Assembly (NCBI GenBank): GCA_015654695.1
Contig: JAATGJ010000027.1
Location: 1-64,000 of the forward strand
Direction of reading: 5' to 3'
Length of the DNA: 64,000 nt
Source of the DNA: Chitinophagales bacterium
Lineage (GTDB): Bacteria > Bacteroidota > Bacteroidia > Chitinophagales > Chitinophagaceae
Shown: positions 1-64,000 of the stretch, one piece after another
Layout of the letters: every line of letters begins with the position of its first letter
Position numbering within the stretch: the first letter of the stretch is position 1
Notes under the pieces: model-generated
The model's database searches: none
Told to the model about the DNA's origin: nothing
What the model saw: only the letters and a program-made list of their open reading frames with translations
Made by a program: the position numbers and the translations under genes

Positions 1-231
1 AAAAGTTGGATTGTGCATTTTTTCAACCAGCAGTATTTTACCATTTGCGGTCATTATTATAAAACCTGACAGGACTTTTGCGTTGATATCATTTACAAAA
101 ACAACGGGGTTCCGGTATAATGTTGCCCGGTAATGAGCATTGTACTATCATCTTACATCTCATTCGGGCCGGTTAAAATACTATTGTATAAACAGCAGAA
201 CTTTTATATTTTACAACTCTTAATTTTACTT
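1..231. other. Left edge, mostly unassigned; possible edge of a minus-strand gene
   Basis: No complete gene is visible. On the minus strand one frame is open from position 144 to the window edge (48 codons, in-frame TAG at 145-147), with an ATG at 52-54 and a protein-like reading that includes GKILLVEKMHNPTF. This could be the start of a gene leaving the window on the left, or chance. The plus strand carries the likely promoter of the following lipoprotein gene. Confidence 0.25.
184..212 (+). promoter_or_regulatory. Candidate Bacteroidota-type promoter for the first lipoprotein
   Basis: TTG at 184-186 and TATATTTT at 205-212 are separated by 18 bases, close to the known Bacteroidota pattern TTG-N(17-23)-TAnnTTTG, with T for G at the last position. 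The ATG follows at 232. The region is AT-rich, so the match is suggestive only. Confidence 0.35.
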
Positions 232-642
232 ATGAAAAACCCCTTGTTTCTTATCCCGTTCATACTTCTTCTGGCTGGTTGCGAAAAGACAATTGAAAAA
301 ATAAAGGAAGATGCAATCATAAAAATTATGACGGAGGGGCAGTGGGCTATTACCAGTTTTGCCCGGAACAGCTCCGATATTACTACCAGTTTTACCGGTT
401 ATAAATTTCAGTATTACAGCAACAAAACCGTTGATGCTATAAAAAACGGTATAGTAGAAAAAACCGGCACCTGGGATGGAGATGGGGCAACCATGACAAC
501 ATGGGCCAATTTCACAGGTGCAACCACCCCTTTAAACCTCATTAACGGAAGCTGGCATATTGATAACAGCGGCCTGACTTATGTAGAAGCTTCACATACT
601 ATTACCGGGGAAATCAAGACCATGCGCCTGGACAAACAATAA
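232..642 (+). CDS. Small lipoprotein, lipocalin-like size
   Basis: This encodes 136 residues starting MKNPLFLIPFILLLAGC, a signal peptide with a lipobox (LAGC), so Cys17 is the predicted lipidation site and the product is anchored in an envelope membrane. The frame is open further upstream to 133, but the ATG at 232 is chosen because only it places the signal peptide at the N-terminus. The mature part alternates short polar and hydrophobic strands (for example GQWAITSF, TGTWDGDG) as in small beta-barrel lipocalin-like lipoproteins common in Bacteroidota. That family call is inference; no catalytic motif is seen. It lies upstream of the PKD/T9SS genes but is separated by 226 bp without a gene, so it need not be cotranscribed with them. 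Confidence 0.75.
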   Translation: MKNPLFLIPFILLLAGCEKTIEKIKEDAIIKIMTEGQWAITSFARNSSDITTSFTGYKFQYYSNKTVDAIKNGIVEKTGTWDGDGATMTTWANFTGATTPLNLINGSWHIDNSGLTYVEASHTITGEIKTMRLDKQ

Positions 643-868
643 CCTGATTTCTGAACAGTTTTCACAATTAATCCCTGCTTGCCCGCTTATTTCAACACAA
701 TGGGATAAACAATGCCCTATTTCCTTTAATTTCTTATACTCGGAAAACTAATTTTTCGTTTATATAAGTCCGGGAATAGTTTTTGCTGATAGGAGGCCCC
801 GGGGACGCCGGATTAAATCCAAAACACTGAGAACTACTTTATATACTACTCTTACGAAAGCTATCGCT

Positions 869-3800
869 GTGTTCGTAATCTCATTGACCACTGCAGTTAC
901 TGTTTTTGGTCAAAATCCTGTTGCTAATTTTACAGCATCTCCTTTAGCTGGTTGTTCGCCGCTTATTGTCAATTTCCAGGACCTTTCTACCGGCACCCCC
1001 ACATCATGGAGCTGGGATTTTGGCAATGGTAATACCTCAACCCTGCAAAACCCTATTGCCACTTATTTTGTTCCCGGGGCTTATACTATAACATTAACGG
1101 CGACCAATGCTAATGGCAGTAATACACTTACCCGTTCACAATACATTACTGTTTATGATATACCTGCTGTAAACTTTTCTGTTGATAACCAGAATGGTTG
1201 TTTCCCTTTAAGGGTACAATTCACGGATCTTTCGACGCCCGGAGCAGGAAATACTAACGTGACATGGCTATGGGATTTCGGCAATGGTAATATTTCCACT
1301 TTACAAAACCCTTTGCATACATATACTGCTGCAGGATCTTTTACTGTTACCCTCAGGGTTATCAATGATAAAGGATGTATAAAAACGATCAGCCTGCCAA
1401 ATTATATCAATGTAACACCAGGCGTAGCCGCAGGCTTTACTAATACACAACCGGTAACATGCCAGGCGCCGGCTGATATTACTTTTACCAATACATCAAC
1501 AGGACCGGCAGTTTTATCCTGGCAATGGGATTTTGGTGATGGCAACACTTCAACACTTCAAAACCCCGTGAATACTTATACTGTTGCAGGCAATTATACT
1601 GTTACTTTAGTTACTACCAGCAGCGCAGGATGCCAGGATACTGCCCGCTCTGCCATAACAATCGGTGGCATCGCTACAGATTTCACCATGCCTGATTCGG
1701 TTTGTACGAATGCCATCGCAGCATTTACCAATACTTCAACCCCCGCCCCGGTAAGTTCGTTCTGGACTTTTGGAGATGCTGGCACTTCCACGCAGATCAA
1801 TCCTTCTCATGTATATACAACGCCCGGAAATTATACTATACACTTATATAATACTTACGCGAATTGTATTGATTCGGTCACAAAGAATATCGTTGTCACT
1901 CCTTTGCCGGTTGCAGATTTTACGGCTCCTATAACCTCGAAATGTGAACCGGATCTAACCGTTAATTTCCAGGATCTGTCCACCGGCGCTGTTAGCTGGC
2001 AATGGAATTTTGGTGATGGCAATACTTCCACTCTTCAAAATCCTTCGCATACCTATACTGCTTATGGCTCGTATCCAGTAACATTGATGGTAACTAATAT
2101 GTATGGATGTACTGATACTCTTACAAGACCCAATTACATTACTATCCGAAGAGCCGTAATCAATATTCCGGGGTTACCGGCAAGAGGTTGTATTCCTTTC
2201 ACTTTTGTATTCAACCCGAATATAACATCAGTTGATGCTATAACGTCTTATCAATGGTCTTTTGGCGATGGCAATACATCCGCTGCATCAAATCCTACAC
2301 ACACTTATCCAACACAGGGAACCTATACTGTTAAACTCATTATTACCACCAGCAGCGGCTGTACCGATTCCATAGTTATCAATAATGCAATAAGGGTAGG
2401 TTCAAAACCTGTAGCTGATTTTTCTGCAATACCGATACCTGTTTGTGCTTACCAGCCCGTACAATTCACCGATCTCTCTGTGCCGGCTGATGAATGGTTA
2501 TGGAATTTTGGTGATGGAGCTACATCTCTGATACAAAACCCATCACACACTTATATTGATACGGGTTATTTTTCTGTAACGCTTATTGCAGCTAATAATG
2601 GTTGTGCCGATACTATTGTGCGAACCAATTACACACGGGTATTACCACCCATCGCCCGGTTTATATCGGCAGCCAATTGTTCTAACAGGTTGCAGTTTAC
2701 TTTCACTGATCAATCAATAGGGCCGGTATCGTGGTCCTGGGATTTTGGCGATGGTAGTCCTGTGTCCACACTGCAAAATCCGGTACATACCTTTCCTGCT
2801 TTGGGGCCATATAACGTAACGCTTACAGTTACCAATGGAAGTTGTTCACATGCTGTAACACATATCATACAAACAATAGATCAGAACCCTGATTTTACGG
2901 TCAATGCAAGCCCGGTATGCAGGGGTATTCCTTCTACTTTTACTCCTGTATTCGCTTTACCGGGAACCATTTCTTCTTTAACCTGGAATTTTGGTAATGG
3001 TATTCAGATCAACACCGGGGTCGCCCCCATTAATTATCAATATACTGCCAGCGGAACTTACTCTGTTACACTTATTGCAACCGACCTCAATGGATGCCGG
3101 GATTCTATAACAAAAAATAATATTATCCGGGTCAATGGACCCTATACACAATTTAATGGCATCAACTTATCCGGTTGTACGGGTCTTACTACCACATTCA
3201 ATGATCTTTCATTAACTGACGGGGTCAATCCTATAACCAACTGGTACTTTGATTTTGGAGATGGTAACACGCAAAATTTTACTGCGCCTCCCTTTCAACA
3301 TACGTATAATGCAACAGGAGTTTTTTCTGTGAAATTAAGAATAACAGATGCTTCAGGTTGTTCTGACAGCCTGACCCGTCTGAACATGATCACCATTACA
3401 GACCCGGTTCCCGATTTTGTTTCTGCAGACACATTAGCCTGCCCGGGGTCAGTTGTTAATTTCACCAATACTTCTGTAGCTGTAGGTTTCAGCAGCTCCT
3501 GGGATTTTGGTGATGGCAATACCTCTTTACTTGCTTCACCCGTTCATAGCTATACAGCCACAGGATTATATACAGTTAAGCTTTACATTACGGATTCTTT
3601 TGGATGTACTGATTCAGTTATAAAAAATAATTATATCCGTGTTGAGAGACCTGTTGCAAGCTTTACTGTCAGTGATTCGATCGGTTCCTGTACACCATTA
3701 GAAGTTCAGTTTACCAACACTTCTACTTATTATACCGGTACATTATGGGATTTTGGAACCGGGGAGGGTACATCAACAGTAATTAACCCGGTACATTATT

Positions 3801-5185
3801 ATTCCATACCCGGCACATACAGGGTACGATTATTCATTAGCAGCCCGGGCGGATGCTATGATTCCGCCTTTATCAATATCGTTGTCAATGATACCGCAGG
3901 CTCACGTATTGACTATACGCCTGTGGCGGGTTGTAACCCTTTAACGGTAAATCTGAATACAGTAACAACAGCCGTCATTCAATCTTATTTCTGGGATTTT
4001 GGTGATGGCAATACTACTACTACCATTGCGCCTAATGTCACGCATATTTATACCTCTTTCGGAAATTTTGTACCCAAGGTGATCATGCTTGACCCTGCAA
4101 ACTGCCTGATACCGCTTACTGGTATTGATACCATTAAGATTATAGGGGCCAATCCGGATTTTGGTATTACTCCGGGTCTTCTATGCGATTCAGGGTTTGT
4201 CAGCTTTAGCGACTCAACAACAACCAGTGATGCGGTCATCGGTTATAACTGGACATTTGGGGATGGAGGAACTTCAACCGTTCAAAACCCGGTACACAAC
4301 TATACTACTCCGGGTATTTTTGATGTATCACTTACCGTACAAACACAAAGTGGTTGTCAGAATTCAATCACAATTCCGGCAGCAGTGAGAGTAGTATTGC
4401 GGCCATTGATTGGCATTACCGGGAATGCAGAGATATGTGTAAATGATTCCATTTTGCATGCAGGAGTTTTTTTACGGCCTGATACTTCTGTTGTTAACTG
4501 GGCATGGACATTTCCCAATGGCAATAGTTCAACTCTTCAAAATCCGCCATACCAGGTTTATAATGTTGCGGGCAACTTTGCGGTAACCGCTATTTCTACC
4601 AACAGCAGCGGTTGTAAAGACACTGCAACCCAAAATTTCATTGTTAATCCGTTGCCAACAGTTACAATGCCCGCGCAAATGACAATACAGGCCGGCTTTC
4701 CTGTACAGATACCGGCTACTTATTCTGCAGGAGTAAACAACTGGGTATGGACTCCTGCAACTGATTTGAGCTGCGCTAACTGCCCTACGCCTGATGCTGG
4801 TCCGAAATTCAATACTACTTACCGTGTTGATTTTTCCGACCTGAATGGTTGCCGCAATTCCGATACCATCCTGGTCCTTGTAGTTTGTAAGGATAACAAC
4901 CTGTTTATACCCAATACATTTTCACCCAATGGGGATGGCAGCAATGATGTCTTTTATCCAAGAGGAAGAGGACTTTATTCAATTAAAGTATTACGGGTAT
5001 TTAACCGCTGGGGTGAACTAGTGTTTGAAAAAAGAGATTTCCCTGTGAACAATGCAGCATCCGGGTGGGATGGAACATACAAAGGGAAAAAACCACAGGC
5101 AGATGTATATGTTTACCAGGCAGAAGTTTTTTGTGATAACGGAGCATTACTAAAACTGAACGGAAACGTCGCACTCATATTATAA
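869..5185 (+). CDS. Giant PKD-repeat surface protein with T9SS type B sorting domain
   Basis: 1438 residues. Fifteen PKD-like modules can be counted from their W-x-FG-(D/N)-G signatures followed by a NP-x-H-x-Y-type turn, from about residue 15 to 1300. The last roughly 90 residues (PNTFSPNGDG, then FNRWGELVFE and GWDGTYKGK) are the gliding-motility-type C-terminal domain (CHU_C, TIGR04131), the T9SS type B sorting signal. The product should cross the outer membrane through the T9SS and stay on the surface as an adhesin-like stalk. The start is unclear: the open frame begins with GTG at 869, giving a signal peptide without basic residues, yet the frame continues upstream without a stop and adds a basic segment; AGGAGG lies at 791-796. 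A non-ATG start near 812-827 is possible. The PorP/SprF gene follows after 10 bp. Confidence 0.93.
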   Translation: MFVISLTTAVTVFGQNPVANFTASPLAGCSPLIVNFQDLSTGTPTSWSWDFGNGNTSTLQNPIATYFVPGAYTITLTATNANGSNTLTRSQYITVYDIPAVNFSVDNQNGCFPLRVQFTDLSTPGAGNTNVTWLWDFGNGNISTLQNPLHTYTAAGSFTVTLRVINDKGCIKTISLPNYINVTPGVAAGFTNTQPVTCQAPADITFTNTSTGPAVLSWQWDFGDGNTSTLQNPVNTYTVAGNYTVTLVTTSSAGCQDTARSAITIGGIATDFTMPDSVCTNAIAAFTNTSTPAPVSSFWTFGDAGTSTQINPSHVYTTPGNYTIHLYNTYANCIDSVTKNIVVTPLPVADFTAPITSKCEPDLTVNFQDLSTGAVSWQWNFGDGNTSTLQNPSHTYTAYGSYPVTLMVTNMYGCTDTLTRPNYITIRRAVINIPGLPARGCIPFTFVFNPNITSVDAITSYQWSFGDGNTSAASNPTHTYPTQGTYTVKLIITTSSGCTDSIVINNAIRVGSKPVADFSAIPIPVCAYQPVQFTDLSVPADEWLWNFGDGATSLIQNPSHTYIDTGYFSVTLIAANNGCADTIVRTNYTRVLPPIARFISAANCSNRLQFTFTDQSIGPVSWSWDFGDGSPVSTLQNPVHTFPALGPYNVTLTVTNGSCSHAVTHIIQTIDQNPDFTVNASPVCRGIPSTFTPVFALPGTISSLTWNFGNGIQINTGVAPINYQYTASGTYSVTLIATDLNGCRDSITKNNIIRVNGPYTQFNGINLSGCTGLTTTFNDLSLTDGVNPITNWYFDFGDGNTQNFTAPPFQHTYNATGVFSVKLRITDASGCSDSLTRLNMITITDPVPDFVSADTLACPGSVVNFTNTSVAVGFSSSWDFGDGNTSLLASPVHSYTATGLYTVKLYITDSFGCTDSVIKNNYIRVERPVASFTVSDSIGSCTPLEVQFTNTSTYYTGTLWDFGTGEGTSTVINPVHYYSIPGTYRVRLFISSPGGCYDSAFINIVVNDTAGSRIDYTPVAGCNPLTVNLNTVTTAVIQSYFWDFGDGNTTTTIAPNVTHIYTSFGNFVPKVIMLDPANCLIPLTGIDTIKIIGANPDFGITPGLLCDSGFVSFSDSTTTSDAVIGYNWTFGDGGTSTVQNPVHNYTTPGIFDVSLTVQTQSGCQNSITIPAAVRVVLRPLIGITGNAEICVNDSILHAGVFLRPDTSVVNWAWTFPNGNSSTLQNPPYQVYNVAGNFAVTAISTNSSGCKDTATQNFIVNPLPTVTMPAQMTIQAGFPVQIPATYSAGVNNWVWTPATDLSCANCPTPDAGPKFNTTYRVDFSDLNGCRNSDTILVLVVCKDNNLFIPNTFSPNGDGSNDVFYPRGRGLYSIKVLRVFNRWGELVFEKRDFPVNNAASGWDGTYKGKKPQADVYVYQAEVFCDNGALLKLNGNVALIL

Positions 5186-5195
5186 AGATGGAAGA

Positions 5196-6230
5196 ATGAC
5201 AATGAAAGAAACAATAAAAAAAATAATGATGATGAGTTTGCTATGGCTTGCGTCATGCTGTATTTGTTTGCATTCATTTTCACAGGACATTCATTTCTCT
5301 CAATTTTTCGAAGCGCCTCTTCTGCGCAATCCTTCACTGGCCGGCATCTTTACAGGAGATATACGTGTACAAGCGGTTTACCGGGATCAATGGAACAGTG
5401 TAACCAATGCTTATAAAACCGGCTCCCTAAATGGTGAGTATAAAATGCCGGTTGGCAAAGCATATGATTTTGTAACGATAGGCATGCAGGTATTATATGA
5501 TCGTGCCGGAACTATCGGGTGGACGTCTGTACATGCTTTACCAGCACTGAATTATCATAAAGCATTGAGCGCTGACCGTAACCGTTATTTATCGCTTGGC
5601 TTTATGGGCGGATTGGTACAGCGAAGTTTTGATGTCTCAAAAATGACTACGAACAGCCAGTATAACGGAACAGGGCTGGGAGAAAACATTACCAACTCCA
5701 GCTATAGTTATTTAGATGGCAGTGTTGGCCTGAGCTATAATTCTGATCTTAAAGACAATCCCAATAACAATTTTTTTATCGGGGCTGCTTATCACCATTT
5801 CAATCGGCCCAATAATTCATTCTATCGTGACCCGAATATTGAGCTCCACCCTAAATGGGTTTTTTCAGGTGGCTTACGTTTCGGCGTTGGTGATTACGCC
5901 TATATGACTTTACAGGCGGATCATTCAAGGCAAGGAGCCTTTAATGAAACAATAGGCGGAGCCATGTACGGCTTAAAAATAGGCGGTGATCCCGAACAAC
6001 CTGATTATGTCATTCATGCAGGAACCTTTCTCAGGTGGAATGACGCGCTGATCCCCGCTATCAAACTTGATTACAACCCATTCTCCTTCACGCTTAGCTA
6101 TGACGTAAATATCTCCAAACTGAAGCCTTCCAGTTATGGTCGCGGAGGTTTTGAGTTATCACTATCTTACATTGGCTTCCTGGACCGCGACAAATCCACC
6201 TCTAACTCCACCCTTTGTCCCCGTTTCTAA
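5196..6230 (+). CDS. PorP/SprF-family T9SS outer-membrane protein
   Basis: 344 residues with an N-terminal signal peptide ending near CLHSFSQ, followed by the family's DIHFSQFFEAPLLRNPSLAGIF signature (FSQF...P...NPA/SLAG) and long amphipathic beta-strands to a final barrel strand (FELSLSYIGF). PorP/SprF-like proteins are outer-membrane barrels associated with surface retention or secretion of T9SS type B substrates; SprF for SprB is the known example. The gene starts 10 bp after the PKD/type B protein, so the two are almost certainly cotranscribed and the barrel is the predicted dedicated partner. A second such pair occurs on the minus strand at 25585-30291. Confidence 0.95.
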   Translation: MTMKETIKKIMMMSLLWLASCCICLHSFSQDIHFSQFFEAPLLRNPSLAGIFTGDIRVQAVYRDQWNSVTNAYKTGSLNGEYKMPVGKAYDFVTIGMQVLYDRAGTIGWTSVHALPALNYHKALSADRNRYLSLGFMGGLVQRSFDVSKMTTNSQYNGTGLGENITNSSYSYLDGSVGLSYNSDLKDNPNNNFFIGAAYHHFNRPNNSFYRDPNIELHPKWVFSGGLRFGVGDYAYMTLQADHSRQGAFNETIGGAMYGLKIGGDPEQPDYVIHAGTFLRWNDALIPAIKLDYNPFSFTLSYDVNISKLKPSSYGRGGFELSLSYIGFLDRDKSTSNSTLCPRF

Positions 6231-6354
6231 ATCAGTGATTTAAACAGAAATTTTTGTTAATGACGGCAATTTACCACGTATAAATACCTGATTAACAGTT
6301 GCCCTTCCTTTTTTATGGCAAAGTATTTGAACATTAATAAAAAACATTCTACTA

Positions 6355-6723
6355 TTGGGAAATAAAAGTAAATTTGAGACGTTGAGACAAGTTTTACCCA
6401 TACTACTTCTTACATTTTTTATATCCTTTTGTGCAAATGGACAGGTGTCACGAACTCCTAACCCTGATGCACCAGGAAAGGTTGTAAAATTATATCCTAA
6501 CCCAGCTACTTCATTTATCACATTAGAATTACAAAAGAATTATCAGAAAGGGCTTACCGTAGTAGTGTATAATTTTTTAGGCAAAAAAATGTATGAAAGC
6601 CAGGGCGTATCTGACAAGACAACTATAACACTTAATGATTTTACACGCGGAGTTTATATCTATCATCTTACCGATCAAAGCGGCAAAGTATTAGATACCG
6701 GTAAATTCCAGGTCTCCCGCTAA
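6355..6723 (+). CDS. Minimal T9SS type A sorting-domain protein
   Basis: 122 residues from a TTG start at 6355. A signal peptide (hydrophobic ILLLTFFISFC, ending near NGQ) is followed almost directly by a T9SS type A C-terminal domain: KLYPNPATSFITLEL, then VVYNFLGKKMYE and a closing GVYIYHLTDQSGKVL strand. Hardly any passenger lies between the two, so the mature protein consists of little more than the sorting domain. Such domains normally direct a larger cargo through the T9SS and are cleaved on export. This may be a small surface protein in its own right or the remnant of a larger cargo gene. It is transcribed in the same direction as the PorP/SprF gene, 124 bp downstream. The non-ATG start makes the exact N-terminus uncertain. 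Confidence 0.8.
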   Translation: MGNKSKFETLRQVLPILLLTFFISFCANGQVSRTPNPDAPGKVVKLYPNPATSFITLELQKNYQKGLTVVVYNFLGKKMYESQGVSDKTTITLNDFTRGVYIYHLTDQSGKVLDTGKFQVSR

Positions 6724-6748
6724 TCTTCCTCTTCTATGTTTACTCTTA

Positions 6749-7921
6749 TCAAATTACCTGTATAATAAGATACTTAAGGTAATGTGTGTTTTCCATTCCC
6801 CAAATAACAGGATGATCTGCGGATTGTGTTTGAAAAACAACCTGCCTGGTTTTTCTCCTGGCATCTTTAGCCGCCATATCAATGATCTGCAGGAATAATT
6901 CAGCGTTCACCAGGTTAGTACAGGAAGAAGTCACTAAAAACCCCCCGGGTTTTACCAGCTTCATACCTCTCAGGTTAATTTCTTTATACCCTGTAATTGC
7001 TTTTTGAAGGGTCTCCCGGCTTTTTGTAAAAGCCGGTGGATCCAGCATCACTACATCATATTGCCTGCCATCTTTTACCCATTGCTTTAATACATCAAAT
7101 GCATTGGCAGTCTGAAAACGGCAACTATTTTGTAATCCGTTAAGTTCGGCATTCCTGTTGGCCTGCTGAACGGCATTTTCTGAAATATCCAGTCCCAGCA
7201 CTGATTTAGCGCCATAATGTGCAGCATGTATTTCAAATGTACCGGTATAAGTAAAGACACCTAATACCTCAGCGCCTTTCACAATATGCTGAATAGCCCT
7301 GCGGTTATCCTGCTGATCCAGGAAATAACCTGTCTTTTGACCATTTTCTATATCCACATAAAACTGCAATCCATTTTCTTTGATGATGATCTTTGTATCA
7401 AACGGATCAGATAAAAAACCTTTATATTGGGGTAATCCTTCCAGTTCTCTTACAGGCACATCATTACGTTCATAAATTCCTTTAGGTTTAAATATTTCGT
7501 TCAGGGCCTTTACAATGGCGGGTTTCCATACATCTATGCCAAGCGCCAGGGTTTGAATAACAAAATAATCATTGAACTTGTCAATGATCAGTTGCGGCAA
7601 TGAATCAGCTTCACCAAACACCAACCTGCAATTTTCTGTATAACCGATCCTTTTCCTGTATTCCCAGCATTGAGCAATCTGGTCATGAAAGAATTGTTCA
7701 TTTATCTCTGCATTCTTGTCCCTCGTCAGCAGCCGCACCAATATTTGTGACTTCGGGTTGATATAGCCTTTGCCCACAAATTTTTTATCGTGCGTAAATA
7801 CCTCAACTGTTTCACCGCCATTTACTTGCCCTTCCACCTTTTCCACTTCATTATTAAATATCCAGGGATGCCCGTTAACTATGCGTTGCGCTATTTTTTT
7901 CCGTAATCCAACTTTAATCAT
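6749..7921 (-). CDS. rlmI: Class I SAM-dependent rRNA methyltransferase, RlmI-like, with PUA domain
   Basis: 390 residues. An N-terminal PUA domain (about residues 2-75, including HPWIFNNEVEKVEG) binds RNA. A central adapter domain is followed by a Rossmann-fold methyltransferase with a SAM-binding motif (GVFTYTGTFEIHAA, about 221-234; LGLDIS with the acidic ribose-binding residue) and a MLDPPAF motif at 292-298 of the RlmI/RlmK-type m5C family. RlmI methylates a cytosine of 23S rRNA in E. coli; the same role is expected but the exact target is inferred. The conserved cysteine-containing loop appears as TSSCT at about 331-335. The gene is divergent from the lipoprotein gene at 8014. A candidate -7 box lies directly in front of its ATG. 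Confidence 0.9.
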   Translation of the reverse strand: MIKVGLRKKIAQRIVNGHPWIFNNEVEKVEGQVNGGETVEVFTHDKKFVGKGYINPKSQILVRLLTRDKNAEINEQFFHDQIAQCWEYRKRIGYTENCRLVFGEADSLPQLIIDKFNDYFVIQTLALGIDVWKPAIVKALNEIFKPKGIYERNDVPVRELEGLPQYKGFLSDPFDTKIIIKENGLQFYVDIENGQKTGYFLDQQDNRRAIQHIVKGAEVLGVFTYTGTFEIHAAHYGAKSVLGLDISENAVQQANRNAELNGLQNSCRFQTANAFDVLKQWVKDGRQYDVVMLDPPAFTKSRETLQKAITGYKEINLRGMKLVKPGGFLVTSSCTNLVNAELFLQIIDMAAKDARRKTRQVVFQTQSADHPVIWGMENTHYLKYLIIQVI

Positions 7922-7925
7922 GGCG

Positions 7926-7933
7926 CAAAAGTA
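7926..7933 (-). promoter_or_regulatory. Candidate -7 box (TACTTTTG) of rlmI
   Basis: On the minus strand TACTTTTG matches the Bacteroidota -7 consensus TAnnTTTG exactly and ends five bases before the rlmI ATG, which would give an almost leaderless mRNA. No clear TTG element is found at the expected upstream distance, so only half of the promoter is supported. Confidence 0.45.
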
Positions 7934-7964
7934 GGTAATTAGAAAGCATACCTTCCTTAGGGTA

Positions 7965-7994
7965 TTGTCAGGAAAAAAATATAAATTACTTTTA
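7965..7994 (+). promoter_or_regulatory. Candidate promoter of the two-lipoprotein operon
   Basis: TTG at 7965-7967 and TACTTTTA at 7987-7994 are spaced by 19 bases, fitting the Bacteroidota TTG-N(17-23)-TAnnTTTG pattern with one mismatch (A for final G). The ATG of the downstream gene follows 19 bases later at 8014. Confidence 0.45.
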
Positions 7995-8013
7995 AAACCA
8001 CAACGAACCAGGC

Positions 8014-9075
8014 ATGAAATCTCCCCTTATAACTCTTACCCTCCTACTCGTATCCGCTGCTTTCACGTCATGCCGTACGTTGAATACAACACAAACAACA
8101 GTTGTAAAAAGATTTGCCGTGACCGCTAAACAGTCTTCCGATCTGCCTTATAAAATAATCTATAATTACTACTCCATTAAATTCAAAAGAAGGCAACTGA
8201 TACCCGAAAACTATGTTACGGGAGATACAGAAAAAGAAGAGCTGGATCGGCTGGCGGAAAATGTGATCGCAAGAATAGAAGAGATCAGGGATGATTACTA
8301 TCATGACCTTAAAACCGCCAGTGAAATAAAGACAGTATATGAATTACTGGAAACATATATCATCTCACTGGAAAAATTATCTGCTGATAAATATGCAAAA
8401 GATTTTGAAAAGCGGTCCGTTGAAATGGGGGCTAAAATGAATGGCCTTGTGACCAAACTAAATGCTTCTCCGAAAACAAAGATCGGTTTGTCATTAAATC
8501 CGGGTGAGTGGCTTTCCTCTTTTATAACCATGCATGGACGTATAAAACTGAAAACACAGCAGGCTGCCCTGCTGAAGGAATACCTGACACAGGCAGATAC
8601 CCTGGTACAGGCTATTAACCGCAATTACCAGGAGATACAGGTGCCCGTCATGAACTCATGGTTCGAGGAAGAAAAAGGAATGATCAGGGACCAATTCAAA
8701 CGGAGCATCGCCCCTTATCTCCAAAACCTTAACCGGCATCCTGACAGCGCAACAACTGTTGTAGCCATAGAATTCTACTCTAAAATAAATCCTGTCTATT
8801 ATGAACTTACAGAAGAGATATTTAGAAATCAACTGCTGATCCAGGAAACAGCTTCGCTGATGAACAACCTGGCCATTACCCACCAATCCATGAAGGCTAT
8901 GTTTATATCCGGCAATAACTGGTTCAGCGTAATGGAAGAAGTGGATGGATTAAAAGAAAAATTTTTTATAATAAAAGACCTTTTTGACAAAGGAGGCCAG
9001 GAAAAATTCTCTTTCTTCAAAAACTTTTTAATGCAAAATGAAAAACCTGTTAAAAATATTTTTATTAAGCAGTAG
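8014..9075 (+). CDS. Helical lipoprotein of unknown function
   Basis: 353 residues. The N-terminus MKSPLITLTLLLVSAAFTSC is a lipoprotein signal peptide with Cys20 as the predicted lipidation site. The rest is mostly charged alpha-helix, with long heptad-like stretches around residues 70-150 (for example EELDRLAENVIARIEEI) and 180-220, suggesting an extended coiled-coil or helical-bundle envelope protein. I do not recognise the family and see no catalytic motif. Its 3' end overlaps the next lipoprotein gene by 38 bp in another frame, implying translational coupling and a shared job. A plausible promoter lies at 7965-7994. Confidence 0.75.
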   Translation: MKSPLITLTLLLVSAAFTSCRTLNTTQTTVVKRFAVTAKQSSDLPYKIIYNYYSIKFKRRQLIPENYVTGDTEKEELDRLAENVIARIEEIRDDYYHDLKTASEIKTVYELLETYIISLEKLSADKYAKDFEKRSVEMGAKMNGLVTKLNASPKTKIGLSLNPGEWLSSFITMHGRIKLKTQQAALLKEYLTQADTLVQAINRNYQEIQVPVMNSWFEEEKGMIRDQFKRSIAPYLQNLNRHPDSATTVVAIEFYSKINPVYYELTEEIFRNQLLIQETASLMNNLAITHQSMKAMFISGNNWFSVMEEVDGLKEKFFIIKDLFDKGGQEKFSFFKNFLMQNEKPVKNIFIKQ

Positions 9076-9628
9076 CCTGTATGCATGCAGCAACAATGCT
9101 GATCAGGATGTAAATGCCACGATGGAAACTGATTCAGTCAGCGCATTTGACTCAGCAGGCATTAACCGCAACCGCAACTACGATAACACCAATAAAAGCT
9201 TCGACTTTCCTGATCCATCTGAACTTGAACAAAGTCAAAAGGAAAGAGAGATAACACTACAGATAACCTCTGCCCTTCTCTTCTCCAAAAAAGAAATTAA
9301 CCTACTGCGATCAGAGATCAGCGATTCTTTAACAAAGTCCGGGCTGCCGGCTGAAAGAAGATCGCTATTTGTCAAAACCATACAGCAACTGGAAGCGAGC
9401 ACAAATCTCATCAATAAAGAACTGGAAAACATATTGGTTACTGATCTGCAAAAAAACCGGGATAAGCTGAGCGGAATCGTTCAAAAAATGAAATCTTCAG
9501 AGATAGAACTTGGTACCATTATTGCCAGGCTGGATAAGATTAACAGTTATATTGACGTCGCTTCCACCCTGATCCAGTCGCTTGTGCCGGCAGTGCCTGC
9601 TCCCGCTAAAAAGCCGCAGGCAAACTAG
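9038..9628 (+). CDS. Small coiled-coil lipoprotein of unknown function
   Basis: 196 residues beginning MKNLLKIFLLSSSLYAC, a short signal peptide with Cys17 as predicted lipid anchor. The mature part has an acidic Ser/Asn-rich linker to about residue 60, then long helices rich in Leu, Ile and charged residues (for example EINLLRSEISDSL and KMKSSEIELGTIIARLDKI) that look like coiled coil, and a Pro/Ala tail (VPAVPAPAKKPQAN). The ATG lies inside the preceding lipoprotein gene, giving a 38-bp out-of-phase overlap. Together the pair looks like two helical lipoproteins made as partners. I do not recognise the family. Confidence 0.72.
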   Translation: MKNLLKIFLLSSSLYACSNNADQDVNATMETDSVSAFDSAGINRNRNYDNTNKSFDFPDPSELEQSQKEREITLQITSALLFSKKEINLLRSEISDSLTKSGLPAERRSLFVKTIQQLEASTNLINKELENILVTDLQKNRDKLSGIVQKMKSSEIELGTIIARLDKINSYIDVASTLIQSLVPAVPAPAKKPQAN

Positions 9629-9699
9629 ATTTTACTCAAAAAGTGTCGCGGCGGCATTTCCCTTTTCTTTTGCCAGTCAATTTGTCCCTCTGGCACCCA

Positions 9700-9729
9700 T
9701 TGGCAGTATTCTTGACAGCCTTACCTTTG
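9700..9729 (+). promoter_or_regulatory. Promoter region of grpE-dnaJ; sigma54-like and TAnnTTTG elements overlap
   Basis: Two readings coincide. TTG at 9700-9702 and TACCTTTG at 9722-9729 are 19 bases apart and match the Bacteroidota housekeeping promoter. The same TTG also begins TTGGCA at 9700-9705, and TTG lies at 9712-9714; GG (9702-9703) and the -12 G (9714) are exactly 10 bases apart as in sigma54 promoters, although the -12 GC is GA. The initiation sites expected from the two readings differ by several bases. No CIRCE inverted repeat is seen here. Confidence 0.5.
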
Positions 9730-9746
9730 CACACAATTTTGAAACA

Positions 9747-10310
9747 ATGGCAGAAAAAGACACAACACAGCAGGCTCCTGAAAACGAGGGGGGTATTGAC
9801 ATTAATTCGGATGAAACCATGAATGGCACGACTCATCTAAACAATCCCGTTGATATTGATTCAGAGCTGGATAAACTGAAGGCGGAACTGGATGAAGCTA
9901 AAGATAAATACCTGAGAAAGGTGGCGGAATTCGAGAATTTTAAAAGAAGGAACGCCAAAGAGAGGCTCGAACTGATACAAACGGCCGGCAGGGAAGTAAT
10001 TAATGATATGCTTGACGTTCTGGATGACTGCGATCGTGCGCAAAAGCAAATGGAAAAAAGTGACGATGTAAAAATGATCAAAGAGGGCGTATTACTTGTA
10101 TTTAATAAACTTCGCCATGTTTTGCAGGCAAGAGGTCTCAAAGCAATGGATACGATAAATAACGAATTCAATACAGACCTGCATGAAGCCATCACAGAAA
10201 TTCCTGCACCCAGGCCTGAATTACAGGGCAAAGTAGTAGATGAAGTGATGAAAGGTTATTATCTTAACGACAAGATCATCCGCCATGCAAAAGTGGTAGT
10301 GGGAAAATAA
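9747..10310 (+). CDS. grpE: Nucleotide exchange factor GrpE
   Basis: 187 residues. GrpE releases ADP from the Hsp70 chaperone DnaK in the cytoplasm. The start is the ATG at 9747 (MAEKDTTQQAPENEGG). The frame stays open further upstream, but that extension is Arg/Phe-rich and unlike GrpE. An acidic unstructured N-terminus precedes the long dimerisation helix (KAELDEAKDKYLRKVAEFENFKRR, about residues 38-62), which carries the family signature around AEFENFKRR, and a C-terminal beta-domain ends with the typical GYYLNDKIIRHAKVVV. dnaJ follows after 84 bp, so the pair is a chaperone operon; dnaK is not in the window. Confidence 0.95.
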   Translation: MAEKDTTQQAPENEGGIDINSDETMNGTTHLNNPVDIDSELDKLKAELDEAKDKYLRKVAEFENFKRRNAKERLELIQTAGREVINDMLDVLDDCDRAQKQMEKSDDVKMIKEGVLLVFNKLRHVLQARGLKAMDTINNEFNTDLHEAITEIPAPRPELQGKVVDEVMKGYYLNDKIIRHAKVVVGK

Positions 10311-10394
10311 AAAGTTGTGAGGCACGAGCCAATAGTTGCGGGCTGGTTTGTGAAAGATGGCTCATAGCCCGTAGTTAAAAGATAATAGCTTACT
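10311..10394 (+). repeat. Intra-operon spacer repeat between grpE and dnaJ
   Basis: The 84-bp spacer starts with AAAAGTTGTGA right after the grpE stop and contains CACGAGCCAATA, also found in sense orientation in the PKD/porP spacer at 26634-26665. AAAGTTGTGA and GCCCGTAG also occur in the nuoJ/nuoK spacer. Two complementary pairs, GAGCCA/TGGCTC and CGGGCT/AGCCCG, are interleaved (A-B-A'-B'), an order that could form a pseudoknot in RNA. This is a sequence observation; the function is unknown. Confidence 0.5.
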
Positions 10395-11561
10395 ATGTCA
10401 AAAAGAGATTTTTACGAAATACTGGGAGTGCAGAAAAATGCTTCAGCGGATGAGATCAAAAAAGCTTACCGGAAAGTGGCTATGCAATTTCACCCTGATC
10501 GCAATCCCGGTGATAAGCCGTCAGAAGAAAAATTCAAAGAAGCAGCAGAAGCCTACGAAATATTGAGCGACGCTGATAAAAAAGCACAGTACGACCGCTA
10601 CGGCCATGCAGGTGTAAGCGGCAACGGACGTGGTGGCGGACATAGTGGAGCAGGTGGAATGAATATGGAAGATATCTTCAGCCAGTTTGGAGATATTTTC
10701 GGTGATGATGTTTTCGGGAACTTCTTTGGCGGCGGGCAACGCGGCCGTGGCGGTCAGCGCAGCCGGGGAATCAGGGGAAGTAACCTGCGCATTAAATTAA
10801 AACTGACGTACGAAGAAATAGCAAAGGGTGTTACAAAAAACATCAAAGTAAAAAAGCATGTTGGCTGCAATACGTGCGGTGGCAGCGGGGCGAAAGATAA
10901 AGGAAGTATTCAAACATGCGGCACATGCGGTGGCAGCGGCCAGGTAAGAAGGGTTCAAAATACTTTCCTGGGACAAATGCAAACTGTTACCACCTGCCCA
11001 ACCTGTAATGGTGAAGGCACAACAGTAACAGCCAAATGCGGAACCTGCAAAGGCGAAGGAAGAGTATATGGAGAGGAAACGGTGACGATTGATATTCCAG
11101 CAGGAGTGCAGGAAGGAATGCAATTAAATATAACTGGCCGCGGCAATGCCGGAGAAAGAGGAGGTTCAGCCGGAGATCTTATCATCCTTATAGAAGAAGA
11201 ACAACATAAAGAATTACAGCGTGAAGGTTTGAATGCAGCTTTTGAACTATACCTTTCTTTTACTGATGCTGTATTTGGCACACAGGGAGAAGTGCCCACC
11301 ATTGATGGCCGGGCAAAGATCAAAATTCCTGCTGGTACACAAAGCGGAAAAATATTCAGGCTGAAAGGCAAAGGTTTTCCTGCAGTCAATTCGTATGAAA
11401 AAGGAGACCAGTTGATACATGTAAATGTGTGGACGCCCCAGAACCTGACAACGGAAGAAAAAGCTTTACTGGAAAAACTCAATCATTCTACCAATTTCAA
11501 ACCGCATCCGGATAAAAACGAAAAGGGTTTCTTTGATAAAATAAAAGAAATGTTTTCTTAG
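10395..11561 (+). CDS. dnaJ: Chaperone DnaJ (Hsp40)
   Basis: 388 residues, full length. The J domain (about 4-67) has the HPD motif at 33-35 that stimulates the DnaK ATPase. A Gly/Phe-rich segment (about 75-125, including [13 protein letters not shown]) precedes the zinc-binding region with four CxxCxGxG motifs ([32 protein letters not shown]; about 155-220), and substrate-binding beta-domains follow. It works with GrpE, encoded just upstream, in cytoplasmic protein folding. Its TAG stop overlaps, tail to tail, the TAA stop of the convergent VWA gene: the two coding regions share 4 bp. Confidence 0.97.
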
Positions 11562-13333
11562 TTCTCCTCCTTGTTGCCTTTTTTCTTTTTTGTTTTGGAG
11601 TATAATATTTTTGCCTGCTGAACAATGCTGACGAACTCTTTTTGCAAAACATCGTTGTTGTCTGCAGAGGCGGCAGCAGCCAATACTACATCATTCCAGG
11701 TTATATTTTGTACAAACGGTGAGGAACGAAGCATGGAACCAAACATAGCTACGGAAGCAGAAAACCGGTAACTTCTTTCTATTTTATCAAATGGTATTAA
11801 CTCCCGGGGACTGGAGTAACTGAAATGGTAATTAGCTGGTTGATTCGGCTGTTTGTATTGAAGCTTTATCTCAGCAAACCCCGGAGCAGTTGCATTATCC
11901 GAAATCGCAGTAGCCGGTTCTTTTGGAATAATTTCAAAAACACTTATCAGTGATTGACCCGATCCAATCTCTCCTCCTTCTATTACTGACAAAGAATCAT
12001 TCAAAGCGCCTACTTTATTATCATACCCTATCAGCCTGTATTCTTTTACATAAGCAGGATTAAATTCCACATCCATATATACATCATCAGCGACGGCATA
12101 TAATGTTTGTGTAAATTCTTTCAGCAATACTTTTTCAGCTTCTTTAAAATTATCCAGGTACGCAAAATTTCCATTCCCCTTTTTAGCCAGTGTCTGGATC
12201 TTGGAGTCTTTATAATTCCCCATACCCACCCCAAGACAGGTAAGATAAATACCTGAATCACGCTGCCGGGAGATCAGTTCATCCAATTCTGCCTCCGATT
12301 TTAAACCTACATTGAAATCGCCGTCAGTGGCCAATATCACACGGTTATTGCCTCCTTTTATAAAATGGTTTCTTGCTACACTGTATGCCAGCCTTACGCC
12401 TGATTCGCCGGGAGTAGAGCCTCCGGGGCTCAATTCATCAATCGTTTTAAGAATAGTATCCTTTTCCGCTCCGCTTGTGGTATTCAGCATAACTCCGGAA
12501 ATACCGCCATATACAACTATAGCCACAGAGTCTTTTGCCCTTAAATTATTAACCAGCAACCGGAATGCAGATTTTAGCAATGGCAGCCTGTTGGTCATAT
12601 CCATCGAACCGGACACATCAATCAGGAAAACAAGGTTGCTTGGTGGCAATGCATCCAGGTTTAGTTTTTTAGAAGAAAGATGAACATAATACAACTGGCT
12701 TGCGGTATTCCAGGGGCAGGTAGTCAGCGTAGTTTTTATACTAAACAATTCCTTTTTTGGCGGCTCAAAATAATCCAGGTTGAAATAATTCAGCATCTCT
12801 TCTATTCTTACAGCATCCGGCGGCACCATGGAGTTAAGCATGATGAACCTCCGGATATTGCTATACGAAGCCCTGTCCACATTAAGCGACATACCGGTAT
12901 TGGGGAACCGCTGCGCATTAACAAACCTGTTTTCCACTATACTTGCATACGTCTCATCACCCACAAACCAGTTTTTCTGTTCATCCCTGTGCATGTTTCT
13001 TATTAGTGATGATAGCTTATCCCGGCGTGCATTGATTGCAGAAACCGGCAACAATTTCAATTTTACATTGAGGTAGTTATCTGCATTGGCTACCAGGCGT
13101 TCAGGCCTGTAACCCTCCAAAGAAAAACGAAAAGTATCTACTTGCTGACTGGTAAGAATTCCGAATGAGCCCTCGGCCCCGCTTTTATATACATAACCGG
13201 TGCGGCTATTTATTATGGTTACATTTTGCAGCGTATTACCCGATTCATCTTTTACTTCCCCGCGGAGATAATACTGGGAAAAGGCGGATGAACTAATGAC
13301 CAGGTACAATAATATATGGCAGGCTCCCTTCAA
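11558..13333 (-). CDS. VWA-domain protein with carboxypeptidase-like N-terminal domain (YfbK-like)
   Basis: 591 residues from a TTG start at 13333; an in-frame TAA lies four codons upstream, so no earlier start is possible. A signal peptide ([14 protein letters not shown]) is followed by a carboxypeptidase-regulatory-like beta-sandwich (about 22-95, [18 protein letters not shown]), the VWA-associated N-terminal domain (about 125-205), and a von Willebrand A domain with a complete MIDAS start, D239-V-S241-G-S243. A C-terminal DUF3520-like domain follows, as in E. coli YfbK. The product is probably a periplasmic or outer-membrane-facing metal-binding adhesion protein; its ligand is unknown. A Lys-rich tail ([14 protein letters not shown]) closes the protein. 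Confidence 0.88.
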
Positions 13334-13386
13334 CTGGGTATTTTAACTGTAAAAGGTACAAAAAAGGGTGGCAAATAAGAGCAAAA

Positions 13387-13920
13387 TTATATGAGTTGGT
13401 AAATCTCTTTCAGGTTGCGGCCCAACCCATCATAGTCTAAGCCATACCCTACTACAAATTTGTTGGGGATATCAAATCCTATGTAGTTAAGCTCGAGCGG
13501 GAATTCCGTAGCTTCTGACTTATGCAGCAAGGAGGCGATCTTAAGAGATGCAGGCTGCTGGTGAACTAATTTAGGCAGGAAATTATGAAGCGTTTTACCT
13601 GTATCCACTATATCTTCTACTATGATGACATCTTTACCAAAAAGATCATCTTCCAGACCAATAGAAGTAACCACATTACCGGAAGATTTCATGCCTTTGT
13701 AAGAAGCCAGTTTAATAAAACAAAGTTCTGCTTCAATATTGAGCTGTTTAAAAAGATCAGAAGCGAACATGAATGAACCATTCAATATGGCGATAAAAAG
13801 CGGTCGTTTACCTTCATAATCCCTGCTGATACTATCCGCCAATTCTTTTACCCGCTGCAGAATAGTCGCTTCTGAAAGATAGGTCTCAAAAGATTTATCA
13901 TGTACCCTGATCACTGCCAT
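13387..13920 (-). CDS. hpt: Hypoxanthine phosphoribosyltransferase
   Basis: 177 residues, the usual length. The PRPP-binding signature VIIVEDIVDTGKTL is at about 98-111 with the acidic pair E102-D103 and the phosphate loop D106-TGKT. The flexible-loop region SYKGMKSSG (about 73-81) and the purine-stacking C-terminal part (KFVVGYGLDYDG) are also present. It salvages hypoxanthine and guanine with PRPP to IMP and GMP in the cytoplasm. It starts 5 bp after the glucosaminidase stop codon in the transcribed direction, suggesting one transcript. Confidence 0.95.
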   Translation of the reverse strand: MAVIRVHDKSFETYLSEATILQRVKELADSISRDYEGKRPLFIAILNGSFMFASDLFKQLNIEAELCFIKLASYKGMKSSGNVVTSIGLEDDLFGKDVIIVEDIVDTGKTLHNFLPKLVHQQPASLKIASLLHKSEATEFPLELNYIGFDIPNKFVVGYGLDYDGLGRNLKEIYQLI

Positions 13921-13925
13921 ATTTC

Positions 13926-15194
13926 TTATTTATAAATTTTCAATTGCTGACCCGTCTTCAGATCATAGTTGTTTAACTGGTTCCAGGCAGCAAGATCATC
14001 AATTTTTATATTATACTTTTTTGAAATGGCATAGATCGTTTCTTTCGGCTGAACCGTATAAATGATAACTTCTTCCATTTTATTTTCTGCCTGCCACGCA
14101 CTACCAGGCATCATCGTGTTTTCATTTTTTACATAAGCGATGGGATCCGCCATCATTTCATCCTTTGCCAGTCCCGGTCTTACAGGCGCTTTCGTTTGTA
14201 AATACAATTGTTGCCCTATTGCCGGCCTCATGAAGTTTTGCAACTGGTTATATTCTAACAATGATTCCATTCTTATTGCTTCTTCCTGCGCTATATCGTA
14301 CAAGGATTCACCTGTATTCACTGTATGAAATTCATTGTTGCCTGTCTTACGTTTACGCTGCAGGTAAATAAGCTGGTCTTTCGCAAGGGTTTCACTCTCC
14401 TTCAGGTCATTAAATTCAAATATCCGGGCTAACGGAATATTGTATTGCTGCGCAATGGTAAAAAAAGATGTTCCTTCAGCAGCATAGATCACTTTTGTTT
14501 CATTGATCTTAAACTCCCCTGCGGGGTATTGTGGCTTTTTTGAAATCATTTTCTTCGCAGGCATAGCCGCCTTTACCACTCCTTCTGTTCTTGCATCACC
14601 TATTTTTGGGAGAAATTCTTTTTCTTCTTTTTCGTCAGTCGTCTTAGCCAGTATCTCCTCATTCAAAGGACCCCTGCCCAATGCTATCAACGTATAATCC
14701 TGCAAATGATAATCTTCTATCAGCTTAATGATAATTTGCGGATACCTGGGATTAGTAGCGTAACCCGCTTTTTTAAGACCATTGGCCCAGCCGGCATAGT
14801 CCAGCGGGTCGAGCCTGAATAACTGGGCATAGCGTTGACTATTTTTTAAAAAATCGGAATGATCACGGTAGGAAATATCCGGCGACGAATACTTGCGGAA
14901 ACATTCACCTCTTAAATCATCATCATGCGTAACCGATTGGCCTTTCCAGGTGTCTTTGCATTTTATCCCAAAATGATTATTTGATTTTACTACCAGCAGG
15001 CTGGTACCGGCTGTTGTCTCATGAATACCCTGTGCCAGTTTGATAGATGCAGGTACACCTGTCCGCTGCATTTCCGCTATAGCTATATCCTTATACTTGC
15101 TGATATAGTTTTGTATCACAGCCTGGTCCTGTGCGCGGGAAAGAAATCCCGTAAATAAGAAAGAGGCAACCAAAATGGTTCTTACGTTTTGCAT
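13926..15194 (-). CDS. Secreted peptidoglycan glucosaminidase with three LysM domains
   Basis: 422 residues. A signal peptide ends near LSRAQ (about residue 21). The catalytic domain (about 25-170) is the FlgJ-type mannosyl-glycoprotein endo-beta-N-acetylglucosaminidase fold; IKLAQGIHETTAGTS places the predicted acid Glu at residue 59, followed by the family's SNNHFGIKC motif. A Lys/Pro-rich linker leads to three LysM modules (about 232-278, 291-336 and 373-421) that bind peptidoglycan glycans. It is predicted to cleave cell-wall glycan strands in the periplasm. It lies between an O-methyltransferase gene (14 bp upstream) and hpt in one direction. Confidence 0.92.
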   Translation of the reverse strand: MQNVRTILVASFLFTGFLSRAQDQAVIQNYISKYKDIAIAEMQRTGVPASIKLAQGIHETTAGTSLLVVKSNNHFGIKCKDTWKGQSVTHDDDLRGECFRKYSSPDISYRDHSDFLKNSQRYAQLFRLDPLDYAGWANGLKKAGYATNPRYPQIIIKLIEDYHLQDYTLIALGRGPLNEEILAKTTDEKEEKEFLPKIGDARTEGVVKAAMPAKKMISKKPQYPAGEFKINETKVIYAAEGTSFFTIAQQYNIPLARIFEFNDLKESETLAKDQLIYLQRKRKTGNNEFHTVNTGESLYDIAQEEAIRMESLLEYNQLQNFMRPAIGQQLYLQTKAPVRPGLAKDEMMADPIAYVKNENTMMPGSAWQAENKMEEVIIYTVQPKETIYAISKKYNIKIDDLAAWNQLNNYDLKTGQQLKIYK

Positions 15195-15208
15195 GGATGG
15201 ATAGATTA

Positions 15209-15847
15209 TTATAGTTTCCGGACAAGGTAAAGCCCGTCACGGAGTGTTAAAATTACTTTTTCTATATCGTTTCTCCCCTTTATAAATTCATTGAACGCCC
15301 TGATTCCTTTGGCGCTCTTTCCCTTAGGCTTATCCTCCAGCGCCTCACCGTGAAAAAAGATATTATCTGCTAAAATAAAACCGTTTTGCCGAACCATTGG
15401 CATAATGAGGTTAAAATATTCAATATAAGCCGGTTTGTCCGCGTCAATGAACACCAGGTCCCATGTTTCACCAAGAGTGGGGATAATGTTTAACGCATTA
15501 CCTGTGTGTAAAATTATCTGGCTGGCAAAAGAAGAACGGTCAAAATAAGTCTTTGCCCTTAGAGCATCAGCTTCCCTTAATTCAATGGTATGAAGCTGCC
15601 CGTTGGCCGTGAGTCCTTTTGCCAGGCATAAAGCGCTATAGCCCGTAAAAGTCCCTATTTCCAGTATTCTTTGGGGGCGTATCATCCAGCTTATGGCTTC
15701 CATTACTTTACCCTGCAGGTGGCCGCTCAGCATTTGTTGTTCGGGATGATGATTAACTGTCCAGTCATTGATCTCTCTCAGCAGATCATCTTCGGGTGAA
15801 GAAAATTGTTCCGCATATTGCTGGACTTTTGGATTGACTAATTCCAT
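15209..15847 (-). CDS. Class I SAM-dependent O-methyltransferase (catechol/caffeoyl-CoA type)
   Basis: 212 residues, typical for the O-methyltransferase family 3. The SAM-binding motif ILEIGTFTGYSALCLA (about 61-76), the acidic HTIELREADA segment and the metal-binding FIDADKPAYIEYF motif (about 131-143) are all present, with LADNIFFHG further on as the second metal-site region. It should transfer a methyl group to a hydroxyl of a small aromatic or other substrate in a divalent-metal-dependent manner; the substrate cannot be told. The next gene in the transcribed direction is the glucosaminidase, 14 bp away; a functional link is unlikely. Confidence 0.9.
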   Translation of the reverse strand: MELVNPKVQQYAEQFSSPEDDLLREINDWTVNHHPEQQMLSGHLQGKVMEAISWMIRPQRILEIGTFTGYSALCLAKGLTANGQLHTIELREADALRAKTYFDRSSFASQIILHTGNALNIIPTLGETWDLVFIDADKPAYIEYFNLIMPMVRQNGFILADNIFFHGEALEDKPKGKSAKGIRAFNEFIKGRNDIEKVILTLRDGLYLVRKL

Positions 15848-15887
15848 TTACCCAATTTTTGTAAAGATAAAACAGGACCATCCTGCT

Positions 15888-17360
15888 TTATTGGTTAGCC
15901 TGCATTGTCATGGCCGGGTCCCCTTTTTTTGAGATCAGGAACAAACCAATGAAAGTAAGCAGTCCATTTATAATAAGCAGTTCCAGTCCCAGTTCAAATG
16001 AACCGAATAGCTGTTTTTGAAATTTATCCAGTACAAAACAAATGATAGGTGATAAAATACAAATAAACGGCACCCATTTATCCGCTACTTGCCTTTTCGT
16101 TATAATACCAAATGTAAATAAACCTAATAAAGGCCCATACGTATAAGCGGCGACTTTCAGTATAACCCCGATCATACTGGGATCATTGATCTTATAAAAC
16201 AGCAGTACGAAAAGCAGAAATACAAAAGCCACGGTAAGGTGTACACGCTGCCGGATAGTTTTCTTTTGTTTTTCCGTCCAGCCGGTCCTTCGCTGCATAC
16301 CAAGTATATCTATACAAAATGAAGAAGTAAGCGCTGTGATGGCGCCATCAGCACTCGGGAATAAAGCCGAGATCAATGCTATGATAAATATAACGGAGAC
16401 GATCGGAGGCATGTGATGCAATGCTACTTCCGGAAAAAGTTTATCCCCGGTAGCCGTTACACCTAATTGCCCTGCATATAAATACAGTAATCCTCCAAGA
16501 AACACAAATAACATAATCACCACTACCATGATCCCCGAGAGCGTGATAATATTTTTTTGCGAATCTTTTAACCGCTTAACGGAAATGGTCTTTTGCATCA
16601 TTTCCTGGTCCATACCTGTCATAGTGATAGTGATGAACGCCCCTGCCACTATTTGTTTTAAAAAAAACAACTTACTGTGCGGATCTGTAAAAAATATTTT
16701 TGAATACCCTTTATCAGCCATAGCAGATAACGCAGAACCAAAACTCATATCCATAGCCTGCAAAATATAGATAACGCATACGACAAGACCCGTAAGCATA
16801 AAGGTAGTCTGCAATGTATCCGTAAATACAATTGTCTTTACTCCTCCTTCATACGTATAGATCAATATCATGGCGAGTATAATAAGCGTAGTAACCCAGA
16901 ACGGGATGCCAAAACTGGATAATATAGCATCCTGCAGGATCTTTACTACGAGGTATAACCTGGCCGTAGCGCCCAGCGTACGGGAAAGAATAAAAAATGA
17001 AGCGCCGGTTTTATAAGAAAAAACGCCAAGCCGCTTGCTCAGGTAATTATAAATGGACGTAAGATTAAGACGGTAATACAGCGGCAGCAATACATAAGCG
17101 ATCACTATATAACCAATGACATAACCTATTACGATCTGTCCATAGGCAAATGATTCTTTACCCACCCCACCCGGTACGCTCACAAAGGTAACCCCCGAGA
17201 GTGAAGTGCCAATCATACCAAAGGCCACCAGCATCCAGTTGGAATTGCGGTTGCCAATAAAAAAAGAATCATTATTGGAATTGCGGGAAGTGTACCAGGC
17301 AACCCCGAGCAGCAATACGAAATATCCAATGACGAATGAAAACAGTAAAGTGGCTGACAT
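15888..17360 (-). CDS. Sodium:solute symporter (SSS family)
   Basis: 490 residues with about 13 predicted membrane helices. The N-terminus includes the family's FFIGNRNSNWMLVAFGMIGTS stretch, where the unwound first core helix contributes to sodium binding, and IYTYEGGVKTIVFTDTLQ, typical of the SSS proline/pantothenate/sugar group. It is an inner-membrane cotransporter that uses the sodium gradient; the substrate is not predictable from sequence. It is distinct from the arabinose-locus symporter at 40134-41837. It lies head to head with the LOG-family gene. Confidence 0.9.
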   Translation of the reverse strand: MSATLLFSFVIGYFVLLLGVAWYTSRNSNNDSFFIGNRNSNWMLVAFGMIGTSLSGVTFVSVPGGVGKESFAYGQIVIGYVIGYIVIAYVLLPLYYRLNLTSIYNYLSKRLGVFSYKTGASFFILSRTLGATARLYLVVKILQDAILSSFGIPFWVTTLIILAMILIYTYEGGVKTIVFTDTLQTTFMLTGLVVCVIYILQAMDMSFGSALSAMADKGYSKIFFTDPHSKLFFLKQIVAGAFITITMTGMDQEMMQKTISVKRLKDSQKNIITLSGIMVVVIMLFVFLGGLLYLYAGQLGVTATGDKLFPEVALHHMPPIVSVIFIIALISALFPSADGAITALTSSFCIDILGMQRRTGWTEKQKKTIRQRVHLTVAFVFLLFVLLFYKINDPSMIGVILKVAAYTYGPLLGLFTFGIITKRQVADKWVPFICILSPIICFVLDKFQKQLFGSFELGLELLIINGLLTFIGLFLISKKGDPAMTMQANQ

Positions 17361-17395
17361 AGTTGTTCTTTATATTTATTTTATAGAACGGATTT

Positions 17396-17424
17396 TTGAA
17401 GATAAACAAATTTGCCTTCCTTTG
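17396..17424 (+). promoter_or_regulatory. Candidate promoter of the LOG-family gene
   Basis: TTG at 17396-17398 and TTCCTTTG at 17417-17424 lie 18 bases apart, near the TTG/TAnnTTTG pattern (T for A at the second -7 position). The ATG at 17435 follows after 10 bases. This placement argues against using the TTG at 17396 as the start codon. Confidence 0.4.
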
Positions 17425-17434
17425 CCGCAAATAT

Positions 17435-17980
17435 ATGCAAGCCAAACCTATTCATTCAATAGCTGTTTTCTGCGGTTCTAAAAATGGCGTCAACCCGTTG
17501 TTCATGGAACATGCCATTCAATTAGGAAAAATATTAGCTGGCAATAACGTATCTCTTATCTATGGTGGTGGCAATGTCGGTATCATGGGTACCATTGCTG
17601 ATGCAGTAATGGATAATGGCGGCAAAGCTATTGGTGTTATTCCGCAGGTATTGGTAGAATGGGAACGCCAGCATAATGCGCTTAGTGAATTGCTGGTAGT
17701 GGATGATATGCATACCCGTAAAAAAAAGATGTATGAACTATGTGACGCGGCTATCATTCTTCCGGGTGGTTTTGGCACATTGGATGAATTATTTGAAATG
17801 GTGACCTGGAACCAGCTTTCTATCCATGATAAACAGATATTCATTTTAAATTCCGGCGGGTTCTATTTTCACCTGCTTGCGCATATTCAGCGGATGACGG
17901 AAGAAAAGTTTTTGTATGAAGAAGCTCAAAAAAGACTCACAGTGATCAATGAGCCTTCAGAAATAATAAGTTTTTTATAA
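17435..17980 (+). CDS. LOG-family Rossmann-fold protein (TIGR00730)
   Basis: 181 residues from the ATG at 17435 (MQAKPIHSIAVFCGS); the open frame begins at a TTG 39 bases earlier that more likely belongs to the promoter. The family hallmarks are clear: VFCGSKNG near the N-terminus, SLIYGGGNVGIMG, an R-K pair in MHTRKKKMYEL, and PGGFGTLDELFE, the PGGxGTxxE nucleotide-binding/catalytic motif. LOG proteins hydrolyse nucleoside 5'-monophosphates of the cytokinin type to base and ribose phosphate; bacterial housekeeping members act in nucleotide metabolism. It ends 2 bp before the convergent outer-membrane gene. Confidence 0.92.
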   Translation: MQAKPIHSIAVFCGSKNGVNPLFMEHAIQLGKILAGNNVSLIYGGGNVGIMGTIADAVMDNGGKAIGVIPQVLVEWERQHNALSELLVVDDMHTRKKKMYELCDAAIILPGGFGTLDELFEMVTWNQLSIHDKQIFILNSGGFYFHLLAHIQRMTEEKFLYEEAQKRLTVINEPSEIISFL

Positions 17981-17982
17981 CC

Positions 17983-18639
17983 TCACCTGTACCTGCCCTG
18001 GAACAGTCCGATATTCAGTCCCGCCCTGATGATGGGTGTCATCGTTATCCTTTGCTGAGATGGATTATTGGGGTTGTAAGTAACATTCACATAAGGAGAG
18101 TTCATATTCTTTAATACATCAAACAAAAGAGAGATATAATAAAAGGTAGAAGAACCTCTTTCCCTTCCCTGGGCAAAACCGCCGCCAAGTAGCAGGGAAC
18201 TGGCGCCGGTTGTTCGCGTCTCTGCAAGGTAACTGACACTTCCAGATGCGGGAATATATTTCAGGGTACTGAAATTATGCTCAAGTTGTCCCTGCACGAA
18301 TAAAAATTTAACCGGGTACAGGCGTGCAAATACTCCCGGACCATACACCGTTTGCCGGACCTTGTCATTATACTCATAGTAATCCCTGGCGCCACTATAC
18401 AAAAAATTAAAAGCAAGTCCTGCATCAGCCCAATCAGATAATTTATAACCAAATATGGGATTGGCACCCAGCAATGTCTGTCCATTGAAAAATGAAAGAG
18501 TGACACTACCGCCAGTAAACAAATTTTCTTTTTTAAATCCTTTTTCATTATCTCCTTCATCCTGGGCTGATAAAGTACAGGTGACCAATAAAAAAACGCT
18601 AAGCAGTAACCCAAATTTCTTCATACAATACATTTTCAT
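17983..18639 (-). CDS. Outer-membrane beta-barrel protein, unknown function
   Basis: 218 residues. Three in-frame ATGs occur at the 5' end (18639, 18633, 18624); the last gives MKKFGLLLSVFLLVTCTLSAQ, an ideal signal peptide, so the true start may be 18624. The mature protein is a series of amphipathic strands with aromatic ends (SVTLSFFNGQ, DAGLAFNFLYSG, VFARLYPVKFLFVQGQLEHNF) of the small OmpA/OmpW-like barrel type frequent in Bacteroidota. No enzymatic motif is present. It follows the small membrane protein gene after 8 bp in the same direction. Confidence 0.8.
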   Translation of the reverse strand: MKMYCMKKFGLLLSVFLLVTCTLSAQDEGDNEKGFKKENLFTGGSVTLSFFNGQTLLGANPIFGYKLSDWADAGLAFNFLYSGARDYYEYNDKVRQTVYGPGVFARLYPVKFLFVQGQLEHNFSTLKYIPASGSVSYLAETRTTGASSLLLGGGFAQGRERGSSTFYYISLLFDVLKNMNSPYVNVTYNPNNPSQQRITMTPIIRAGLNIGLFQGRYR

Positions 18640-18647
18640 TTAAAAAA

Positions 18648-19142
18648 TCATTCCAGTTCCTGTTGTTGCTTCCAGTCAAGCCCCAGGTCATCCGTTACTC
18701 TTTTCAGTGTTGGCGCTTTCAGCAACATGGCCGCGATCATTACTACTGTTATGATAAAAAGGAAATAATTTCCTGTCACAAAAAAAGCGACTATGCTGAA
18801 TAATGCCGGTACATCACACAAGGCAATATACCTGACCAACGAAAGCCGGTACTGGTTTAGTTTATCCGGTAAGGAAATTAAAGTTTCTTTAGCAACCGTT
18901 GTTCCTTTGTTGTATCCATTCATGGCGATGACCAGGCATATCGCTGCCAACCCGGCCGCGGCATATAAAAAGAAATGCGCATACTCCTTTGCCTCCGGCG
19001 CCAGGGAACCTTGCATATAGTTAATCACATTTACTATCAAACCAAAGAGCAGCACCCCGACTATGATAGCGCCAAAAATGATACGGATAGCCCGCAGCTC
19101 TTCTTTGGGTGTACCGGGTACCCTTGGTGGTTGATTATTCAT
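18648..19142 (-). CDS. Four-helix inner-membrane protein, unknown
   Basis: 164 residues with a short Pro-rich cytoplasmic N-terminus (NNQPPRVPGTPKEELRAIR) and four predicted transmembrane helices at about 24-46, 58-78, 101-122 and 126-146. I do not recognise the family. Its ATG overlaps the stop codon of the FAD-linked oxidase gene by 4 bp, so the two are translationally coupled, and the outer-membrane barrel gene follows 8 bp later. It could be a membrane partner of the oxidase, but that is only inferred from position. Confidence 0.75.
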   Translation of the reverse strand: MNNQPPRVPGTPKEELRAIRIIFGAIIVGVLLFGLIVNVINYMQGSLAPEAKEYAHFFLYAAAGLAAICLVIAMNGYNKGTTVAKETLISLPDKLNQYRLSLVRYIALCDVPALFSIVAFFVTGNYFLFIITVVMIAAMLLKAPTLKRVTDDLGLDWKQQQELE

Positions 19143-20554
19143 AGATCAAAAACTTTTCCTGCATTCAGTATATTATTCGGATCGAATAGTTTTTTAATTC
19201 CCCGCATCAGTTGAAGCTGTGTTTTATCAAATATAATATCCATATATTTTTTTTGTATAAGACCCACACCATGTTCACCGCTGATCGTTCCGCCCAGGCT
19301 TTTCACCAGTTCAAATAACGCCCGCAGGTTTTTTGTCATCCCAGGGTCACCATGACTATCAGCAGTGCCTTCTTTTTTAATACGTATATGCAGGTTGCCA
19401 TCCCCCGCATGGCCATAACATACTGCATGAAAATTATGCAGCCTGCCGAGTTCTTTCACACCTCTGATCAATGCCGGCAATTCCGCTCTTGGCACTACCG
19501 TATCTTCTTCAATAGTATAGCCGGCTAATTTAACTGCTTCCGCAGTACGACGGCGCAGCTTCCACAGTTCCGCTTTTTGCTGCGCATCATCGGCAAAGAA
19601 AATTTCCCCGCCTTCATATTCACCCATCAATGCGGCGATCTGCTCCATATCATGCATCAGCACATCCATATTATTACCATCCACTTCAATGATAAGGTGT
19701 GCGGCGATATCATCCGTTATTGGCACCGCAAAGCTATCCACCATTTTGCTGGTGATCTTCAAAGCATCTATTTCCACCAGTTCCAAACCACTTGGTGTAA
19801 ACCCTGCACGGAATATGGCGCTTACCGCTTCGCTTGCTTTTTCCAGCGAGACGAATGGCACGAGCATCAGCAGATCATATTTTGGCAATGGAATTAATTT
19901 CAATACGATCTTCGTTACAATACCCAGTGTGCCTTCACTGCCCACCACTAACTGGGTAAGGTTATAACCTGTCGAATTCTTTAATACATTAGCTCCTGTC
20001 CAGATGATTTCTCCTGTTGGTAAAACGATCTCCAGGTTCAATACATAATCTTTTACCACACCATATTTTACTGCTTTGGGGCCGCCACTGTTTGCAGCGA
20101 TATTACCGCCGATAAAACAGGAACCACGGCTACTGGGGTCAGGCGGGTAGAACAATCCTTTTTCTTTCACCGCGTTTTGCAATATTTCCGTGATCACTCC
20201 CGGCTCTGTTGTTACCTGCAGGTTTCGTTCATCTATATGCAGGATGGTATTCATTCTTTCCATGGAAAGTAATACTCCGCCCAGATGTGGCAGGGCGCCC
20301 CCGCTTAACCCTGTTCCAGCTCCCCGTGGTGTAACGGGTATGCGATCCCTGTTACATATTTTCATGATACTACTGATCTCTTCTGCTGTTCGTGGCTTGA
20401 TCACTATTTCAGGGAGAAAACGGAGTGTTTCCGTTTCATCATGTGAGTAATGCTGAAGCGATTCTTCATCAACAACAACATAAGATTCTCCCGCGATCTT
20501 TTTAAACGAGTCAATATGTTGCGAAGTAAGTTTTGTGTGAATTGCTATTTCCAT
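19139..20554 (-). CDS. FAD-linked oxidase, D-lactate/glycolate dehydrogenase type (GlcD-like)
   Basis: 471 residues, full length. The N-terminal FAD-binding type 4 domain has the pyrophosphate-binding RGAGTGLSGGALP loop (about 80-92) and SSRGSCFIGGNIAANSGG (about 140-157). The C-terminal FAD-linked oxidase domain includes CYGHAGDGNLHIRI and GGTISGEHGVGLIQKKY, where the histidines line the active site. It oxidises a 2-hydroxy acid such as D-lactate or glycolate to the keto acid, delivering electrons to the quinone pool; the exact substrate is not determined. It heads a three-gene minus-strand group with the membrane protein and the barrel. Confidence 0.93.
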   Translation of the reverse strand: MEIAIHTKLTSQHIDSFKKIAGESYVVVDEESLQHYSHDETETLRFLPEIVIKPRTAEEISSIMKICNRDRIPVTPRGAGTGLSGGALPHLGGVLLSMERMNTILHIDERNLQVTTEPGVITEILQNAVKEKGLFYPPDPSSRGSCFIGGNIAANSGGPKAVKYGVVKDYVLNLEIVLPTGEIIWTGANVLKNSTGYNLTQLVVGSEGTLGIVTKIVLKLIPLPKYDLLMLVPFVSLEKASEAVSAIFRAGFTPSGLELVEIDALKITSKMVDSFAVPITDDIAAHLIIEVDGNNMDVLMHDMEQIAALMGEYEGGEIFFADDAQQKAELWKLRRRTAEAVKLAGYTIEEDTVVPRAELPALIRGVKELGRLHNFHAVCYGHAGDGNLHIRIKKEGTADSHGDPGMTKNLRALFELVKSLGGTISGEHGVGLIQKKYMDIIFDKTQLQLMRGIKKLFDPNNILNAGKVFDL

Positions 20555-20758
20555 TGATCATACACTCTTTAGAGTTGTAAAAATCGGAAGAAATGAGGAA
20601 TTGAAGGTTGAAAGTTTGTTATAAATGAACCGGTTGATATTGCTCCCTTATCACTTCGACGGCGTGTGCGGCCACTGAATTCGCTTTTATGGCGGGTCGC
20701 GAGAGGTACTATTAAATTTCAAATAAATAAAGCTGTCTGATAGTAATTATACGATTTT

Positions 20759-20824
20759 CATACACTCGTCATACACTATCCATACTTCATCCATACACCA
20801 TCCGTATACCATCCCTACACACTT
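20759..20824. repeat. Six-unit 11-bp tandem repeat (CATACACCATC-like)
   Basis: Six successive 11-mers run without gaps: units start at 20759, 20770, 20781, 20792, 20803 and 20814. The consensus is close to CATACACCATC (GATGGTGTATG on the other strand); the first five keep an AnAC/TAC core and the last is most diverged. The period is one DNA helical turn. It lies between the FAD-oxidase gene and the intron 3' end. It has no spacer structure, so it is not a CRISPR array. Confidence 0.8.
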
Positions 20825-20977
20825 AATGTCGAAATGTGTAAAGTGATTTCAGTATGTAGACAGCCCTGCCTGGTTTCTTATTTTGTATCCGCCTTCGCTC
20901 ATACTTCCCTCTAAGATAAAATAATTCTTAATAGACGAAATACTGATTTGTTTTTAGTTATAGGCTTACAGGATAGA

Positions 20978-21019
20978 CAGTCCGCCGAGGCGGACTGATG
21001 CTTAGCTACAAGCTAAGCA
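20978..21019. repeat. Two adjacent perfect hairpins
   Basis: Hairpin one pairs CAGTCCGCC (20978-20986) with GGCGGACTG (20989-20997) around a 2-base gap. Hairpin two pairs TGCTTAGCT (20999-21007) with AGCTAAGCA (21011-21019) around ACA. Both stems are 9 bp and perfect. On the minus strand they lie about 45 bases beyond the intron 3' end, so before intron insertion they would have followed the lipoprotein gene at 23049. There is no T-tract, so a classical terminator is not supported. Confidence 0.8.
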
Positions 21020-21100
21020 CAACAACCCTAAAATTTTTATTTTCTTTATTGCTTTAGAAGAGTCGAGTAGGCAAGCGCATTTCAGCGCAAGCCGCTCACG

Positions 21101-21134
21101 GAACCGTGCTTGAAAGTCTCCCCTCACACGGCTC
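21101..21134 (-). ncRNA. Group II intron domain V
   Basis: On the minus strand the 34-nt element opens with GAGCCGTG and closes with CACGGTTC; these arms form an 8-bp stem with one G-U pair, and the AGC catalytic triad lies at positions 2-4. The length, arm sequence and placement just downstream of the RT stop codon are diagnostic of the catalytic core of group II introns. An adjacent stem with GCGC/GCGC and GGC/GCC pairings follows as domain VI. Confidence 0.92.
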
Positions 21135-21145
21135 TTGTTATTCAA

Positions 21146-22414
21146 TCATGTTAGTATTCCCTTGCGCCAGTGATAAAACAAATCAGGTGCGGCTTGCTGT
21201 ATGGCACGATACTTATCATACATTTTGGCTTTGCTGCTGATTCTATATTTATTCTTTATCCAACTTCGGATTAAAGTATTCAAATAATAGAATACCCGAT
21301 ACGCTTCATACCTGCTGTATTTCGTGTAATAATTCATCCAGCCCCTTATCTTGGGATTCAGTTGTTCCGCAAACCATTCCAAAGTCATATTGCTCCATCG
21401 TGTAACCAGTATCTCTCTCAGCGCTTTTCTGATATGCGCTTTTGCCTGATTGCTTATGCCTGCCATGAACACCACGAACCTTGTACCTATATCCCGTTGA
21501 CTTTTTATAGTTCGTGGTTGAAAACTGTAACTCAGAAAAGCAAAACTTTCGTTATCTCCTTTCCCTTTACGCTCATAGTTTTTACAATATACAATCTTTG
21601 TCTTTTCAGGATGCAATGTAAGGTCGTATGCTGCCATTCTGTTTTGCAACAGCAACAGCACCCTTTCTGCTTCTTCCTTACTGGCGCAATGAATAACTAT
21701 ATCGTCTGCATAGCGTTCAAACGGACATTGAGGACTACTTTCATCCATCCACTTATCAAAAGCATAATGCAAATAGAGATTAGCAAACAGCGGACTAACA
21801 ACTCCTCCTTGCGGAGTTCCTTTTGTTCTTCCTGCTATGCTTCCATCTTCCTGTTCTACGCCTGCCTTTAACCACCGTTCTGCATATAGCAACACCCACT
21901 TCTCCTGTGTATGCTTCTGCAGCATCTCCATTAGTATTGCATGGCTGATGTTATCAAAGAACCCTTTGATGTCAACATCTATCACCCATGAATACTTTCT
22001 GGTATTTTCCTGGCATTGAGCTAACGCATGATGTGCACTTCTGCCTGGCCTGTCACCAAAGGAACTATTGTGAAATAATGGTTCCAGATAAGGTTCTAAA
22101 TAATCTTTTACTACACCTTGTGCAATACGGTCGCTGACCGTAGGTATTCCTAATGGTCTTTTACCGCCTTGCTTCTTGGGAATAAATACCGTTCGTACCG
22201 GTGGTGGAAAGTAACTACCCGATGCCATGCGGTTCCAGATTTTGTACAGGTTGCCAGACAGGTTTTCATTGAACATTTCAATGCTCTGCCTGTCTATTCC
22301 TGCACTTCCATCTTTTGCAATTACTTTCAGATAGCTGTCATACACCATCCGTTTACTAACCGGCAATGACCTTGTCAGTTCTTCTGTCATCATCCTCTTT
22401 TTGAGTTGTTTCAA
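21146..22414 (-). CDS. ltrA: Group II intron reverse transcriptase/maturase (LtrA-like)
   Basis: 422 residues from a TTG start at 22414; an ATG at 22393 gives MMTEELTRSLP and is an alternative. RT blocks are complete: FIPKKQGGKRPLGIPTVSDR, VIDVDIKGFFDNISH (first catalytic Asp), TPQGGVVSPLFANLYLH and the RYADDIVIH active site. A maturase (X) domain follows with AHIRKALREIL and WMNYYTKYSRYEAY. No HNH endonuclease domain is present, so the protein is of the endonuclease-lacking kind, typically dependent on replication-fork or single-stranded targets. It lies in domain IV of the intron whose domain V begins 11 bases beyond the stop. No disabling change is seen. Confidence 0.95.
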   Translation of the reverse strand: MKQLKKRMMTEELTRSLPVSKRMVYDSYLKVIAKDGSAGIDRQSIEMFNENLSGNLYKIWNRMASGSYFPPPVRTVFIPKKQGGKRPLGIPTVSDRIAQGVVKDYLEPYLEPLFHNSSFGDRPGRSAHHALAQCQENTRKYSWVIDVDIKGFFDNISHAILMEMLQKHTQEKWVLLYAERWLKAGVEQEDGSIAGRTKGTPQGGVVSPLFANLYLHYAFDKWMDESSPQCPFERYADDIVIHCASKEEAERVLLLLQNRMAAYDLTLHPEKTKIVYCKNYERKGKGDNESFAFLSYSFQPRTIKSQRDIGTRFVVFMAGISNQAKAHIRKALREILVTRWSNMTLEWFAEQLNPKIRGWMNYYTKYSRYEAYRVFYYLNTLIRSWIKNKYRISSKAKMYDKYRAIQQAAPDLFYHWRKGILT

Positions 22415-23048
22415 AATACTGTGACTGAATAACCGAAGCCCTTCGCTCCATCCACCTTTCGGCGGACATCATCACTACTATGGCTTCGTCCGACGCTTCT
22501 TGTTGCTTCTCTCCGCCTGTGGCGGAAATTGAGTTGTCGTATGAACTGTATATCTTTTTGATGTACAGCCTTCCGATGAGTACCGGAATTCCGGCAAAGC
22601 TTTTTGCACATCAACAAGACAGCTTCCCACGTTCCATAAATAAGCCTGTGTAAAGTTCCTGCCGCCTTAATGCCGCCTGCCCTGTAACCAGTAATGAGGT
22701 CTTCCGTTACAATTTGTCCTATTCACTCGTAGAAAGAATGGTTTTGACAGGAAGGAGTTCTTTCGACACTTCTTCAGCGGTTCATTTTTATTCAGCTCCT
22801 TTACACTCACCTGACTTCTTACGAAGCCTTTTCCTTATCGTTCACTACCATAGCTTTTAACTACAGCAGCATAAGGTGGTTTGTACAATCCGCCTCAACA
22901 GCTTGTACGATAGGACGACTATCATCTTACTTACAGCATTTAAAGAACTATTCATTGATCTTTAATTCGTGGCACACCTAAGGAGAACCGGGCCACATAT
23001 CCGCACACAAAGTCATCTGACACTCGCCTGTGAAACGAGAAGACGATT

Positions 23049-23582
23049 TTACTCACATTGTTTATCGATTGTTTCCCCTAACTTTTTAAAATTATTTGCT
23101 GCAATTATCTTTATTTGATTTTGTAGGTCCTGCCAAGCCTTTTCAGAAACTTCACAAGAACGTTCAAGGTGGACAACTATAAAATCAGCCGAGAAAAACA
23201 TATTGTTATCCTTTCCAAATGGGCCATAATTACCCTCACGTATACTCAAAGCATTTAGGGAGTCAATAGATTTTATCACCAAAGATGGCGAAAAGCTATT
23301 CTTGTAATAATAAATCGCTATTTTAGAGAAAGGCATTGAAAAGTCAGCTTCGCTCTTTCCTTCACTTGTTGGCTTGAAAATATATCCGCTTGCGTGCAAA
23401 AAACTGGCTGAAAAAAATAACTCACTTCTGAGTTTGTCTTTTCTCTTGTAATATAATTTTTCGACTAGTGAAAAATCTTTCTGAAAAAAAGATAACACTT
23501 CCTTTTCAAAAGGTTTTTCATCCTGGCAACTGCCAATCATCAATGTTTGAAATAAACAGAAAATGGTTAAATAAATCTTCAT
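23049..23582 (-). CDS. Lipoprotein of unknown function, 5' neighbour of the group II intron
   Basis: 177 residues from the ATG at 23582; the frame is open 11 codons further, but this ATG gives a lipoprotein signal peptide (MKIYLTIFCLFQTLMIGSC) with Cys19. The mature protein is Lys/Glu/Ser-rich and ends with two helices (EVSEKAWQDLQNQIKIIAANN). No family is recognised. The stop codon is followed 40 bases later by the group II intron in the same orientation. The gene looks AT-rich compared with the operons around it, consistent with an accessory origin. Its complete C-terminus (KQCE, then TAA) indicates that the intron did not interrupt it. Confidence 0.65.
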   Translation of the reverse strand: MKIYLTIFCLFQTLMIGSCQDEKPFEKEVLSFFQKDFSLVEKLYYKRKDKLRSELFFSASFLHASGYIFKPTSEGKSEADFSMPFSKIAIYYYKNSFSPSLVIKSIDSLNALSIREGNYGPFGKDNNMFFSADFIVVHLERSCEVSEKAWQDLQNQIKIIAANNFKKLGETIDKQCE

Positions 23583-23635
23583 ACACAAGCAAAAATAGGC
23601 TCCCTCATTGTTCAAAAATACATACTAGTAATTCC

Positions 23636-23658
23636 GGTTCATGAGACACGAAACAAGG
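23636..23658. repeat. Short palindrome-like motif shared with 51749-51770
   Basis: GGTTC at 23636-23640 and CACGAAACA at 23647-23655 lie in an imperfect palindrome (TTC-a-TG / CA-c-GAA). The same two blocks at the same spacing occur at 51749-51770; 16 of 22 positions agree. It lies between two envelope genes and might be a small dispersed repeat. Confidence 0.4.
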
Positions 23659-23695
23659 CTGAGCAATAGCCATATTAATTGAATTACTAAACGAA

Positions 23696-24658
23696 TTATT
23701 TCCGTGATGTCTCAAAAGTTATTAATTGCTTATGCCAAAAAATTATTTTCTCGCCAAGCATGGTAGCAGGCACCCATACCGGCGAGGCGCTTACCACCCT
23801 TATCGCCTCTTCTGCGAGCTTCGGGTGTACCTCACCTTTATTGACTAACTGTGCATTTATAAGCCGGCCCCGCTCATTGATCATAAATGCGACTATCGCT
23901 GTTTGCGTTGCACTCTCTTCACCCTTAGGTATTTTGATATATTTAGCCCCTATTGTTGCATCAAGGTTTAGCTGCAAATATTTATTAAATCCTCCTCTCC
24001 CCGAGAATGTTGGCTGTGTGGTAACAGACTCAATCGAAAAAATTTTCTGTGGCAGTTTTGGCAAATCAAAAACATTTTTCTCTACCGGCCCTTGCTGCAG
24101 GCGGGTACAGGTATAGGATGTCGTATAGGATTCATTGTCTTCAAACGCTGAGAGGTATAAAGAAGATGTTTCCTTCGCAAAAACATCATAACGGCCGATC
24201 CTGTTATTTTTATCATACTCAGGGTTCATATACAGCGAAGGAGAATAATAATATTTCCGGGTAATGGCCTTTGTACGGATCGTTATTGGCCTGCACTCAA
24301 AGCCAGCTACGCTTTTTTTCTCTTCTGCTCTTGAAATATTCAGCACCGTACTTGTATCCGAGGAATAATCTACGTAGAATAATGTATCAATTCCCTTAAA
24401 CCTAAAATAAGCCTTTTCGTCTTTCGTAATAAGGTATATGTCTGTGATACCTGTAGATTGCCTGTAGTTGCCCTGCTTTATCATTACAGTCATGCTATCA
24501 CCAAGTGCCAGCATGTTTTTCCAGGCCTTGTCGCCAACCCCTTCGATCTTTGATTTTACATCCACTTTATATACCACAATTCCTTCGAATTCTTTTGCCT
24601 GGCCAAACATTGCAATACATACAATATTTGCCAATAGCCCGATAGCTGCTTTTCTCAT
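23696..24658 (-). CDS. Periplasmic protein with TonB-C-like end, unknown
   Basis: 320 residues. A signal peptide (LLANIVCIAMFGQ) is followed by a beta-rich domain (FEGIVVYKVDVKSKIEG, then AYFRFKGIDTLFYVDYSS, then KSVAGFECRPITIR) resembling the GLPGLI/DUF4412 type of Bacteroidota envelope proteins. The last 90 residues (TAIVAFMINERGRLINAQL and ASPVWVPATMLGEKI) look like the C-terminal domain of TonB-family proteins, although no N-terminal transmembrane anchor other than the signal sequence is seen. That combination suggests a soluble periplasmic protein. The gene is followed at a distance by the lipoprotein gene at 23049 and preceded by a barrel gene, all on the minus strand. Confidence 0.7.
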   Translation of the reverse strand: MRKAAIGLLANIVCIAMFGQAKEFEGIVVYKVDVKSKIEGVGDKAWKNMLALGDSMTVMIKQGNYRQSTGITDIYLITKDEKAYFRFKGIDTLFYVDYSSDTSTVLNISRAEEKKSVAGFECRPITIRTKAITRKYYYSPSLYMNPEYDKNNRIGRYDVFAKETSSLYLSAFEDNESYTTSYTCTRLQQGPVEKNVFDLPKLPQKIFSIESVTTQPTFSGRGGFNKYLQLNLDATIGAKYIKIPKGEESATQTAIVAFMINERGRLINAQLVNKGEVHPKLAEEAIRVVSASPVWVPATMLGEKIIFWHKQLITFETSRK

Positions 24659-24688
24659 TTTACTTATTTAATTATTGTACACTATTCA

Positions 24689-25228
24689 TCATTCATCGCG
24701 TTTTCTGAACAAATGAAAACTATATGCCACGCGGAATCCGATGGAGGAAACTGTATGATTGGTTCCCGCCATATCAGTTTCATATTTAAGCCCAAAGTTT
24801 AAATTATTCCCCCGCTGCCCTACCTCAATGGTATAACCAGCTTCACCAGCAACAGCTAACCCATCTCCATATGTGCCATCAGGTCCTTCGTTGCTAACTA
24901 CCCTGCAATAGCCCAGGGAAGGCTCAATATAAAAACCGGTTTTTGTTTCCTCACTAAAGATATACCTGAAACCAGCCTTAATAGAAATATAGGCTATCAC
25001 TGAATTTAGTTGAGAATTCCTGGATGGAAAATATGCAAAATCCAACAACTCAATCATAACACTCCTGTTGCCAATATCATTAAGAGGAATATCCCAATAT
25101 GCAAATGCTCCAAATCCCAATTTTGAATTACCGGAATTTTTGCCCACCATTTTAACAACAGAAAGCTGGGAATAAGCCATAAATGACATAAGACCCGCGA
25201 AACAAAAGAAAAGAACCCTTTTTCTCAT
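24689..25228 (-). CDS. Outer-membrane beta-barrel protein, unknown
   Basis: 179 residues. MRKRVLFFCFAGLMSFMAYSQ is a signal peptide; the rest has eight or so amphipathic strands (KLGFGAFAYWDIPL, AYISIKAGFRYIF, TGFYIEPSLGYCRVV, LAVAGEAGYTIEVG, LNFGLKYETDM, SIGFRVAYSFHLF) of a small OmpA/PorT-type barrel. The final strand ends with aromatic residues (FHLF) followed by a short tail, typical for barrel assembly. It is 30 bp upstream of the TonB-C-like gene, so the two probably form one transcript. Function is unknown. Confidence 0.75.
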   Translation of the reverse strand: MRKRVLFFCFAGLMSFMAYSQLSVVKMVGKNSGNSKLGFGAFAYWDIPLNDIGNRSVMIELLDFAYFPSRNSQLNSVIAYISIKAGFRYIFSEETKTGFYIEPSLGYCRVVSNEGPDGTYGDGLAVAGEAGYTIEVGQRGNNLNFGLKYETDMAGTNHTVSSIGFRVAYSFHLFRKRDE

Positions 25229-25584
25229 AATAATATTGTTTTATGAATTTATATATTACCTGCATAGTTGCTATTAATTACCCGGATACACGGCTGTTAA
25301 TACACCAGTTATCTTATTTGCCTTCAACACCAACGGCGTAAGACTTAAATCAAACAAAGAATAAATAAATGAAGAATTACGATTTCATTTCTGAAATCAT
25401 TGCAACTATCAGTACCTTAACAATAGGCATTATCAGAGGGAATAGTCCGGATATTCAATCAGAGGTATATGGTACAAGTTAGGAAAACATCTTTTGATAA
25501 ACCAAAACAATTCAATTAATATTTTACCGAAAAGAAAACCGGAATAAATCAGCAATTGAAAGATAAAAGTCCGGAGACATGTCA
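25229..25584. other. Gene-free spacer, nothing recognised
   Basis: About 355 bp between the small barrel gene and the PorP/SprF gene, both on the minus strand. No open frame of credible length, hairpin with a T-tract, tRNA or promoter with both boxes could be supported by eye. It presumably contains the promoter of the barrel gene. Confidence 0.5.
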
Positions 25585-26616
25585 CTAATTCTTAAAGCTC
25601 GGGCACATCCCATCGCGTTTGTTACCATTAAACTTGTCAAACACGCCTTGTTTGATCAGGGAGAATTCAAACGCACCCCTTGTATTGTTGTAATTGCGCA
25701 GGGTGGATATAGTAGCATCGTAAGTAAAACTGAACGTATAATCTTTAAGCCCCAGGCCGATCATGGGTATCACAGCATCACCGCTACGGTAATATAATCC
25801 GCCGATCAGTATTTTTTCTCCATCACCTGACAGATTGTAATGCGCATTAGCCCCCACCACCCATTCAGACGATTTGGCCTGCAGCGAAAAATAGGTATTG
25901 GGGTTAACGATCCACTGATCATTTAATTTAAAACTGCCATTGAGGAAAGCGGTATGCCTTACCGGTATCCGGTTGTCAATACCCGGTTCCGCATCAAAAA
26001 AAGATTCCCTCGGCCGGTTGATATGAAAAGAAGAAAACCCGGCATTGAGATAGGTATTCTCATTGGGGAAATAAGCGTAATTCAATCCCGCCTGTATATC
26101 CAGGTAATTGATACTGGAATAATCCAGCGATGCGGAAGTAGGCAGGTGGTTATCAAAAAAATGCCCATCGAACTGGTCAGGGAATTTAAGATTGGTAACA
26201 TTGATCTGCTTGCTGGCCCATCCTACATTAAATCCCAGGCTGAAAAGACTGGCAAGATTCAGTGTCTGGTGATAGGCTACTGAACCATATATCTTGGTGG
26301 AAGTAAGATTGCCGCTGCCCGCCACATCCCTCAATACAAGACCACCAATACCCATCCAGCTATTCTCCCGCTGCGCCACTTGTATATCGCCAAAAGCGCT
26401 CATTGTTTTGTAGGGTACAGACATGACAGAAGACCACTGGTTCCTGTAATTGACCCCAAGCCTGTAATCACCACCGGGAATAAAACCGGTATTGGCAGGA
26501 TTGGTACTAAGCGGTGAATTCATGAACTGGGAAAAATGAAAATCCTGGGAAAAGGAACAGGGTGCAAGGCACAAGGTGCAAGCAACAAATAACACTATTA
26601 TCTTAAAATATTTCAT
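25585..26616 (-). CDS. PorP/SprF-family T9SS outer-membrane protein, second copy
   Basis: 343 residues. A signal peptide (CTLCLAPCSFSQ) is followed by DFHFSQFMNSPLSTNPANTGF, the PorP/SprF opening signature, and the same alternating strand pattern as the paralogue at 5196-6230, ending near GAFEFSLIKQGVF. Sequence similarity to that copy is clear but far from identity (for example YRNQWSSVMSVPYKTMS against YRDQWNSVTNAYKTGS). Its neighbour upstream in the transcribed direction encodes a T9SS type B substrate, so a dedicated partner relationship is predicted. A purine-rich stretch lies shortly before the ATG and may be its ribosome binding site. Confidence 0.94.
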   Translation of the reverse strand: MKYFKIIVLFVACTLCLAPCSFSQDFHFSQFMNSPLSTNPANTGFIPGGDYRLGVNYRNQWSSVMSVPYKTMSAFGDIQVAQRENSWMGIGGLVLRDVAGSGNLTSTKIYGSVAYHQTLNLASLFSLGFNVGWASKQINVTNLKFPDQFDGHFFDNHLPTSASLDYSSINYLDIQAGLNYAYFPNENTYLNAGFSSFHINRPRESFFDAEPGIDNRIPVRHTAFLNGSFKLNDQWIVNPNTYFSLQAKSSEWVVGANAHYNLSGDGEKILIGGLYYRSGDAVIPMIGLGLKDYTFSFTYDATISTLRNYNNTRGAFEFSLIKQGVFDKFNGNKRDGMCPSFKN

Positions 26617-26631
26617 ACCTCTTTTCCTCCT

Positions 26632-26665
26632 TTTCGTACTGAGCCTGCCGAAGTATTGGCTCGTG
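26632..26665 (-). repeat. Spacer repeat between PKD protein and PorP/SprF
   Basis: On the minus strand, the sense of the operon, this holds CACGAGCCAATA followed by a GGCAGGCTCAGTA segment. The first 12 bases are identical to the grpE/dnaJ spacer. The complementary strand reads ACTGAGCCTGCCGAAGTA, which resembles a short intergenic repeat I recall from other bacterial genomes. Confidence 0.55.
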
Positions 26666-26670
26666 ATTGA

Positions 26671-29600
26671 TTATCTTATTAACGTTATATCACCTTTTTT
26701 GGTTGTTTTAGTGCCATCAAAAAACTCCACATCCAGGGTGTAAGCATATACATCCATCGGTTGCACTGTTCCTTTTACTTTTCCATCCCATCCCTGCGAA
26801 CGGTTATTGGTTTCAAATACTTTTTGTCCCCAGCGGTTCCAGATAATGAAACGCATTTTGGCAATACCAAAACCCCTTACATAAATGACACTGTTTACAT
26901 CTCCTGTATTAGGCGTAAACGCATTGGGTACATCCAATGCCGGAATCACTATTGTACTTACAGGTCTGCACAGCGTATCGCTGCAACCTACTGCATTGAA
27001 TGCAATAAGGCAGGCCGTGAAAGTTCCTGTGGCATTATACTGGTGCGTTACGGGCGCCCTTGATGTAGTGAGTAAAGTATCGCCGTCACCAAAGACCCAT
27101 TTAAACCTGATGGCAGTAACCGAAGAAAGATTGGTAAAAATATTGGGTGTATTCTCAGCAGGGGCCACCGGTGTATAACTGAAATCTGCTGCCGGTTTTT
27201 CATATACCACGATAGTGAACCTGGCCGTATCTGTAATATTACAGGTGTTCAGGTTAGTCGCTACCATGGTTATAATATAGGTGCCAGGCAGCGTATAGAG
27301 ATGAGTTGGTTCAAAAGCAGTGGATACATTGTCAGCACCGGAGGAAGGATCACCAAAACCCCATTCATAAGTCTGCCCGCCAACGGTAGTATTGGTAAAC
27401 CCTGCTGTATAAGGTGCGCAACCGATAGCAGGAGTTTGAAAGCCGGCATCAACATTGACCGCTACACTTACCTGTAGTGGAATAGAATCAGGATAATTAC
27501 AATAGGCAGTATCTAATAACACCAGCCAGCCATTATAGGTGCCGGGACCGGGATAGGCATGTGTTACACTCGTCATACCTGCTATTACAGGCGCACCATC
27601 ACCAAATACCCACTTAAAAGAACTATCGGTGAATGGCCTTGAGGGATTTGTTGTAGAAAGATTATCGAACCGGTAATTAAATGATTCGCAGGGAGCCAGT
27701 TTTACAGCATTAGCTGCGAGGTTGGCTTTTAGGTCGCCTACGCGTATATTTATATACGATGTGTCACGAATATTACAGCTTGCCGGATCAATGGCTATCA
27801 GCATGACCCGGTAAGTACCAACTGTAGTGAATGTATGCGATTGCGTATAACCAGTAGCTGCAGGCAACGGACCTACAACCGGGCTGGTATCTCCAAAGTC
27901 CCAAACATATTCAACTGCATTGCGGACCTGGTCTGTAAAATCAACGGTAAGGGGCAAGCATCCCGCAGTATCTCTCGGCACACCACCAATAGCCGACTCT
28001 ACATCAGCGCCTACTCCCGCCAGGTTAAATGACATTTTTATCATAGCCAGGTTACAACCACTGGGTAGTGCACCATTTACAGGTCCTGCTACACCCGGGG
28101 TTACCGGAAAGACTGCGCCACCGGAACAATTAGCACAAACACCCTGGTAAATAACCCCATTAGCGTCAAAGCGGCTGGTGCCGCCATCTACATGGTCACC
28201 AAATTGCCCGCCTGTTTGGCCAAAGAAACTTCCGTACAACTGTGACGCTGCATCTTTTTTCAATACAAAGAAATAAAAATCTTTACCATCGGTTGTTGGC
28301 TTGTAGGCATCCGCAGTAACAGGCATACCCGTTGTGCCTGAACTGGAATATGCACCTTCAAGAATATCGCCACCCCACCCGGAAACGTATACATTTTCAC
28401 AACGATCAACTAAAAAAGCTGTGGGTGAAATATTAGGTATGGTAGAAGCGGCACCAAATATGGTGGAATAGACATAGGCTGAAAGGTCGGGCTGCAATTT
28501 CCCGATAAATTGCTTGGCACCCGGATTACTATACGTTGCATTGATCACCGGCCAACTCCCTGTACCACTGCCTGTGGTTTGCCCCATTACATAAGGAAAC
28601 CCTAGCCTGTCAAATTGAATACCATACACCTGGTCAATGCCCGTTGTTCCAATATAAGTGGAACGAATAAGTGTGGTTCCGTTATTACTTACCTGAGCCA
28701 CAAAACCATCAATACCACTATGGGGAATAGTAGCACCCACCGTTCCGGCATGATTACCGGGAAAGTTGGTACTTTCTGTACCACCTGCCACATATATATC
28801 CCCGGTAACGGGTGAGATAGATAAAACATACGCTGCATCGTTAGCCGCACCCCCTAAATAGCTGGCAAAAGTTAAAGCAGAAACATCAGGGCGTAATTTT
28901 AATACTACGGCATCCTGCAGCCCACCTGAAGCAGGCTGGAAGAAACCAGCAGTACCGGGAAAATTAGTTGATTGTGTGGAAGATGCCACATAAATATTAC
29001 CAACGCCATCCAAAATAACTTCGCTACGGCCATCATCACCGTAATTACGCTGAAGGGAACTTTGGCCGCCTCTTGTAGGATTAATATTCACACCGTCGTC
29101 GCCGCTACCACCAATTCTTTTAGAACCAATAAGACCCGATCCTGTCGCGTTTAATTTAGTTACCACTATATCATAATCAGTGGTACCGCTTCCAATAGCA
29201 GTACCGGTAAGAGGATAATTTGTAGAATTTGATCTGCCAGCCAATATAAGATTTCCCTGCGGATCCACTATTAAACTATGAGGTTGCTCATTACCAGATC
29301 CACCGATATAAGTACCATAAATCCTGGTGGCGCCATTAGCTGATAATTTAATAATACCAATATCCACGGCAACATTACCAGTACCTCCCTGGTAAGTAGT
29401 TTGAAATGCTCCGGGGGTTACAGAGAAAGTACCCCCACTAAATACGATACCACCGCCATAAAAACTGCCATCAGGCCCATACGTAGCAGTAAAACCCCAG
29501 TTAGTAGCAGTACTGCCGGAGAAAGAACAAAATATCAGGAAAGGATCAATGACCAGTGTGGCTGCAGGATCATAATTTTTTACATCAAACCTTACAATAT

Positions 29601-30291
29601 TATCTTTTACAATGTATTTACAACTTACTTCTTTTCTTTCCTTTCCATTCGCCTGGTATGTATAAGGATAAGATTCTTTCAGTTCGCCCACAGAAGTACT
29701 TACTACCAGCTCTTTATTTTTCACCTGTAGTTTATCCGCACCTTCGTATTTCAAAGCTATCTTACTGATGTCAGCGCCGGGTTTGGCGATGATATCATAC
29801 TTCAGGGTACCATTATCAGTATAATATCGTACGTCAACGTTTGGATATACATTTTTTACAGTAACCGCCTGGAAAATGCGGCATTCACTTGCCCATTTCG
29901 ACGGGTCATTACCAATAAAATAGTTATTGTAAGTGGGAACAGCTTTATCAGGAACGATCTGCAAATCTTTAGAAGCGCCAATAAAGTCCACCGAATAAAC
30001 ATGGGAACGAAGTATTTTTTTGCTGTTGCGGCTGGCAGCATCAGCATTACCTGCATTGTGATTATGAAAAATTGAGTTGATGGCTGCAAAGTCCTGGCGG
30101 TTGTGCTGTAAAACGGAGAAGCCGCCTGAACGAATGTAAAAAGCTCCCGCATCCACATCGCCTTTATACTTAATTTGCGGATCCCATTGTCCCTTATTCT
30201 CAATAAATTCAATGTTATTATAACTCTGGGCTTTGGTTATAAAGGCAGAGACCAGCAATGCGGCAAGTATGATATACGTCTTCAGGGTCAA
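26671..30291 (-). CDS. Large secreted SBBP/PKD protein with T9SS type B sorting domain
   Basis: 1206 residues from a TTG start at 30291 giving the signal peptide MTLKTYIILAALLVSAFITKAQ. The N-terminal domain (NIEFIENKGQWDPQIKYKGD) is the DUF7948 type that heads many Bacteroidota surface proteins. Residues about 280-790 contain SBBP-like beta-propeller repeats (GGSGDDG, YVAGGTESTNFPG). Four PKD domains follow (YVWDFGD, FKWVFGDG, YEWGFGD, FKWVFGDGD), and the C-terminal CHU_C domain has PNAFTPNTGD, IWNRWGQKVFE and GWDGKVKG. It should be exported by the T9SS and held at the surface. The PorP/SprF gene follows 54 bp downstream. Confidence 0.93.
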   Translation of the reverse strand: MTLKTYIILAALLVSAFITKAQSYNNIEFIENKGQWDPQIKYKGDVDAGAFYIRSGGFSVLQHNRQDFAAINSIFHNHNAGNADAASRNSKKILRSHVYSVDFIGASKDLQIVPDKAVPTYNNYFIGNDPSKWASECRIFQAVTVKNVYPNVDVRYYTDNGTLKYDIIAKPGADISKIALKYEGADKLQVKNKELVVSTSVGELKESYPYTYQANGKERKEVSCKYIVKDNIVRFDVKNYDPAATLVIDPFLIFCSFSGSTATNWGFTATYGPDGSFYGGGIVFSGGTFSVTPGAFQTTYQGGTGNVAVDIGIIKLSANGATRIYGTYIGGSGNEQPHSLIVDPQGNLILAGRSNSTNYPLTGTAIGSGTTDYDIVVTKLNATGSGLIGSKRIGGSGDDGVNINPTRGGQSSLQRNYGDDGRSEVILDGVGNIYVASSTQSTNFPGTAGFFQPASGGLQDAVVLKLRPDVSALTFASYLGGAANDAAYVLSISPVTGDIYVAGGTESTNFPGNHAGTVGATIPHSGIDGFVAQVSNNGTTLIRSTYIGTTGIDQVYGIQFDRLGFPYVMGQTTGSGTGSWPVINATYSNPGAKQFIGKLQPDLSAYVYSTIFGAASTIPNISPTAFLVDRCENVYVSGWGGDILEGAYSSSGTTGMPVTADAYKPTTDGKDFYFFVLKKDAASQLYGSFFGQTGGQFGDHVDGGTSRFDANGVIYQGVCANCSGGAVFPVTPGVAGPVNGALPSGCNLAMIKMSFNLAGVGADVESAIGGVPRDTAGCLPLTVDFTDQVRNAVEYVWDFGDTSPVVGPLPAATGYTQSHTFTTVGTYRVMLIAIDPASCNIRDTSYINIRVGDLKANLAANAVKLAPCESFNYRFDNLSTTNPSRPFTDSSFKWVFGDGAPVIAGMTSVTHAYPGPGTYNGWLVLLDTAYCNYPDSIPLQVSVAVNVDAGFQTPAIGCAPYTAGFTNTTVGGQTYEWGFGDPSSGADNVSTAFEPTHLYTLPGTYIITMVATNLNTCNITDTARFTIVVYEKPAADFSYTPVAPAENTPNIFTNLSSVTAIRFKWVFGDGDTLLTTSRAPVTHQYNATGTFTACLIAFNAVGCSDTLCRPVSTIVIPALDVPNAFTPNTGDVNSVIYVRGFGIAKMRFIIWNRWGQKVFETNNRSQGWDGKVKGTVQPMDVYAYTLDVEFFDGTKTTKKGDITLIR

Positions 30292-30345
30292 TTTTATTTC
30301 TATTAAATTAACAATAATATTCGGTAAACAGGTTGAAAACTTGTG

Positions 30346-32511
30346 TTAAGAAATTTTACTCCATACCACATTGCCTTTCTGCTCCTTCAGGAACTTTTTT
30401 AACTGCAAATTTTCGGCCGAATCAAGGTCGGGATCTTTTTCTAAAATGCCCGCTACCATCTTCCTGGCTATTTCCAGTAAAGGTTTGTCATTGACTATAC
30501 TGGCCAGTTTAAAGTTTAAAATACCACTCTGCCTTGTTCCTTCAATGTCTCCCGGCCCGCGCAATTCCAGGTCTTTTTCCGCTATTTCAAATCCATTCGA
30601 CGTAGTAGTCATTATCCTGATGCGTTCGCGGGCATCATTACCTAATTTGGAACCGGATAAAAGTATGCAATAGCTCTTATCCGCGCCCCGCCCTACTCTC
30701 CCGCGCAATTGATGCAATTGTGAAAGCCCGAATTTTTCAGCGCTCTCTATCACCATGACTGTTGCATTGGGGATATTTACGCCTACTTCTATAACGGTAG
30801 TTGATACAAGTATCTGCGTATCCCTTTCAACAAATCTTTTCATATTAAGTTCTTTCTGATCTCCCGGCTGCCGGCCATGTACCATACTGATCCAGTAGTT
30901 TGGCTCGGGAAAGTACCCTTTCACAGTTTCGTAACCCCGCATCAGGTTTTCGTAATCCAGCGTATCACTTTCTTCTATTAACGGAAAAATTATATACGCC
31001 TGTCTTCCTTTATCTATCTCCGCCTTTAAAAAGATCATCACCTGGCTGCGCTGCGTTTCATAACGGTGTACGGTAGTAACAGGTTGTCTTCCCGGCGGTA
31101 ATTCATCAATTACGCTGTAATCAAGATCGCCATAAGCCGTCATCGCCAGCGTGCGGGGAATAGGGGTAGCTGTCATTACCAGCACATGCGGAGGTATTTC
31201 AGCTTTCTCCCATAACCTGGCCCTTTGCGCTACACCAAACCGGTGTTGCTCATCAATTATTACAATTCCAAGATTTTTAAATTTAACTACTTCTTCAATT
31301 ACGGCATGAGTGCCGATAAGGATTTTCAGATCGCCTGCTAAAAGCTCTTTTAAGATTTTTTTACGTGGCGCTGACCTGGTAGAACCTGTAAGCAGGCTGA
31401 CAGAAACCAATTGTTTTTCCAGCAACTCACTTAGGGACGCAAAATGTTGTTTCGCCAGTATTTCAGTTGGCGCCATCAGGCAGGCCTGGTAACCGTTATC
31501 AATTGCAATCAGCATGATCAGCAGGGCAACGATAGTTTTGCCGCTGCCTACATCTCCCTGCAATAACCTGTTCATTTGTTTACCTGTCGCTGTATCGGCG
31601 CGGATCTCTTTTACTACACGTTTTTGCGCGGCTGTCAATTGAAAGGGAAGATGATCTCTATAAAATGTATTGAAATAATCGCCTACTTTGTCAAATACCA
31701 CTCCTTTGGAAAAACGATGGCGGTTGGACCGCAGCAAATTCATACGAAGCTGCGCCATGAACAATTCTTCAAACTTCAGCCGTTTGACAGATTCATCATA
31801 AGCAGCAGGTGATGGTGGAAAATGAATTTGACGGATGGCAGTAAAGTGGTCTGCAAATTTCAACTGGCTTACTATTGCGGCTGGTAAATTTTCAGGAATA
31901 TCTTTTTCACGCAACATCCCCATTAGTACCTGTGTAAGCTTTCCAATTTGTCTTCCACCAAGGCCCCTCACTTTTAATTTTTCTGTCGTGGGATATACAG
32001 GTTCCAAATAATTTTTACCATCTTGTTTTTCCTGCGTTACTATTTCCAGTTCCGGGTGAATGATCTGCGGCCTGTTTTGAAAAAAACCAACTTTGCCATA
32101 TACAAGATAAGGTTGCCCCGCCTGCAGCATTTTTTGCACCCAGGTTATTCCCTGGAACCATGCCAGTTCCAGGAAACCACTTTTATCTTTTAACTGGGCT
32201 GTTAATCTCCTGGATCTTTTATCACCGGTTACCTCCACATTCAACAATATACCTGCTACCTGTATGAATTCAGTTTGTGCATTAATATCCCTGATAAGAT
32301 TAACCTTTGTTTTATCAACATGGCGATAAGGAAAAAGCTCCAGCAGGTCACCAAAAGTAAAAATGCCAAGTTCCTTTTTCAGCAGATCAGCCCGCTGCGG
32401 ACCTACACCTTTCAGGTATTCTATCGGATTGGATAATATGTTGGGTGATCCGGGAATGGTTGACTGCTTTCCTGCAAAAATAACAGTTCGAAAGTTGACG
32501 TGTTCAGGCAT
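30346..32511 (-). CDS. recG: ATP-dependent DNA helicase RecG
   Basis: 721 residues, usual length plus about 20. An N-terminal wedge/OB domain (PYRHVDKTKVNLIRD, then AWFQGITWVQKML) precedes the SF2 helicase core: LLQGDVGSGKTIVALL (Walker A), DEQHRFGV (Walker B with DEQH), MTATPIPRTLA, and the C-terminal QLRGRVGRGADKSYC motif VI, then the TRG region (GPGDIEGTRQSG). RecG remodels stalled replication forks and branched recombination intermediates. The start at 32511 is followed by a 20-residue extension before SNPIEYLKGVGPQRA, so a later start is conceivable. It follows the glycosyltransferase gene by 28 bp on the same strand. Confidence 0.97.
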   Translation of the reverse strand: MPEHVNFRTVIFAGKQSTIPGSPNILSNPIEYLKGVGPQRADLLKKELGIFTFGDLLELFPYRHVDKTKVNLIRDINAQTEFIQVAGILLNVEVTGDKRSRRLTAQLKDKSGFLELAWFQGITWVQKMLQAGQPYLVYGKVGFFQNRPQIIHPELEIVTQEKQDGKNYLEPVYPTTEKLKVRGLGGRQIGKLTQVLMGMLREKDIPENLPAAIVSQLKFADHFTAIRQIHFPPSPAAYDESVKRLKFEELFMAQLRMNLLRSNRHRFSKGVVFDKVGDYFNTFYRDHLPFQLTAAQKRVVKEIRADTATGKQMNRLLQGDVGSGKTIVALLIMLIAIDNGYQACLMAPTEILAKQHFASLSELLEKQLVSVSLLTGSTRSAPRKKILKELLAGDLKILIGTHAVIEEVVKFKNLGIVIIDEQHRFGVAQRARLWEKAEIPPHVLVMTATPIPRTLAMTAYGDLDYSVIDELPPGRQPVTTVHRYETQRSQVMIFLKAEIDKGRQAYIIFPLIEESDTLDYENLMRGYETVKGYFPEPNYWISMVHGRQPGDQKELNMKRFVERDTQILVSTTVIEVGVNIPNATVMVIESAEKFGLSQLHQLRGRVGRGADKSYCILLSGSKLGNDARERIRIMTTTSNGFEIAEKDLELRGPGDIEGTRQSGILNFKLASIVNDKPLLEIARKMVAGILEKDPDLDSAENLQLKKFLKEQKGNVVWSKIS

Positions 32512-32539
32512 AATTTGCGAACTACCGGAGTCCTACAAC

Positions 32540-33727
32540 TTATTCAGCAGCCTGCCGCATTGATTTTTCCCAGAGAATAGTTTGTTTTCCGGTAAGGAAT
32601 TTGATAAACCCTTTTACCAGGCAATAATTCATAAAAACAAAATAAAAAGGAATAGTGAGGATACCGGGTCTTTTACCTGCCCGTGTAAGTAACCAGCCGG
32701 TAAATGCGATCACATAAAAAGATAATTGCCCGTATAAAAACAAAACGTAAATAAGATGCGTTGCCGGATTAACGACTATTAAAATATCTGACCAAAGTAA
32801 AACGATCAGCATGAGCGGGCAGAATACCCAGCGCAATAACCTGCGTGATAAATACTGAAAACTGAGTAACGGGTATTTAATAAAATTCAACGCCTCTTTT
32901 AAATAGCCAATAGACTGATAAGCGCCTGCTGATATTCTTATTTTTCGTTTTTCTTCTTCTACTAATGAAGCCGAAGGAAATTCCGCAGCAAAAGCTCCCG
33001 GCTCATATTCTATCCGGTATCCCTGCAGGCATACCTTCATAGAAATAACAAAATCATCCAGGATAATATTGTCGTTTAGCCGGGTAAATAGTTCTGTCCG
33101 TATAGAAAATAATTCCCCCGCAGCGCCTACTACTGTATTAAACCCGGCATCCTGTTTTTTCATAAAAGATTCATACTTCCAGTAAAGGCCTTCCGCATCT
33201 CCTACCGCAGACGCCTTGTGATCGTTTATTATCTTTTTCTCACCTGCTACACCACCTGTCTTGTGATTGGCATAATGACTTACGATTCGCTGGATACATT
33301 CTTTATTCAACTCCGTATTAGCATCGCTAAAGACCACGACAGGTGTTTTGACATAGTGCATAGCCCTTTTAACAGCAGCCAGCTTTCCCTTACGTTCGTC
33401 CTGGTGAAGCAATACTAAAGACGGGTATTGTTGTATGATACCCCCTGAACCATCCGTTGAGCCGTCAGTAACAAAAATGATATTCAATTTATCAGCAGGA
33501 TAATCAATAGACAGTGTGTTTGCCACTTTCTTTTCCAGCACAGCGGCTTCATTATAGGCCGTGATAATGAGGGTAACCGGCAGCCATTCAGTTATCATTT
33601 CGCTCTTTTTATCCGGAACAAACAATGCTTTGAGCTGGTTGAATAAAAAAAGTAGCAGGCCATACCCGATATAGCAGAAAAACAAAACAGAAAAACTGGT
33701 CCAGAAAATAATTACAGTAATTAACAT
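32540..33727 (-). CDS. Membrane glycosyltransferase family 2
   Basis: 395 residues. A transmembrane helix (about 3-25) precedes the GT-A domain with ITAYNEAAVLEKKV, FVTDGSTDGS and VVFSDANTEL (DxN as the nucleotide-sugar/metal site), then EFPSASLVEEEKRKIRISAG, where the acidic residues and RKIR take the place of the processive GT2 motifs. Two or three C-terminal helices (about 300-385) end the protein. It is predicted to add sugars to a lipid-linked or polysaccharide acceptor at the inner membrane. The wecA/tagO-type gene is divergently transcribed next to it, so both may contribute to surface glycan synthesis. Confidence 0.9.
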   Translation of the reverse strand: MLITVIIFWTSFSVLFFCYIGYGLLLFLFNQLKALFVPDKKSEMITEWLPVTLIITAYNEAAVLEKKVANTLSIDYPADKLNIIFVTDGSTDGSGGIIQQYPSLVLLHQDERKGKLAAVKRAMHYVKTPVVVFSDANTELNKECIQRIVSHYANHKTGGVAGEKKIINDHKASAVGDAEGLYWKYESFMKKQDAGFNTVVGAAGELFSIRTELFTRLNDNIILDDFVISMKVCLQGYRIEYEPGAFAAEFPSASLVEEEKRKIRISAGAYQSIGYLKEALNFIKYPLLSFQYLSRRLLRWVFCPLMLIVLLWSDILIVVNPATHLIYVLFLYGQLSFYVIAFTGWLLTRAGKRPGILTIPFYFVFMNYCLVKGFIKFLTGKQTILWEKSMRQAAE

Positions 33728-33906
33728 ACACTGATGTTGCGAAAATTACGTCATTTTAAATCGTAAATACCCGATTCCCCGTTTTGAATTTACTATTCAG
33801 TAAGAAAAAACCATTACCCGATAAGTGAACTACTTGCTCCTGAATAAAAATCACTTTACTTTTAGCCATAGAGAACCATCCATCTTACGAAAAACCGAGA
33901 TAACTA

Positions 33907-35016
33907 ATGAGAAGCCACTTTCACCTCTTGCAGATTGATCTGCCTTTTCACGATTTCAAGTTTGCCTCACTATGCTTTGTTACTGCTTTTATAGTAACCA
34001 TGATAGCAATACCTGTTATCATAAAACTCGCTGAAAAATATAAACTATACGACCTGCCGAATGAACGCAAAGAGCATACCGTTCCGGTACCTACTATGGG
34101 CGGGATCGCCGTGATCGCCGGTATGATGATGGCGCTGCTGTTATGGCTGCCTTTTAATTACGAAACGGAACAAGTATGTTTTTTACTTTCCGTGGCTGTA
34201 TTGTTCTGTCTCGGCATCATGGATGACGTCAAGGATCTTTCCGCCCGGTACAAGTTCTTTGTACAGGCGGGCATCGCCACCCTGATGGCTATTTCCGGCA
34301 TCCGCATTACTTCGTTTGAAGGCCTGTTTGGCATCTATGACCTGCCCCTGGCCGCTCAATATACGTTTACCCTGCTTACAATTGTAGGCGTTACCAATGC
34401 CTTTAACCTGATTGATGGTATTGATGGCCTTGCCGGTGGTATTGGTTTTACGAGCCTTACTACGCTTGGTATATTCCTTACCATTAATAAGGATATTACT
34501 TCTGCTTTGATAGCGTTCTCTTTAGCAGGAGGCATTGTTGCGTTCTTGTATTTCAATTTCAACCCTGCAAAAATATTCCTGGGTGATACGGGATCATTGG
34601 TGCTTGGTTTTAGCATAGCTGTATTATGCATACGTTTAATGCAGGTAAATACATCAGCGGCCCTGCCTAATGCACCCTTATTTATTCTTAGCCTTGCATT
34701 TATTCCTGTGTTTGATACGATACGCGTATTCGCTATGCGTATATGGAGAGGCAAATCACCGTTTGAAGCCGACAGAACACATATACACCACCTGCTAACC
34801 AATGCCGGGTTCTCACATACTTTTGCAACACGGCTTATTTGCGGCCTGCATGGTTTTATTCTGCTGGAAGTATATTGGCTGAAAGATATAAAAGGAGAAT
34901 ATATTCTTCTTTTACTCATTCTCTTCATGATGGTCGTAACGGCAGTTTTGAAGAATCTCCGTTTATTGTTTAAAAAGCCGGTGGTAGCCCTGAGCCGTTC
35001 TTTTGTTGAGAATTAA
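33907..35016 (+). CDS. Polyprenyl-phosphate N-acetylglucosaminyl-1-phosphate transferase, WecA/TagO/RgpG type
   Basis: 369 residues with about 11 transmembrane helices. Family motifs are all visible: PNERKEHTVPVPTMGGIAV near residues 58-76, MDDVKDLSARYKF (catalytic aspartates), NAFNLIDGIDGLAGG, FLGDTGSLVLGF and DRTHIHHLL. It transfers GlcNAc-1-P or a related sugar phosphate from UDP-sugar to undecaprenyl phosphate at the inner membrane, the first step of many O-antigen or capsule pathways. The substrate cannot be distinguished by eye. It is divergent from the GT2 gene and ends 18 bp before the convergent mutarotase gene. Confidence 0.92.
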   Translation: MRSHFHLLQIDLPFHDFKFASLCFVTAFIVTMIAIPVIIKLAEKYKLYDLPNERKEHTVPVPTMGGIAVIAGMMMALLLWLPFNYETEQVCFLLSVAVLFCLGIMDDVKDLSARYKFFVQAGIATLMAISGIRITSFEGLFGIYDLPLAAQYTFTLLTIVGVTNAFNLIDGIDGLAGGIGFTSLTTLGIFLTINKDITSALIAFSLAGGIVAFLYFNFNPAKIFLGDTGSLVLGFSIAVLCIRLMQVNTSAALPNAPLFILSLAFIPVFDTIRVFAMRIWRGKSPFEADRTHIHHLLTNAGFSHTFATRLICGLHGFILLEVYWLKDIKGEYILLLLILFMMVVTAVLKNLRLLFKKPVVALSRSFVEN

Positions 35017-35034
35017 AAACAACTGCGAGCCGTT

Positions 35035-35376
35035 TTATTTATTCAATTCAAATATCTTATTCATAATTATCCACTTCTCCCCTTCCTTTGCCCAGGGGAG
35101 AGAAGATTGAAACTTCCACATTAGTTGTTCCCATTCCTGTACTTTGGGATTGGCGGCATCCATTTTTGATTTTCGTTCAAAAGAAAATGTATCATCCGTT
35201 TCCATGATCATAAAAAGACGGTTGCCTGTGCGGTAGATTTCCATATTTGTAATACCGGCATCAGTAATACTTTTCTTTATTTCCGGCCAGGTATTTTCGG
35301 ATTTATGCCAGCCTTCATACTCTGCGATTAATGCAGCATCATCTGCGAGGTCTAAAGCAAAGCAATATCTTTTCAT
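35035..35376 (-). CDS. L-rhamnose mutarotase family protein (RhaM-like)
   Basis: 113 residues, the family's usual length of about 105. MKRYCFALDLADDAALIAEY and YEGWHKSENTWPEI match the ferredoxin-like RhaM/YiiL family, with the His at about residue 23 and the Tyr-Arg segment (EIYRTGNRLFMIME) expected at the active site. These enzymes interconvert the anomers of 6-deoxyhexoses or related sugars. It ends the long minus-strand arabinose locus and overlaps no gene; the FucP-like permease gene precedes it by 11 bp. In this context it may epimerise arabinose or another pentose; that is inference. Confidence 0.85.
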   Translation of the reverse strand: MKRYCFALDLADDAALIAEYEGWHKSENTWPEIKKSITDAGITNMEIYRTGNRLFMIMETDDTFSFERKSKMDAANPKVQEWEQLMWKFQSSLPWAKEGEKWIIMNKIFELNK

Positions 35377-35387
35377 ACTTCCCGGAT

Positions 35388-36644
35388 TTAATTTCTTTTT
35401 TTAACTACCCTGAAACCCTTCAGTCCATAATATATTATTACCAGGAAACAGGCAAGCGGAACAATATAGCCATACTGGATATTCTCAGTTACATCACTTA
35501 TATAGGCAAAAATGGGTGGTAAGATGGCGCCGCCTACTATTGACATGATGATCAGGCTGCTTCCGTATTTTGTATCGCCTTCAAGATCTTTAATTCCCAA
35601 AGCAAAAATCGTCGGGAACATAATGGACATAAAGAAAGAAATACCGATAACAGCGAAAACCGTTATAATTCCGCTGGCGAAAATAGCAGCCACGCAAAGC
35701 AATACATTGATAGCTGCATAAATTGCCAATAACCTTTCCGCCTTAATATATTTCATCAAAAACGTACCGAAAAAACGACCCACCATAAATGCCATGCCAC
35801 AGCCCCATCCTAAATAAGCAGCCGCTTTTACCTTATCTATGCCGGCTGCCTTAGTGGCATATAAAATAAAAAAACTAAATACGCATACCTGCGCTCCTAC
35901 ATAAAAAAACTGTGCAATAACGCCCCAGGTAAGATGCGTGTGTTTGAAAGCATGAAGAATATTTTTCCCTGAAGCTTGTTCTTCCCCGTCCTTTATCTCG
36001 GGCAATTTTGTAAACCAGAATATAACCGCAACCAGTAAAATAACAGCCCCCAGGATAAAATAAGGAGTTTTAACTGTAGATGCCTCAGAAGCTAATGCCA
36101 GCTTTTTTGCAGTATCAGTCATTGAACTCAGTTCTGCATCGGTATAATCCTTAGTTAAGATTAACCTTGCCCCAATGATGGGAGCCAATGTCGCGGCTAA
36201 TCCATTAAATGACTGAGAAAAATTTAATCTCTGGGTAGAAGTCTCCGGGTCGCCCAATAAAGAAGCATAAGGATTAGCGGCAGTCTCCAAAATAGTTAAC
36301 CCGCAGGCAATAATGAAAAGGGCGCCAAGAAAAAAAGCGTATTGTTGTGTATTGGCCGCAGGAATAAATAAAAAGGAACCGCCTGCAAACAGCAATAATC
36401 CTGTAATAATACCTGCCTTGTATCCAAACCTTTTCATGATCATCCCGGCAGGAATTGCCATTACAAAATAAGCGATGTATACAGCAGAATCAACCAATGA
36501 TGATTGCAGTGTGGAAAGCGTGAATGATTTTTTTAAATGCGGTATCAGGATCGGATCGAGATTATGTACCAGGCCCCATAAAAAGAACAGGGAAGTGATC
36601 ATAATAAAGGCAAAGCGGTAATTCCTGTTAGTCAGTGATGGCAT
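35388..36644 (-). CDS. FucP-like MFS sugar:proton symporter
   Basis: 418 residues with 12 predicted transmembrane helices. The first helix region FFLWGLVHNLDPILIPHLKK is close to the FucP signature, in which the Asp is part of the proton site. GLTILETAANPYASLLG and ERLNFSQSFNG-like residues (here QRLNFSQSFNGLAAT) are further FucP hallmarks. FucP carries L-fucose, and relatives carry glucose, galactose or arabinose with protons. The position in the arabinose locus makes an arabinose or arabino-oligosaccharide permease plausible, in addition to the sodium symporter at 40134; the two carriers may serve different sugars or concentrations. Confidence 0.92.
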   Translation of the reverse strand: MPSLTNRNYRFAFIMITSLFFLWGLVHNLDPILIPHLKKSFTLSTLQSSLVDSAVYIAYFVMAIPAGMIMKRFGYKAGIITGLLLFAGGSFLFIPAANTQQYAFFLGALFIIACGLTILETAANPYASLLGDPETSTQRLNFSQSFNGLAATLAPIIGARLILTKDYTDAELSSMTDTAKKLALASEASTVKTPYFILGAVILLVAVIFWFTKLPEIKDGEEQASGKNILHAFKHTHLTWGVIAQFFYVGAQVCVFSFFILYATKAAGIDKVKAAAYLGWGCGMAFMVGRFFGTFLMKYIKAERLLAIYAAINVLLCVAAIFASGIITVFAVIGISFFMSIMFPTIFALGIKDLEGDTKYGSSLIIMSIVGGAILPPIFAYISDVTENIQYGYIVPLACFLVIIYYGLKGFRVVKKRN

Positions 36645-36697
36645 AACTATCTCGTTAAATGAGTAATGAAATATAAAACCGTTGTCTTCGGATACCT

Positions 36698-37837
36698 TTA
36701 TTCAATACTTAGTTTATACTTTGTAACAGTATGATATTTTTCACCGGGTCTTAATACGGTTGACGGAAATGACGGCTGGTTTGGCGAATCAGGAAAATGC
36801 TGTGTTTCCAGGCATAACGCTGTACGCCGGTTCACCGGCTTATCACCCGCTATTTTAAATTTTCCATCCAGAAAATTACCGGAATAAAACTGCAGGCCCG
36901 GTTCCATTGTATATACTTCCAGCTTCCTCCCACTTACCGCATCTGACAATACCGCTACCAACTGCAAAGAATTATCTTTCCTGTTCAATACCCAGTTATG
37001 ATCATAGCCTCCTTTTACCTGGTCAATCCTGGCCCCGATCTTTTCAGCAGTAGTAAAATCAAACGGGGTTCCTTTTACGGGTTCGATTTTTCCTGTTGGA
37101 ATTAACGTGCTGTCAACGGGTGTATAATTATCTGCAGCAATCATTAATGTATGGTCATTAATAGTATTGCTTACATCTCCTGTAAGATTATAATAATTAT
37201 GGTGCGTCAGGTTAACAATGGTCGGCTTATCCGTTTCGGCATTGTATTCAATCTCTACTTCATCGTCATTGGTCAGTGTATAACGAACATTTACTTTCAG
37301 CGTGCCGGGATAACCTTCTTCCCCATCTTTGCTAACGTAACTGAGTAATAAAGCCGGCGTAGAATCGTTTACAATAGCCGCATCCCACACAGCTTTATCA
37401 AACCCTTTATTACCGCCATGCAACTGATTTTTACCATTATTGGTAGCCAGCGTATATTCAATGTTATCCAGTTTGAATTTTCCATTAGCGATCCTGTTAC
37501 CATATCTCCCGATCAGGGCGCCGAAATAAGGGGGCCGCTGTAAGTAACTGTCCAGGCTGTCAAAACCCACAAGAATGCCTGATATCTTCCCGCTTTTATC
37601 CGGTGACGTCCAGGATGTCATGATGCCACCATAGTTAGTGATCTTTACCTGGTTGCCTTTACTATTGGTGAGCGTATATAAGTACACCTCCTTTCCATCC
37701 ACGTTACCAAAACTTGCTTTGCTGATGCCGGGTTTTGTCTCATCCATGGTCGTTTCGTTTTTATTATTGTTACAGGCAGCTATACCAAGCAGGATAGCGG
37801 CACATGATAAAAAGAATAATTGATTTTTCATTATCAT
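36698..37837 (-). CDS. Aldose 1-epimerase (galactose mutarotase) lipoprotein
   Basis: 379 residues. ATGs at 37837 and 37831 both lead into a lipoprotein signal peptide, QLFFLSCAAILLGIAAC. The catalytic domain is complete: VKITNYGGIMTSW, FGALIGRYGNRIANGKF, NGKNQLHGGNKGFDKAVW with the substrate-binding His, LTHHNYYNLTGD with the general-acid His, and PGLQFYSGNF near the C-terminal Glu (CLETQHFPDSPNQPSF). It interconverts alpha- and beta-anomers of arabinose, galactose or glucose, here probably on the periplasmic side because of the lipid anchor. It follows the GH51 gene by 34 bp. Confidence 0.94.
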   Translation of the reverse strand: MIMKNQLFFLSCAAILLGIAACNNNKNETTMDETKPGISKASFGNVDGKEVYLYTLTNSKGNQVKITNYGGIMTSWTSPDKSGKISGILVGFDSLDSYLQRPPYFGALIGRYGNRIANGKFKLDNIEYTLATNNGKNQLHGGNKGFDKAVWDAAIVNDSTPALLLSYVSKDGEEGYPGTLKVNVRYTLTNDDEVEIEYNAETDKPTIVNLTHHNYYNLTGDVSNTINDHTLMIAADNYTPVDSTLIPTGKIEPVKGTPFDFTTAEKIGARIDQVKGGYDHNWVLNRKDNSLQLVAVLSDAVSGRKLEVYTMEPGLQFYSGNFLDGKFKIAGDKPVNRRTALCLETQHFPDSPNQPSFPSTVLRPGEKYHTVTKYKLSIE

Positions 37838-37871
37838 TTATTTGTTTGTCTGGTTAAATTTCATTTAGCGC

Positions 37872-39410
37872 CTATGGCTTTAACTCCAAGACTATTACTG
37901 ATAGCTTTGGTAATGTAACGACCAGGTCATTGCCTTCTTTCTTCGCTCCTTTGAACATTACCGGCCTGATAAGGCCAGGTTTTTCGAAGGTATTGATGTC
38001 ATTGAATTTATCCGCAGTGATGATCTGGCCATCTGCTGTCTTCCAGCTTATATCATATAGCGACGTGCGGATGGTGATATTCTTATTCGCATCCATATTC
38101 ACCAGTGAAATATGTACGGCTCCAGTCGAGTCCTGCGAAGCAGATACACTTATGGCCGGTATTTTTACATCCTCCACTGAATAATCAGGACTGGTAAAAT
38201 TTACGGATAACAATTTCGCATCCTGGTGTACTTTGTACAGATCGAATACATGATAAGTGGGTGTCAGCAGTATCTGGTTTCCTTGGGTAAGTATCAGCGC
38301 CTGCAACACATTTATCGTTTGCGCCAGGTTGGCCATTCTCACCCTTTCCGCATGATTATTAAAAATATTCAGCGTAACCCCTGCGACCAAAGCGTCACGC
38401 AGACTGTTTTGCTGGTATAAAAAACCGGGGTTAGTACCGGGTTCCACATCTGTCCAGATACCCCATTCATCCACTACCAACGCCACCTTTTTTTCAGGAT
38501 CATATTTATCCATAATGGTGGAGTGACGCGTTACCAGCTCATCCATATATAAACAGTTTTTCATGGTGCTGATATATTCCTTCTCAGCAAAATTAGTAGC
38601 CGAACCTTTTTTCCTCCAGTTACCGGTTGGCAGTGTATAATGATGCAGCGTGAGCCCCCACATCCTGTTAGCGGCGTTTTTCATTAATACATCTGTCCAG
38701 TTATAGTCAGCTACATTCGCTCCGCTGGCTATCCGGTATAAGGGTGCATTGTTATAGTTCCTGGCATACGTCGCATAGCGTTTATATTCGTTCACGTAAT
38801 AATCAACGGTCATATTGCCGCCACAACCCCAGCTTTCATTACCAACGCCCCAGAACTTTACCCGCCACGGTTCATTTTGCCCGTTTTGTTTTCTCAGGTC
38901 TGTCATAGTACTCTGTGCATCTGAGTTCAGGTACTCCACCCACTTAGCCATTTCTTCTACTGTTCCGCTGCCTACATTACCTGCGATATAGGGTTCACAT
39001 TTTAACAAGCCGCACAATTCTAAGAACTCGTGTGTTCCAAAACTATTATCTTCTGATACACCTCCCCAGTTTGTATTGACCATTTTAGGCCTTTCTTTTC
39101 GTGAACCAATACCATCGCGCCAATGATATTCATCAGCAAAACAACCACCCGGCCAGCGCAGGTTAGGCACTTTAATTTTCTTAAGCGCTTCTACTATGTC
39201 TAATCGTATCCTGTCCTTCTTTGGCACGTTCATAGAATCCGCCACCCAGAAGCCATCATAAATACAACGGCCAAGATGTTCCGAAAAGTGACCATAGATA
39301 TGACGGCTGATAACAGGCGCAGAACTGCCGGATGTTATTGACATCTTTGTTTGCCCGAAAACAGCAAGCGATAACGTTGCACTGAATAAAAAAGAAAACA
39401 AGCTCTTCAT
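37872..39410 (-). CDS. Alpha-L-arabinofuranosidase, GH51
   Basis: 512 residues with a signal peptide ([13 protein letters not shown]), hence a periplasmic or outer-membrane enzyme. Typical GH51 pieces: [53 protein letters not shown] with the acid/base Glu in GVGNES, and [11 protein letters not shown] with the nucleophile Glu in DEW. A C-terminal beta-sandwich closes the fold. It removes terminal arabinofuranosyl units from arabinan or arabinoxylan, feeding the arabinose pathway encoded by the araA/D/B genes upstream in the same transcribed direction. Confidence 0.95.
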
Positions 39411-39432
39411 GATCGTACCGGTTTATTGTTTA

Positions 39433-40122
39433 TCAAAGAAATTGAATGGCTTCTTTATCTAACTGGTTGTACTTATCCCTGTCGAATACGTAATAAAAAG
39501 CGCCTTTCCTGGATGATTCTTTATCTTTTTCATCCAGTTTGCGAAGGATATTGAGTGAATGGATCTTGCGGATAAAATTTCTTTTATCCAATGACGTTTC
39601 ATAGATCGCTTCATATAATCCCTGTAGTTGCTGCAGGGTGAACTTGCGTGGCAGCAGCGCAAATCCAATAGGATGGGTCGCGGCTTTTTCTTTCAACCTT
39701 TGTTTCGCCAGTTTGATCATATTCTTATGGTCAAATACCAGTGCAGGTATCTTATTCAGCGGAAACCAGCCTGCATAATGTTCCGCCATTAATTCCTCAC
39801 TGTAATCATCAATTTTGATCAGCGCAAAAAAAGCGACTGAAATTACCCTGCCGCCGGGATCACGCTGCACATCACCAAAACAAAATAATTGTTCCATATA
39901 AATATCCGTCAACCCGGTAAGCTGGCCCAGCACCCTTGTTGCGGCGGCCTCCACACTTTCATTTTCTTTTACAAAACCTCCCATCAGCGACCACTTTCCC
40001 GATTCGGGTTCAAAAAGTCTTTTCACCAGCAGCGCTTTTAATTCATTCCCGGTAAATCCAAAAATGATACAATCAACTGCTACTAATAAGCGGTCCTGCT
40101 GTGAGTATAAAGCCGTGGGCAT
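39433..40122 (-). CDS. araR: Nudix-like transcriptional regulator of arabinose genes (AraR, NrtR family)
   Basis: 229 residues. An N-terminal Nudix fold (about 10-140) is followed by a winged-helix domain (about 150-229, PRKFTLQQLQGLYEAIYE, then FIRKIHSLNILRKLDE). The Nudix box is degenerate: G-x5-E is kept, but where active enzymes have REUxEE this protein has RVLGQL, so both catalytic glutamates are missing and hydrolase activity is unlikely. This matches the NrtR-type AraR family known to control arabinose genes in Bacteroides. Position inside the ara locus supports the call. It probably senses arabinose and acts locally; the operator is not established here. Confidence 0.9.
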   Translation of the reverse strand: MPTALYSQQDRLLVAVDCIIFGFTGNELKALLVKRLFEPESGKWSLMGGFVKENESVEAAATRVLGQLTGLTDIYMEQLFCFGDVQRDPGGRVISVAFFALIKIDDYSEELMAEHYAGWFPLNKIPALVFDHKNMIKLAKQRLKEKAATHPIGFALLPRKFTLQQLQGLYEAIYETSLDKRNFIRKIHSLNILRKLDEKDKESSRKGAFYYVFDRDKYNQLDKEAIQFL

Positions 40123-40133
40123 ATTATTTCTGT

Positions 40134-41837
40134 TTACCAGAATTTAATATATAAAGCAGCCAGGATAAGCAATGTAACCACAATCATGATGATATGTCCC
40201 GGGCTCAGCTTAAACATTGCTTTATCTAATATAAATGCTTTCGGATTTACTTTCGGCCCCCTTAAGCTGATAATAATCATCACTAGCATTGTAAAGAAGA
40301 ATGCCCATCCCATATTTATTAGAAATGGTATTCGCCATACTGTTTGCATTATACCATCAATTTTTTCTTGTGTAGGGTAAGCCGTATATGACCATGTTTC
40401 ATGACCGAATACTGAAGGTGCATAATTATTAAAGAACACAGCCATGACTAACCCTGTAACAAGACCTGCTACTGCCGCAGTGCCAGTGGTCCGTTTCCAG
40501 AACATTCCAAGGATGAACATAGCAAATACACCAGGACTGATAAAGCCGGTATACTTTTGTATGAATGTGAAACCTCCCTCTCTTTTGATCCCCAAAAGAT
40601 CTTCCCATGTAAAAAGTAGGGCGATAAACATAGCCACCCATACAGTTATCCTTCCCGTCCAGACCTGTTTCTTTTCATCCGCATTTTTACTGATATATTT
40701 TTTATGAATGTCCAAAGTATAGATAGTAGCGATGCTGTTCAACTTACCCGCTAAAGAAGCAACTATAGCTGCTGTTAATGCAGCAATAGATAATCCCTTC
40801 AACCCACTCGGCAGAAAAGAAAGAACAGCTGAATAAGCTGTATCTTTTGAACCATTGAAATTCTCCAGGTGATGGCCTTTGTTCAATACAAAAGCAGCGA
40901 TACCTGGCAGCATTACAATTACCGGCATCAACAATTTTAGAAATCCTGCAAATAGAATTCCTGTACGGGCTGTTTTCAGGTCTGCACCTAAGGCACGCTG
41001 TGTGATATACTGGTTACATCCCCAATAGTTGAGGTTTACAATCCATTGACCAGCAAAATACATAGCAAGACCCGGCAATATGAGATATTTATCTATCTCT
41101 AATTGAGAAGCATCAGGATCTGGTTTATTAAATATCATGTGAAAATGTTCAGGAGCTTCTTTCAACAACACCTTAAACCCGGCTATTGCATCTCTGCCCA
41201 ATCCAAATTTTTCACTTACAATAGTTAATGCGAAATAGATTGTCGCAAATCCTCCAATAATAAGAACGCCTACCTGAATTACATCAGTGTACCCGATCAC
41301 CTTCATACCCCCAAGTGTAATTATCAAAGCAAACACAGCTAATACTATCATGATTGTATGCAAGTGCCCCCCTCCCAGCAAACCGTTAATTGCTGCTGAG
41401 CCTAAATAAAGAATAGAAGTGAGGTTCACAAATACGTATAAGAAAAGCCAGAAAACAGTCATGATCATGGACACCGTACCATTATATCTTCTTTTTAAGA
41501 ATTGCGGCATGGTGAATATCTTGTTCTTAAGATAAACTGGCATAAACCAGACTGCTATGATGATTAAAGCTAACGCCGCGATCCATTCGTATGCTGCCAC
41601 AGCAATTCCTGCAAAAAAACCATCGCCACTCATTCCAATGAACTGTTCTGCAGAAATGTTAGATGCAATCAGGGACGCACCAATTGCCCACCAGGTAAGT
41701 GAGCCTTCTGCCAGAAAGAAATCATGAGTGTCAGTAACTGCTTTTTTCTTCCGTTGATATATCCAGTAACCATAGCCGGCGACTACCAGGAAATAAATAA
41801 CAAAAACAAGTATATCTGATGTTGCAAGATTCTTCAT
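40134..41837 (-). CDS. Sodium/sugar symporter (SGLT-like, SSS family)
   Basis: 567 residues with about 14 transmembrane helices. The SGLT features are clear: FFLAEGSLTWWAIGASLIASNISAEQFIGMSG at the first core helices, GGMKVIGYTDVIQVGVLIIGG, NYWGCNQYITQRALGA and ALTAAIVASLAGKLNSIATIYT (with the sodium-site Ser/Thr). It imports arabinose or galactose-like sugars with sodium. It lies 76 bp after araA and 11 bp before the Nudix regulator gene; this order suggests it is the main arabinose importer. Confidence 0.94.
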   Translation of the reverse strand: MKNLATSDILVFVIYFLVVAGYGYWIYQRKKKAVTDTHDFFLAEGSLTWWAIGASLIASNISAEQFIGMSGDGFFAGIAVAAYEWIAALALIIIAVWFMPVYLKNKIFTMPQFLKRRYNGTVSMIMTVFWLFLYVFVNLTSILYLGSAAINGLLGGGHLHTIMIVLAVFALIITLGGMKVIGYTDVIQVGVLIIGGFATIYFALTIVSEKFGLGRDAIAGFKVLLKEAPEHFHMIFNKPDPDASQLEIDKYLILPGLAMYFAGQWIVNLNYWGCNQYITQRALGADLKTARTGILFAGFLKLLMPVIVMLPGIAAFVLNKGHHLENFNGSKDTAYSAVLSFLPSGLKGLSIAALTAAIVASLAGKLNSIATIYTLDIHKKYISKNADEKKQVWTGRITVWVAMFIALLFTWEDLLGIKREGGFTFIQKYTGFISPGVFAMFILGMFWKRTTGTAAVAGLVTGLVMAVFFNNYAPSVFGHETWSYTAYPTQEKIDGIMQTVWRIPFLINMGWAFFFTMLVMIIISLRGPKVNPKAFILDKAMFKLSPGHIIMIVVTLLILAALYIKFW

Positions 41838-41913
41838 ATGCTTTGATCGTTAGTTTTAAATAAATTGTTTTGAGAAAGAGGTTGCGGTATTCTTAATAAA
41901 CTATTTTAGTTTT

Positions 41914-43413
41914 TCAGCCATTGATCTTATAATACACTTCACTCCATTTCAGTTCGTTCCTGAATTTTTCCAGCTCCGTGCTTTTATCTATCAATACACA
42001 TTCAACACGGGCCATGGCCGCAAAGTCCTGCAGGTATTCTGATGTCAGGTTCTGGCTATAGCAGGTATGATGCGCACCGCCGGCATATATCCATGCTGCC
42101 AGGCCATCATACATATTAGGATGTGGTTTCCACAATACTCTTGCTACGGGCAATTTTGGCAGATCATATTTTGGCGATACTGCTGTTACTTCATTTACCA
42201 ATAAGCGAAAACGGTTACCCATATCAACGATGGAAGCATTTAGTGCCGCACCACCGCCTACGTTGAATACAAGTCTTACCGGGTCTGCTTTTCCCCCAAT
42301 GCCTAACGGATGTATCTCGCAGGAAGGCTTGCCTTCCGCGATACTTTCACATATCTCCAGCATGTGTGAACCGAGTACCATTGCATTATTGGTTTCGAAG
42401 TGATACGTATAATCTTCCATAAAAGAATTGCCCCCGGCTAAGCCAGTACCCATCACTTTCATCGCTCTCACCAATGCAGCCGTTTTCCAGTCTCCTTCCC
42501 CGGCAAAACCATAACCTTCACCCATTAGTCTTTGTGCAGCAATACCGGGTAACTGAACCATGCCATGCAGGTCTTCGAATGTATCAGTAAATCCTTTGAA
42601 GTTTCCAGCCTCCAGGAAATTGCGCAGTCCTATCTCAATCTTTGCCGCTTCACGCAGTGATGAATGTTTCTCTGCACCTTTACGCAAAGACGCTACTATA
42701 TTGTAACGGTCTTCATATTCTTTTACAAGACTGTCAATGGCTGCATCGGTTGTTTCATTGATCACTTTCACCAGATCACCCACACCATGTGTATTTACGG
42801 AATAACCGAATTTCATTTCCGCTTCCACTTTATCACCCTCTGTTACTGCCACATATCTCATATTATCGCCAAAGCGTACAAACTTCGCTCCCTGCCAGTC
42901 ATGCCATGCAGCAGCAGCACGAATCCATACGCTTGTTTGCTGTACCACCTTTTCATTCTGCCAGTGACCTACTACTACTTTTCTTTCCAAACGCATCCTT
43001 GTCATGATAAACCCAAACTCCCTGTCGCCATGAGCTGACTGGTTCAGGTTCATAAAATCCATATCAATTTCTTTCCACGGTATATCAAGGTTGAACTGTG
43101 TGTGCAGATGCAGCAATGGTTTGTGCAGGATCTTTAATCCCCCTATCCACATCTTGGCCGGCGAGAATGTATGCATCCATGCAATAATGCCGATACAGTT
43201 TTTAGCATTGTTCACTTCAGCGCATAAAGCATATATCTCCTCTGTTGATTTCAACACGGGTTTAAAAACAACCTTAACAGGTATAGCTTCTGCATTACTA
43301 AGGAATAGTGCGATTTCCTGTGAATGATGCGCTACCTGTTTTAATGTTTCTTCACCATATAAATGCTGGCTGCCCGTAACAAACCAAACTTCTGATGCTT
43401 TTAAATCTTTCAT
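41914..43413 (-). CDS. araA: L-arabinose isomerase
   Basis: 499 residues, normal length. The N-terminal segment [20 protein letters not shown] and the core [25 protein letters not shown] with the metal-binding Glu residues, plus the later [34 protein letters not shown] (with metal-binding His), are characteristic. It converts L-arabinose to L-ribulose with Mn2+ in the cytoplasm. It is preceded by araD on the same strand; the spacer contains a 7-bp-period repeat. The start is the ATG at 43413. Confidence 0.98.
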
Positions 43414-43459
43414 TTTTCTATTATTTTATAGTGCCAGCTTTTATTTTTCATAGCCTGCC

Positions 43460-43494
43460 CACTCACTATTCACCATTCACCTCTCATCACTGAC
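43460..43494 (-). repeat. Heptad repeat between araD and araA
   Basis: Five successive 7-mers on the plus strand, starting at 43460, 43467, 43474, 43481 and 43488, share the form C(A/T)nTCAC (for example TATTCAC and CATTCAC). On the transcribed minus strand the core reads GTGAATG and GTGAATA. The last unit reaches into the araD stop codon. The 7-bp periodicity matches that of the nuoK/nuoL spacer. Confidence 0.6.
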
Positions 43495-44182
43495 CATAAT
43501 AAGAATCCGGCCCATGTTTTCTTTCAAAATGTTTTTTGATCAATGCGTCTTTCAATTTCGGTGCGTTGGGATTGATCTGTTCTGTCAATAAAGCCATTTG
43601 CGCAACAGTTTCCAGTACCGCACTGTTATAAACAGCTTTCCCGGGTGTTTTGCCCCATGTAAACGGAGCATGATTACCCACCAGTACCATTTCCACTTCT
43701 TCATAGCTTAACCCTCTCTCTTTAAAACAATTGATGATCTGAAAACCTGTTTCATATTCATAATCTCCCTGTATCATTTCATCACTCATCGGCGGCGCAC
43801 AGGGAATATCCACTGTAATATGATCTGCGTGTGTCGTTCCAAAGATAGGGATATCGCGTTGTGACTGCGCCCATGCGGTAGCATACGTACTATGCGTGTG
43901 CACGATACCGCCAATTTTTTCCCAATGCTTATACAATACAGCATGGGTCTTTGTATCAGATGAAGGACGCAACTTACCTTCCACCGTTTTTGCATCAAAA
44001 TCCACGATCACCATTTTATCAGGACTTAGTTCTTCATAAGGAACTCCGCTTGGCTTGATAGCAAATACTCCAAGGTTCCTGTCCACTGCACTCACGTTGC
44101 CAAAGGTGAACAATACCAACCCTAATTTGGGTAATTGCATATTGCCTTCGTAAGCCGCTTTTCTGATGTGATCGTATTTCAT
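43487..44182 (-). CDS. araD: L-ribulose-5-phosphate 4-epimerase
   Basis: 231 residues from the ATG at 44182; the open frame begins four codons earlier with a TTG that is less likely. Class II aldolase/epimerase features: LVLFTFGNVSAVDRN, FAIKPSGVPYEELSPDKMV, the zinc-binding VHTHSTYATAWAQ and ATHADH motifs, and MVLVGNHAPFTWGKT. It turns L-ribulose 5-phosphate into D-xylulose 5-phosphate, the entry to the pentose phosphate pathway. Between araB and araA on one strand. Confidence 0.97.
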   Translation of the reverse strand: MKYDHIRKAAYEGNMQLPKLGLVLFTFGNVSAVDRNLGVFAIKPSGVPYEELSPDKMVIVDFDAKTVEGKLRPSSDTKTHAVLYKHWEKIGGIVHTHSTYATAWAQSQRDIPIFGTTHADHITVDIPCAPPMSDEMIQGDYEYETGFQIINCFKERGLSYEEVEMVLVGNHAPFTWGKTPGKAVYNSAVLETVAQMALLTEQINPNAPKLKDALIKKHFERKHGPDSYYGQ

Positions 44183-44244
44183 ATTGTCAGTCAATGGTAA
44201 ATAGTAAAGTAGAATTGATTCATTTCATACTGATCATTTACTAC
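44183..44244 (-). repeat. Fold-back spacer between araB and araD with 7-bp periodicity
   Basis: On the minus strand the spacer opens with GTGAGTAGTAAATG and closes with an arm whose complement starts GTCAGTCAATGG and continues with GTAAATA. The two arms are similar (shared GTAAAT and AGTA blocks) and can fold into an imperfect stem. Units of about seven bases are visible in both arms. The fit is loose and the boundaries are approximate. Confidence 0.4.
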
Positions 44245-45909
44245 TCACGATTTTTCAATAAATTTTCCCAGCTTAGAATATCTCTTGTATCTCTTCGCGT
44301 ATAATTTGATTTTGCTTTTTCCCGGTTTGTACTCCGCATCAAAACCCTGGCCCATCGCCGTCATCGCTTCTTCCACATTTGGATAGATACCTGAAGCAGT
44401 CGCGGCAAACATAGCAGCGCCTGCTGCGCAAGTCTGCTCACTTTTATGAATACGGATCGGCATCTTCATCACATTGGCCATTGTCTGCATGATGTAAGGA
44501 GATTTTTTTGCCACACCTCCCAAACCTATCAGCCCTTTTACAGGTATTCCTTCACTCACAAACCTGTCCGCAATGGCTTTGGCGCCGAAACAGGTAGCCT
44601 CTACCAGGGCTTTAAATATCTGTGGCGCATCGCTTCCAAGATTCAATTGAGTAATAGATGCAGTCAATAACTGGTTGGCATCCGGTGTTCGCCGCCCGTT
44701 CAGCCAGTCAATCGCCAGTTCATCATCTTCTTCTGATGGAAGCTGCGCCGCCGCTTGTGATAATTCTTTTATGATCTTATCGCTGATTTCATTTTTCAAA
44801 GCAGTCGCTTTCCCTGCATCAATCAAAGAAGATTGCGATAACAGGTTCAGCGGCCATGCTACTACATTTTTAAACCATGCATACGTATCGCCAAAGGCGG
44901 ACTGTCCTGCTTCCATTCCCATCATCCCCGGAATAACAGAGCCTGGCACCTGTCCGCATATACCTCTTACTAATTTATTTTTTACTTCCTCCAATGGCGC
45001 TACCAGCATATCGCAGGTAGAAGTGCCCATTACTTTACTTAAATGATAAGGTTCGATCTGGCCACCAACAGCACCCATGTGTGCATCGAAAGCTCCAACG
45101 CCAATTACTACGTCAGTTGATAAACCTAATCGTTCTGCCCATTCCTTTGAAAGATGGCCGGCTGGTTTATCCGCAGTATAAGTTTGAGTAAATAATCTTG
45201 AAGTATAACCATCCAGTAACGGATCTAAAGAAGAGAAAAAATCATTGGGTGGCAATCCACCGTAATCTTCCGCCCATAATGCTTTGTGACCCGCAGAACA
45301 AACACCCCGTTTCATCTCATGTACATTATTACCACCGGTAAGTAAATAAGGTATCCAGTCACAATGCTCTACCCAGCTATAGCAGGCTTTTCTTACTGCT
45401 TCATCATCTCTTAGTATATGCAGGAGTTTGGCCCAGAACCATTCACTTGAATAAATACCGCCAACAAACTGAAGATAATTAACCGGGAATTTTGTTGCAT
45501 GATCATTTATTTCAGCGGCTTCTTTAGTACCCGTATGGTCTTTCCATAAAACAAATAAAGCATTCGGATTATTCTCAAATCCGGGAAGCAGCCCCAATGG
45601 TGTTCCTGATTGATCAACAGCCACAGGCGTTGAACCCGTTGTATCCACCGAAATTCCTTTGATACTGCCAGCAATGGTTGCCCCGGCTGTTTTTAAACTT
45701 TCTTTGATCGTAAATTCCAATCCTTCTACATAATCAAGCGGATGCTGGCGAAACTGGTTGAGAGAAGCGTTGCAAAATAAACCATCTCTCCAGCGCGGGT
45801 AATAAAATACAGAAGAAGCCATTTCGCCGCCATCAGCGGTATTTACAATGACGGAACGAACAGAGTCTGTTCCATAGTCAACACCTATTACATAAGACAA
45901 ATTTCCCAT
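44245..45909 (-). CDS. araB: Ribulokinase (FGGY family)
   Basis: 554 residues from the ATG at 45909 (MGNLSYVIGVDYGTDSVRS); a TTG five codons upstream is possible but less likely. The two FGGY domains are evident: IGVDYGTDSVRSVIVNT, VDTTGSTPVAVDQ, GAFDAHMGAVGG and the C-terminal VKGLIGLGGVAKKSPYIMQTMANV with the ATP-binding GGVAKKS. It phosphorylates L-ribulose to L-ribulose 5-phosphate. It is followed by araD on the same strand; the arrangement araB-araD-araA is the classical bacterial arabinose pathway in one transcript. Confidence 0.97.
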   Translation of the reverse strand: MGNLSYVIGVDYGTDSVRSVIVNTADGGEMASSVFYYPRWRDGLFCNASLNQFRQHPLDYVEGLEFTIKESLKTAGATIAGSIKGISVDTTGSTPVAVDQSGTPLGLLPGFENNPNALFVLWKDHTGTKEAAEINDHATKFPVNYLQFVGGIYSSEWFWAKLLHILRDDEAVRKACYSWVEHCDWIPYLLTGGNNVHEMKRGVCSAGHKALWAEDYGGLPPNDFFSSLDPLLDGYTSRLFTQTYTADKPAGHLSKEWAERLGLSTDVVIGVGAFDAHMGAVGGQIEPYHLSKVMGTSTCDMLVAPLEEVKNKLVRGICGQVPGSVIPGMMGMEAGQSAFGDTYAWFKNVVAWPLNLLSQSSLIDAGKATALKNEISDKIIKELSQAAAQLPSEEDDELAIDWLNGRRTPDANQLLTASITQLNLGSDAPQIFKALVEATCFGAKAIADRFVSEGIPVKGLIGLGGVAKKSPYIMQTMANVMKMPIRIHKSEQTCAAGAAMFAATASGIYPNVEEAMTAMGQGFDAEYKPGKSKIKLYAKRYKRYSKLGKFIEKS

Positions 45910-45933
45910 TTCAGATGGCAGCAATTTATTTGC

Positions 45934-45941
45934 TAAATATA
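45934..45941 (-). promoter_or_regulatory. Candidate -7 box upstream of araB
   Basis: On the minus strand TATATTTA (complement of 45934-45941) resembles TAnnTTTG, with A for the last G. It lies 24 bases before the araB ATG at 45909. No convincing TTG element at the right distance was found, so this is weak. Confidence 0.25.
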
Positions 45942-46136
45942 GTGGATTTTAAATGATAAGTGTTTTACTGACATTTATTTTTTATACGCCCCATTTAAGT
46001 AGCTGGAATGTCTGAAAGGTCGGGGATTCGTTTCAAAGAAATTACTTTCTGTACAAATAATTTAAACCATGTATAATTATGATTCGAAATTTTGTTCAGA
46101 AAATAAAAAAGAAGCAGTCGTGTTTTAAAATCCAGG

Positions 46137-46158
46137 TGTTTAGATCAATACCTAAACA
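46137..46158. promoter_or_regulatory. Inverted repeat TGTTTAG-N8-CTAAACA upstream of araB
   Basis: Seven-base perfect arms (46137-46143 and 46152-46158) surround ATCAATAC. This is the clearest palindrome in the 300-bp gap between DUF1080 and araB. It could be an operator for the regulator encoded in the locus, or a weak hairpin downstream of the DUF1080 gene. No second copy was searched for systematically. Confidence 0.35.
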
Positions 46159-46211
46159 TGTACCGGATAAAAATTAATTGGGCTGTGCAAAACAAATCCT
46201 CCTTCTGTCTC

Positions 46212-46979
46212 TCACAAAGGTCTTAGCCAAATGTTCCTGTAACTGATCGGCTCGCTTTTATCGCCGTGGGCCTGTAGTTTAATAGGAGCAGGACCATGCT
46301 TACGATACGAAGGCTGGCCTATGTAAGGTGTATCACCTAATAAAGTTGTATTGTTCTGTACAAGAACACCATTATGAAAAACGGTAACACGTGCAAGAGA
46401 TTTCAAAATTCCATCTTCGCTGAATTTGGGTGCAGTCCACACCACATCGTACGTTTGCCATTCCCCGGGCTTCTTGCACGCATTTGCCAATGGGACAGCC
46501 TGCTTGTACATACTGCCTACCTGGCCGTTTACATACGTTGTATTTTTATAGTTATCTAACACCTGCAGTTCATACCCACCAGCTCCCCAGGGAAGTGCTG
46601 CAAGAAAAATACCACTATTGCCACGTGCCTGACCTGAACCTGTTATGTTGACAGGTATGCGATACTCGATATGCAACTGGAAATCAGTAAAAGAACTTCT
46701 TGTCTGAATATCGCCGGTACTTTTATTTACCGTCATTATATTATCAGCAAGTATCCATTTAGCAGGCAGGGAATCCTTTGTATTCACCCATTGATCCATG
46801 TTTTTGCCATCAAACAAAATGATGGCATCAGAAGGAGCGTCGCTGAAGGTGATACCTGCAGTAACAACCGGAGGTACAGGAGAATAATATTCCGTCTCTT
46901 GTGGTTTGCCTTTTTCCTGGGCATGAGTTATACAAGAAATTACTCCGGCTAAAAGTATTAGAATAACTATCTGTTTCAT
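46212..46979 (-). CDS. DUF1080 family protein (3-keto-disaccharide hydrolase-like fold)
   Basis: 255 residues with a signal peptide ending near ISCITHAQ. The concanavalin-like DUF1080 fold is indicated by IILFDGKNMDQWVN, TRSSFTDFQLHIEYRIP, RGNSGIFLAALPWGAGGYELQVLDN and GEWQTYDVVWTAP. Members are secreted or periplasmic glycoside-active proteins; some were shown to hydrolyse 3-keto-glycosides. Its position before the araB promoter on the same strand suggests a role in processing plant-derived glycosides, but substrate is unknown. It lies at the start of the minus-strand arabinose locus, with 302 bp between its stop and araB. Confidence 0.85.
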   Translation of the reverse strand: MKQIVILILLAGVISCITHAQEKGKPQETEYYSPVPPVVTAGITFSDAPSDAIILFDGKNMDQWVNTKDSLPAKWILADNIMTVNKSTGDIQTRSSFTDFQLHIEYRIPVNITGSGQARGNSGIFLAALPWGAGGYELQVLDNYKNTTYVNGQVGSMYKQAVPLANACKKPGEWQTYDVVWTAPKFSEDGILKSLARVTVFHNGVLVQNNTTLLGDTPYIGQPSYRKHGPAPIKLQAHGDKSEPISYRNIWLRPL

Positions 46980-47351
46980 TTAGTATATATTTTTAAAGTT
47001 TAAAAATAGATGTATAAAGAGCAAGTGCTTTTAATTCTGCCTGATTAAAAACAACAAACGTAAAGCAAAAAATCATAACCGTTGATTTATTACTATTTTC
47101 TTTGCTTCATTATTTACTTTTCTTTTCATTTCTTCCATGTGTGAGTTAAAGGAACATTGGAATAAAACTCTTTCAGATGGTTGGTGTTTGATTTTGATTT
47201 ACACTTAAATTAGAACAAATAAATCTCAACAAAAGAGTTAACTTGAACTCTATTACTATTAATTCCATTTGGCTGAACATAACAGCAACAAATTTTCTAG
47301 CCTTCGTATTCTCCGGAAGCAAACTAACTATGCAATAACTTCGAATAGTCC
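46980..47351. other. Divergent intergenic region before the TIR-WD40 gene
   Basis: About 370 bp, AT-rich, between two divergently transcribed genes, so it should contain both promoters. One inverted repeat, AGAGTT (47234-47239) with AACTCT (47246-47251) around a 6-base spacer, lies about 100 bp before the TIR-WD40 ATG and may be an operator. No promoter with both Bacteroidota boxes is clear, and no small gene or RNA is recognised. Confidence 0.4.
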
Positions 47352-50033
47352 ATGTATAACGCATTCATTTCTTATTCTCATTCGGCAGATGACAAATTTG
47401 CGCCATCACTACAGGTAGCATTACAAAAGTTTGCAAAACCATGGTATAAAAAACGCAACCTCGAAATTTTCCGTGATGAATCAAGTCTTTCGGCTTCACC
47501 ACATCTTTGGAGCAATATTACCCATGCATTAGACCAATCTGAATACTTGATATTGCTGGCATCTCCGGCATCTGAAAATTCAAAATGGGTTAACAAAGAA
47601 ATTGAATACTGGCTTGAACATAAATCCATTGATAATGTACTAATAGCTTTAACGGATGGGAAACTGGAATGGAACGATGAAAATAAATGTTTTCTGAACC
47701 CCGATAATAATTCACTGCCGCCAGTATTGGATAATAAGTTTGATTCAGAACCATTTTATATTGACCTGCGATTTTCAAGAACAGAAGAAGACCTTTCTTT
47801 AAACAACCTCATTTTTAAAAAAGAAGTATTAAAGTTAGCCGCTAAATTACATGGAAAGCAACCCAATGACCTGGCAAGCGAAGAAGTGACAGTACACCGG
47901 AAAATGATAGGCATAAGAAATGCAGCGATATCATTACTGATTTTTCTTTTCATTCTTTCAGTTGGAGCAGCATTGCTTGCTAATATAAAAACCAACGAGG
48001 CAATACAGGAACGCAATATTGCCCAGGCAAATTACTTAAGGGCGGAAGCTAAAAGTTTATTGGAAACAGATCCAACGCTTGCTCTAAGATTGTATGAACA
48101 GGCAATGTTAAATCATCCGGATAGCACTATTGAAAAAGAGTCTATTGAAATCTATGACCGAAACTCCTTTTACAAAAATGTTGTAAAGTTTGATTCTGAG
48201 GTCAGAACGATAGCCATTTCTCCCGATGGTAAAACAATACTTACTACCTCCTTGTTTGATAGCACTGCCACGTTACAGGATTTTCAGGGAAATCCAATCT
48301 GGAAATTTGGACACAATGGTGAAGTTTATTCAGCAGTGTTTTCTCCTGATGGAAAGACGATACTTACCGGCTCAGCAGACAAAACCGCCCGGTTATGGGA
48401 CTTAGCGGGAAATACCTTACAGGAGTTTAAAGGCCATCATGATGAAGTTATGGTGGTAACTTTTTCTGCTGATGGAAAAACGATATTGACAGGTTCAGCA
48501 GATAAAACCGCCCGGTTATGGGACTTAGCGGGAAATACCTTACAGGAGTTTAAAGGCCATCATGATGAAGTTATGGTGGCAACTTTTTCTGCTGATGGAA
48601 AAACGATATTGACAGGTTCAAATGATAAGACCGCAAGGCTATGGGACTTACAGGGAAATACTCTCCGGGAATTTGCAGGACATAATGATATTATCAGCTC
48701 CGTTACCTTTTCTCCCGATGGAAAAGAAATATTGACCAGCTCTTTTGACAGCAGTGCCCGGCTGTGGAACTTACAAGGGAAAACGCTTCAAAAATATATA
48801 GGTCATAAAGGTGCGGTTAAATGCGCAAGCTTTTCCGCTGATGGAAAAACAATACTGACTGGTTCAGAAGACGAAACTGTCCGATGGTGGGACTTACGAG
48901 GAAATACTCTGCGGGAATTTAGAGGTCACAGTAACCCGCTTTTTTCTGTAGCCTTTTCCACAGATAGAAAAACAATATTTACTGCTTCTCTTGATAGTAC
49001 CTACCGCTCGTGGTATTTAGAAGGAAATATCGTCCGCCAATTAGTTAATGATAGCAGTATAGTAAGTTCAGTCGCATTTTCTCCTGATGGAAATACAATA
49101 CTTACCGGATCCGGCGATAAAACAGCCCGCTTGTGGGACTTGCAGGGAAATATTCTTCGGGAATTTAAAGGCCATCATGATGCAGTTATGTCTGCAGCTT
49201 TTTCACCCGATGGAAAAATAATAGTTACCGGCTCAGCAGATAAGACCATCAGGCTGTGGGACCTGCAGGGGAATCCTTTAAAGATATTTTATGATGACAC
49301 ACTCTACACCCTACCCGGATTCACTTCGGTTGCCTTTTCTCCCGATGGAAAACAAATATTGACTGGCTCCATTCACAGCAAGGCCAGGCTATGGGATTTG
49401 CAGGGGATTATCACTAAGGAATTCTATATTGCTTATATTGACTCCGGGATGGTTACTTACGTCAGCTTTTCTCCCGATGGAAAAAAAATCCTAACCGGGT
49501 TTTCAGATGGTACTCTTTGGATAGGAAATGGTAGCACTAAATTGTGGGACTTACAAGGAAATGTTCTTCGGAATTTTTACAAAGAGCAAACTGGCCCTGT
49601 CACATCTGCCATCTTTGCGCCCGATGGAAAAACTATAATTACGGGCTCCGGGGATGGTTGCACCCGGATTTGGGATTTACACGGAAATATTATCCGGGAG
49701 TTGAAAGGTTATTATGGCGCAGTTACTTACGTAGCCATTTCTCCCGATGGTAAAAAAATACTTACTGCTTATGAAAATGGCAGCATAGTACAGTTATGGG
49801 ATTATCAGGGAAAGGTACTCTGGGAATATAAAGTGCCAGTGATTATTACCGATTCAGAGCCCTTGAGGGTTAAATCCGTCGCCTTTTCTCCCGATGGAAA
49901 ACAAATACTTACCAGCTCAGGAGATAATATAACCCGCTTGTGGGATGTTCCCGTTCAACTGGATGATTTTCTTAAAAGCGATAAGATTGAACCATTGTCA
50001 GGAGAGCAGAAAAAAAAATTCAGGATCAAATAA
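47352..50033 (+). CDS. TIR-transmembrane-WD40 protein, putative immune sensor/effector
   Basis: 893 residues. Residues 2-165 form a TIR-like domain: FISYSHSADD (box 1), FRDESSL, and SKWVNKE with the conserved W79/E83, E83 being the likely catalytic glutamate of NAD-cleaving TIRs. A transmembrane helix (about 188-210, AAISLLIFLFILSVGAALLA) follows, then a helical linker (SLLETDPTLALRLYEQAML) and 14 WD40-like repeats from about 283 to 870, each with FSPDGK, ILTGS and RLWDL elements: enough for two seven-bladed propellers. Predicted topology: TIR on the cytoplasmic side, propellers across the membrane, unless the helix is a hairpin. Such TIR-TM-WD40 proteins are known from other bacteria. NAD hydrolysis and ligand are inference. 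It lies alone on the plus strand with the hydrolase gene 170 bp downstream. Confidence 0.9.
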   Translation: MYNAFISYSHSADDKFAPSLQVALQKFAKPWYKKRNLEIFRDESSLSASPHLWSNITHALDQSEYLILLASPASENSKWVNKEIEYWLEHKSIDNVLIALTDGKLEWNDENKCFLNPDNNSLPPVLDNKFDSEPFYIDLRFSRTEEDLSLNNLIFKKEVLKLAAKLHGKQPNDLASEEVTVHRKMIGIRNAAISLLIFLFILSVGAALLANIKTNEAIQERNIAQANYLRAEAKSLLETDPTLALRLYEQAMLNHPDSTIEKESIEIYDRNSFYKNVVKFDSEVRTIAISPDGKTILTTSLFDSTATLQDFQGNPIWKFGHNGEVYSAVFSPDGKTILTGSADKTARLWDLAGNTLQEFKGHHDEVMVVTFSADGKTILTGSADKTARLWDLAGNTLQEFKGHHDEVMVATFSADGKTILTGSNDKTARLWDLQGNTLREFAGHNDIISSVTFSPDGKEILTSSFDSSARLWNLQGKTLQKYIGHKGAVKCASFSADGKTILTGSEDETVRWWDLRGNTLREFRGHSNPLFSVAFSTDRKTIFTASLDSTYRSWYLEGNIVRQLVNDSSIVSSVAFSPDGNTILTGSGDKTARLWDLQGNILREFKGHHDAVMSAAFSPDGKIIVTGSADKTIRLWDLQGNPLKIFYDDTLYTLPGFTSVAFSPDGKQILTGSIHSKARLWDLQGIITKEFYIAYIDSGMVTYVSFSPDGKKILTGFSDGTLWIGNGSTKLWDLQGNVLRNFYKEQTGPVTSAIFAPDGKTIITGSGDGCTRIWDLHGNIIRELKGYYGAVTYVAISPDGKKILTAYENGSIVQLWDYQGKVLWEYKVPVIITDSEPLRVKSVAFSPDGKQILTSSGDNITRLWDVPVQLDDFLKSDKIEPLSGEQKKKFRIK
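48372..48623 (+). repeat. Near-identical tandem duplication inside the WD40 region
   Basis: The segment 48372-48500 recurs at 48495-48623 with an offset of 123 bp, exactly 41 codons, one WD40 unit. Only two mismatches were found: at 48380/48503 (c/t) and at 48457/48580 (t/c, giving V or A in VMVVTF against VMVATF). The other WD40 units are far more diverged. This indicates a recent unit duplication or gene conversion. Confidence 0.92.
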
Positions 50034-50203
50034 AATACAATGGCATCATAAATAGCTCGAATCAGGATATGAAATATTTTTTACTAAAATGAGCAATGGA
50101 CATCCTGTTATGCTGCTAACAAATGCAAACACTTAATTATGGAAAAAACAAAAGTTTACTTTTAAGAAAACAAAATCGATATTAAAATTAAATCTGCTCT
50201 CAA

Positions 50204-51664
50204 ATGGATATTCCCCAAATTTTATCTGATGCAGTAATCTCTGTGGCAGTAGGCAAGGCAAAAGTTGCGTTAGGTGAATTAATGAAATCTGTAAAAGGTA
50301 AAAACAAAAGTGCTATATTATCTTACCGTTCAGAAGGAAATGAAAACATCATTTGCTTCATACATGGTTTTTGCGGAACCCCCGAATCTACATTCAACCC
50401 TTTGCCGGATTTTATTGTAAAAGAAAAAGAACTAAACGGTTGGGATATTTTAAGTATTGGTTATTCCACAAGCTTATTGCCCAACATTGGAAGAGGGATT
50501 TGGGCTTCCAGTCCTGACTTGAATAAAATTGCCGGGTATCTTCAAACTAACCTGGATATTATTTTCAAACATTATAAAAGAGTGGCGCTTATTGGTCACA
50601 GTATGGGAGGGTTGATCATTCAAAGAGCGCTGCTGAATGTGAACGATATTCACAAGATTTCCCATGTGCTTTTTTTCGGAACTCCGAGCGGGGGCTTAAG
50701 GAAAGCATGGTTTTTAAAGTGGTTTAAAAACCAAATTAATGATATGGATTATGAAGGAGTATTCATTAAAAACCTGAGAAAGGAATGGAATGATAAATTC
50801 TCAGGAGGTTACCCGTTCAGATTTGCTACAATAGCGGGTGAAACTGATGAATTTGTTCCGGTGGTTTCAAGCTTAGAGCCATTTCCACATGAATACAGGG
50901 GCTATACTTCAGGAAATCATATTACAATGGTTAAACCGGCATCTGAAAGCGATACATCATTCCAGATACTAAGAAAAGTATTGTATTCTGAAAAAGACTT
51001 TTTAACGGGATTTGATGAAAGAGAACTAAATAATTTGATCGCGAGATATCATGAGGATGTAAATACATTGGGGAGCAAACTGAAGCAACTGGATAGCAAA
51101 GGATTTAGAAAATACATTTTTGCTTTGGAGGCGACAGGTAAAATAGATCTTGCTATAAAAGTAATTGAAGAATCTGATGCGGTTAAAGACAATACTGATC
51201 TAATGGGAATTTTGGGCGGCAGATGGAAAAGGAAATATTTGATTGAGGAAAATGCCGAATACCTGGATTCCGCAATTCAATGGTATGATAAAGCCTTACA
51301 TCTTTCCATTGCGGCAAATAACAGTAGCCAGGTTTATTATCATGCTATCAATCTTGCTTTCCTCTACCTTATGAAAAATGAAAATGACCGAACTGAGTCA
51401 AAAAGACTGGCTCAACTTGCTCTTGACCATTGTGAAAAAAGTGCGGACGAAGATTATTGGGAGACTGCAACAAAAGCAGAAGCAAATTTGTATTTGAATA
51501 ATTTTGAAGAAAGCAAAAAGCTTTATAAGGAGGCAATAGAAAAATGTAATCGTGATATTCGTTCAACAAGTTCAATGATGATAAATGCCATATACGCATC
51601 TAATAGTTTAAATAAACTTCATTGGAAAAATGAACTTGAAAATATTTTCTTAAATCAGGCATAA
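50204..51664 (+). CDS. Alpha/beta hydrolase (lipase/esterase-like) with C-terminal TPR-S/TRAFs-binding-like domain
   Basis: 486 residues. The first about 260 residues are an alpha/beta hydrolase of the PGAP1/lipase type: CFIHGFCGTP (oxyanion region, 51-60), GHSMGG with nucleophile Ser133, D215 in GETDEFVP and H239 in SGNHITMVKP; the full triad is in the usual order. Residues about 330-450 are helical and contain YYHAINLAFLYL and DYWETATKAEANLYLNNFEES, which resemble the TRAFs-binding/TPR-S sensor family recalled from bacterial conflict systems. No signal peptide is seen, so the enzyme is cytoplasmic. The TIR-WD40 gene lies 170 bp upstream on the same strand. I infer a lipase-type effector with a sensor end; the substrate is unknown. 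Confidence 0.85.
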   Translation: MDIPQILSDAVISVAVGKAKVALGELMKSVKGKNKSAILSYRSEGNENIICFIHGFCGTPESTFNPLPDFIVKEKELNGWDILSIGYSTSLLPNIGRGIWASSPDLNKIAGYLQTNLDIIFKHYKRVALIGHSMGGLIIQRALLNVNDIHKISHVLFFGTPSGGLRKAWFLKWFKNQINDMDYEGVFIKNLRKEWNDKFSGGYPFRFATIAGETDEFVPVVSSLEPFPHEYRGYTSGNHITMVKPASESDTSFQILRKVLYSEKDFLTGFDERELNNLIARYHEDVNTLGSKLKQLDSKGFRKYIFALEATGKIDLAIKVIEESDAVKDNTDLMGILGGRWKRKYLIEENAEYLDSAIQWYDKALHLSIAANNSSQVYYHAINLAFLYLMKNENDRTESKRLAQLALDHCEKSADEDYWETATKAEANLYLNNFEESKKLYKEAIEKCNRDIRSTSSMMINAIYASNSLNKLHWKNELENIFLNQA

Positions 51665-51744
51665 AAAATCGGGTACCTTTTGGATTGAATATATCGAGGC
51701 CACAAATTCATGGATAAAGCAAAGGAACACTCAACTTTCTACGC

Positions 51745-51769
51745 CATGGTTCGTCTCTCACGAAACATG
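51745..51769. repeat. Hairpin at the end of the TIR/hydrolase cassette
   Basis: CATG-G-TTCGT (51745-51754) pairs with ACGAA-A-CATG (51760-51769) around CTCTC, nine pairs with one G/A mismatch. It sits between the convergent hydrolase and mnmE stop codons. There is no T-tract, so it may be either a weak bidirectional terminator or a small dispersed repeat; a related motif is at 23636-23658. Confidence 0.55.
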
Positions 51770-51784
51770 TTACTGCCCTAATTC

Positions 51785-53164
51785 TCATTTTCCGATACAG
51801 AATTTTGAAAAAATATAGTCCAGCGTATCCTCATTACTCACTTCCCCGGTTATCTCTCCGAGGAAATATAAACAGCGGCGTATATCTAAAGATAACAGGT
51901 CACCCGGTAAATTACTATCTAAACCGTTTTTAATACCCACCAGGGACTTTTCCATTTCCTTTAATGCATGATAATGTCTTGCATTGGTAATGATCGTACT
52001 CTCTGTCTGCACCTGGCCCTGCAGCACCGCATCCACCATTCGCTCTTTTAATACTCCCGTATGCAGGTTTTGTTTGGCGGATATAAAGACCACCCGGTCA
52101 CTATCTGCGAATTTTATTATTGTTTCTTCCTCGCCCAGTTGGTCAACCTTATTTCCTACGAGTAAGTAATTCAATTGGTGTTTTTCAATTTCCGATCCCA
52201 GGTGGCTGACCTCTGATTTATCATCATTCACATCAAACAAATACAAAACAAGATTGGCCTGTTTCATTTTTTCGAGGCTTCTTTCTACACCTGCCATTTC
52301 GATCACGTCATTTGTATGCTCCCGTATGCCGGCGGTATCAATCAGCCGGAATAAAATTCCGTCAATATTTATCACTTCTTCTATTGTATCTCTTGTAGTG
52401 CCGGGAATATCACTTACAATGGCACGATCCTCATTCAATAATACATTGAGCAAAGTTGATTTGCCTGCATTGGGTTTTCCTATAATAGCAACACTCACAC
52501 CGTTCTTTATTACATTCCCCAGCCGGAATGATGTTATCAGCCGTGTAGTTGTTTGTTGTATTTCATATATAAGATCATAGAATTGTTTCCGGTCAGCGAA
52601 TTCAACATCTTCCTGCGAAAAATCAAGTTCCAGTTCTATCAATGCGGAAAAACGGATCAGTCGTTCACGCAGCTCTTTCAGTTTAGTTGAAAAACCACCC
52701 CGCATGGTATGCAAAGCTGTTTGATGAGAAGCCTCCGTATTACTTGCAATAAGGTCTGCTACAGCTTCTGCCTGTGCCAGGTCCAGTTTACCATGTAGAA
52801 ATGCACGCTGGGTAAATTCTCCGGGCTTTGCCAACCTGGCTCCTTTCTTTATGCAGGCATCTATTATCTGACCCTCGATAAAGGGAGATCCATGACAACC
52901 GATCTCTGCCACATCTTCACCGGTATAAGATGCAGGACCTTTAAAAAGAGAGACGACCACTTCATCCAGTACTTTTTCACCATCTTTCATAAAACCGACG
53001 TGAATGGTATGCGAAGGCTGTTCCAGTAAATTTTTGGATGTAAACAGATCATTGACAATATTCAATGCGTCTTTGCCGCTCAACCGTATAACGCCAATAG
53101 CTCCTATGCCCGGCGCAGTAGCCAATGCCACGATCGTATCATCCCAGCCAGTAAGTTTATTCAT
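51785..53164 (-). CDS. mnmE: tRNA modification GTPase MnmE (TrmE)
   Basis: 459 residues, complete. The N-terminal formyl-THF-binding domain (TIVALATAPGIGAIGVIRLSG) and central helical region are followed by an inserted G domain: GKPNAGKSTLLN (G1), DIPGTTRDT (G2/G3 area), DTAG (G3), NKVDQL (G4). The C-terminus ends in FCIGK, the family signature with the conserved Cys. MnmE, with MnmG, makes the xm5U modification at wobble uridine 34 of tRNAs. The box TACTTTTG lies right before its ATG, and the tonB-operon terminator just beyond that. Confidence 0.97.
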   Translation of the reverse strand: MNKLTGWDDTIVALATAPGIGAIGVIRLSGKDALNIVNDLFTSKNLLEQPSHTIHVGFMKDGEKVLDEVVVSLFKGPASYTGEDVAEIGCHGSPFIEGQIIDACIKKGARLAKPGEFTQRAFLHGKLDLAQAEAVADLIASNTEASHQTALHTMRGGFSTKLKELRERLIRFSALIELELDFSQEDVEFADRKQFYDLIYEIQQTTTRLITSFRLGNVIKNGVSVAIIGKPNAGKSTLLNVLLNEDRAIVSDIPGTTRDTIEEVINIDGILFRLIDTAGIREHTNDVIEMAGVERSLEKMKQANLVLYLFDVNDDKSEVSHLGSEIEKHQLNYLLVGNKVDQLGEEETIIKFADSDRVVFISAKQNLHTGVLKERMVDAVLQGQVQTESTIITNARHYHALKEMEKSLVGIKNGLDSNLPGDLLSLDIRRCLYFLGEITGEVSNEDTLDYIFSKFCIGK

Positions 53165-53172
53165 TAGTTAAT

Positions 53173-53180
53173 CAAAAGTA
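53173..53180 (-). promoter_or_regulatory. Candidate -7 box (TACTTTTG) of mnmE
   Basis: On the minus strand TACTTTTG matches TAnnTTTG exactly and ends 8 bases before the mnmE ATG. The usual TTG at about 19 bases upstream is not obvious; a TTG occurs nearer, at 13 bases. Same form as the box in front of rlmI. Confidence 0.4.
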
Positions 53181-53202
53181 AACTGGATTTCAGCAATCAG
53201 GT

Positions 53203-53236
53203 AAAAAAAATCCTCCCTCGCCTTAGGCGAGGGAGG
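53203..53236 (-). terminator. Intrinsic terminator of the exbB-exbD-exbD-tonB operon
   Basis: CCTCCCTCGCC (53212-53222) and GGCGAGGGAGG (53226-53236) pair perfectly over 11 bp around a TTA loop. On the minus strand the stem is followed after one A by eight consecutive T, exactly the form of a Rho-independent terminator, 29 bases after the tonB stop codon. It also separates this operon from mnmE. Confidence 0.93.
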
Positions 53237-53264
53237 AATAACGTATCAGTAAAAAACTCATTCT

Positions 53265-54086
53265 TTATTCAGAAGTTACCTGGAAGGTGATCGGCTGTTT
53301 ACGATACGCATTTACACTGCGTCCGTTCTGAACCGCTGGCACCCAGGACGGCCCTTTCTTAATTACCCTTACAGCTTCCGCTTCCATTCCATAACCGTGG
53401 TTGGTCATCGCCTTCACGTCACTTATACTTCCATCTTTACTCACCACAAACTGCACATAGACCGTATAAGTACCTTCAGGAGCGCCATTATCAACCGGTG
53501 CGTTAGGATTTAAGTTTCTCTCCAGGTATTTTCTCCAGGCACCTTCACCACCTTTAAAAGAAGCTTCAATTTCTACTTTTTCAAATATATGGTTATCGTC
53601 TTCTTTTTTTTCTTCGATGATCTGTTTGCCCTGGTCAATTTCTACAGGGGTAACGATACCTTCATCTTTGATACCTTCCTGGTTTATCACATCAATCTTC
53701 GCTTCCTTTAATTCTTCCTGTGCGGGAGGTGGTTCTTCCACTTCCTCATCCTTTACGATCTTAGGCGGTGTGAACTGCTTCATTTCGATCTTTGGAGGAT
53801 CTGGTGGCTTGGGAGGAGGAGGCGGAGGCAATTCTTTTACTTCCTCTTCCTGTTTAATTTCCTGTATAGTCACTTCCTTGATATCCACTTTGCCGCTATC
53901 TGATTTTAAGCTGCTGGCCAATATAGAACCGACCAAAGCCAGCAGTGCGATAGAAGCTGTAATGCCAAGAGCCATCAGGATACGTTTATTATACGTTTTA
54001 CGTAGTTGGTACGCTCCGTAATCCTTGTTCCTGTCTTCAAAGACCAGGTCAAGAATATCTGCGGATAGTATTTTATTGGCTTCCAT
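53265..54086 (-). CDS. tonB: TonB-family energy transducer
   Basis: 273 residues. A short cytoplasmic segment (FEDRNKDYGAYQLRKTYNKR) and a transmembrane helix (about 35-56) precede a Pro-rich periplasmic linker (PPPPPPKPPDPPK). The C-terminal TonB domain (about 188-272) includes WRKYLERNLNPNAP, YTVYVQFVVSKDGSISDVKA and GPSWVPAVQNGRSVNAYRK. It passes proton-motive energy from ExbB/ExbD to outer-membrane TonB-dependent transporters. Last gene of the exbB-exbD-exbD-tonB operon, followed by a strong terminator. Confidence 0.96.
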   Translation of the reverse strand: MEANKILSADILDLVFEDRNKDYGAYQLRKTYNKRILMALGITASIALLALVGSILASSLKSDSGKVDIKEVTIQEIKQEEEVKELPPPPPPKPPDPPKIEMKQFTPPKIVKDEEVEEPPPAQEELKEAKIDVINQEGIKDEGIVTPVEIDQGKQIIEEKKEDDNHIFEKVEIEASFKGGEGAWRKYLERNLNPNAPVDNGAPEGTYTVYVQFVVSKDGSISDVKAMTNHGYGMEAEAVRVIKKGPSWVPAVQNGRSVNAYRKQPITFQVTSE

Positions 54087-54144
54087 GTTTTAATTTGTTT
54101 ATAATTAGATGCTAATCATACTTTTTTCCATAAAAAGCAGGGAA

Positions 54145-54768
54145 TTATTTTACACCTGAAGCCTGTTCTGTGGCTTTTACCAGTTCTTTTTCTGTATCAG
54201 ATATTTTTACCATCGCAAACCGTTTTACATTATTGATGGTCATTTCGTCAAGGATATCCACGGTATTCTTATAGGTAGCATCATCATCAGGCTTGATCAC
54301 TACTACAAAATCCTCGTCAGCACATTCAGTTTTAGGATCCCTGCCTTTATCTTTTGCTTTTTGTTCGCAGGCCGGACTACCCTTGTAGTTCGAGATCACC
54401 TCTTTTCTCTTGTTAATGATAACATCGCGGATGCCTTTAAAGGTAGTTTGCTTAAATGAAGTGGAAGCATTTTCCGGGGTCAGCTCACCTTCATAGTAAT
54501 ACACCTGGTCGCCTTTTCCAAGCATAATAGTCAATGCGCCGGATTGTTTTACTTCCGTTTGATCTTTCAGATCTTTTGTATCCTTCGGCATATTAAGGTC
54601 CATAGCAACAGGGCTGCTCATAGTTGCCGTAAATATGAAGAAGGTAATGAGCAGGAATCCAAGATCCACCATGGGAGTCATATCCACCCGCGTAGATAGC
54701 TTCTTCGCCTTTTTGACCCCGGGTCCTTTTTTGTGGTTATCACCGCCGCCACTATCAATACTTGCCAT
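54145..54768 (-). CDS. exbD: Biopolymer transport protein ExbD, first of two
   Basis: 207 residues. A Lys-rich N-terminus (KKGPGVKKAKKLSTR) and one transmembrane helix with the functional Asp of VDMTPMVDLGFLLITFFIF (Asp in MVDLGF) are followed by a periplasmic domain. The insertion SPACEQKAKDKGRDPKTECADEDF, about residues 122-145, is longer than in the paralogue and carries two cysteines that might form a disulphide. It is part of the ExbBD proton channel that powers TonB. Second ExbD in the operon, 33 bp after the other one. Confidence 0.95.
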   Translation of the reverse strand: MASIDSGGGDNHKKGPGVKKAKKLSTRVDMTPMVDLGFLLITFFIFTATMSSPVAMDLNMPKDTKDLKDQTEVKQSGALTIMLGKGDQVYYYEGELTPENASTSFKQTTFKGIRDVIINKRKEVISNYKGSPACEQKAKDKGRDPKTECADEDFVVVIKPDDDATYKNTVDILDEMTINNVKRFAMVKISDTEKELVKATEQASGVK

Positions 54769-54801
54769 GATTAAATGGTTTAAGAATTAATTAAAACGTT
54801 T

Positions 54802-55455
54802 TTACTTTTTGCCCTGGCGTTCTTTATAAAGCTCAGTGCCTTCAGGAGCTCCTTCCTGGGAAGTAACAAGATTATACTTGAATTCCTCATTTTTCCTTAA
54901 GGCATTTACCACTGCTTCAAAAGACGGGTATTTAGAATGATTATCGCCTTTAATAAGGTAAAGCAACTTTTCCCCTGCAAAGGCTTTTTTTGCTTCAGCT
55001 ATCCACCATACGAGTTCATTATTCAATGTGTCCAAAACAGGAATACCCGGTTGACCCACTTTTGCCTGCTCAGCCGGTGGAAGATTCAACAAAGTTTTAA
55101 GGCTGCCAAAAGGAACACCCACGATAAGGGTGTTTTTAAAATTCTGAATCTGCGCAGGAGTCAAACCAAGACTTCTTGAGGTATTGATACCTTCAATAAT
55201 AGTGGTTAGCTTACCCTGGTCTTTTTTTGCATTGATGCTTACGTACACCTTGCTATCTTTATCAATGGTGATAAGCATAGCATTCTCTTCCTTTAATATA
55301 ATAGAAGATACCGAACCGGGGGTCTCAATGGGGACCGGTTCCGGTGGTTTAAATTTTGTGGCCATGATGAAAAAGGACAGGATAAGAAAGGCTATGTCCA
55401 CAAACGGGGTCATATCCGTATCCGTACTTTTCCGGGCCATTTTTATATGTGGCAT
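54802..55455 (-). CDS. exbD: Biopolymer transport protein ExbD, second of two
   Basis: 217 residues from the ATG at 55455; MARKSTDTD at 55440 is an alternative start. The single transmembrane helix TPFVDIAFLILSFFIMATKF carries the proton-path Asp (FVDIAF). The periplasmic domain is large (about 45-215) and different from the other ExbD, consistent with the known ExbD pairs of Bacteroidota, in which both are thought to join one channel. It is located right after exbB. No truncation or lost motif is seen. Confidence 0.94.
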   Translation of the reverse strand: MPHIKMARKSTDTDMTPFVDIAFLILSFFIMATKFKPPEPVPIETPGSVSSIILKEENAMLITIDKDSKVYVSINAKKDQGKLTTIIEGINTSRSLGLTPAQIQNFKNTLIVGVPFGSLKTLLNLPPAEQAKVGQPGIPVLDTLNNELVWWIAEAKKAFAGEKLLYLIKGDNHSKYPSFEAVVNALRKNEEFKYNLVTSQEGAPEGTELYKERQGKK

Positions 55456-55516
55456 TCTTACTTCAGTTTAGTAATGAGATGAATAGTATGGAAAAATCCA
55501 TAAGCCATTCATTAAA

Positions 55517-56371
55517 TTATTTGTATTGAGAAGCAAAACTTTGTGTCAGGGTAAAACCTGACTCATCAATACCATATGTAATCGAGTCAATCTTAGTTGT
55601 AAAGATGTTGTACATGATCAAAGCCAATGCCGAAGTTCCGATACCTAAAGCGGTATTATAGAGGGCTTCAGAGATACCCACAGCCAATGCACTTGAATCA
55701 CCGCCGGCACCAGAGTCGCCAAGGGCAGCAAATGACCTGATCATACCCAATACCGTACCTAACAGGGCTACCAGTGTACCGACTGAAGTGATGGTAGAAA
55801 GAAATACAAGATTTTTCTGCAGCATAGGTAATTCCAGCGCCGTTGCTTCTTCTACCTCTTTCTGAATAGATATAACTTTCTGATCCGTACTGATCCCGCT
55901 TTCGCTTATCATTTCTTTGTACCGGCGTAATCCTGCTTTCATTACATTGGCAACAGAACCACGCTGCTTATCACATTCTGACAATGCAGCATCCACATTA
56001 CGGTTGGCTAAATGATATTGCACCTTCCGGACAAAATCAGCAATAGAACCCTTGCCCAGGGCCTTGCTGATAGTTAAAAATCTCTCTATGGAAAAAACGA
56101 TCACCATTAACAACATACCAATCAGCAGCGGTACAATGATACCACCTTCATAGATTCCATGAAGAGCATCTTTTGGTTTGTGGTGTTTAGGCCAAAAACC
56201 GCCATCAGAAGATGGCTCTTTAAACCCATCTGCACTACCTAAAATAAAACGCCAGATACAATATCCGGCAACGATACAAACAACAGGAGCAATCCATGAA
56301 ATGGCATTACCGCTTTTTTTGGGTTGAACAGAAGTAGCCTTAACTGTTGCAGTTGGTTTTGTCTCTGCCAT
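55517..56371 (-). CDS. exbB: MotA/TolQ/ExbB proton-channel protein
   Basis: 284 residues. A Lys/Thr-rich N-terminus leads to a first helix (about 23-44), a second helix (about 75-97, GIIVPLLIGMLLMVIVFSIERF), a cytoplasmic helical region (FVRKVQYHLANRNVDAALSECD) and the family's conserved helices including LVFLSTITSVGTLVALLGTVLGMIRSF and LAVGISEALYNTALGIGTSALALIMYNIFT. It forms the pentameric stator with ExbD. First gene of the four-gene minus-strand operon. Its length, about 50 residues above the common ExbB, comes from the N-terminal extra helix. Confidence 0.95.
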   Translation of the reverse strand: MAETKPTATVKATSVQPKKSGNAISWIAPVVCIVAGYCIWRFILGSADGFKEPSSDGGFWPKHHKPKDALHGIYEGGIIVPLLIGMLLMVIVFSIERFLTISKALGKGSIADFVRKVQYHLANRNVDAALSECDKQRGSVANVMKAGLRRYKEMISESGISTDQKVISIQKEVEEATALELPMLQKNLVFLSTITSVGTLVALLGTVLGMIRSFAALGDSGAGGDSSALAVGISEALYNTALGIGTSALALIMYNIFTTKIDSITYGIDESGFTLTQSFASQYK

Positions 56372-56583
56372 GATTGAAATTTTTAGTGTTTTTTAATTTT
56401 TAAAATGTAATTAATCAGTCCAGATTTAAGAGGCACAATTCTAAGCAAAAAATCAAACAAAAGAATAGAGCCTCCCTCTTTTTTTTATAGAAGTGGTTCA
56501 AGTTAAGGATTTTTTGATATGCAACAAGTCGGGATAAAAAAATTGATGATAAATTCAGGATAAACTGCGGGAATGTGCGCCGG

Positions 56584-57864
56584 TTATTCATACCGGAGCG
56601 CCTCGATAGGGTTGAGCCTCCCTGCCTTTAATGCAGGATATAGTCCCGCCAGCAATCCTACAAGGCTGCAGATGACAATGCCATAGATCACCCAGTTCCA
56701 TGGCACTACAAATCCGGTATTCAATACAATGGCGAAAAGATTGCCAACAAGAACACCGAGAACAATACCGAACAAAGCCCCGAGTACACTGATAATAACA
56801 GCCTCCAGCAAAAATTGACGGCGTACAACTTTACTTTTTCCTCCTATCGCTTTAATGAGGCCCACTTCTTTTGTACGTTCTGATACGGACACCAGCATTA
56901 TATTCATCAGCCCGATGGCAGCGCCTATCAGTGTAATGAGACCAATAAATGTAGCTGAAATAGTAAGAAACCCGAGGCTGTTCATCGCCTTTTCGGCAAT
57001 ACTGTCACTCCTGTCCAGTACAAAATTATTTTCTTCTGTCACTGCCAGCTTACGGATAGCACGAAAACCGCCTTCAGCTTCCCCCATCGCCTGGCTCACA
57101 TTCAGCAGGTCAGTTGTCATCACCGCTATTACATAAGAATTATTATTAGGAAAATTTCTTTCGATATTAGTATAACTCGTTACAATAATATTATCACGGC
57201 TGAATCCGAAAGAAGATCCCCTGCCTGCCAATACACCCAGCACACGAAATGGTATATCATTCACCCTGACCACCGCATTCACCGCTCTTTCCGCATCATC
57301 CCTGAAAAGTTTTTTGGCAACATCATAACCTAGCAGGCAGACATTGGATCCGGCAGACACATCTGTTTTATTCATGTTGCGCCCTGTCAGCATGGTAAAA
57401 CCATTCAATGCTACATAATTTTCATCGCCGCCGAAAAGAATAATATCCGGGCTGGTTTTTCTTTCCTGGTAAGAAGCGATATTATTCCGGTTGCCAAAAA
57501 TGGAAATACTTTTTACAGCCGGGTAATGAAACCTGTCTAAAAAAAGTTCCGCTTCATCTTTGGTAATACTCCTTCCCAGGCTTGATTTTTTTTCTTTACG
57601 GCTTCCTTTTTTGGACAATTTTACATCACCCCTGTTATTGCCGCCACCAAAGCGGATATTCATTTCTTTAAACCGGATAGTAAATGCATTGGCCCCAAGG
57701 GTAGAAAAGCTTTCTGAAAACTTCTGGTTCATGGCCTGTATAGCGGTGATGATACCGATCAATGCCATAATACCAAACGCAATAATGGAAACAGTAAGAC
57801 CCGTACGAAGTTTATTACTGCGCACCGTACGAAAAGCCAGCGAAAAAACATCTGCGAATTTCAT
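56584..57864 (-). CDS. ABC transporter permease (MacB/FtsX type)
   Basis: 426 residues. A first transmembrane helix (GLTVSIIAFGIMALIGIITAI, about 22-42) is followed by the MacB periplasmic core domain (about 50-270) and three C-terminal helices (FLTISATFIGLITLIGAAIGLMNIM, EAVIISVLGALFGIVLGVLVG and VPWNWVIYGIVICSLVGLLAGLYPALKAGRLNPIEALRYE). The last motif, P-A-x-x-A-x-x-x-x-P-x-x-A-L-R, is the classical end of this family. It should work with a separate LolD/MacB-type ATPase, which is not in the window. Substrate unknown: lipoprotein release, macrolide-type export or protein export are all possible. Confidence 0.92.
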   Translation of the reverse strand: MKFADVFSLAFRTVRSNKLRTGLTVSIIAFGIMALIGIITAIQAMNQKFSESFSTLGANAFTIRFKEMNIRFGGGNNRGDVKLSKKGSRKEKKSSLGRSITKDEAELFLDRFHYPAVKSISIFGNRNNIASYQERKTSPDIILFGGDENYVALNGFTMLTGRNMNKTDVSAGSNVCLLGYDVAKKLFRDDAERAVNAVVRVNDIPFRVLGVLAGRGSSFGFSRDNIIVTSYTNIERNFPNNNSYVIAVMTTDLLNVSQAMGEAEGGFRAIRKLAVTEENNFVLDRSDSIAEKAMNSLGFLTISATFIGLITLIGAAIGLMNIMLVSVSERTKEVGLIKAIGGKSKVVRRQFLLEAVIISVLGALFGIVLGVLVGNLFAIVLNTGFVVPWNWVIYGIVICSLVGLLAGLYPALKAGRLNPIEALRYE

Positions 57865-57948
57865 GGATGAAAAATTAACCGCTTTGCTGACCCGAAATTA
57901 AACAAAGAAAACAGACTTCAAGGCAAGATCGTTTATAAACGGTATTTA

Positions 57949-59319
57949 TCAGAAATAATACCAGTTGAGCAGCAGGTTAGGGAAAATGCCCAGTATAATG
58001 ATCAGTGCAGCCAGCACTACCAGCGTATATTTGAATACAGGACTGGTTGTTATAATTCCCGGCTGGCCTTCTTTAAAATACATGGCCTGGATAACACGGA
58101 AATAATAATACACACTTACCGCCGCCATTAACACCGCAAAGATCACCAGCCATAGATGCCTGCCGGTAGCAACAGCAGCCTTAAGCATATAAAATTTAGA
58201 AATAAATCCCGCTGTCAGCGGAATACCTGCCAGTGACAATAAAAAGATCGTAGTAGTTGCCGCCAGTAATGGCTGGTATTTTGCCAGGCCGTTAAACCCG
58301 TCAAAGGTATAATCATTCATTTTTATCAATACGGCAAAAATGCCAATAGTAGCCAAACTATAAGCCGCCGAATAAAGAAGCAGGCCTTCTTTAGCATCCG
58401 CATTCATGGCATATAATGATAGCAGCATAAAACCTGCCTGCGCTATACTGGAATACGCCAGCATTCTTTTTACACTTTGCTGAAATACGGCCGTAATATT
58501 ACCAATGAATAATGTAGCCGCAGTAATTAAAGCGATCCATATCTGCCATTGTGGTTGCAAATTGCCGAAGGCTTCACCGAATAAACGGATAAAGGCGATA
58601 AACGCCGCCACCTTAACAATGGTAGCCATAAAGGAGGTGAATACGGTTGGCGCACCGTCATACACATCCGGTGTCCAGAAATGAAAAGGCGCCGCTGATA
58701 CTTTGAATGACATGGAAAAAAGTAACAGGATCATTCCTGCGATCATTAATGCGCCGGGTTTTTCCGTCATATTTATCTGCGCAGTACTGAATGAACCCAC
58801 AGAACCATAGATCAATGCGATGCCCATGAGCATAAGACCGGTAGAGAACGCTCCAAGTAAAAAATATTTTAATGACGCTTCGTTGCTCTTCAGGTTCTTT
58901 TTGTCGCTGCCTGTCAGGATATAAAGAGGAATAGAGATGATCTCAATACCCAGGAAAAGTATCAGCAGTGACTGAAAAGAAGAAACAAGAATAACACCGC
59001 ACAGAATAAAAAATATGAGCGTAAAATATTCAGCGTAGTAGTTGCCTGTTTTTTCTATATCCCTTGCGGATAAAAGAAGATACACGAACGTTGAGAAGAA
59101 GACAATACAATTAAAAAGAAGTGAGAACCTGTCAAAATGCATCATCCCTGCGGTATTGATCCGGAAAAATGACATGCCGCTCATTTCCAGTATATTCACC
59201 ACCAGCAACAGGAATAACCCGGTAATCGCAATGTTGCGTACAGCGCTTTTTTGTTTCAGCATGACACCGCTGAACATCATGATAACTCCTAAAACCGCTG
59301 ATAATATTAATGCGTTCAT
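57949..59319 (-). CDS. nuoN: NADH-quinone oxidoreductase subunit N
   Basis: 456 residues with about 13-14 transmembrane helices. Typical antiporter-like module: FHFWTPDVYDGAPTVFTSFMATIVKVAAF with the lysine of the half-channel, KRMLAYSSIAQAGFM and a C-terminal LLLNWYYF. NuoN is one of the three proton-pumping membrane subunits of respiratory complex I. It is the last of the nuoI-nuoJ-nuoK-nuoL-nuoM-nuoN series visible here, 9 bp after nuoM. Confidence 0.96.
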   Translation of the reverse strand: MNALILSAVLGVIMMFSGVMLKQKSAVRNIAITGLFLLLVVNILEMSGMSFFRINTAGMMHFDRFSLLFNCIVFFSTFVYLLLSARDIEKTGNYYAEYFTLIFFILCGVILVSSFQSLLILFLGIEIISIPLYILTGSDKKNLKSNEASLKYFLLGAFSTGLMLMGIALIYGSVGSFSTAQINMTEKPGALMIAGMILLLFSMSFKVSAAPFHFWTPDVYDGAPTVFTSFMATIVKVAAFIAFIRLFGEAFGNLQPQWQIWIALITAATLFIGNITAVFQQSVKRMLAYSSIAQAGFMLLSLYAMNADAKEGLLLYSAAYSLATIGIFAVLIKMNDYTFDGFNGLAKYQPLLAATTTIFLLSLAGIPLTAGFISKFYMLKAAVATGRHLWLVIFAVLMAAVSVYYYFRVIQAMYFKEGQPGIITTSPVFKYTLVVLAALIIILGIFPNLLLNWYYF

Positions 59320-59328
59320 ACTTACCTG

Positions 59329-60816
59329 TTACTTTCTTAAATACTTATTTATCTCGGGTTTATCTAAAATACTATTTGTAACATCTGTTGAAACATTTTT
59401 TGTGACATCCAAAAATGGCTGTGAATAAATTCCTGCCCAGAAGATCAGCACGACAATAATCCCAAGCGCTAATTTCTCATTCAACTTTATATCACTGGTA
59501 TTCACGGTCAGTTCTACCGTATTTCCATAAAACACTTTACGGATAAGATTCAATGTATAGATAGCAGCCAGGATAATACATAGCCCGGCTAACACAGTAA
59601 ACCAGATATTATATTTCGTAACCGTTGATGTAAAGATGCCTGTAAACATCAGGAATTCCCCTACAAAGGCATTAGTCAGTGGCAATGCGATATTGGCCAG
59701 CGCGATCACTACAAACAATATTGCCATAGCCGGGGCTTTTTGCGCAAGACCGCCAAGCTCTGATATCTTTCTTGTTCCAAATTGTCTTTCTATCAGTTCA
59801 ATAACTATCCACAACCCGATAATATTGATACCATGATTGAACATTTGTATCATCACGCCCTGCATACCAATATTATTGACCGAAAAAATTGTCAAACACA
59901 TTAAACCTATATGCGCAATAGAAGAATACGCTACTAATCTTTTCAGATCATCCTGCCTTATAGCGATCAGTGAAGCATAGATCATTCCCGCAACCGCCAT
60001 CGTGGAAACGGAATCGCCCCATGCCCAGGAAGCATCTGGTAAAACAGGAAGCAACCACCGCAATACACCAAACACCCCCATTTTCACCATCACTCCACTC
60101 AGGACCATCGTCGTAGCAGTGGGTGATTGCTCATACGTATCAGGCTGCCAGGTATGAAAGGGGAATATGGGCATCTTAATAGCAAAAGCTATGAACAATA
60201 ACCAGAAAAGCCAGGTTTGCTCTTTAGCTGTAAGAGAGGCTTTATAAAAAGATGCGATATCAAAACTAGTGTCCTTTGTATGAAAATAGATATATAAAAT
60301 ACCGACCAGCATTAATAGCGATCCTACGAAAGTATAGATGAAAAACTTGAACGTAACCTGTATCCTTTTGGGACCTCCCCATTGTGAACATAAAAAATAC
60401 GCAGGAATCAAAGCGAGTTCCCAGAAGAAATAAAACAACAAGGCATCCATGGCGAGGAATACACCCATCATGCCTGCCTGTGCCAGTAACATTAATGCAA
60501 AAAAGTTATTCGCTTTTGGATAGTTACTTCTCCAGGTAGAAATAAAAATGAGGGGAAACGCCACAGCATTCAGCAGGCAAAGTATTTGACCCATTCCATC
60601 AAGCCTTACCGAGAAACTGCTGTTCAATGATGCCATCCACTCTGCCTGGAAAAACAAGTACTGCTGATCTTTTAAAAGAGTTAATCCAAGTAGTGAGACC
60701 GCCAATGTAACCAAAGAAGCAAATAAAGCCCATGAACGGACTGTTCTCTCATTTTTTAAAAAGAAAGAAGTTAACCCGGTCAGCAATGGAACTAATATCA
60801 ATAAAACAGGAATCAT
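59329..60816 (-). CDS. nuoM: NADH-quinone oxidoreductase subunit M
   Basis: 495 residues, about 14 helices. WELALIPAYFLCSQWGGPKRIQVTFKFF contains the conserved Glu and helix-loop; FHTWQPDTYEQSPTATTMVLSGVMVKMGVFGV and KRLVAYSSIAHIGLM contain the transmembrane lysines of the proton path. It pumps protons as part of complex I. It lies between nuoL (19 bp) and nuoN (9 bp). Confidence 0.97.
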   Translation of the reverse strand: MIPVLLILVPLLTGLTSFFLKNERTVRSWALFASLVTLAVSLLGLTLLKDQQYLFFQAEWMASLNSSFSVRLDGMGQILCLLNAVAFPLIFISTWRSNYPKANNFFALMLLAQAGMMGVFLAMDALLFYFFWELALIPAYFLCSQWGGPKRIQVTFKFFIYTFVGSLLMLVGILYIYFHTKDTSFDIASFYKASLTAKEQTWLFWLLFIAFAIKMPIFPFHTWQPDTYEQSPTATTMVLSGVMVKMGVFGVLRWLLPVLPDASWAWGDSVSTMAVAGMIYASLIAIRQDDLKRLVAYSSIAHIGLMCLTIFSVNNIGMQGVMIQMFNHGINIIGLWIVIELIERQFGTRKISELGGLAQKAPAMAILFVVIALANIALPLTNAFVGEFLMFTGIFTSTVTKYNIWFTVLAGLCIILAAIYTLNLIRKVFYGNTVELTVNTSDIKLNEKLALGIIVVLIFWAGIYSQPFLDVTKNVSTDVTNSILDKPEINKYLRK

Positions 60817-60835
60817 ATTATAACTGTCAGCTCGT

Positions 60836-62728
60836 TTATTTTCTCAGGAAAAATTGCAACACAAATACCACCAGCATGCTCAATACCATCAGGAATATAT
60901 AACTGCCTACCTGCCCGCTTTGTAACAAGCGTAACTGGCGGCTGCTATAGTTAACGATCCTGCCAACTCCATTCACAACACCATCAATCACAAATTTTTC
61001 AATAAAAGAATTCAGGAAGCCTCCAAACTTATTAAGGGGGTTCACAATGATCTTATCATATAATTCATCCACATACCATTTATTCTCCAGCACTTTTCCA
61101 AAACCTGCCGCTTCGCTGCGCTGGTAATTCCTGAATTTGAACCAGGCAGCAATGATCATCGCGATTACAAGCACTGTTGACAAAGCCATTAATCCATACT
61201 CAGTAGAATGAGATACAGGAGTTCCTTCATGTGGTTTTATCACCGGTGATAAAAATGCGGATAGTTTATCTCCGCCATGCATCAGCGCTTCAGGGATACC
61301 CACAAAACCACCGATGATGGAAAGCACCGCTAATATTATTAATGGAATAGTCATAGCTGCAGGGCTTTCATGCAGGTGATGTTCCTGCTCGTGCGTACCC
61401 CTGAACTTTCCGCTGAATGTAATAAACAACAAGCGGAACATATAAAAGGCTGTCAGCAATGCAGTGAATAAAGCGATACCATATAACACGGGACTTTTCT
61501 CAAATGCACTCAGCAGGATCGCGTCTTTGGAAAAGAAACCACTGAATGGCGGGATGCCGGCAATCGCAATACAACCTACCAGGAAAGTAAAATAGGTGAC
61601 AGATAATTTTTTACTCAAACCACCCATGTTACGGATATCCTGTTCGCCACCCATAGCATGTATCACGCTGCCACTGCCAAGGAATAACAGGGCTTTGAAA
61701 AAAGCATGGGTCATTACATGAAAGACAGCGGCTACATAAGCGCCTGTTCCCAGTGCAAGGAACATAAATCCTAACTGACTTACTGTAGAATAAGCCAGCA
61801 CTTTTTTAATATCATTTTGCTTCAGTGCGATTGTAGCAGCTAGCAGTGCAGTAGCCAATCCAACTATTGCGACTATATTCATAGTAGTATGTGACAACGA
61901 ATACAGCACATTACTTCTTGCGATCATATAAATACCAGCCGTCACCATCGTAGCAGCATGGATCAATGCAGAAACAGGCGTAGGACCCGCCATTGCATCC
62001 GGTAACCACGTATAAAGAGGTATCTGTGCGCTTTTACCTGTAGCGCCAACAAATAGCAAAAGCGTGATACCTGTAATATCAGCAGTTGAAAACTTGTTTT
62101 CACCAGCAAACTGGAATACATCATGATAGTTTACATTACCCACTTTCTTGATGATCCAGAAAATAGCTATCAAAAAAGCAAGGTCGCCGATACGGTTCAT
62201 GATAAAAGCCTTGTTGGCCGCCTTATTGTACTCTGCTTTCTTAAACCAGTATCCGATCAGCAAATAAGAACATAATCCCACGCCTTCCCAGCCAATGAAC
62301 ATGATAACATAGTTGCCGCCCATTACTAACAACAACATGGAGAATACAAAAAGATTGAGATAGGAAAAATAACGGCCAAAATGTTCTGTCTTCTCTTCAT
62401 GCATATAAGAAGCAGAGTAAACATGAATAAGAAAACCCACGCCTGTAATAATTAAAAGAAATAAGGAGGAAAGCTGGTCAAGCTGAAAAGCAAAAGGGAT
62501 ACTCAGGTCGCCTACGCTGATAAAATTGAAATAGTCAGCTACATGTGTATTACCGTCTTTTACCTGCAGAAACACCCAGATGCTCATGACAAAAGAAGCA
62601 AGAATAACACCGCTGCCGATTACTCCTATCGCTGATTTGGATAAATGTTTCCGTCCCAGTCCATTAATAAGAAAGCCAAGTAATGGAAAGAGAGGTATCA
62701 ACCAGGCTATTTGTAAAGCATTCTGCAT
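60836..62728 (-). CDS. nuoL: NADH-quinone oxidoreductase subunit L
   Basis: 630 residues. The distal membrane subunit of complex I, with about 16 helices including the long lateral helix (HL) region at the C-terminus. GWEGVGLCSYLLIGYWFKKAEYNKAANKAF, PLYTWLPDAMAGPTPVSALIHAATMVTAGIYM and KKVLAYSTVSQLGFM are all characteristic. The nuoK-nuoL spacer holds a strong hairpin with heptad repeats. Confidence 0.97.
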   Translation of the reverse strand: MQNALQIAWLIPLFPLLGFLINGLGRKHLSKSAIGVIGSGVILASFVMSIWVFLQVKDGNTHVADYFNFISVGDLSIPFAFQLDQLSSLFLLIITGVGFLIHVYSASYMHEEKTEHFGRYFSYLNLFVFSMLLLVMGGNYVIMFIGWEGVGLCSYLLIGYWFKKAEYNKAANKAFIMNRIGDLAFLIAIFWIIKKVGNVNYHDVFQFAGENKFSTADITGITLLLFVGATGKSAQIPLYTWLPDAMAGPTPVSALIHAATMVTAGIYMIARSNVLYSLSHTTMNIVAIVGLATALLAATIALKQNDIKKVLAYSTVSQLGFMFLALGTGAYVAAVFHVMTHAFFKALLFLGSGSVIHAMGGEQDIRNMGGLSKKLSVTYFTFLVGCIAIAGIPPFSGFFSKDAILLSAFEKSPVLYGIALFTALLTAFYMFRLLFITFSGKFRGTHEQEHHLHESPAAMTIPLIILAVLSIIGGFVGIPEALMHGGDKLSAFLSPVIKPHEGTPVSHSTEYGLMALSTVLVIAMIIAAWFKFRNYQRSEAAGFGKVLENKWYVDELYDKIIVNPLNKFGGFLNSFIEKFVIDGVVNGVGRIVNYSSRQLRLLQSGQVGSYIFLMVLSMLVVFVLQFFLRK

Positions 62729-62734
62729 AATACC

Positions 62735-62782
62735 GAAGTCAGAAGTCGGAAGTCAGACGCCGGAAATCCGGCCTCTGACTTC
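62735..62782. repeat. Heptad repeat and hairpin between nuoK and nuoL
   Basis: GAAGTC recurs at 62735, 62742 and 62749, a strict 7-bp period. The third copy opens a hairpin: 62749-62763 pairs with 62768-62782 around AAAT, 14 pairs and one C-C mismatch. The arms are GAAGTCAGACGCCGG and CCGGCCTCTGACTTC. There is no T-tract, so this is not a simple terminator but might stabilise or process the nuoK end of the mRNA. Confidence 0.8.
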
Positions 62783-62787
62783 AGATA

Positions 62788-63117
62788 TCAATGTTTAAGT
62801 CTGTTTAAAAAATTCACATCTACCGAATGGATATTCCTATACATCATGACAATAATAGCCAGCCCAACACTCACTTCCGCTGCCGCTACTACCATAATAA
62901 AGAAAACAAATATCTGCCCGTCAATACCAGCCGAAGCATTTGTGGCGCCATTCGTTGCGTGGTGCATTTTTGAAAAAGCCACCAGCAATAAATTCACCGC
63001 ATTCATCATAAGTTCAATGCACATAAAAATAATGATGGCATTACGGCGTGTGAGTACCCCCACTATCCCGATACAGAATAATGCGATAGACAGAAATATG
63101 TAATAATTTATCGGCAT
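62788..63117 (-). CDS. nuoK: NADH-quinone oxidoreductase subunit K
   Basis: 109 residues with three helices: [25 protein letters not shown], the second with [17 protein letters not shown] (conserved Glu residues of the membrane proton path) and the third with [23 protein letters not shown] small core subunit of complex I that links to the antiporter-like modules. The insertion [18 protein letters not shown] between helices two and three is slightly longer than in E. coli NuoK. It lies between nuoJ (83-bp spacer with a repeat) and nuoL. Confidence 0.96.
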
Positions 63118-63200
63118 AACTAAAAGCTTTCAGCCTTGAGCTCGGGCTACGGGCGGCGGAGTCTTTGCTCGCAGCTCATAGCTATTTGTTCACAACTTTT
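63118..63200 (-). repeat. Spacer repeat between nuoJ and nuoK
   Basis: On the minus strand this 83-bp spacer begins, soon after the nuoJ stop, with AAAAGTTGTGA, the same 11 bases with which the grpE/dnaJ spacer begins, and also shares GCCCGTAG. It is rich in GAGCT/AGCTC-type palindromes (for example GAGCTC and TAGCTATGAGCTGCGAGC). Confidence 0.55.
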
Positions 63201-63701
63201 CTATTCTTTCTTCCCAATCACCACCGCACCTACCATAGCGCTTAAAAATAAAATACTGCTTATTTCAAACGGCACTACGTATGTACTGAACAATTCTCTT
63301 CCAAGATTTTTAATCAATCCTATATCCCCTGTCTTTACTTCCGCTGTTTGTTGTGTTATCTCGCTGCTTTTCAATGCCGCGATAAATACAAGCAATAAAC
63401 ACCCCCCCGCTACACCGCCTGCCAGCTTCAGCCACCTGTTCTTTTTAGGCTCTGTAGTTTTATTCAGGTTCATCAGCATGATCACAAACAGGAACAACAC
63501 CATGATAGCACCCGCATATACAATGATATTAACTATAGCGAGAAACTGCGCATTCAATAATATATAATGCCCGGAAATGGAAAAGAAAGTAGCGATCAGC
63601 CACAATACACTGTGTACAGGGTTTTTGCTGGTCACCACCATTAATGCACCGAACAGGGCCAGCACCGAAAGAAACCAAAAAAGTATTTGTGTAACGTTCA
63701 T
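63201..63701 (-). CDS. nuoJ: NADH-quinone oxidoreductase subunit J
   Basis: 166 residues with five helices: ILFWFLSVLALFGALMVVTS, SVLWLIATFFSISGHYILL, FLAIVNIIVYAGAIMVLFLFVIML (the conserved TM3, with its pi-bulge Tyr), a fourth at LAGGVAGGCLLLVFIAAL and the last VVPFEISSILFLSAMVGAVVIG. It is a core complex I membrane subunit. nuoI lies 104 bp upstream in the transcribed direction and nuoK 83 bp downstream. Confidence 0.96.
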   Translation of the reverse strand: MNVTQILFWFLSVLALFGALMVVTSKNPVHSVLWLIATFFSISGHYILLNAQFLAIVNIIVYAGAIMVLFLFVIMLMNLNKTTEPKKNRWLKLAGGVAGGCLLLVFIAALKSSEITQQTAEVKTGDIGLIKNLGRELFSTYVVPFEISSILFLSAMVGAVVIGKKE

Positions 63702-63704
63702 ATA

Positions 63705-63731
63705 CCCCCCACCCCTAAAGGGGAATTTTTA
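63705..63731. repeat. CCCC-TAAA-GGGG repeat between nuoI and nuoJ
   Basis: CCCC at 63712-63715 and GGGG at 63720-63723 flank TAAA, preceded by a C-run and followed on the plus strand by AATTTTT. A CCCTTTAGGGG-type sequence is one I recall from many Bacteroidota spacers. The hairpin is short; it need not be a terminator, since the operon continues. Confidence 0.5.
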
Positions 63732-63805
63732 AATGCATGATTTCCGAAAATTTTTTCATTTTTAAAAGCCTGACAATTATAAAACGCTACAGCCTGAGTC
63801 ACCCC

Positions 63806-64000
63806 TTAGGAGGACAGAGGTTTCGTTACCCTTTCTCCCACTGCTCTCTGGTATGCATCCGGGTCCTCTTTAGGATTCGGGATCAGCAGGTCTTCTTTCT
63901 TATAAATAAACCCTTTCCTGTCATAGTTAGCCTGGGCAAATGTCTGCGACAAATAGATGGCATCTTTGGGACAGGCTTCTTCACAATAACCGCAGAATAT
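63806..64000 (-). CDS. nuoI: NADH-quinone oxidoreductase subunit I, C-terminal part (runs off the window)
   Basis: The last 64 codons are visible, ending at TAA (63806-63808). The fragment begins [20 protein letters not shown], which is the second 4Fe-4S cluster motif (CGYC-E-E-ACP) of the two-ferredoxin peripheral subunit that carries electrons toward quinone. A tail with [19 protein letters not shown] follows. The N-terminal half lies outside the window to the right. It is the first visible gene of the nuo operon in the transcribed direction. Confidence 0.95.

What the first reader, a model, noticed from the sequence alone, without database searches (positions are those of the whole stretch)
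62735..62782. Heptanucleotide repeats folding back in the nuoK/nuoL spacer
Seen: GAAGTC at strict 7-bp spacing followed by a 14-pair hairpin, inside an essential operon. The araD/araA spacer has CACTCAC/TATTCAC/CATTCAC heptads and the araB/araD spacer also has rough heptads. Different sequence but the same period, position and lack of T-tract suggest one mechanism. Inference: replication-slippage or reverse-transcribed addition in intra-operon spacers.
Basis: partly seen in the sequence, partly recalled or inferred. Interest (0 to 1): 0.55.

Follow-up and report, generated by a model that had tools for sequence, protein, structure and literature searches.

The report
Seven-base repeat brackets between genes
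The odd seven-base repeats between two respiratory genes are real: they belong to a large, fast-changing class of short repeat arrays that fill the gaps between genes in these bacteria and keep a fixed orientation towards the gap's edges, which simple copying slips do not explain.

Summary
The 59-nt nuoK–nuoL spacer is almost wholly a degenerate heptad array, (GARGYCN)n, folding back into 14 pairs; 0 of 5000 shuffles match its periodicity. It is one copy of a genome-wide class. In intergenic samples of 8 genomes of the family, arrays of period 7 (198 observed, 0 in one shuffle), 8 (84/0) and 9 (27/1) stand out. Each array-rich genome has its own shared vocabulary of units (13–21% of array pairs from different spacers align, against 0.1–4% between genera), with fixed variable columns. 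Arrays are polar: the purine-rich strand reads inward from the nearest gene edge in 237 of 289 (45 against, 7 ties), even between convergent genes (43:2) and where arms differ in family. Orthologous nuo spacers gain and lose unrelated arrays within one genus. Reverse transcriptase, Ku and Y1 transposase genes do not track the arrays. Closest known kind: intergenic heptamer repeats of Xanthomonas/Nostoc (PMC4692102), which already show convergent pairs. Verdict: new variant of a known kind; the writing mechanism is unresolved.

The parts
62729..62787 (.). whole nuoK-nuoL spacer (59 nt), almost entirely made of the element
62735..62755 (+). three exact heptads GAAGTCA GAAGTCG GAAGTCA (purine-rich arm, left edge)
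62756..62769 (+). degenerate heptads GACGCCG GAAATCC continuing the register
   Evidence: sequence
62749..62782 (.). fold-back hairpin: 14 pairs, one C-C mismatch, 4-nt loop
62770..62782 (-). pyrimidine-rich arm; read on the - strand it is GAAGTCA GAGGCC, same family in opposite orientation
62788..63117 (-). nuoK (PF00420), gene upstream of the element in the operon
60836..62728 (-). nuoL (PF00361/PF00662), gene downstream of the element in the operon
43460..43480 (-). second family, GTGAATG GTGAATA GTGAGTG (CACTCAC TATTCAC CATTCAC on +), in the araD-araA spacer
44195..44244 (.). araB-araD spacer with rough, sub-threshold heptads
   Evidence: not detected at threshold

Best explanation
The nuoK-nuoL feature is a lineage-specific copy of a dispersed class of degenerate short-unit arrays (units of 7, 8 or 9 nt). 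In this bacterial family they fill intergenic spacers as brackets: a purine-rich arm at the left edge, a loop of ordinary spacer DNA, a pyrimidine-rich arm at the right edge. SHOWN: the periods, the per-genome vocabulary shared between loci, the fixed variable columns, the edge-relative polarity, and rapid turnover at orthologous spacers. INFERRED: arrays are written by DNA synthesis that realigns in 7-9-nt steps at 3' ends facing into the spacer from both edges (for example at a stalled or broken spacer), borrowing units from arrays elsewhere in the same genome by short-homology template switching. The product is tolerated wherever no coding or promoter sequence is hit. It is mostly mutational filler rather than a selected RNA device, though individual hairpins may affect the mRNA.
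For: Period spectrum over 8 genomes, 1180 intergenic pieces, 255,239 bp: lag 7 198 vs 0, lag 8 84 vs 0, lag 9 27 vs 1; lags 5, 6, 10-13 1-8. G015 genes: 6 lag-7 arrays in 372 kb. Shared vocabulary: within-genome similarity of arrays in different spacers 0.21/0.19/0.13 (G027/G009/G015) against 0.001-0.036 between these genera. Fixed columns, e.g. GT[G74/C34]AAT-N with two invariant columns in 108 units of G009. Polarity 237:45 (7 ties); convergent 43:2, divergent 40:8, co-directional 154:35; other lags 38:57 (8 ties); array-free spacers near 0.5 purine. Single-array spacers obey too (52:15, 3 ties). G009 arms do not match each other (8.6 vs 8.2 permuted) yet keep polarity; G015 arms do match (21.9 vs 9.2). 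Turnover: the nuoD-E spacer holds three unrelated arrays in three same-genus genomes; nuoK-L is 16 and 20 nt without array in G002 and G004 and carries a different heptad hairpin in G010.
Against: No enzyme, break or intermediate was seen. Ku does not track the arrays. In G015 and G027 the two arms match beyond permutation, which hairpin selection or fold-back copying would also give. Polarity is weak in the other phyla sampled (left 55:28, right 39:43). 45 of 289 arrays break the rule. Arrays in one spacer, or in local duplications, are not independent counts. The window's own genome has few arrays (lag 7: 3 vs 0.4 expected; polarity 6:2).
Confidence: 0.45

Rival explanations
1. Plain replication slippage: each array grows locally by 7-8-nt polymerase slippage from a chance seed and then decays by point mutation; hairpins arise by fold-back copying.
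For: Heptamers are the most over-represented unit size in many bacteria and polymerase slippage has been proposed as the reason (PMC4679880 introduction; PMC4692102 passages). G015 and G027 arms match each other. Long pure arrays exist, e.g. the nuoI-J spacer of G004.
Against: Units and their variable columns are shared between unlinked loci of a genome but not between genera; polarity relative to the spacer edges; arms of unrelated families in G009.
Confidence: 0.22
2. Selected RNA or DNA function: intercistronic hairpins or protein-binding arrays acting on mRNA stability, termination or translation.
For: Stable fold at nuoK-nuoL; 43 of 48 G015 pairs have matching arms; arrays abut gene edges (within 6 nt on the left in 32 and on the right in 34 of 105 array-bearing spacers of G015); divergent spacers carry fewer arrays (18/49 vs 68/143 and 19/36).
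Against: Present in co-directional, convergent and divergent spacers; absent from the same spacer in sister species; arms do not pair in G009; many unrelated units per genome.
Confidence: 0.15
3. Mobile miniature element (REP or MITE type) whose terminal repeats are the heptads.
For: Dispersed, intergenic, palindromic, patchy; a few G015 loops share an inner inverted repeat.
Against: Most loops are unrelated; G014 carries arrays but no Y1_Tnp match, and the array-rich G009 has one weak match (24.6 bits); of 21 Y1_Tnp loci checked, 2 had a 7-mer array and both lay about 1.4 kb away.
Confidence: 0.1
4. Telomerase-like reverse transcriptase adds the repeats from an RNA template, as DRT10 does for free cDNA.
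For: 3'-strand polarity and 7-9-nt units resemble templated repeat addition (PMC12632851 passages, describing a 9-nt repeat).
Against: No RVT_1 match in G009, G002, G003 or G014, all with arrays; no array within about 1.5 kb of the 11 RT loci checked; the window's RT is a group II intron maturase.
Confidence: 0.03

Closest known systems
Intergenic GGGAATC / GGGGA(C/T)T heptamer repeats of Xanthomonas and Nostoc (PMC4692102; sections 10 and 11 read)
   Same: Degenerate heptads, dispersed, mostly intergenic, also inside an operon (pecE-pecF), variable between close species. In Xanthomonas, pairs in convergent orientation (70 and 75 cases) and repeats lying nearer their 5' neighbouring ORF (28 vs 160 nt), i.e. 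the same purine-rich, edge-relative polarity.
   Different: There: one G-rich family, discussed as G-quadruplexes. Here: several non-G-rich families per genome, periods 7, 8 and 9, up to 108 of 250 spacers (G015), and arms of different families.
TAACTGA heptamers of Beggiatoaceae, Cyanobacteria and a few Bacteroidetes (PMC4679880; introduction, section 12 and passages read)
   Same: Heptads in spacers, gain and loss between relatives, other heptamer repeats nearby in Bacteroidetes.
   Different: One exact unit, placed mainly upstream of starts; related heptamers are rare there; only one indirect repeat in that genome.
STRR heptanucleotide repeats of heterocystous cyanobacteria (name recalled; passage in PMC4692102, mentions Calothrix heptanucleotides)
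   Same: Tandem heptads, several families, dispersed.
   Different: Polarity and bracket arrangement not known to me; not tested here.
REP/BIME elements with RAYT transposases (PMC3733652 passages)
   Same: Extragenic palindromes, dispersed, patchy.
   Different: No 7-8-nt internal period; GTAG/CGTC tags and RAYT flanking are the REP hallmarks, and RAYT flanking is not met here.
DRT10 telomerase-like repeat synthesis (PMC12632851 passages)
   Same: Short tandem repeats built by a polymerase in steps of about one unit.
   Different: RNA-templated free cDNA; no RVT_1 gene in several array-bearing genomes.

Membership tests
Intergenic heptamer-repeat class (Xanthomonas/Nostoc type) | Tandem units of 7 nt above background, mostly intergenic | tested here: met
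Intergenic heptamer-repeat class (Xanthomonas/Nostoc type) | Degenerate unit with fixed conserved positions, dispersed genome-wide | tested here: met
Intergenic heptamer-repeat class (Xanthomonas/Nostoc type) | Convergent (purine-left, pyrimidine-right) pairing | tested here: met
   family samples: RY 32 vs YR 1; G015: RY 43 vs YR 1
Intergenic heptamer-repeat class (Xanthomonas/Nostoc type) | G-tracts able to form G-quadruplexes (a feature of the published families, not of heptamer repeats as such) | tested here: not met
   units such as GAAGTCN, GTSAATN, AAAAKTC, AATTTGAA have no GGG
REP/RAYT | Y1 transposase gene present | tested here: inconclusive
   absent in G014, one weak match in G009, present in most others
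REP/RAYT | Transposase gene flanked by the repeats | tested here: not met
   2 of 21 loci had a 7-mer array, both about 1.4 kb away
REP/RAYT | GTAG or CGTC tag at the foot of the palindrome | not tested
   tags known from PMC3733652 only
MITE | Shared internal sequence between copies | tested here: inconclusive
MITE | Target-site duplication | not testable with these tools
   one genome per species; no close strains held
RT-templated repeat addition (DRT10/telomerase-like) | Reverse transcriptase (RVT_1) in array-bearing genomes | tested here: not met
   none in G009, G002, G003, G014
Intrinsic terminator | Hairpin followed by a U-tract at operon ends | tested here: not met
   no T-tract at nuoK-nuoL; element lies inside an operon

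The most novel reading that the evidence does not exclude
A two-ended 'spacer writing' process exists in bacteria: 3' ends facing into a broken or stalled intergenic region are extended from both sides in 7-9-nt steps with purine-rich units drawn from a genome-specific vocabulary, independently of any RVT_1 reverse transcriptase. It leaves purine-to-pyrimidine brackets in up to nearly half of all spacers, and the same process underlies the Xanthomonas and Nostoc heptamers.
Probability: 0.2. Interest if true: 0.85.

Novelty: new variant of a known kind. Interest (0 to 1): 0.52.

Why it matters
Heptamer excess in bacterial genomes has been noted, with polymerase slippage suggested as the cause. 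The polarity rule, the period 7-8-9 spectrum, the within-genome vocabularies and the turnover in an operon that can be followed gene by gene give this question a testable form. They also show that G-quadruplexes and hairpin pairing are not required. If a dedicated enzyme or repair route writes the arrays, it would be a new source of bacterial intergenic DNA. If not, these genomes are a good place to measure 7-nt slippage and exchange between dispersed arrays.

Tried and rejected
Reverse transcriptase: rejected as a requirement, RVT_1 absent from array-bearing genomes; no arrays near 11 RT loci. Ku/NHEJ: no correlation, since G002, G003 and G005 have arrays without Ku, while G012, G007 and G008 have Ku with few or none. 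REP/RAYT: not flanking. Start-codon or terminator selection as the cause of polarity: rejected because convergent spacers obey best (43:2) and starts and stops obey equally (65:13 and 64:14).

The reversed pattern can match the same arrays, so nothing follows about the unit itself. What does follow is that 7-mer and 8-mer arrays in general are frequent in spacers near such arrays in many phyla (85 vs 0.3 and 26 vs 1.3 expected; loci chosen for carrying one array, which was masked). The reversed control is also high for the second family in some relatives (G034 36 matches vs 43 control, G001 111 vs 40, G022 12 vs 17).

Rfam: only group II intron hits in the window. Outputs were cut in the middle by the tool; their totals were complete. 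Prior art was searched; I found no description of these arrays in this bacterial family, but the library holds open-licence papers only.

Full report
OBSERVATION. The spacer between nuoK (62788–63117, -) and nuoL (60836–62728, -) is 59 nt long (62729–62787). On the + strand it reads GAAGTCA GAAGTCG GAAGTCA GACGCCG GAAATCC and then folds back: 62749–62763 pairs with 62768–62782 in 14 pairs with one mismatch. The RNA-sense strand folds at -30.4 kcal/mol (z -5.1). None of 5000 shuffles of the spacer reached its lag-7 or lag-14 score. The araB–araD ones are rough and below my threshold.

A GENOME-WIDE CLASS. GAAGTCNGAAGTC occurs 14 times in the 5.42-Mb genome against 1 for the reversed control. 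The copies are degenerate heptads, GA[A/G]G[T/C]CN, often with opposite-strand units downstream. (GARGYC N)x3 gives 24 matches against 0 in the own genome and is present in 9 of 59 genomes searched; these are 5 of the 7 genomes of the window's genus (the own one included) and 4 of 29 other genomes of the family (overlapping registers counted separately). The second family, (GTGART N)x3, is present in 25 of 59, but there the reversed control is also high in a few genomes.

PERIODS. I sampled about 200–400 kb from each of eight genomes (own sample 393,119 bp including the window). In intergenic sequence, arrays with lag 7 number 198 (0 in one shuffle), lag 8 84 (0), lag 9 27 (1), with harmonics at 14, 16, 21, 24 and 28; lags 5, 6 and 10–13 give 1–8. 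The genomes differ widely at lag 7: G015 109, G009 58, G027 19, G010 6, G000 3, G007 3, G035 3, G012 0. Genes of G015 hold 6 lag-7 arrays in 372 kb. In G015 108 of 250 spacers, and in G009 38 of 115, carry an array.

VOCABULARY. Each array-rich genome uses several unit families, for example GTSAATN, NTAAGTN, AAGGYNT and AAAAKTC in G009; AATTTGAA, CTGARTAA, AATTARG and AAAARTC in G015; NGATGAC in G027. Within a family the variable columns are fixed across loci: in 108 GTGAAT-type units of G009 columns 4 and 5 never vary while column 3 is G74/C34 and column 7 is free (units were picked by similarity to a seed, which limits but does not create this pattern). Arrays from different spacers of one genome align well in 21% (G027), 19% (G009), 13% (G015), 9% (G000) and 0% (G010) of pairs, against 0–4% between genera and 1.5% between loci of other phyla. 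Units are therefore shared in trans within the array-rich genomes.

POLARITY. Spacers with two arrays are purine-left, pyrimidine-right: RY 32 against YR 1 in the family samples and 43 against 1 in G015. Over 289 arrays, 237 have the purine-rich strand reading inward from the nearest gene edge, 45 do not, 7 are ties; convergent 43:2, divergent 40:8, co-directional 154:35; arrays at other lags 38:57 with 8 ties. Array-free spacers show no such skew. Gene starts and stops obey equally (65:13 and 64:14), and so do spacers with a single array (52:15, 3 ties). The arrangement is its own reverse complement, so it is not a matter of transcription direction. In G015 and G027 the two arms match each other far better than permuted arms (21.9 vs 9.2; 27.5 vs 16.0). 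In G009 they do not (8.6 vs 8.2), yet polarity holds there (55:9, 1 tie). Pairing of the arms is thus not required for the polarity.

TURNOVER. In 202 nuo spacers of 19 genomes, 47 hold an array at a slightly lower threshold (5 of the 19 genomes belong to the window's genus). The nuoK–nuoL spacer is 59 nt with the GARGYC hairpin in the own genome, 16 and 20 nt without array in G002 and G004, of other sequence in G003 and G006, and in G010 holds a hairpin of an unrelated heptad (TCAGCTA…TAGCTGA). The nuoD–nuoE spacer carries three unrelated arrays in G000, G004 and G006. G014 has a GTGAAT array in its nuoJ–nuoK spacer. The element here is lineage-specific, and the same spacers are hit repeatedly with different units.

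MECHANISM TESTS. RVT_1 is absent in G009, G002, G003 and G014, Ku does not track the arrays, and Y1 transposases neither track nor flank them. The RT in the window is a group II intron maturase. Loops between arms are mostly unrelated, with a few shared inner inverted repeats. Plain slippage explains a preferred step but not shared vocabularies, fixed columns or polarity; a selected hairpin does not explain G009 or the patchiness; transposition lacks a shared core and a tracking enzyme. My best reading is DNA synthesis realigning in 7–9-nt steps at 3' ends that face into the spacer, with exchange of units between dispersed arrays. The sharing and the polarity are shown as patterns; the enzymology is inferred.

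KNOWN KINDS. PMC4692102 (sections 10 and 11 read) describes degenerate GGGAATC heptads in Xanthomonas: 186 and 183 arrays, 70 and 75 convergent pairs, and repeats nearer their 5' neighbour ORF (28 vs 160 nt), discussed as G-quadruplexes. That is the same polarity with G-rich units; the arrays here lack G-tracts. PMC4679880 (introduction and section 12 read) describes TAACTGA heptamers, with gain and loss in Bacteroidetes. I therefore call this a new variant of a known kind. In 120 loci of many phyla chosen for carrying (GARGYC N)x4, the remaining spacers also show lag 7 (85 vs 0.3) and lag 8 (26 vs 1.3), but polarity there is weak.

LIMITS. Genes were called by longest open frames; arrays in one spacer are not independent; one genome per species is held, so strain-level events could not be seen; relatives are unnamed, so taxonomic statements beyond kinship labels are avoided.

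Noticed in passing
window 21062-22923 (-): Group II intron with maturase (RVT_1 + GIIM; Rfam RF00029 and RF01999 hits); a second full-length RVT_1 match lies in contig C128 of the same genome.
   Followed up: partly
window 48339-49274: 123-bp tandem repeat inside an 893-aa ORF (47352-50033), looking like a WD40-type repeat protein with near-identical recent copies (type recalled, not tested).
   Followed up: no
nuoH-nuoI spacers of L305 to L310, L315, L316: A stretch like ATATATTTGCGAAATTTT (or AATATATTTGCG/CA) just upstream of nuoI recurs in eight genomes of several genera; it resembles the recalled Bacteroidota promoter motif TAnnTTTG, suggesting a conserved internal promoter.
   Followed up: no
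L308 (G004), nuoI-nuoJ spacer: A long, nearly pure heptad array (CGGTAGG/CGGTAGA type, about a dozen units) unlike the degenerate arrays elsewhere.
   Followed up: no
L266, L267, L268, L274 (G009), contig starts: Three contig ends share GAAACGACATTG next to a heptad array, and all four contig starts carry arrays, as if assemblies break at a repeat bordered by arrays.
   Followed up: no
L268, L269, L273 (G009): A palindrome GGTTCGTGTATACACGAACC (with variants) recurs in loops between arrays.
   Followed up: no
L350, L356, L366 (G015): Nested inner inverted repeat GAACGCAGATTTTCATGATTTTCATGAT... inside several octad brackets.
   Followed up: partly
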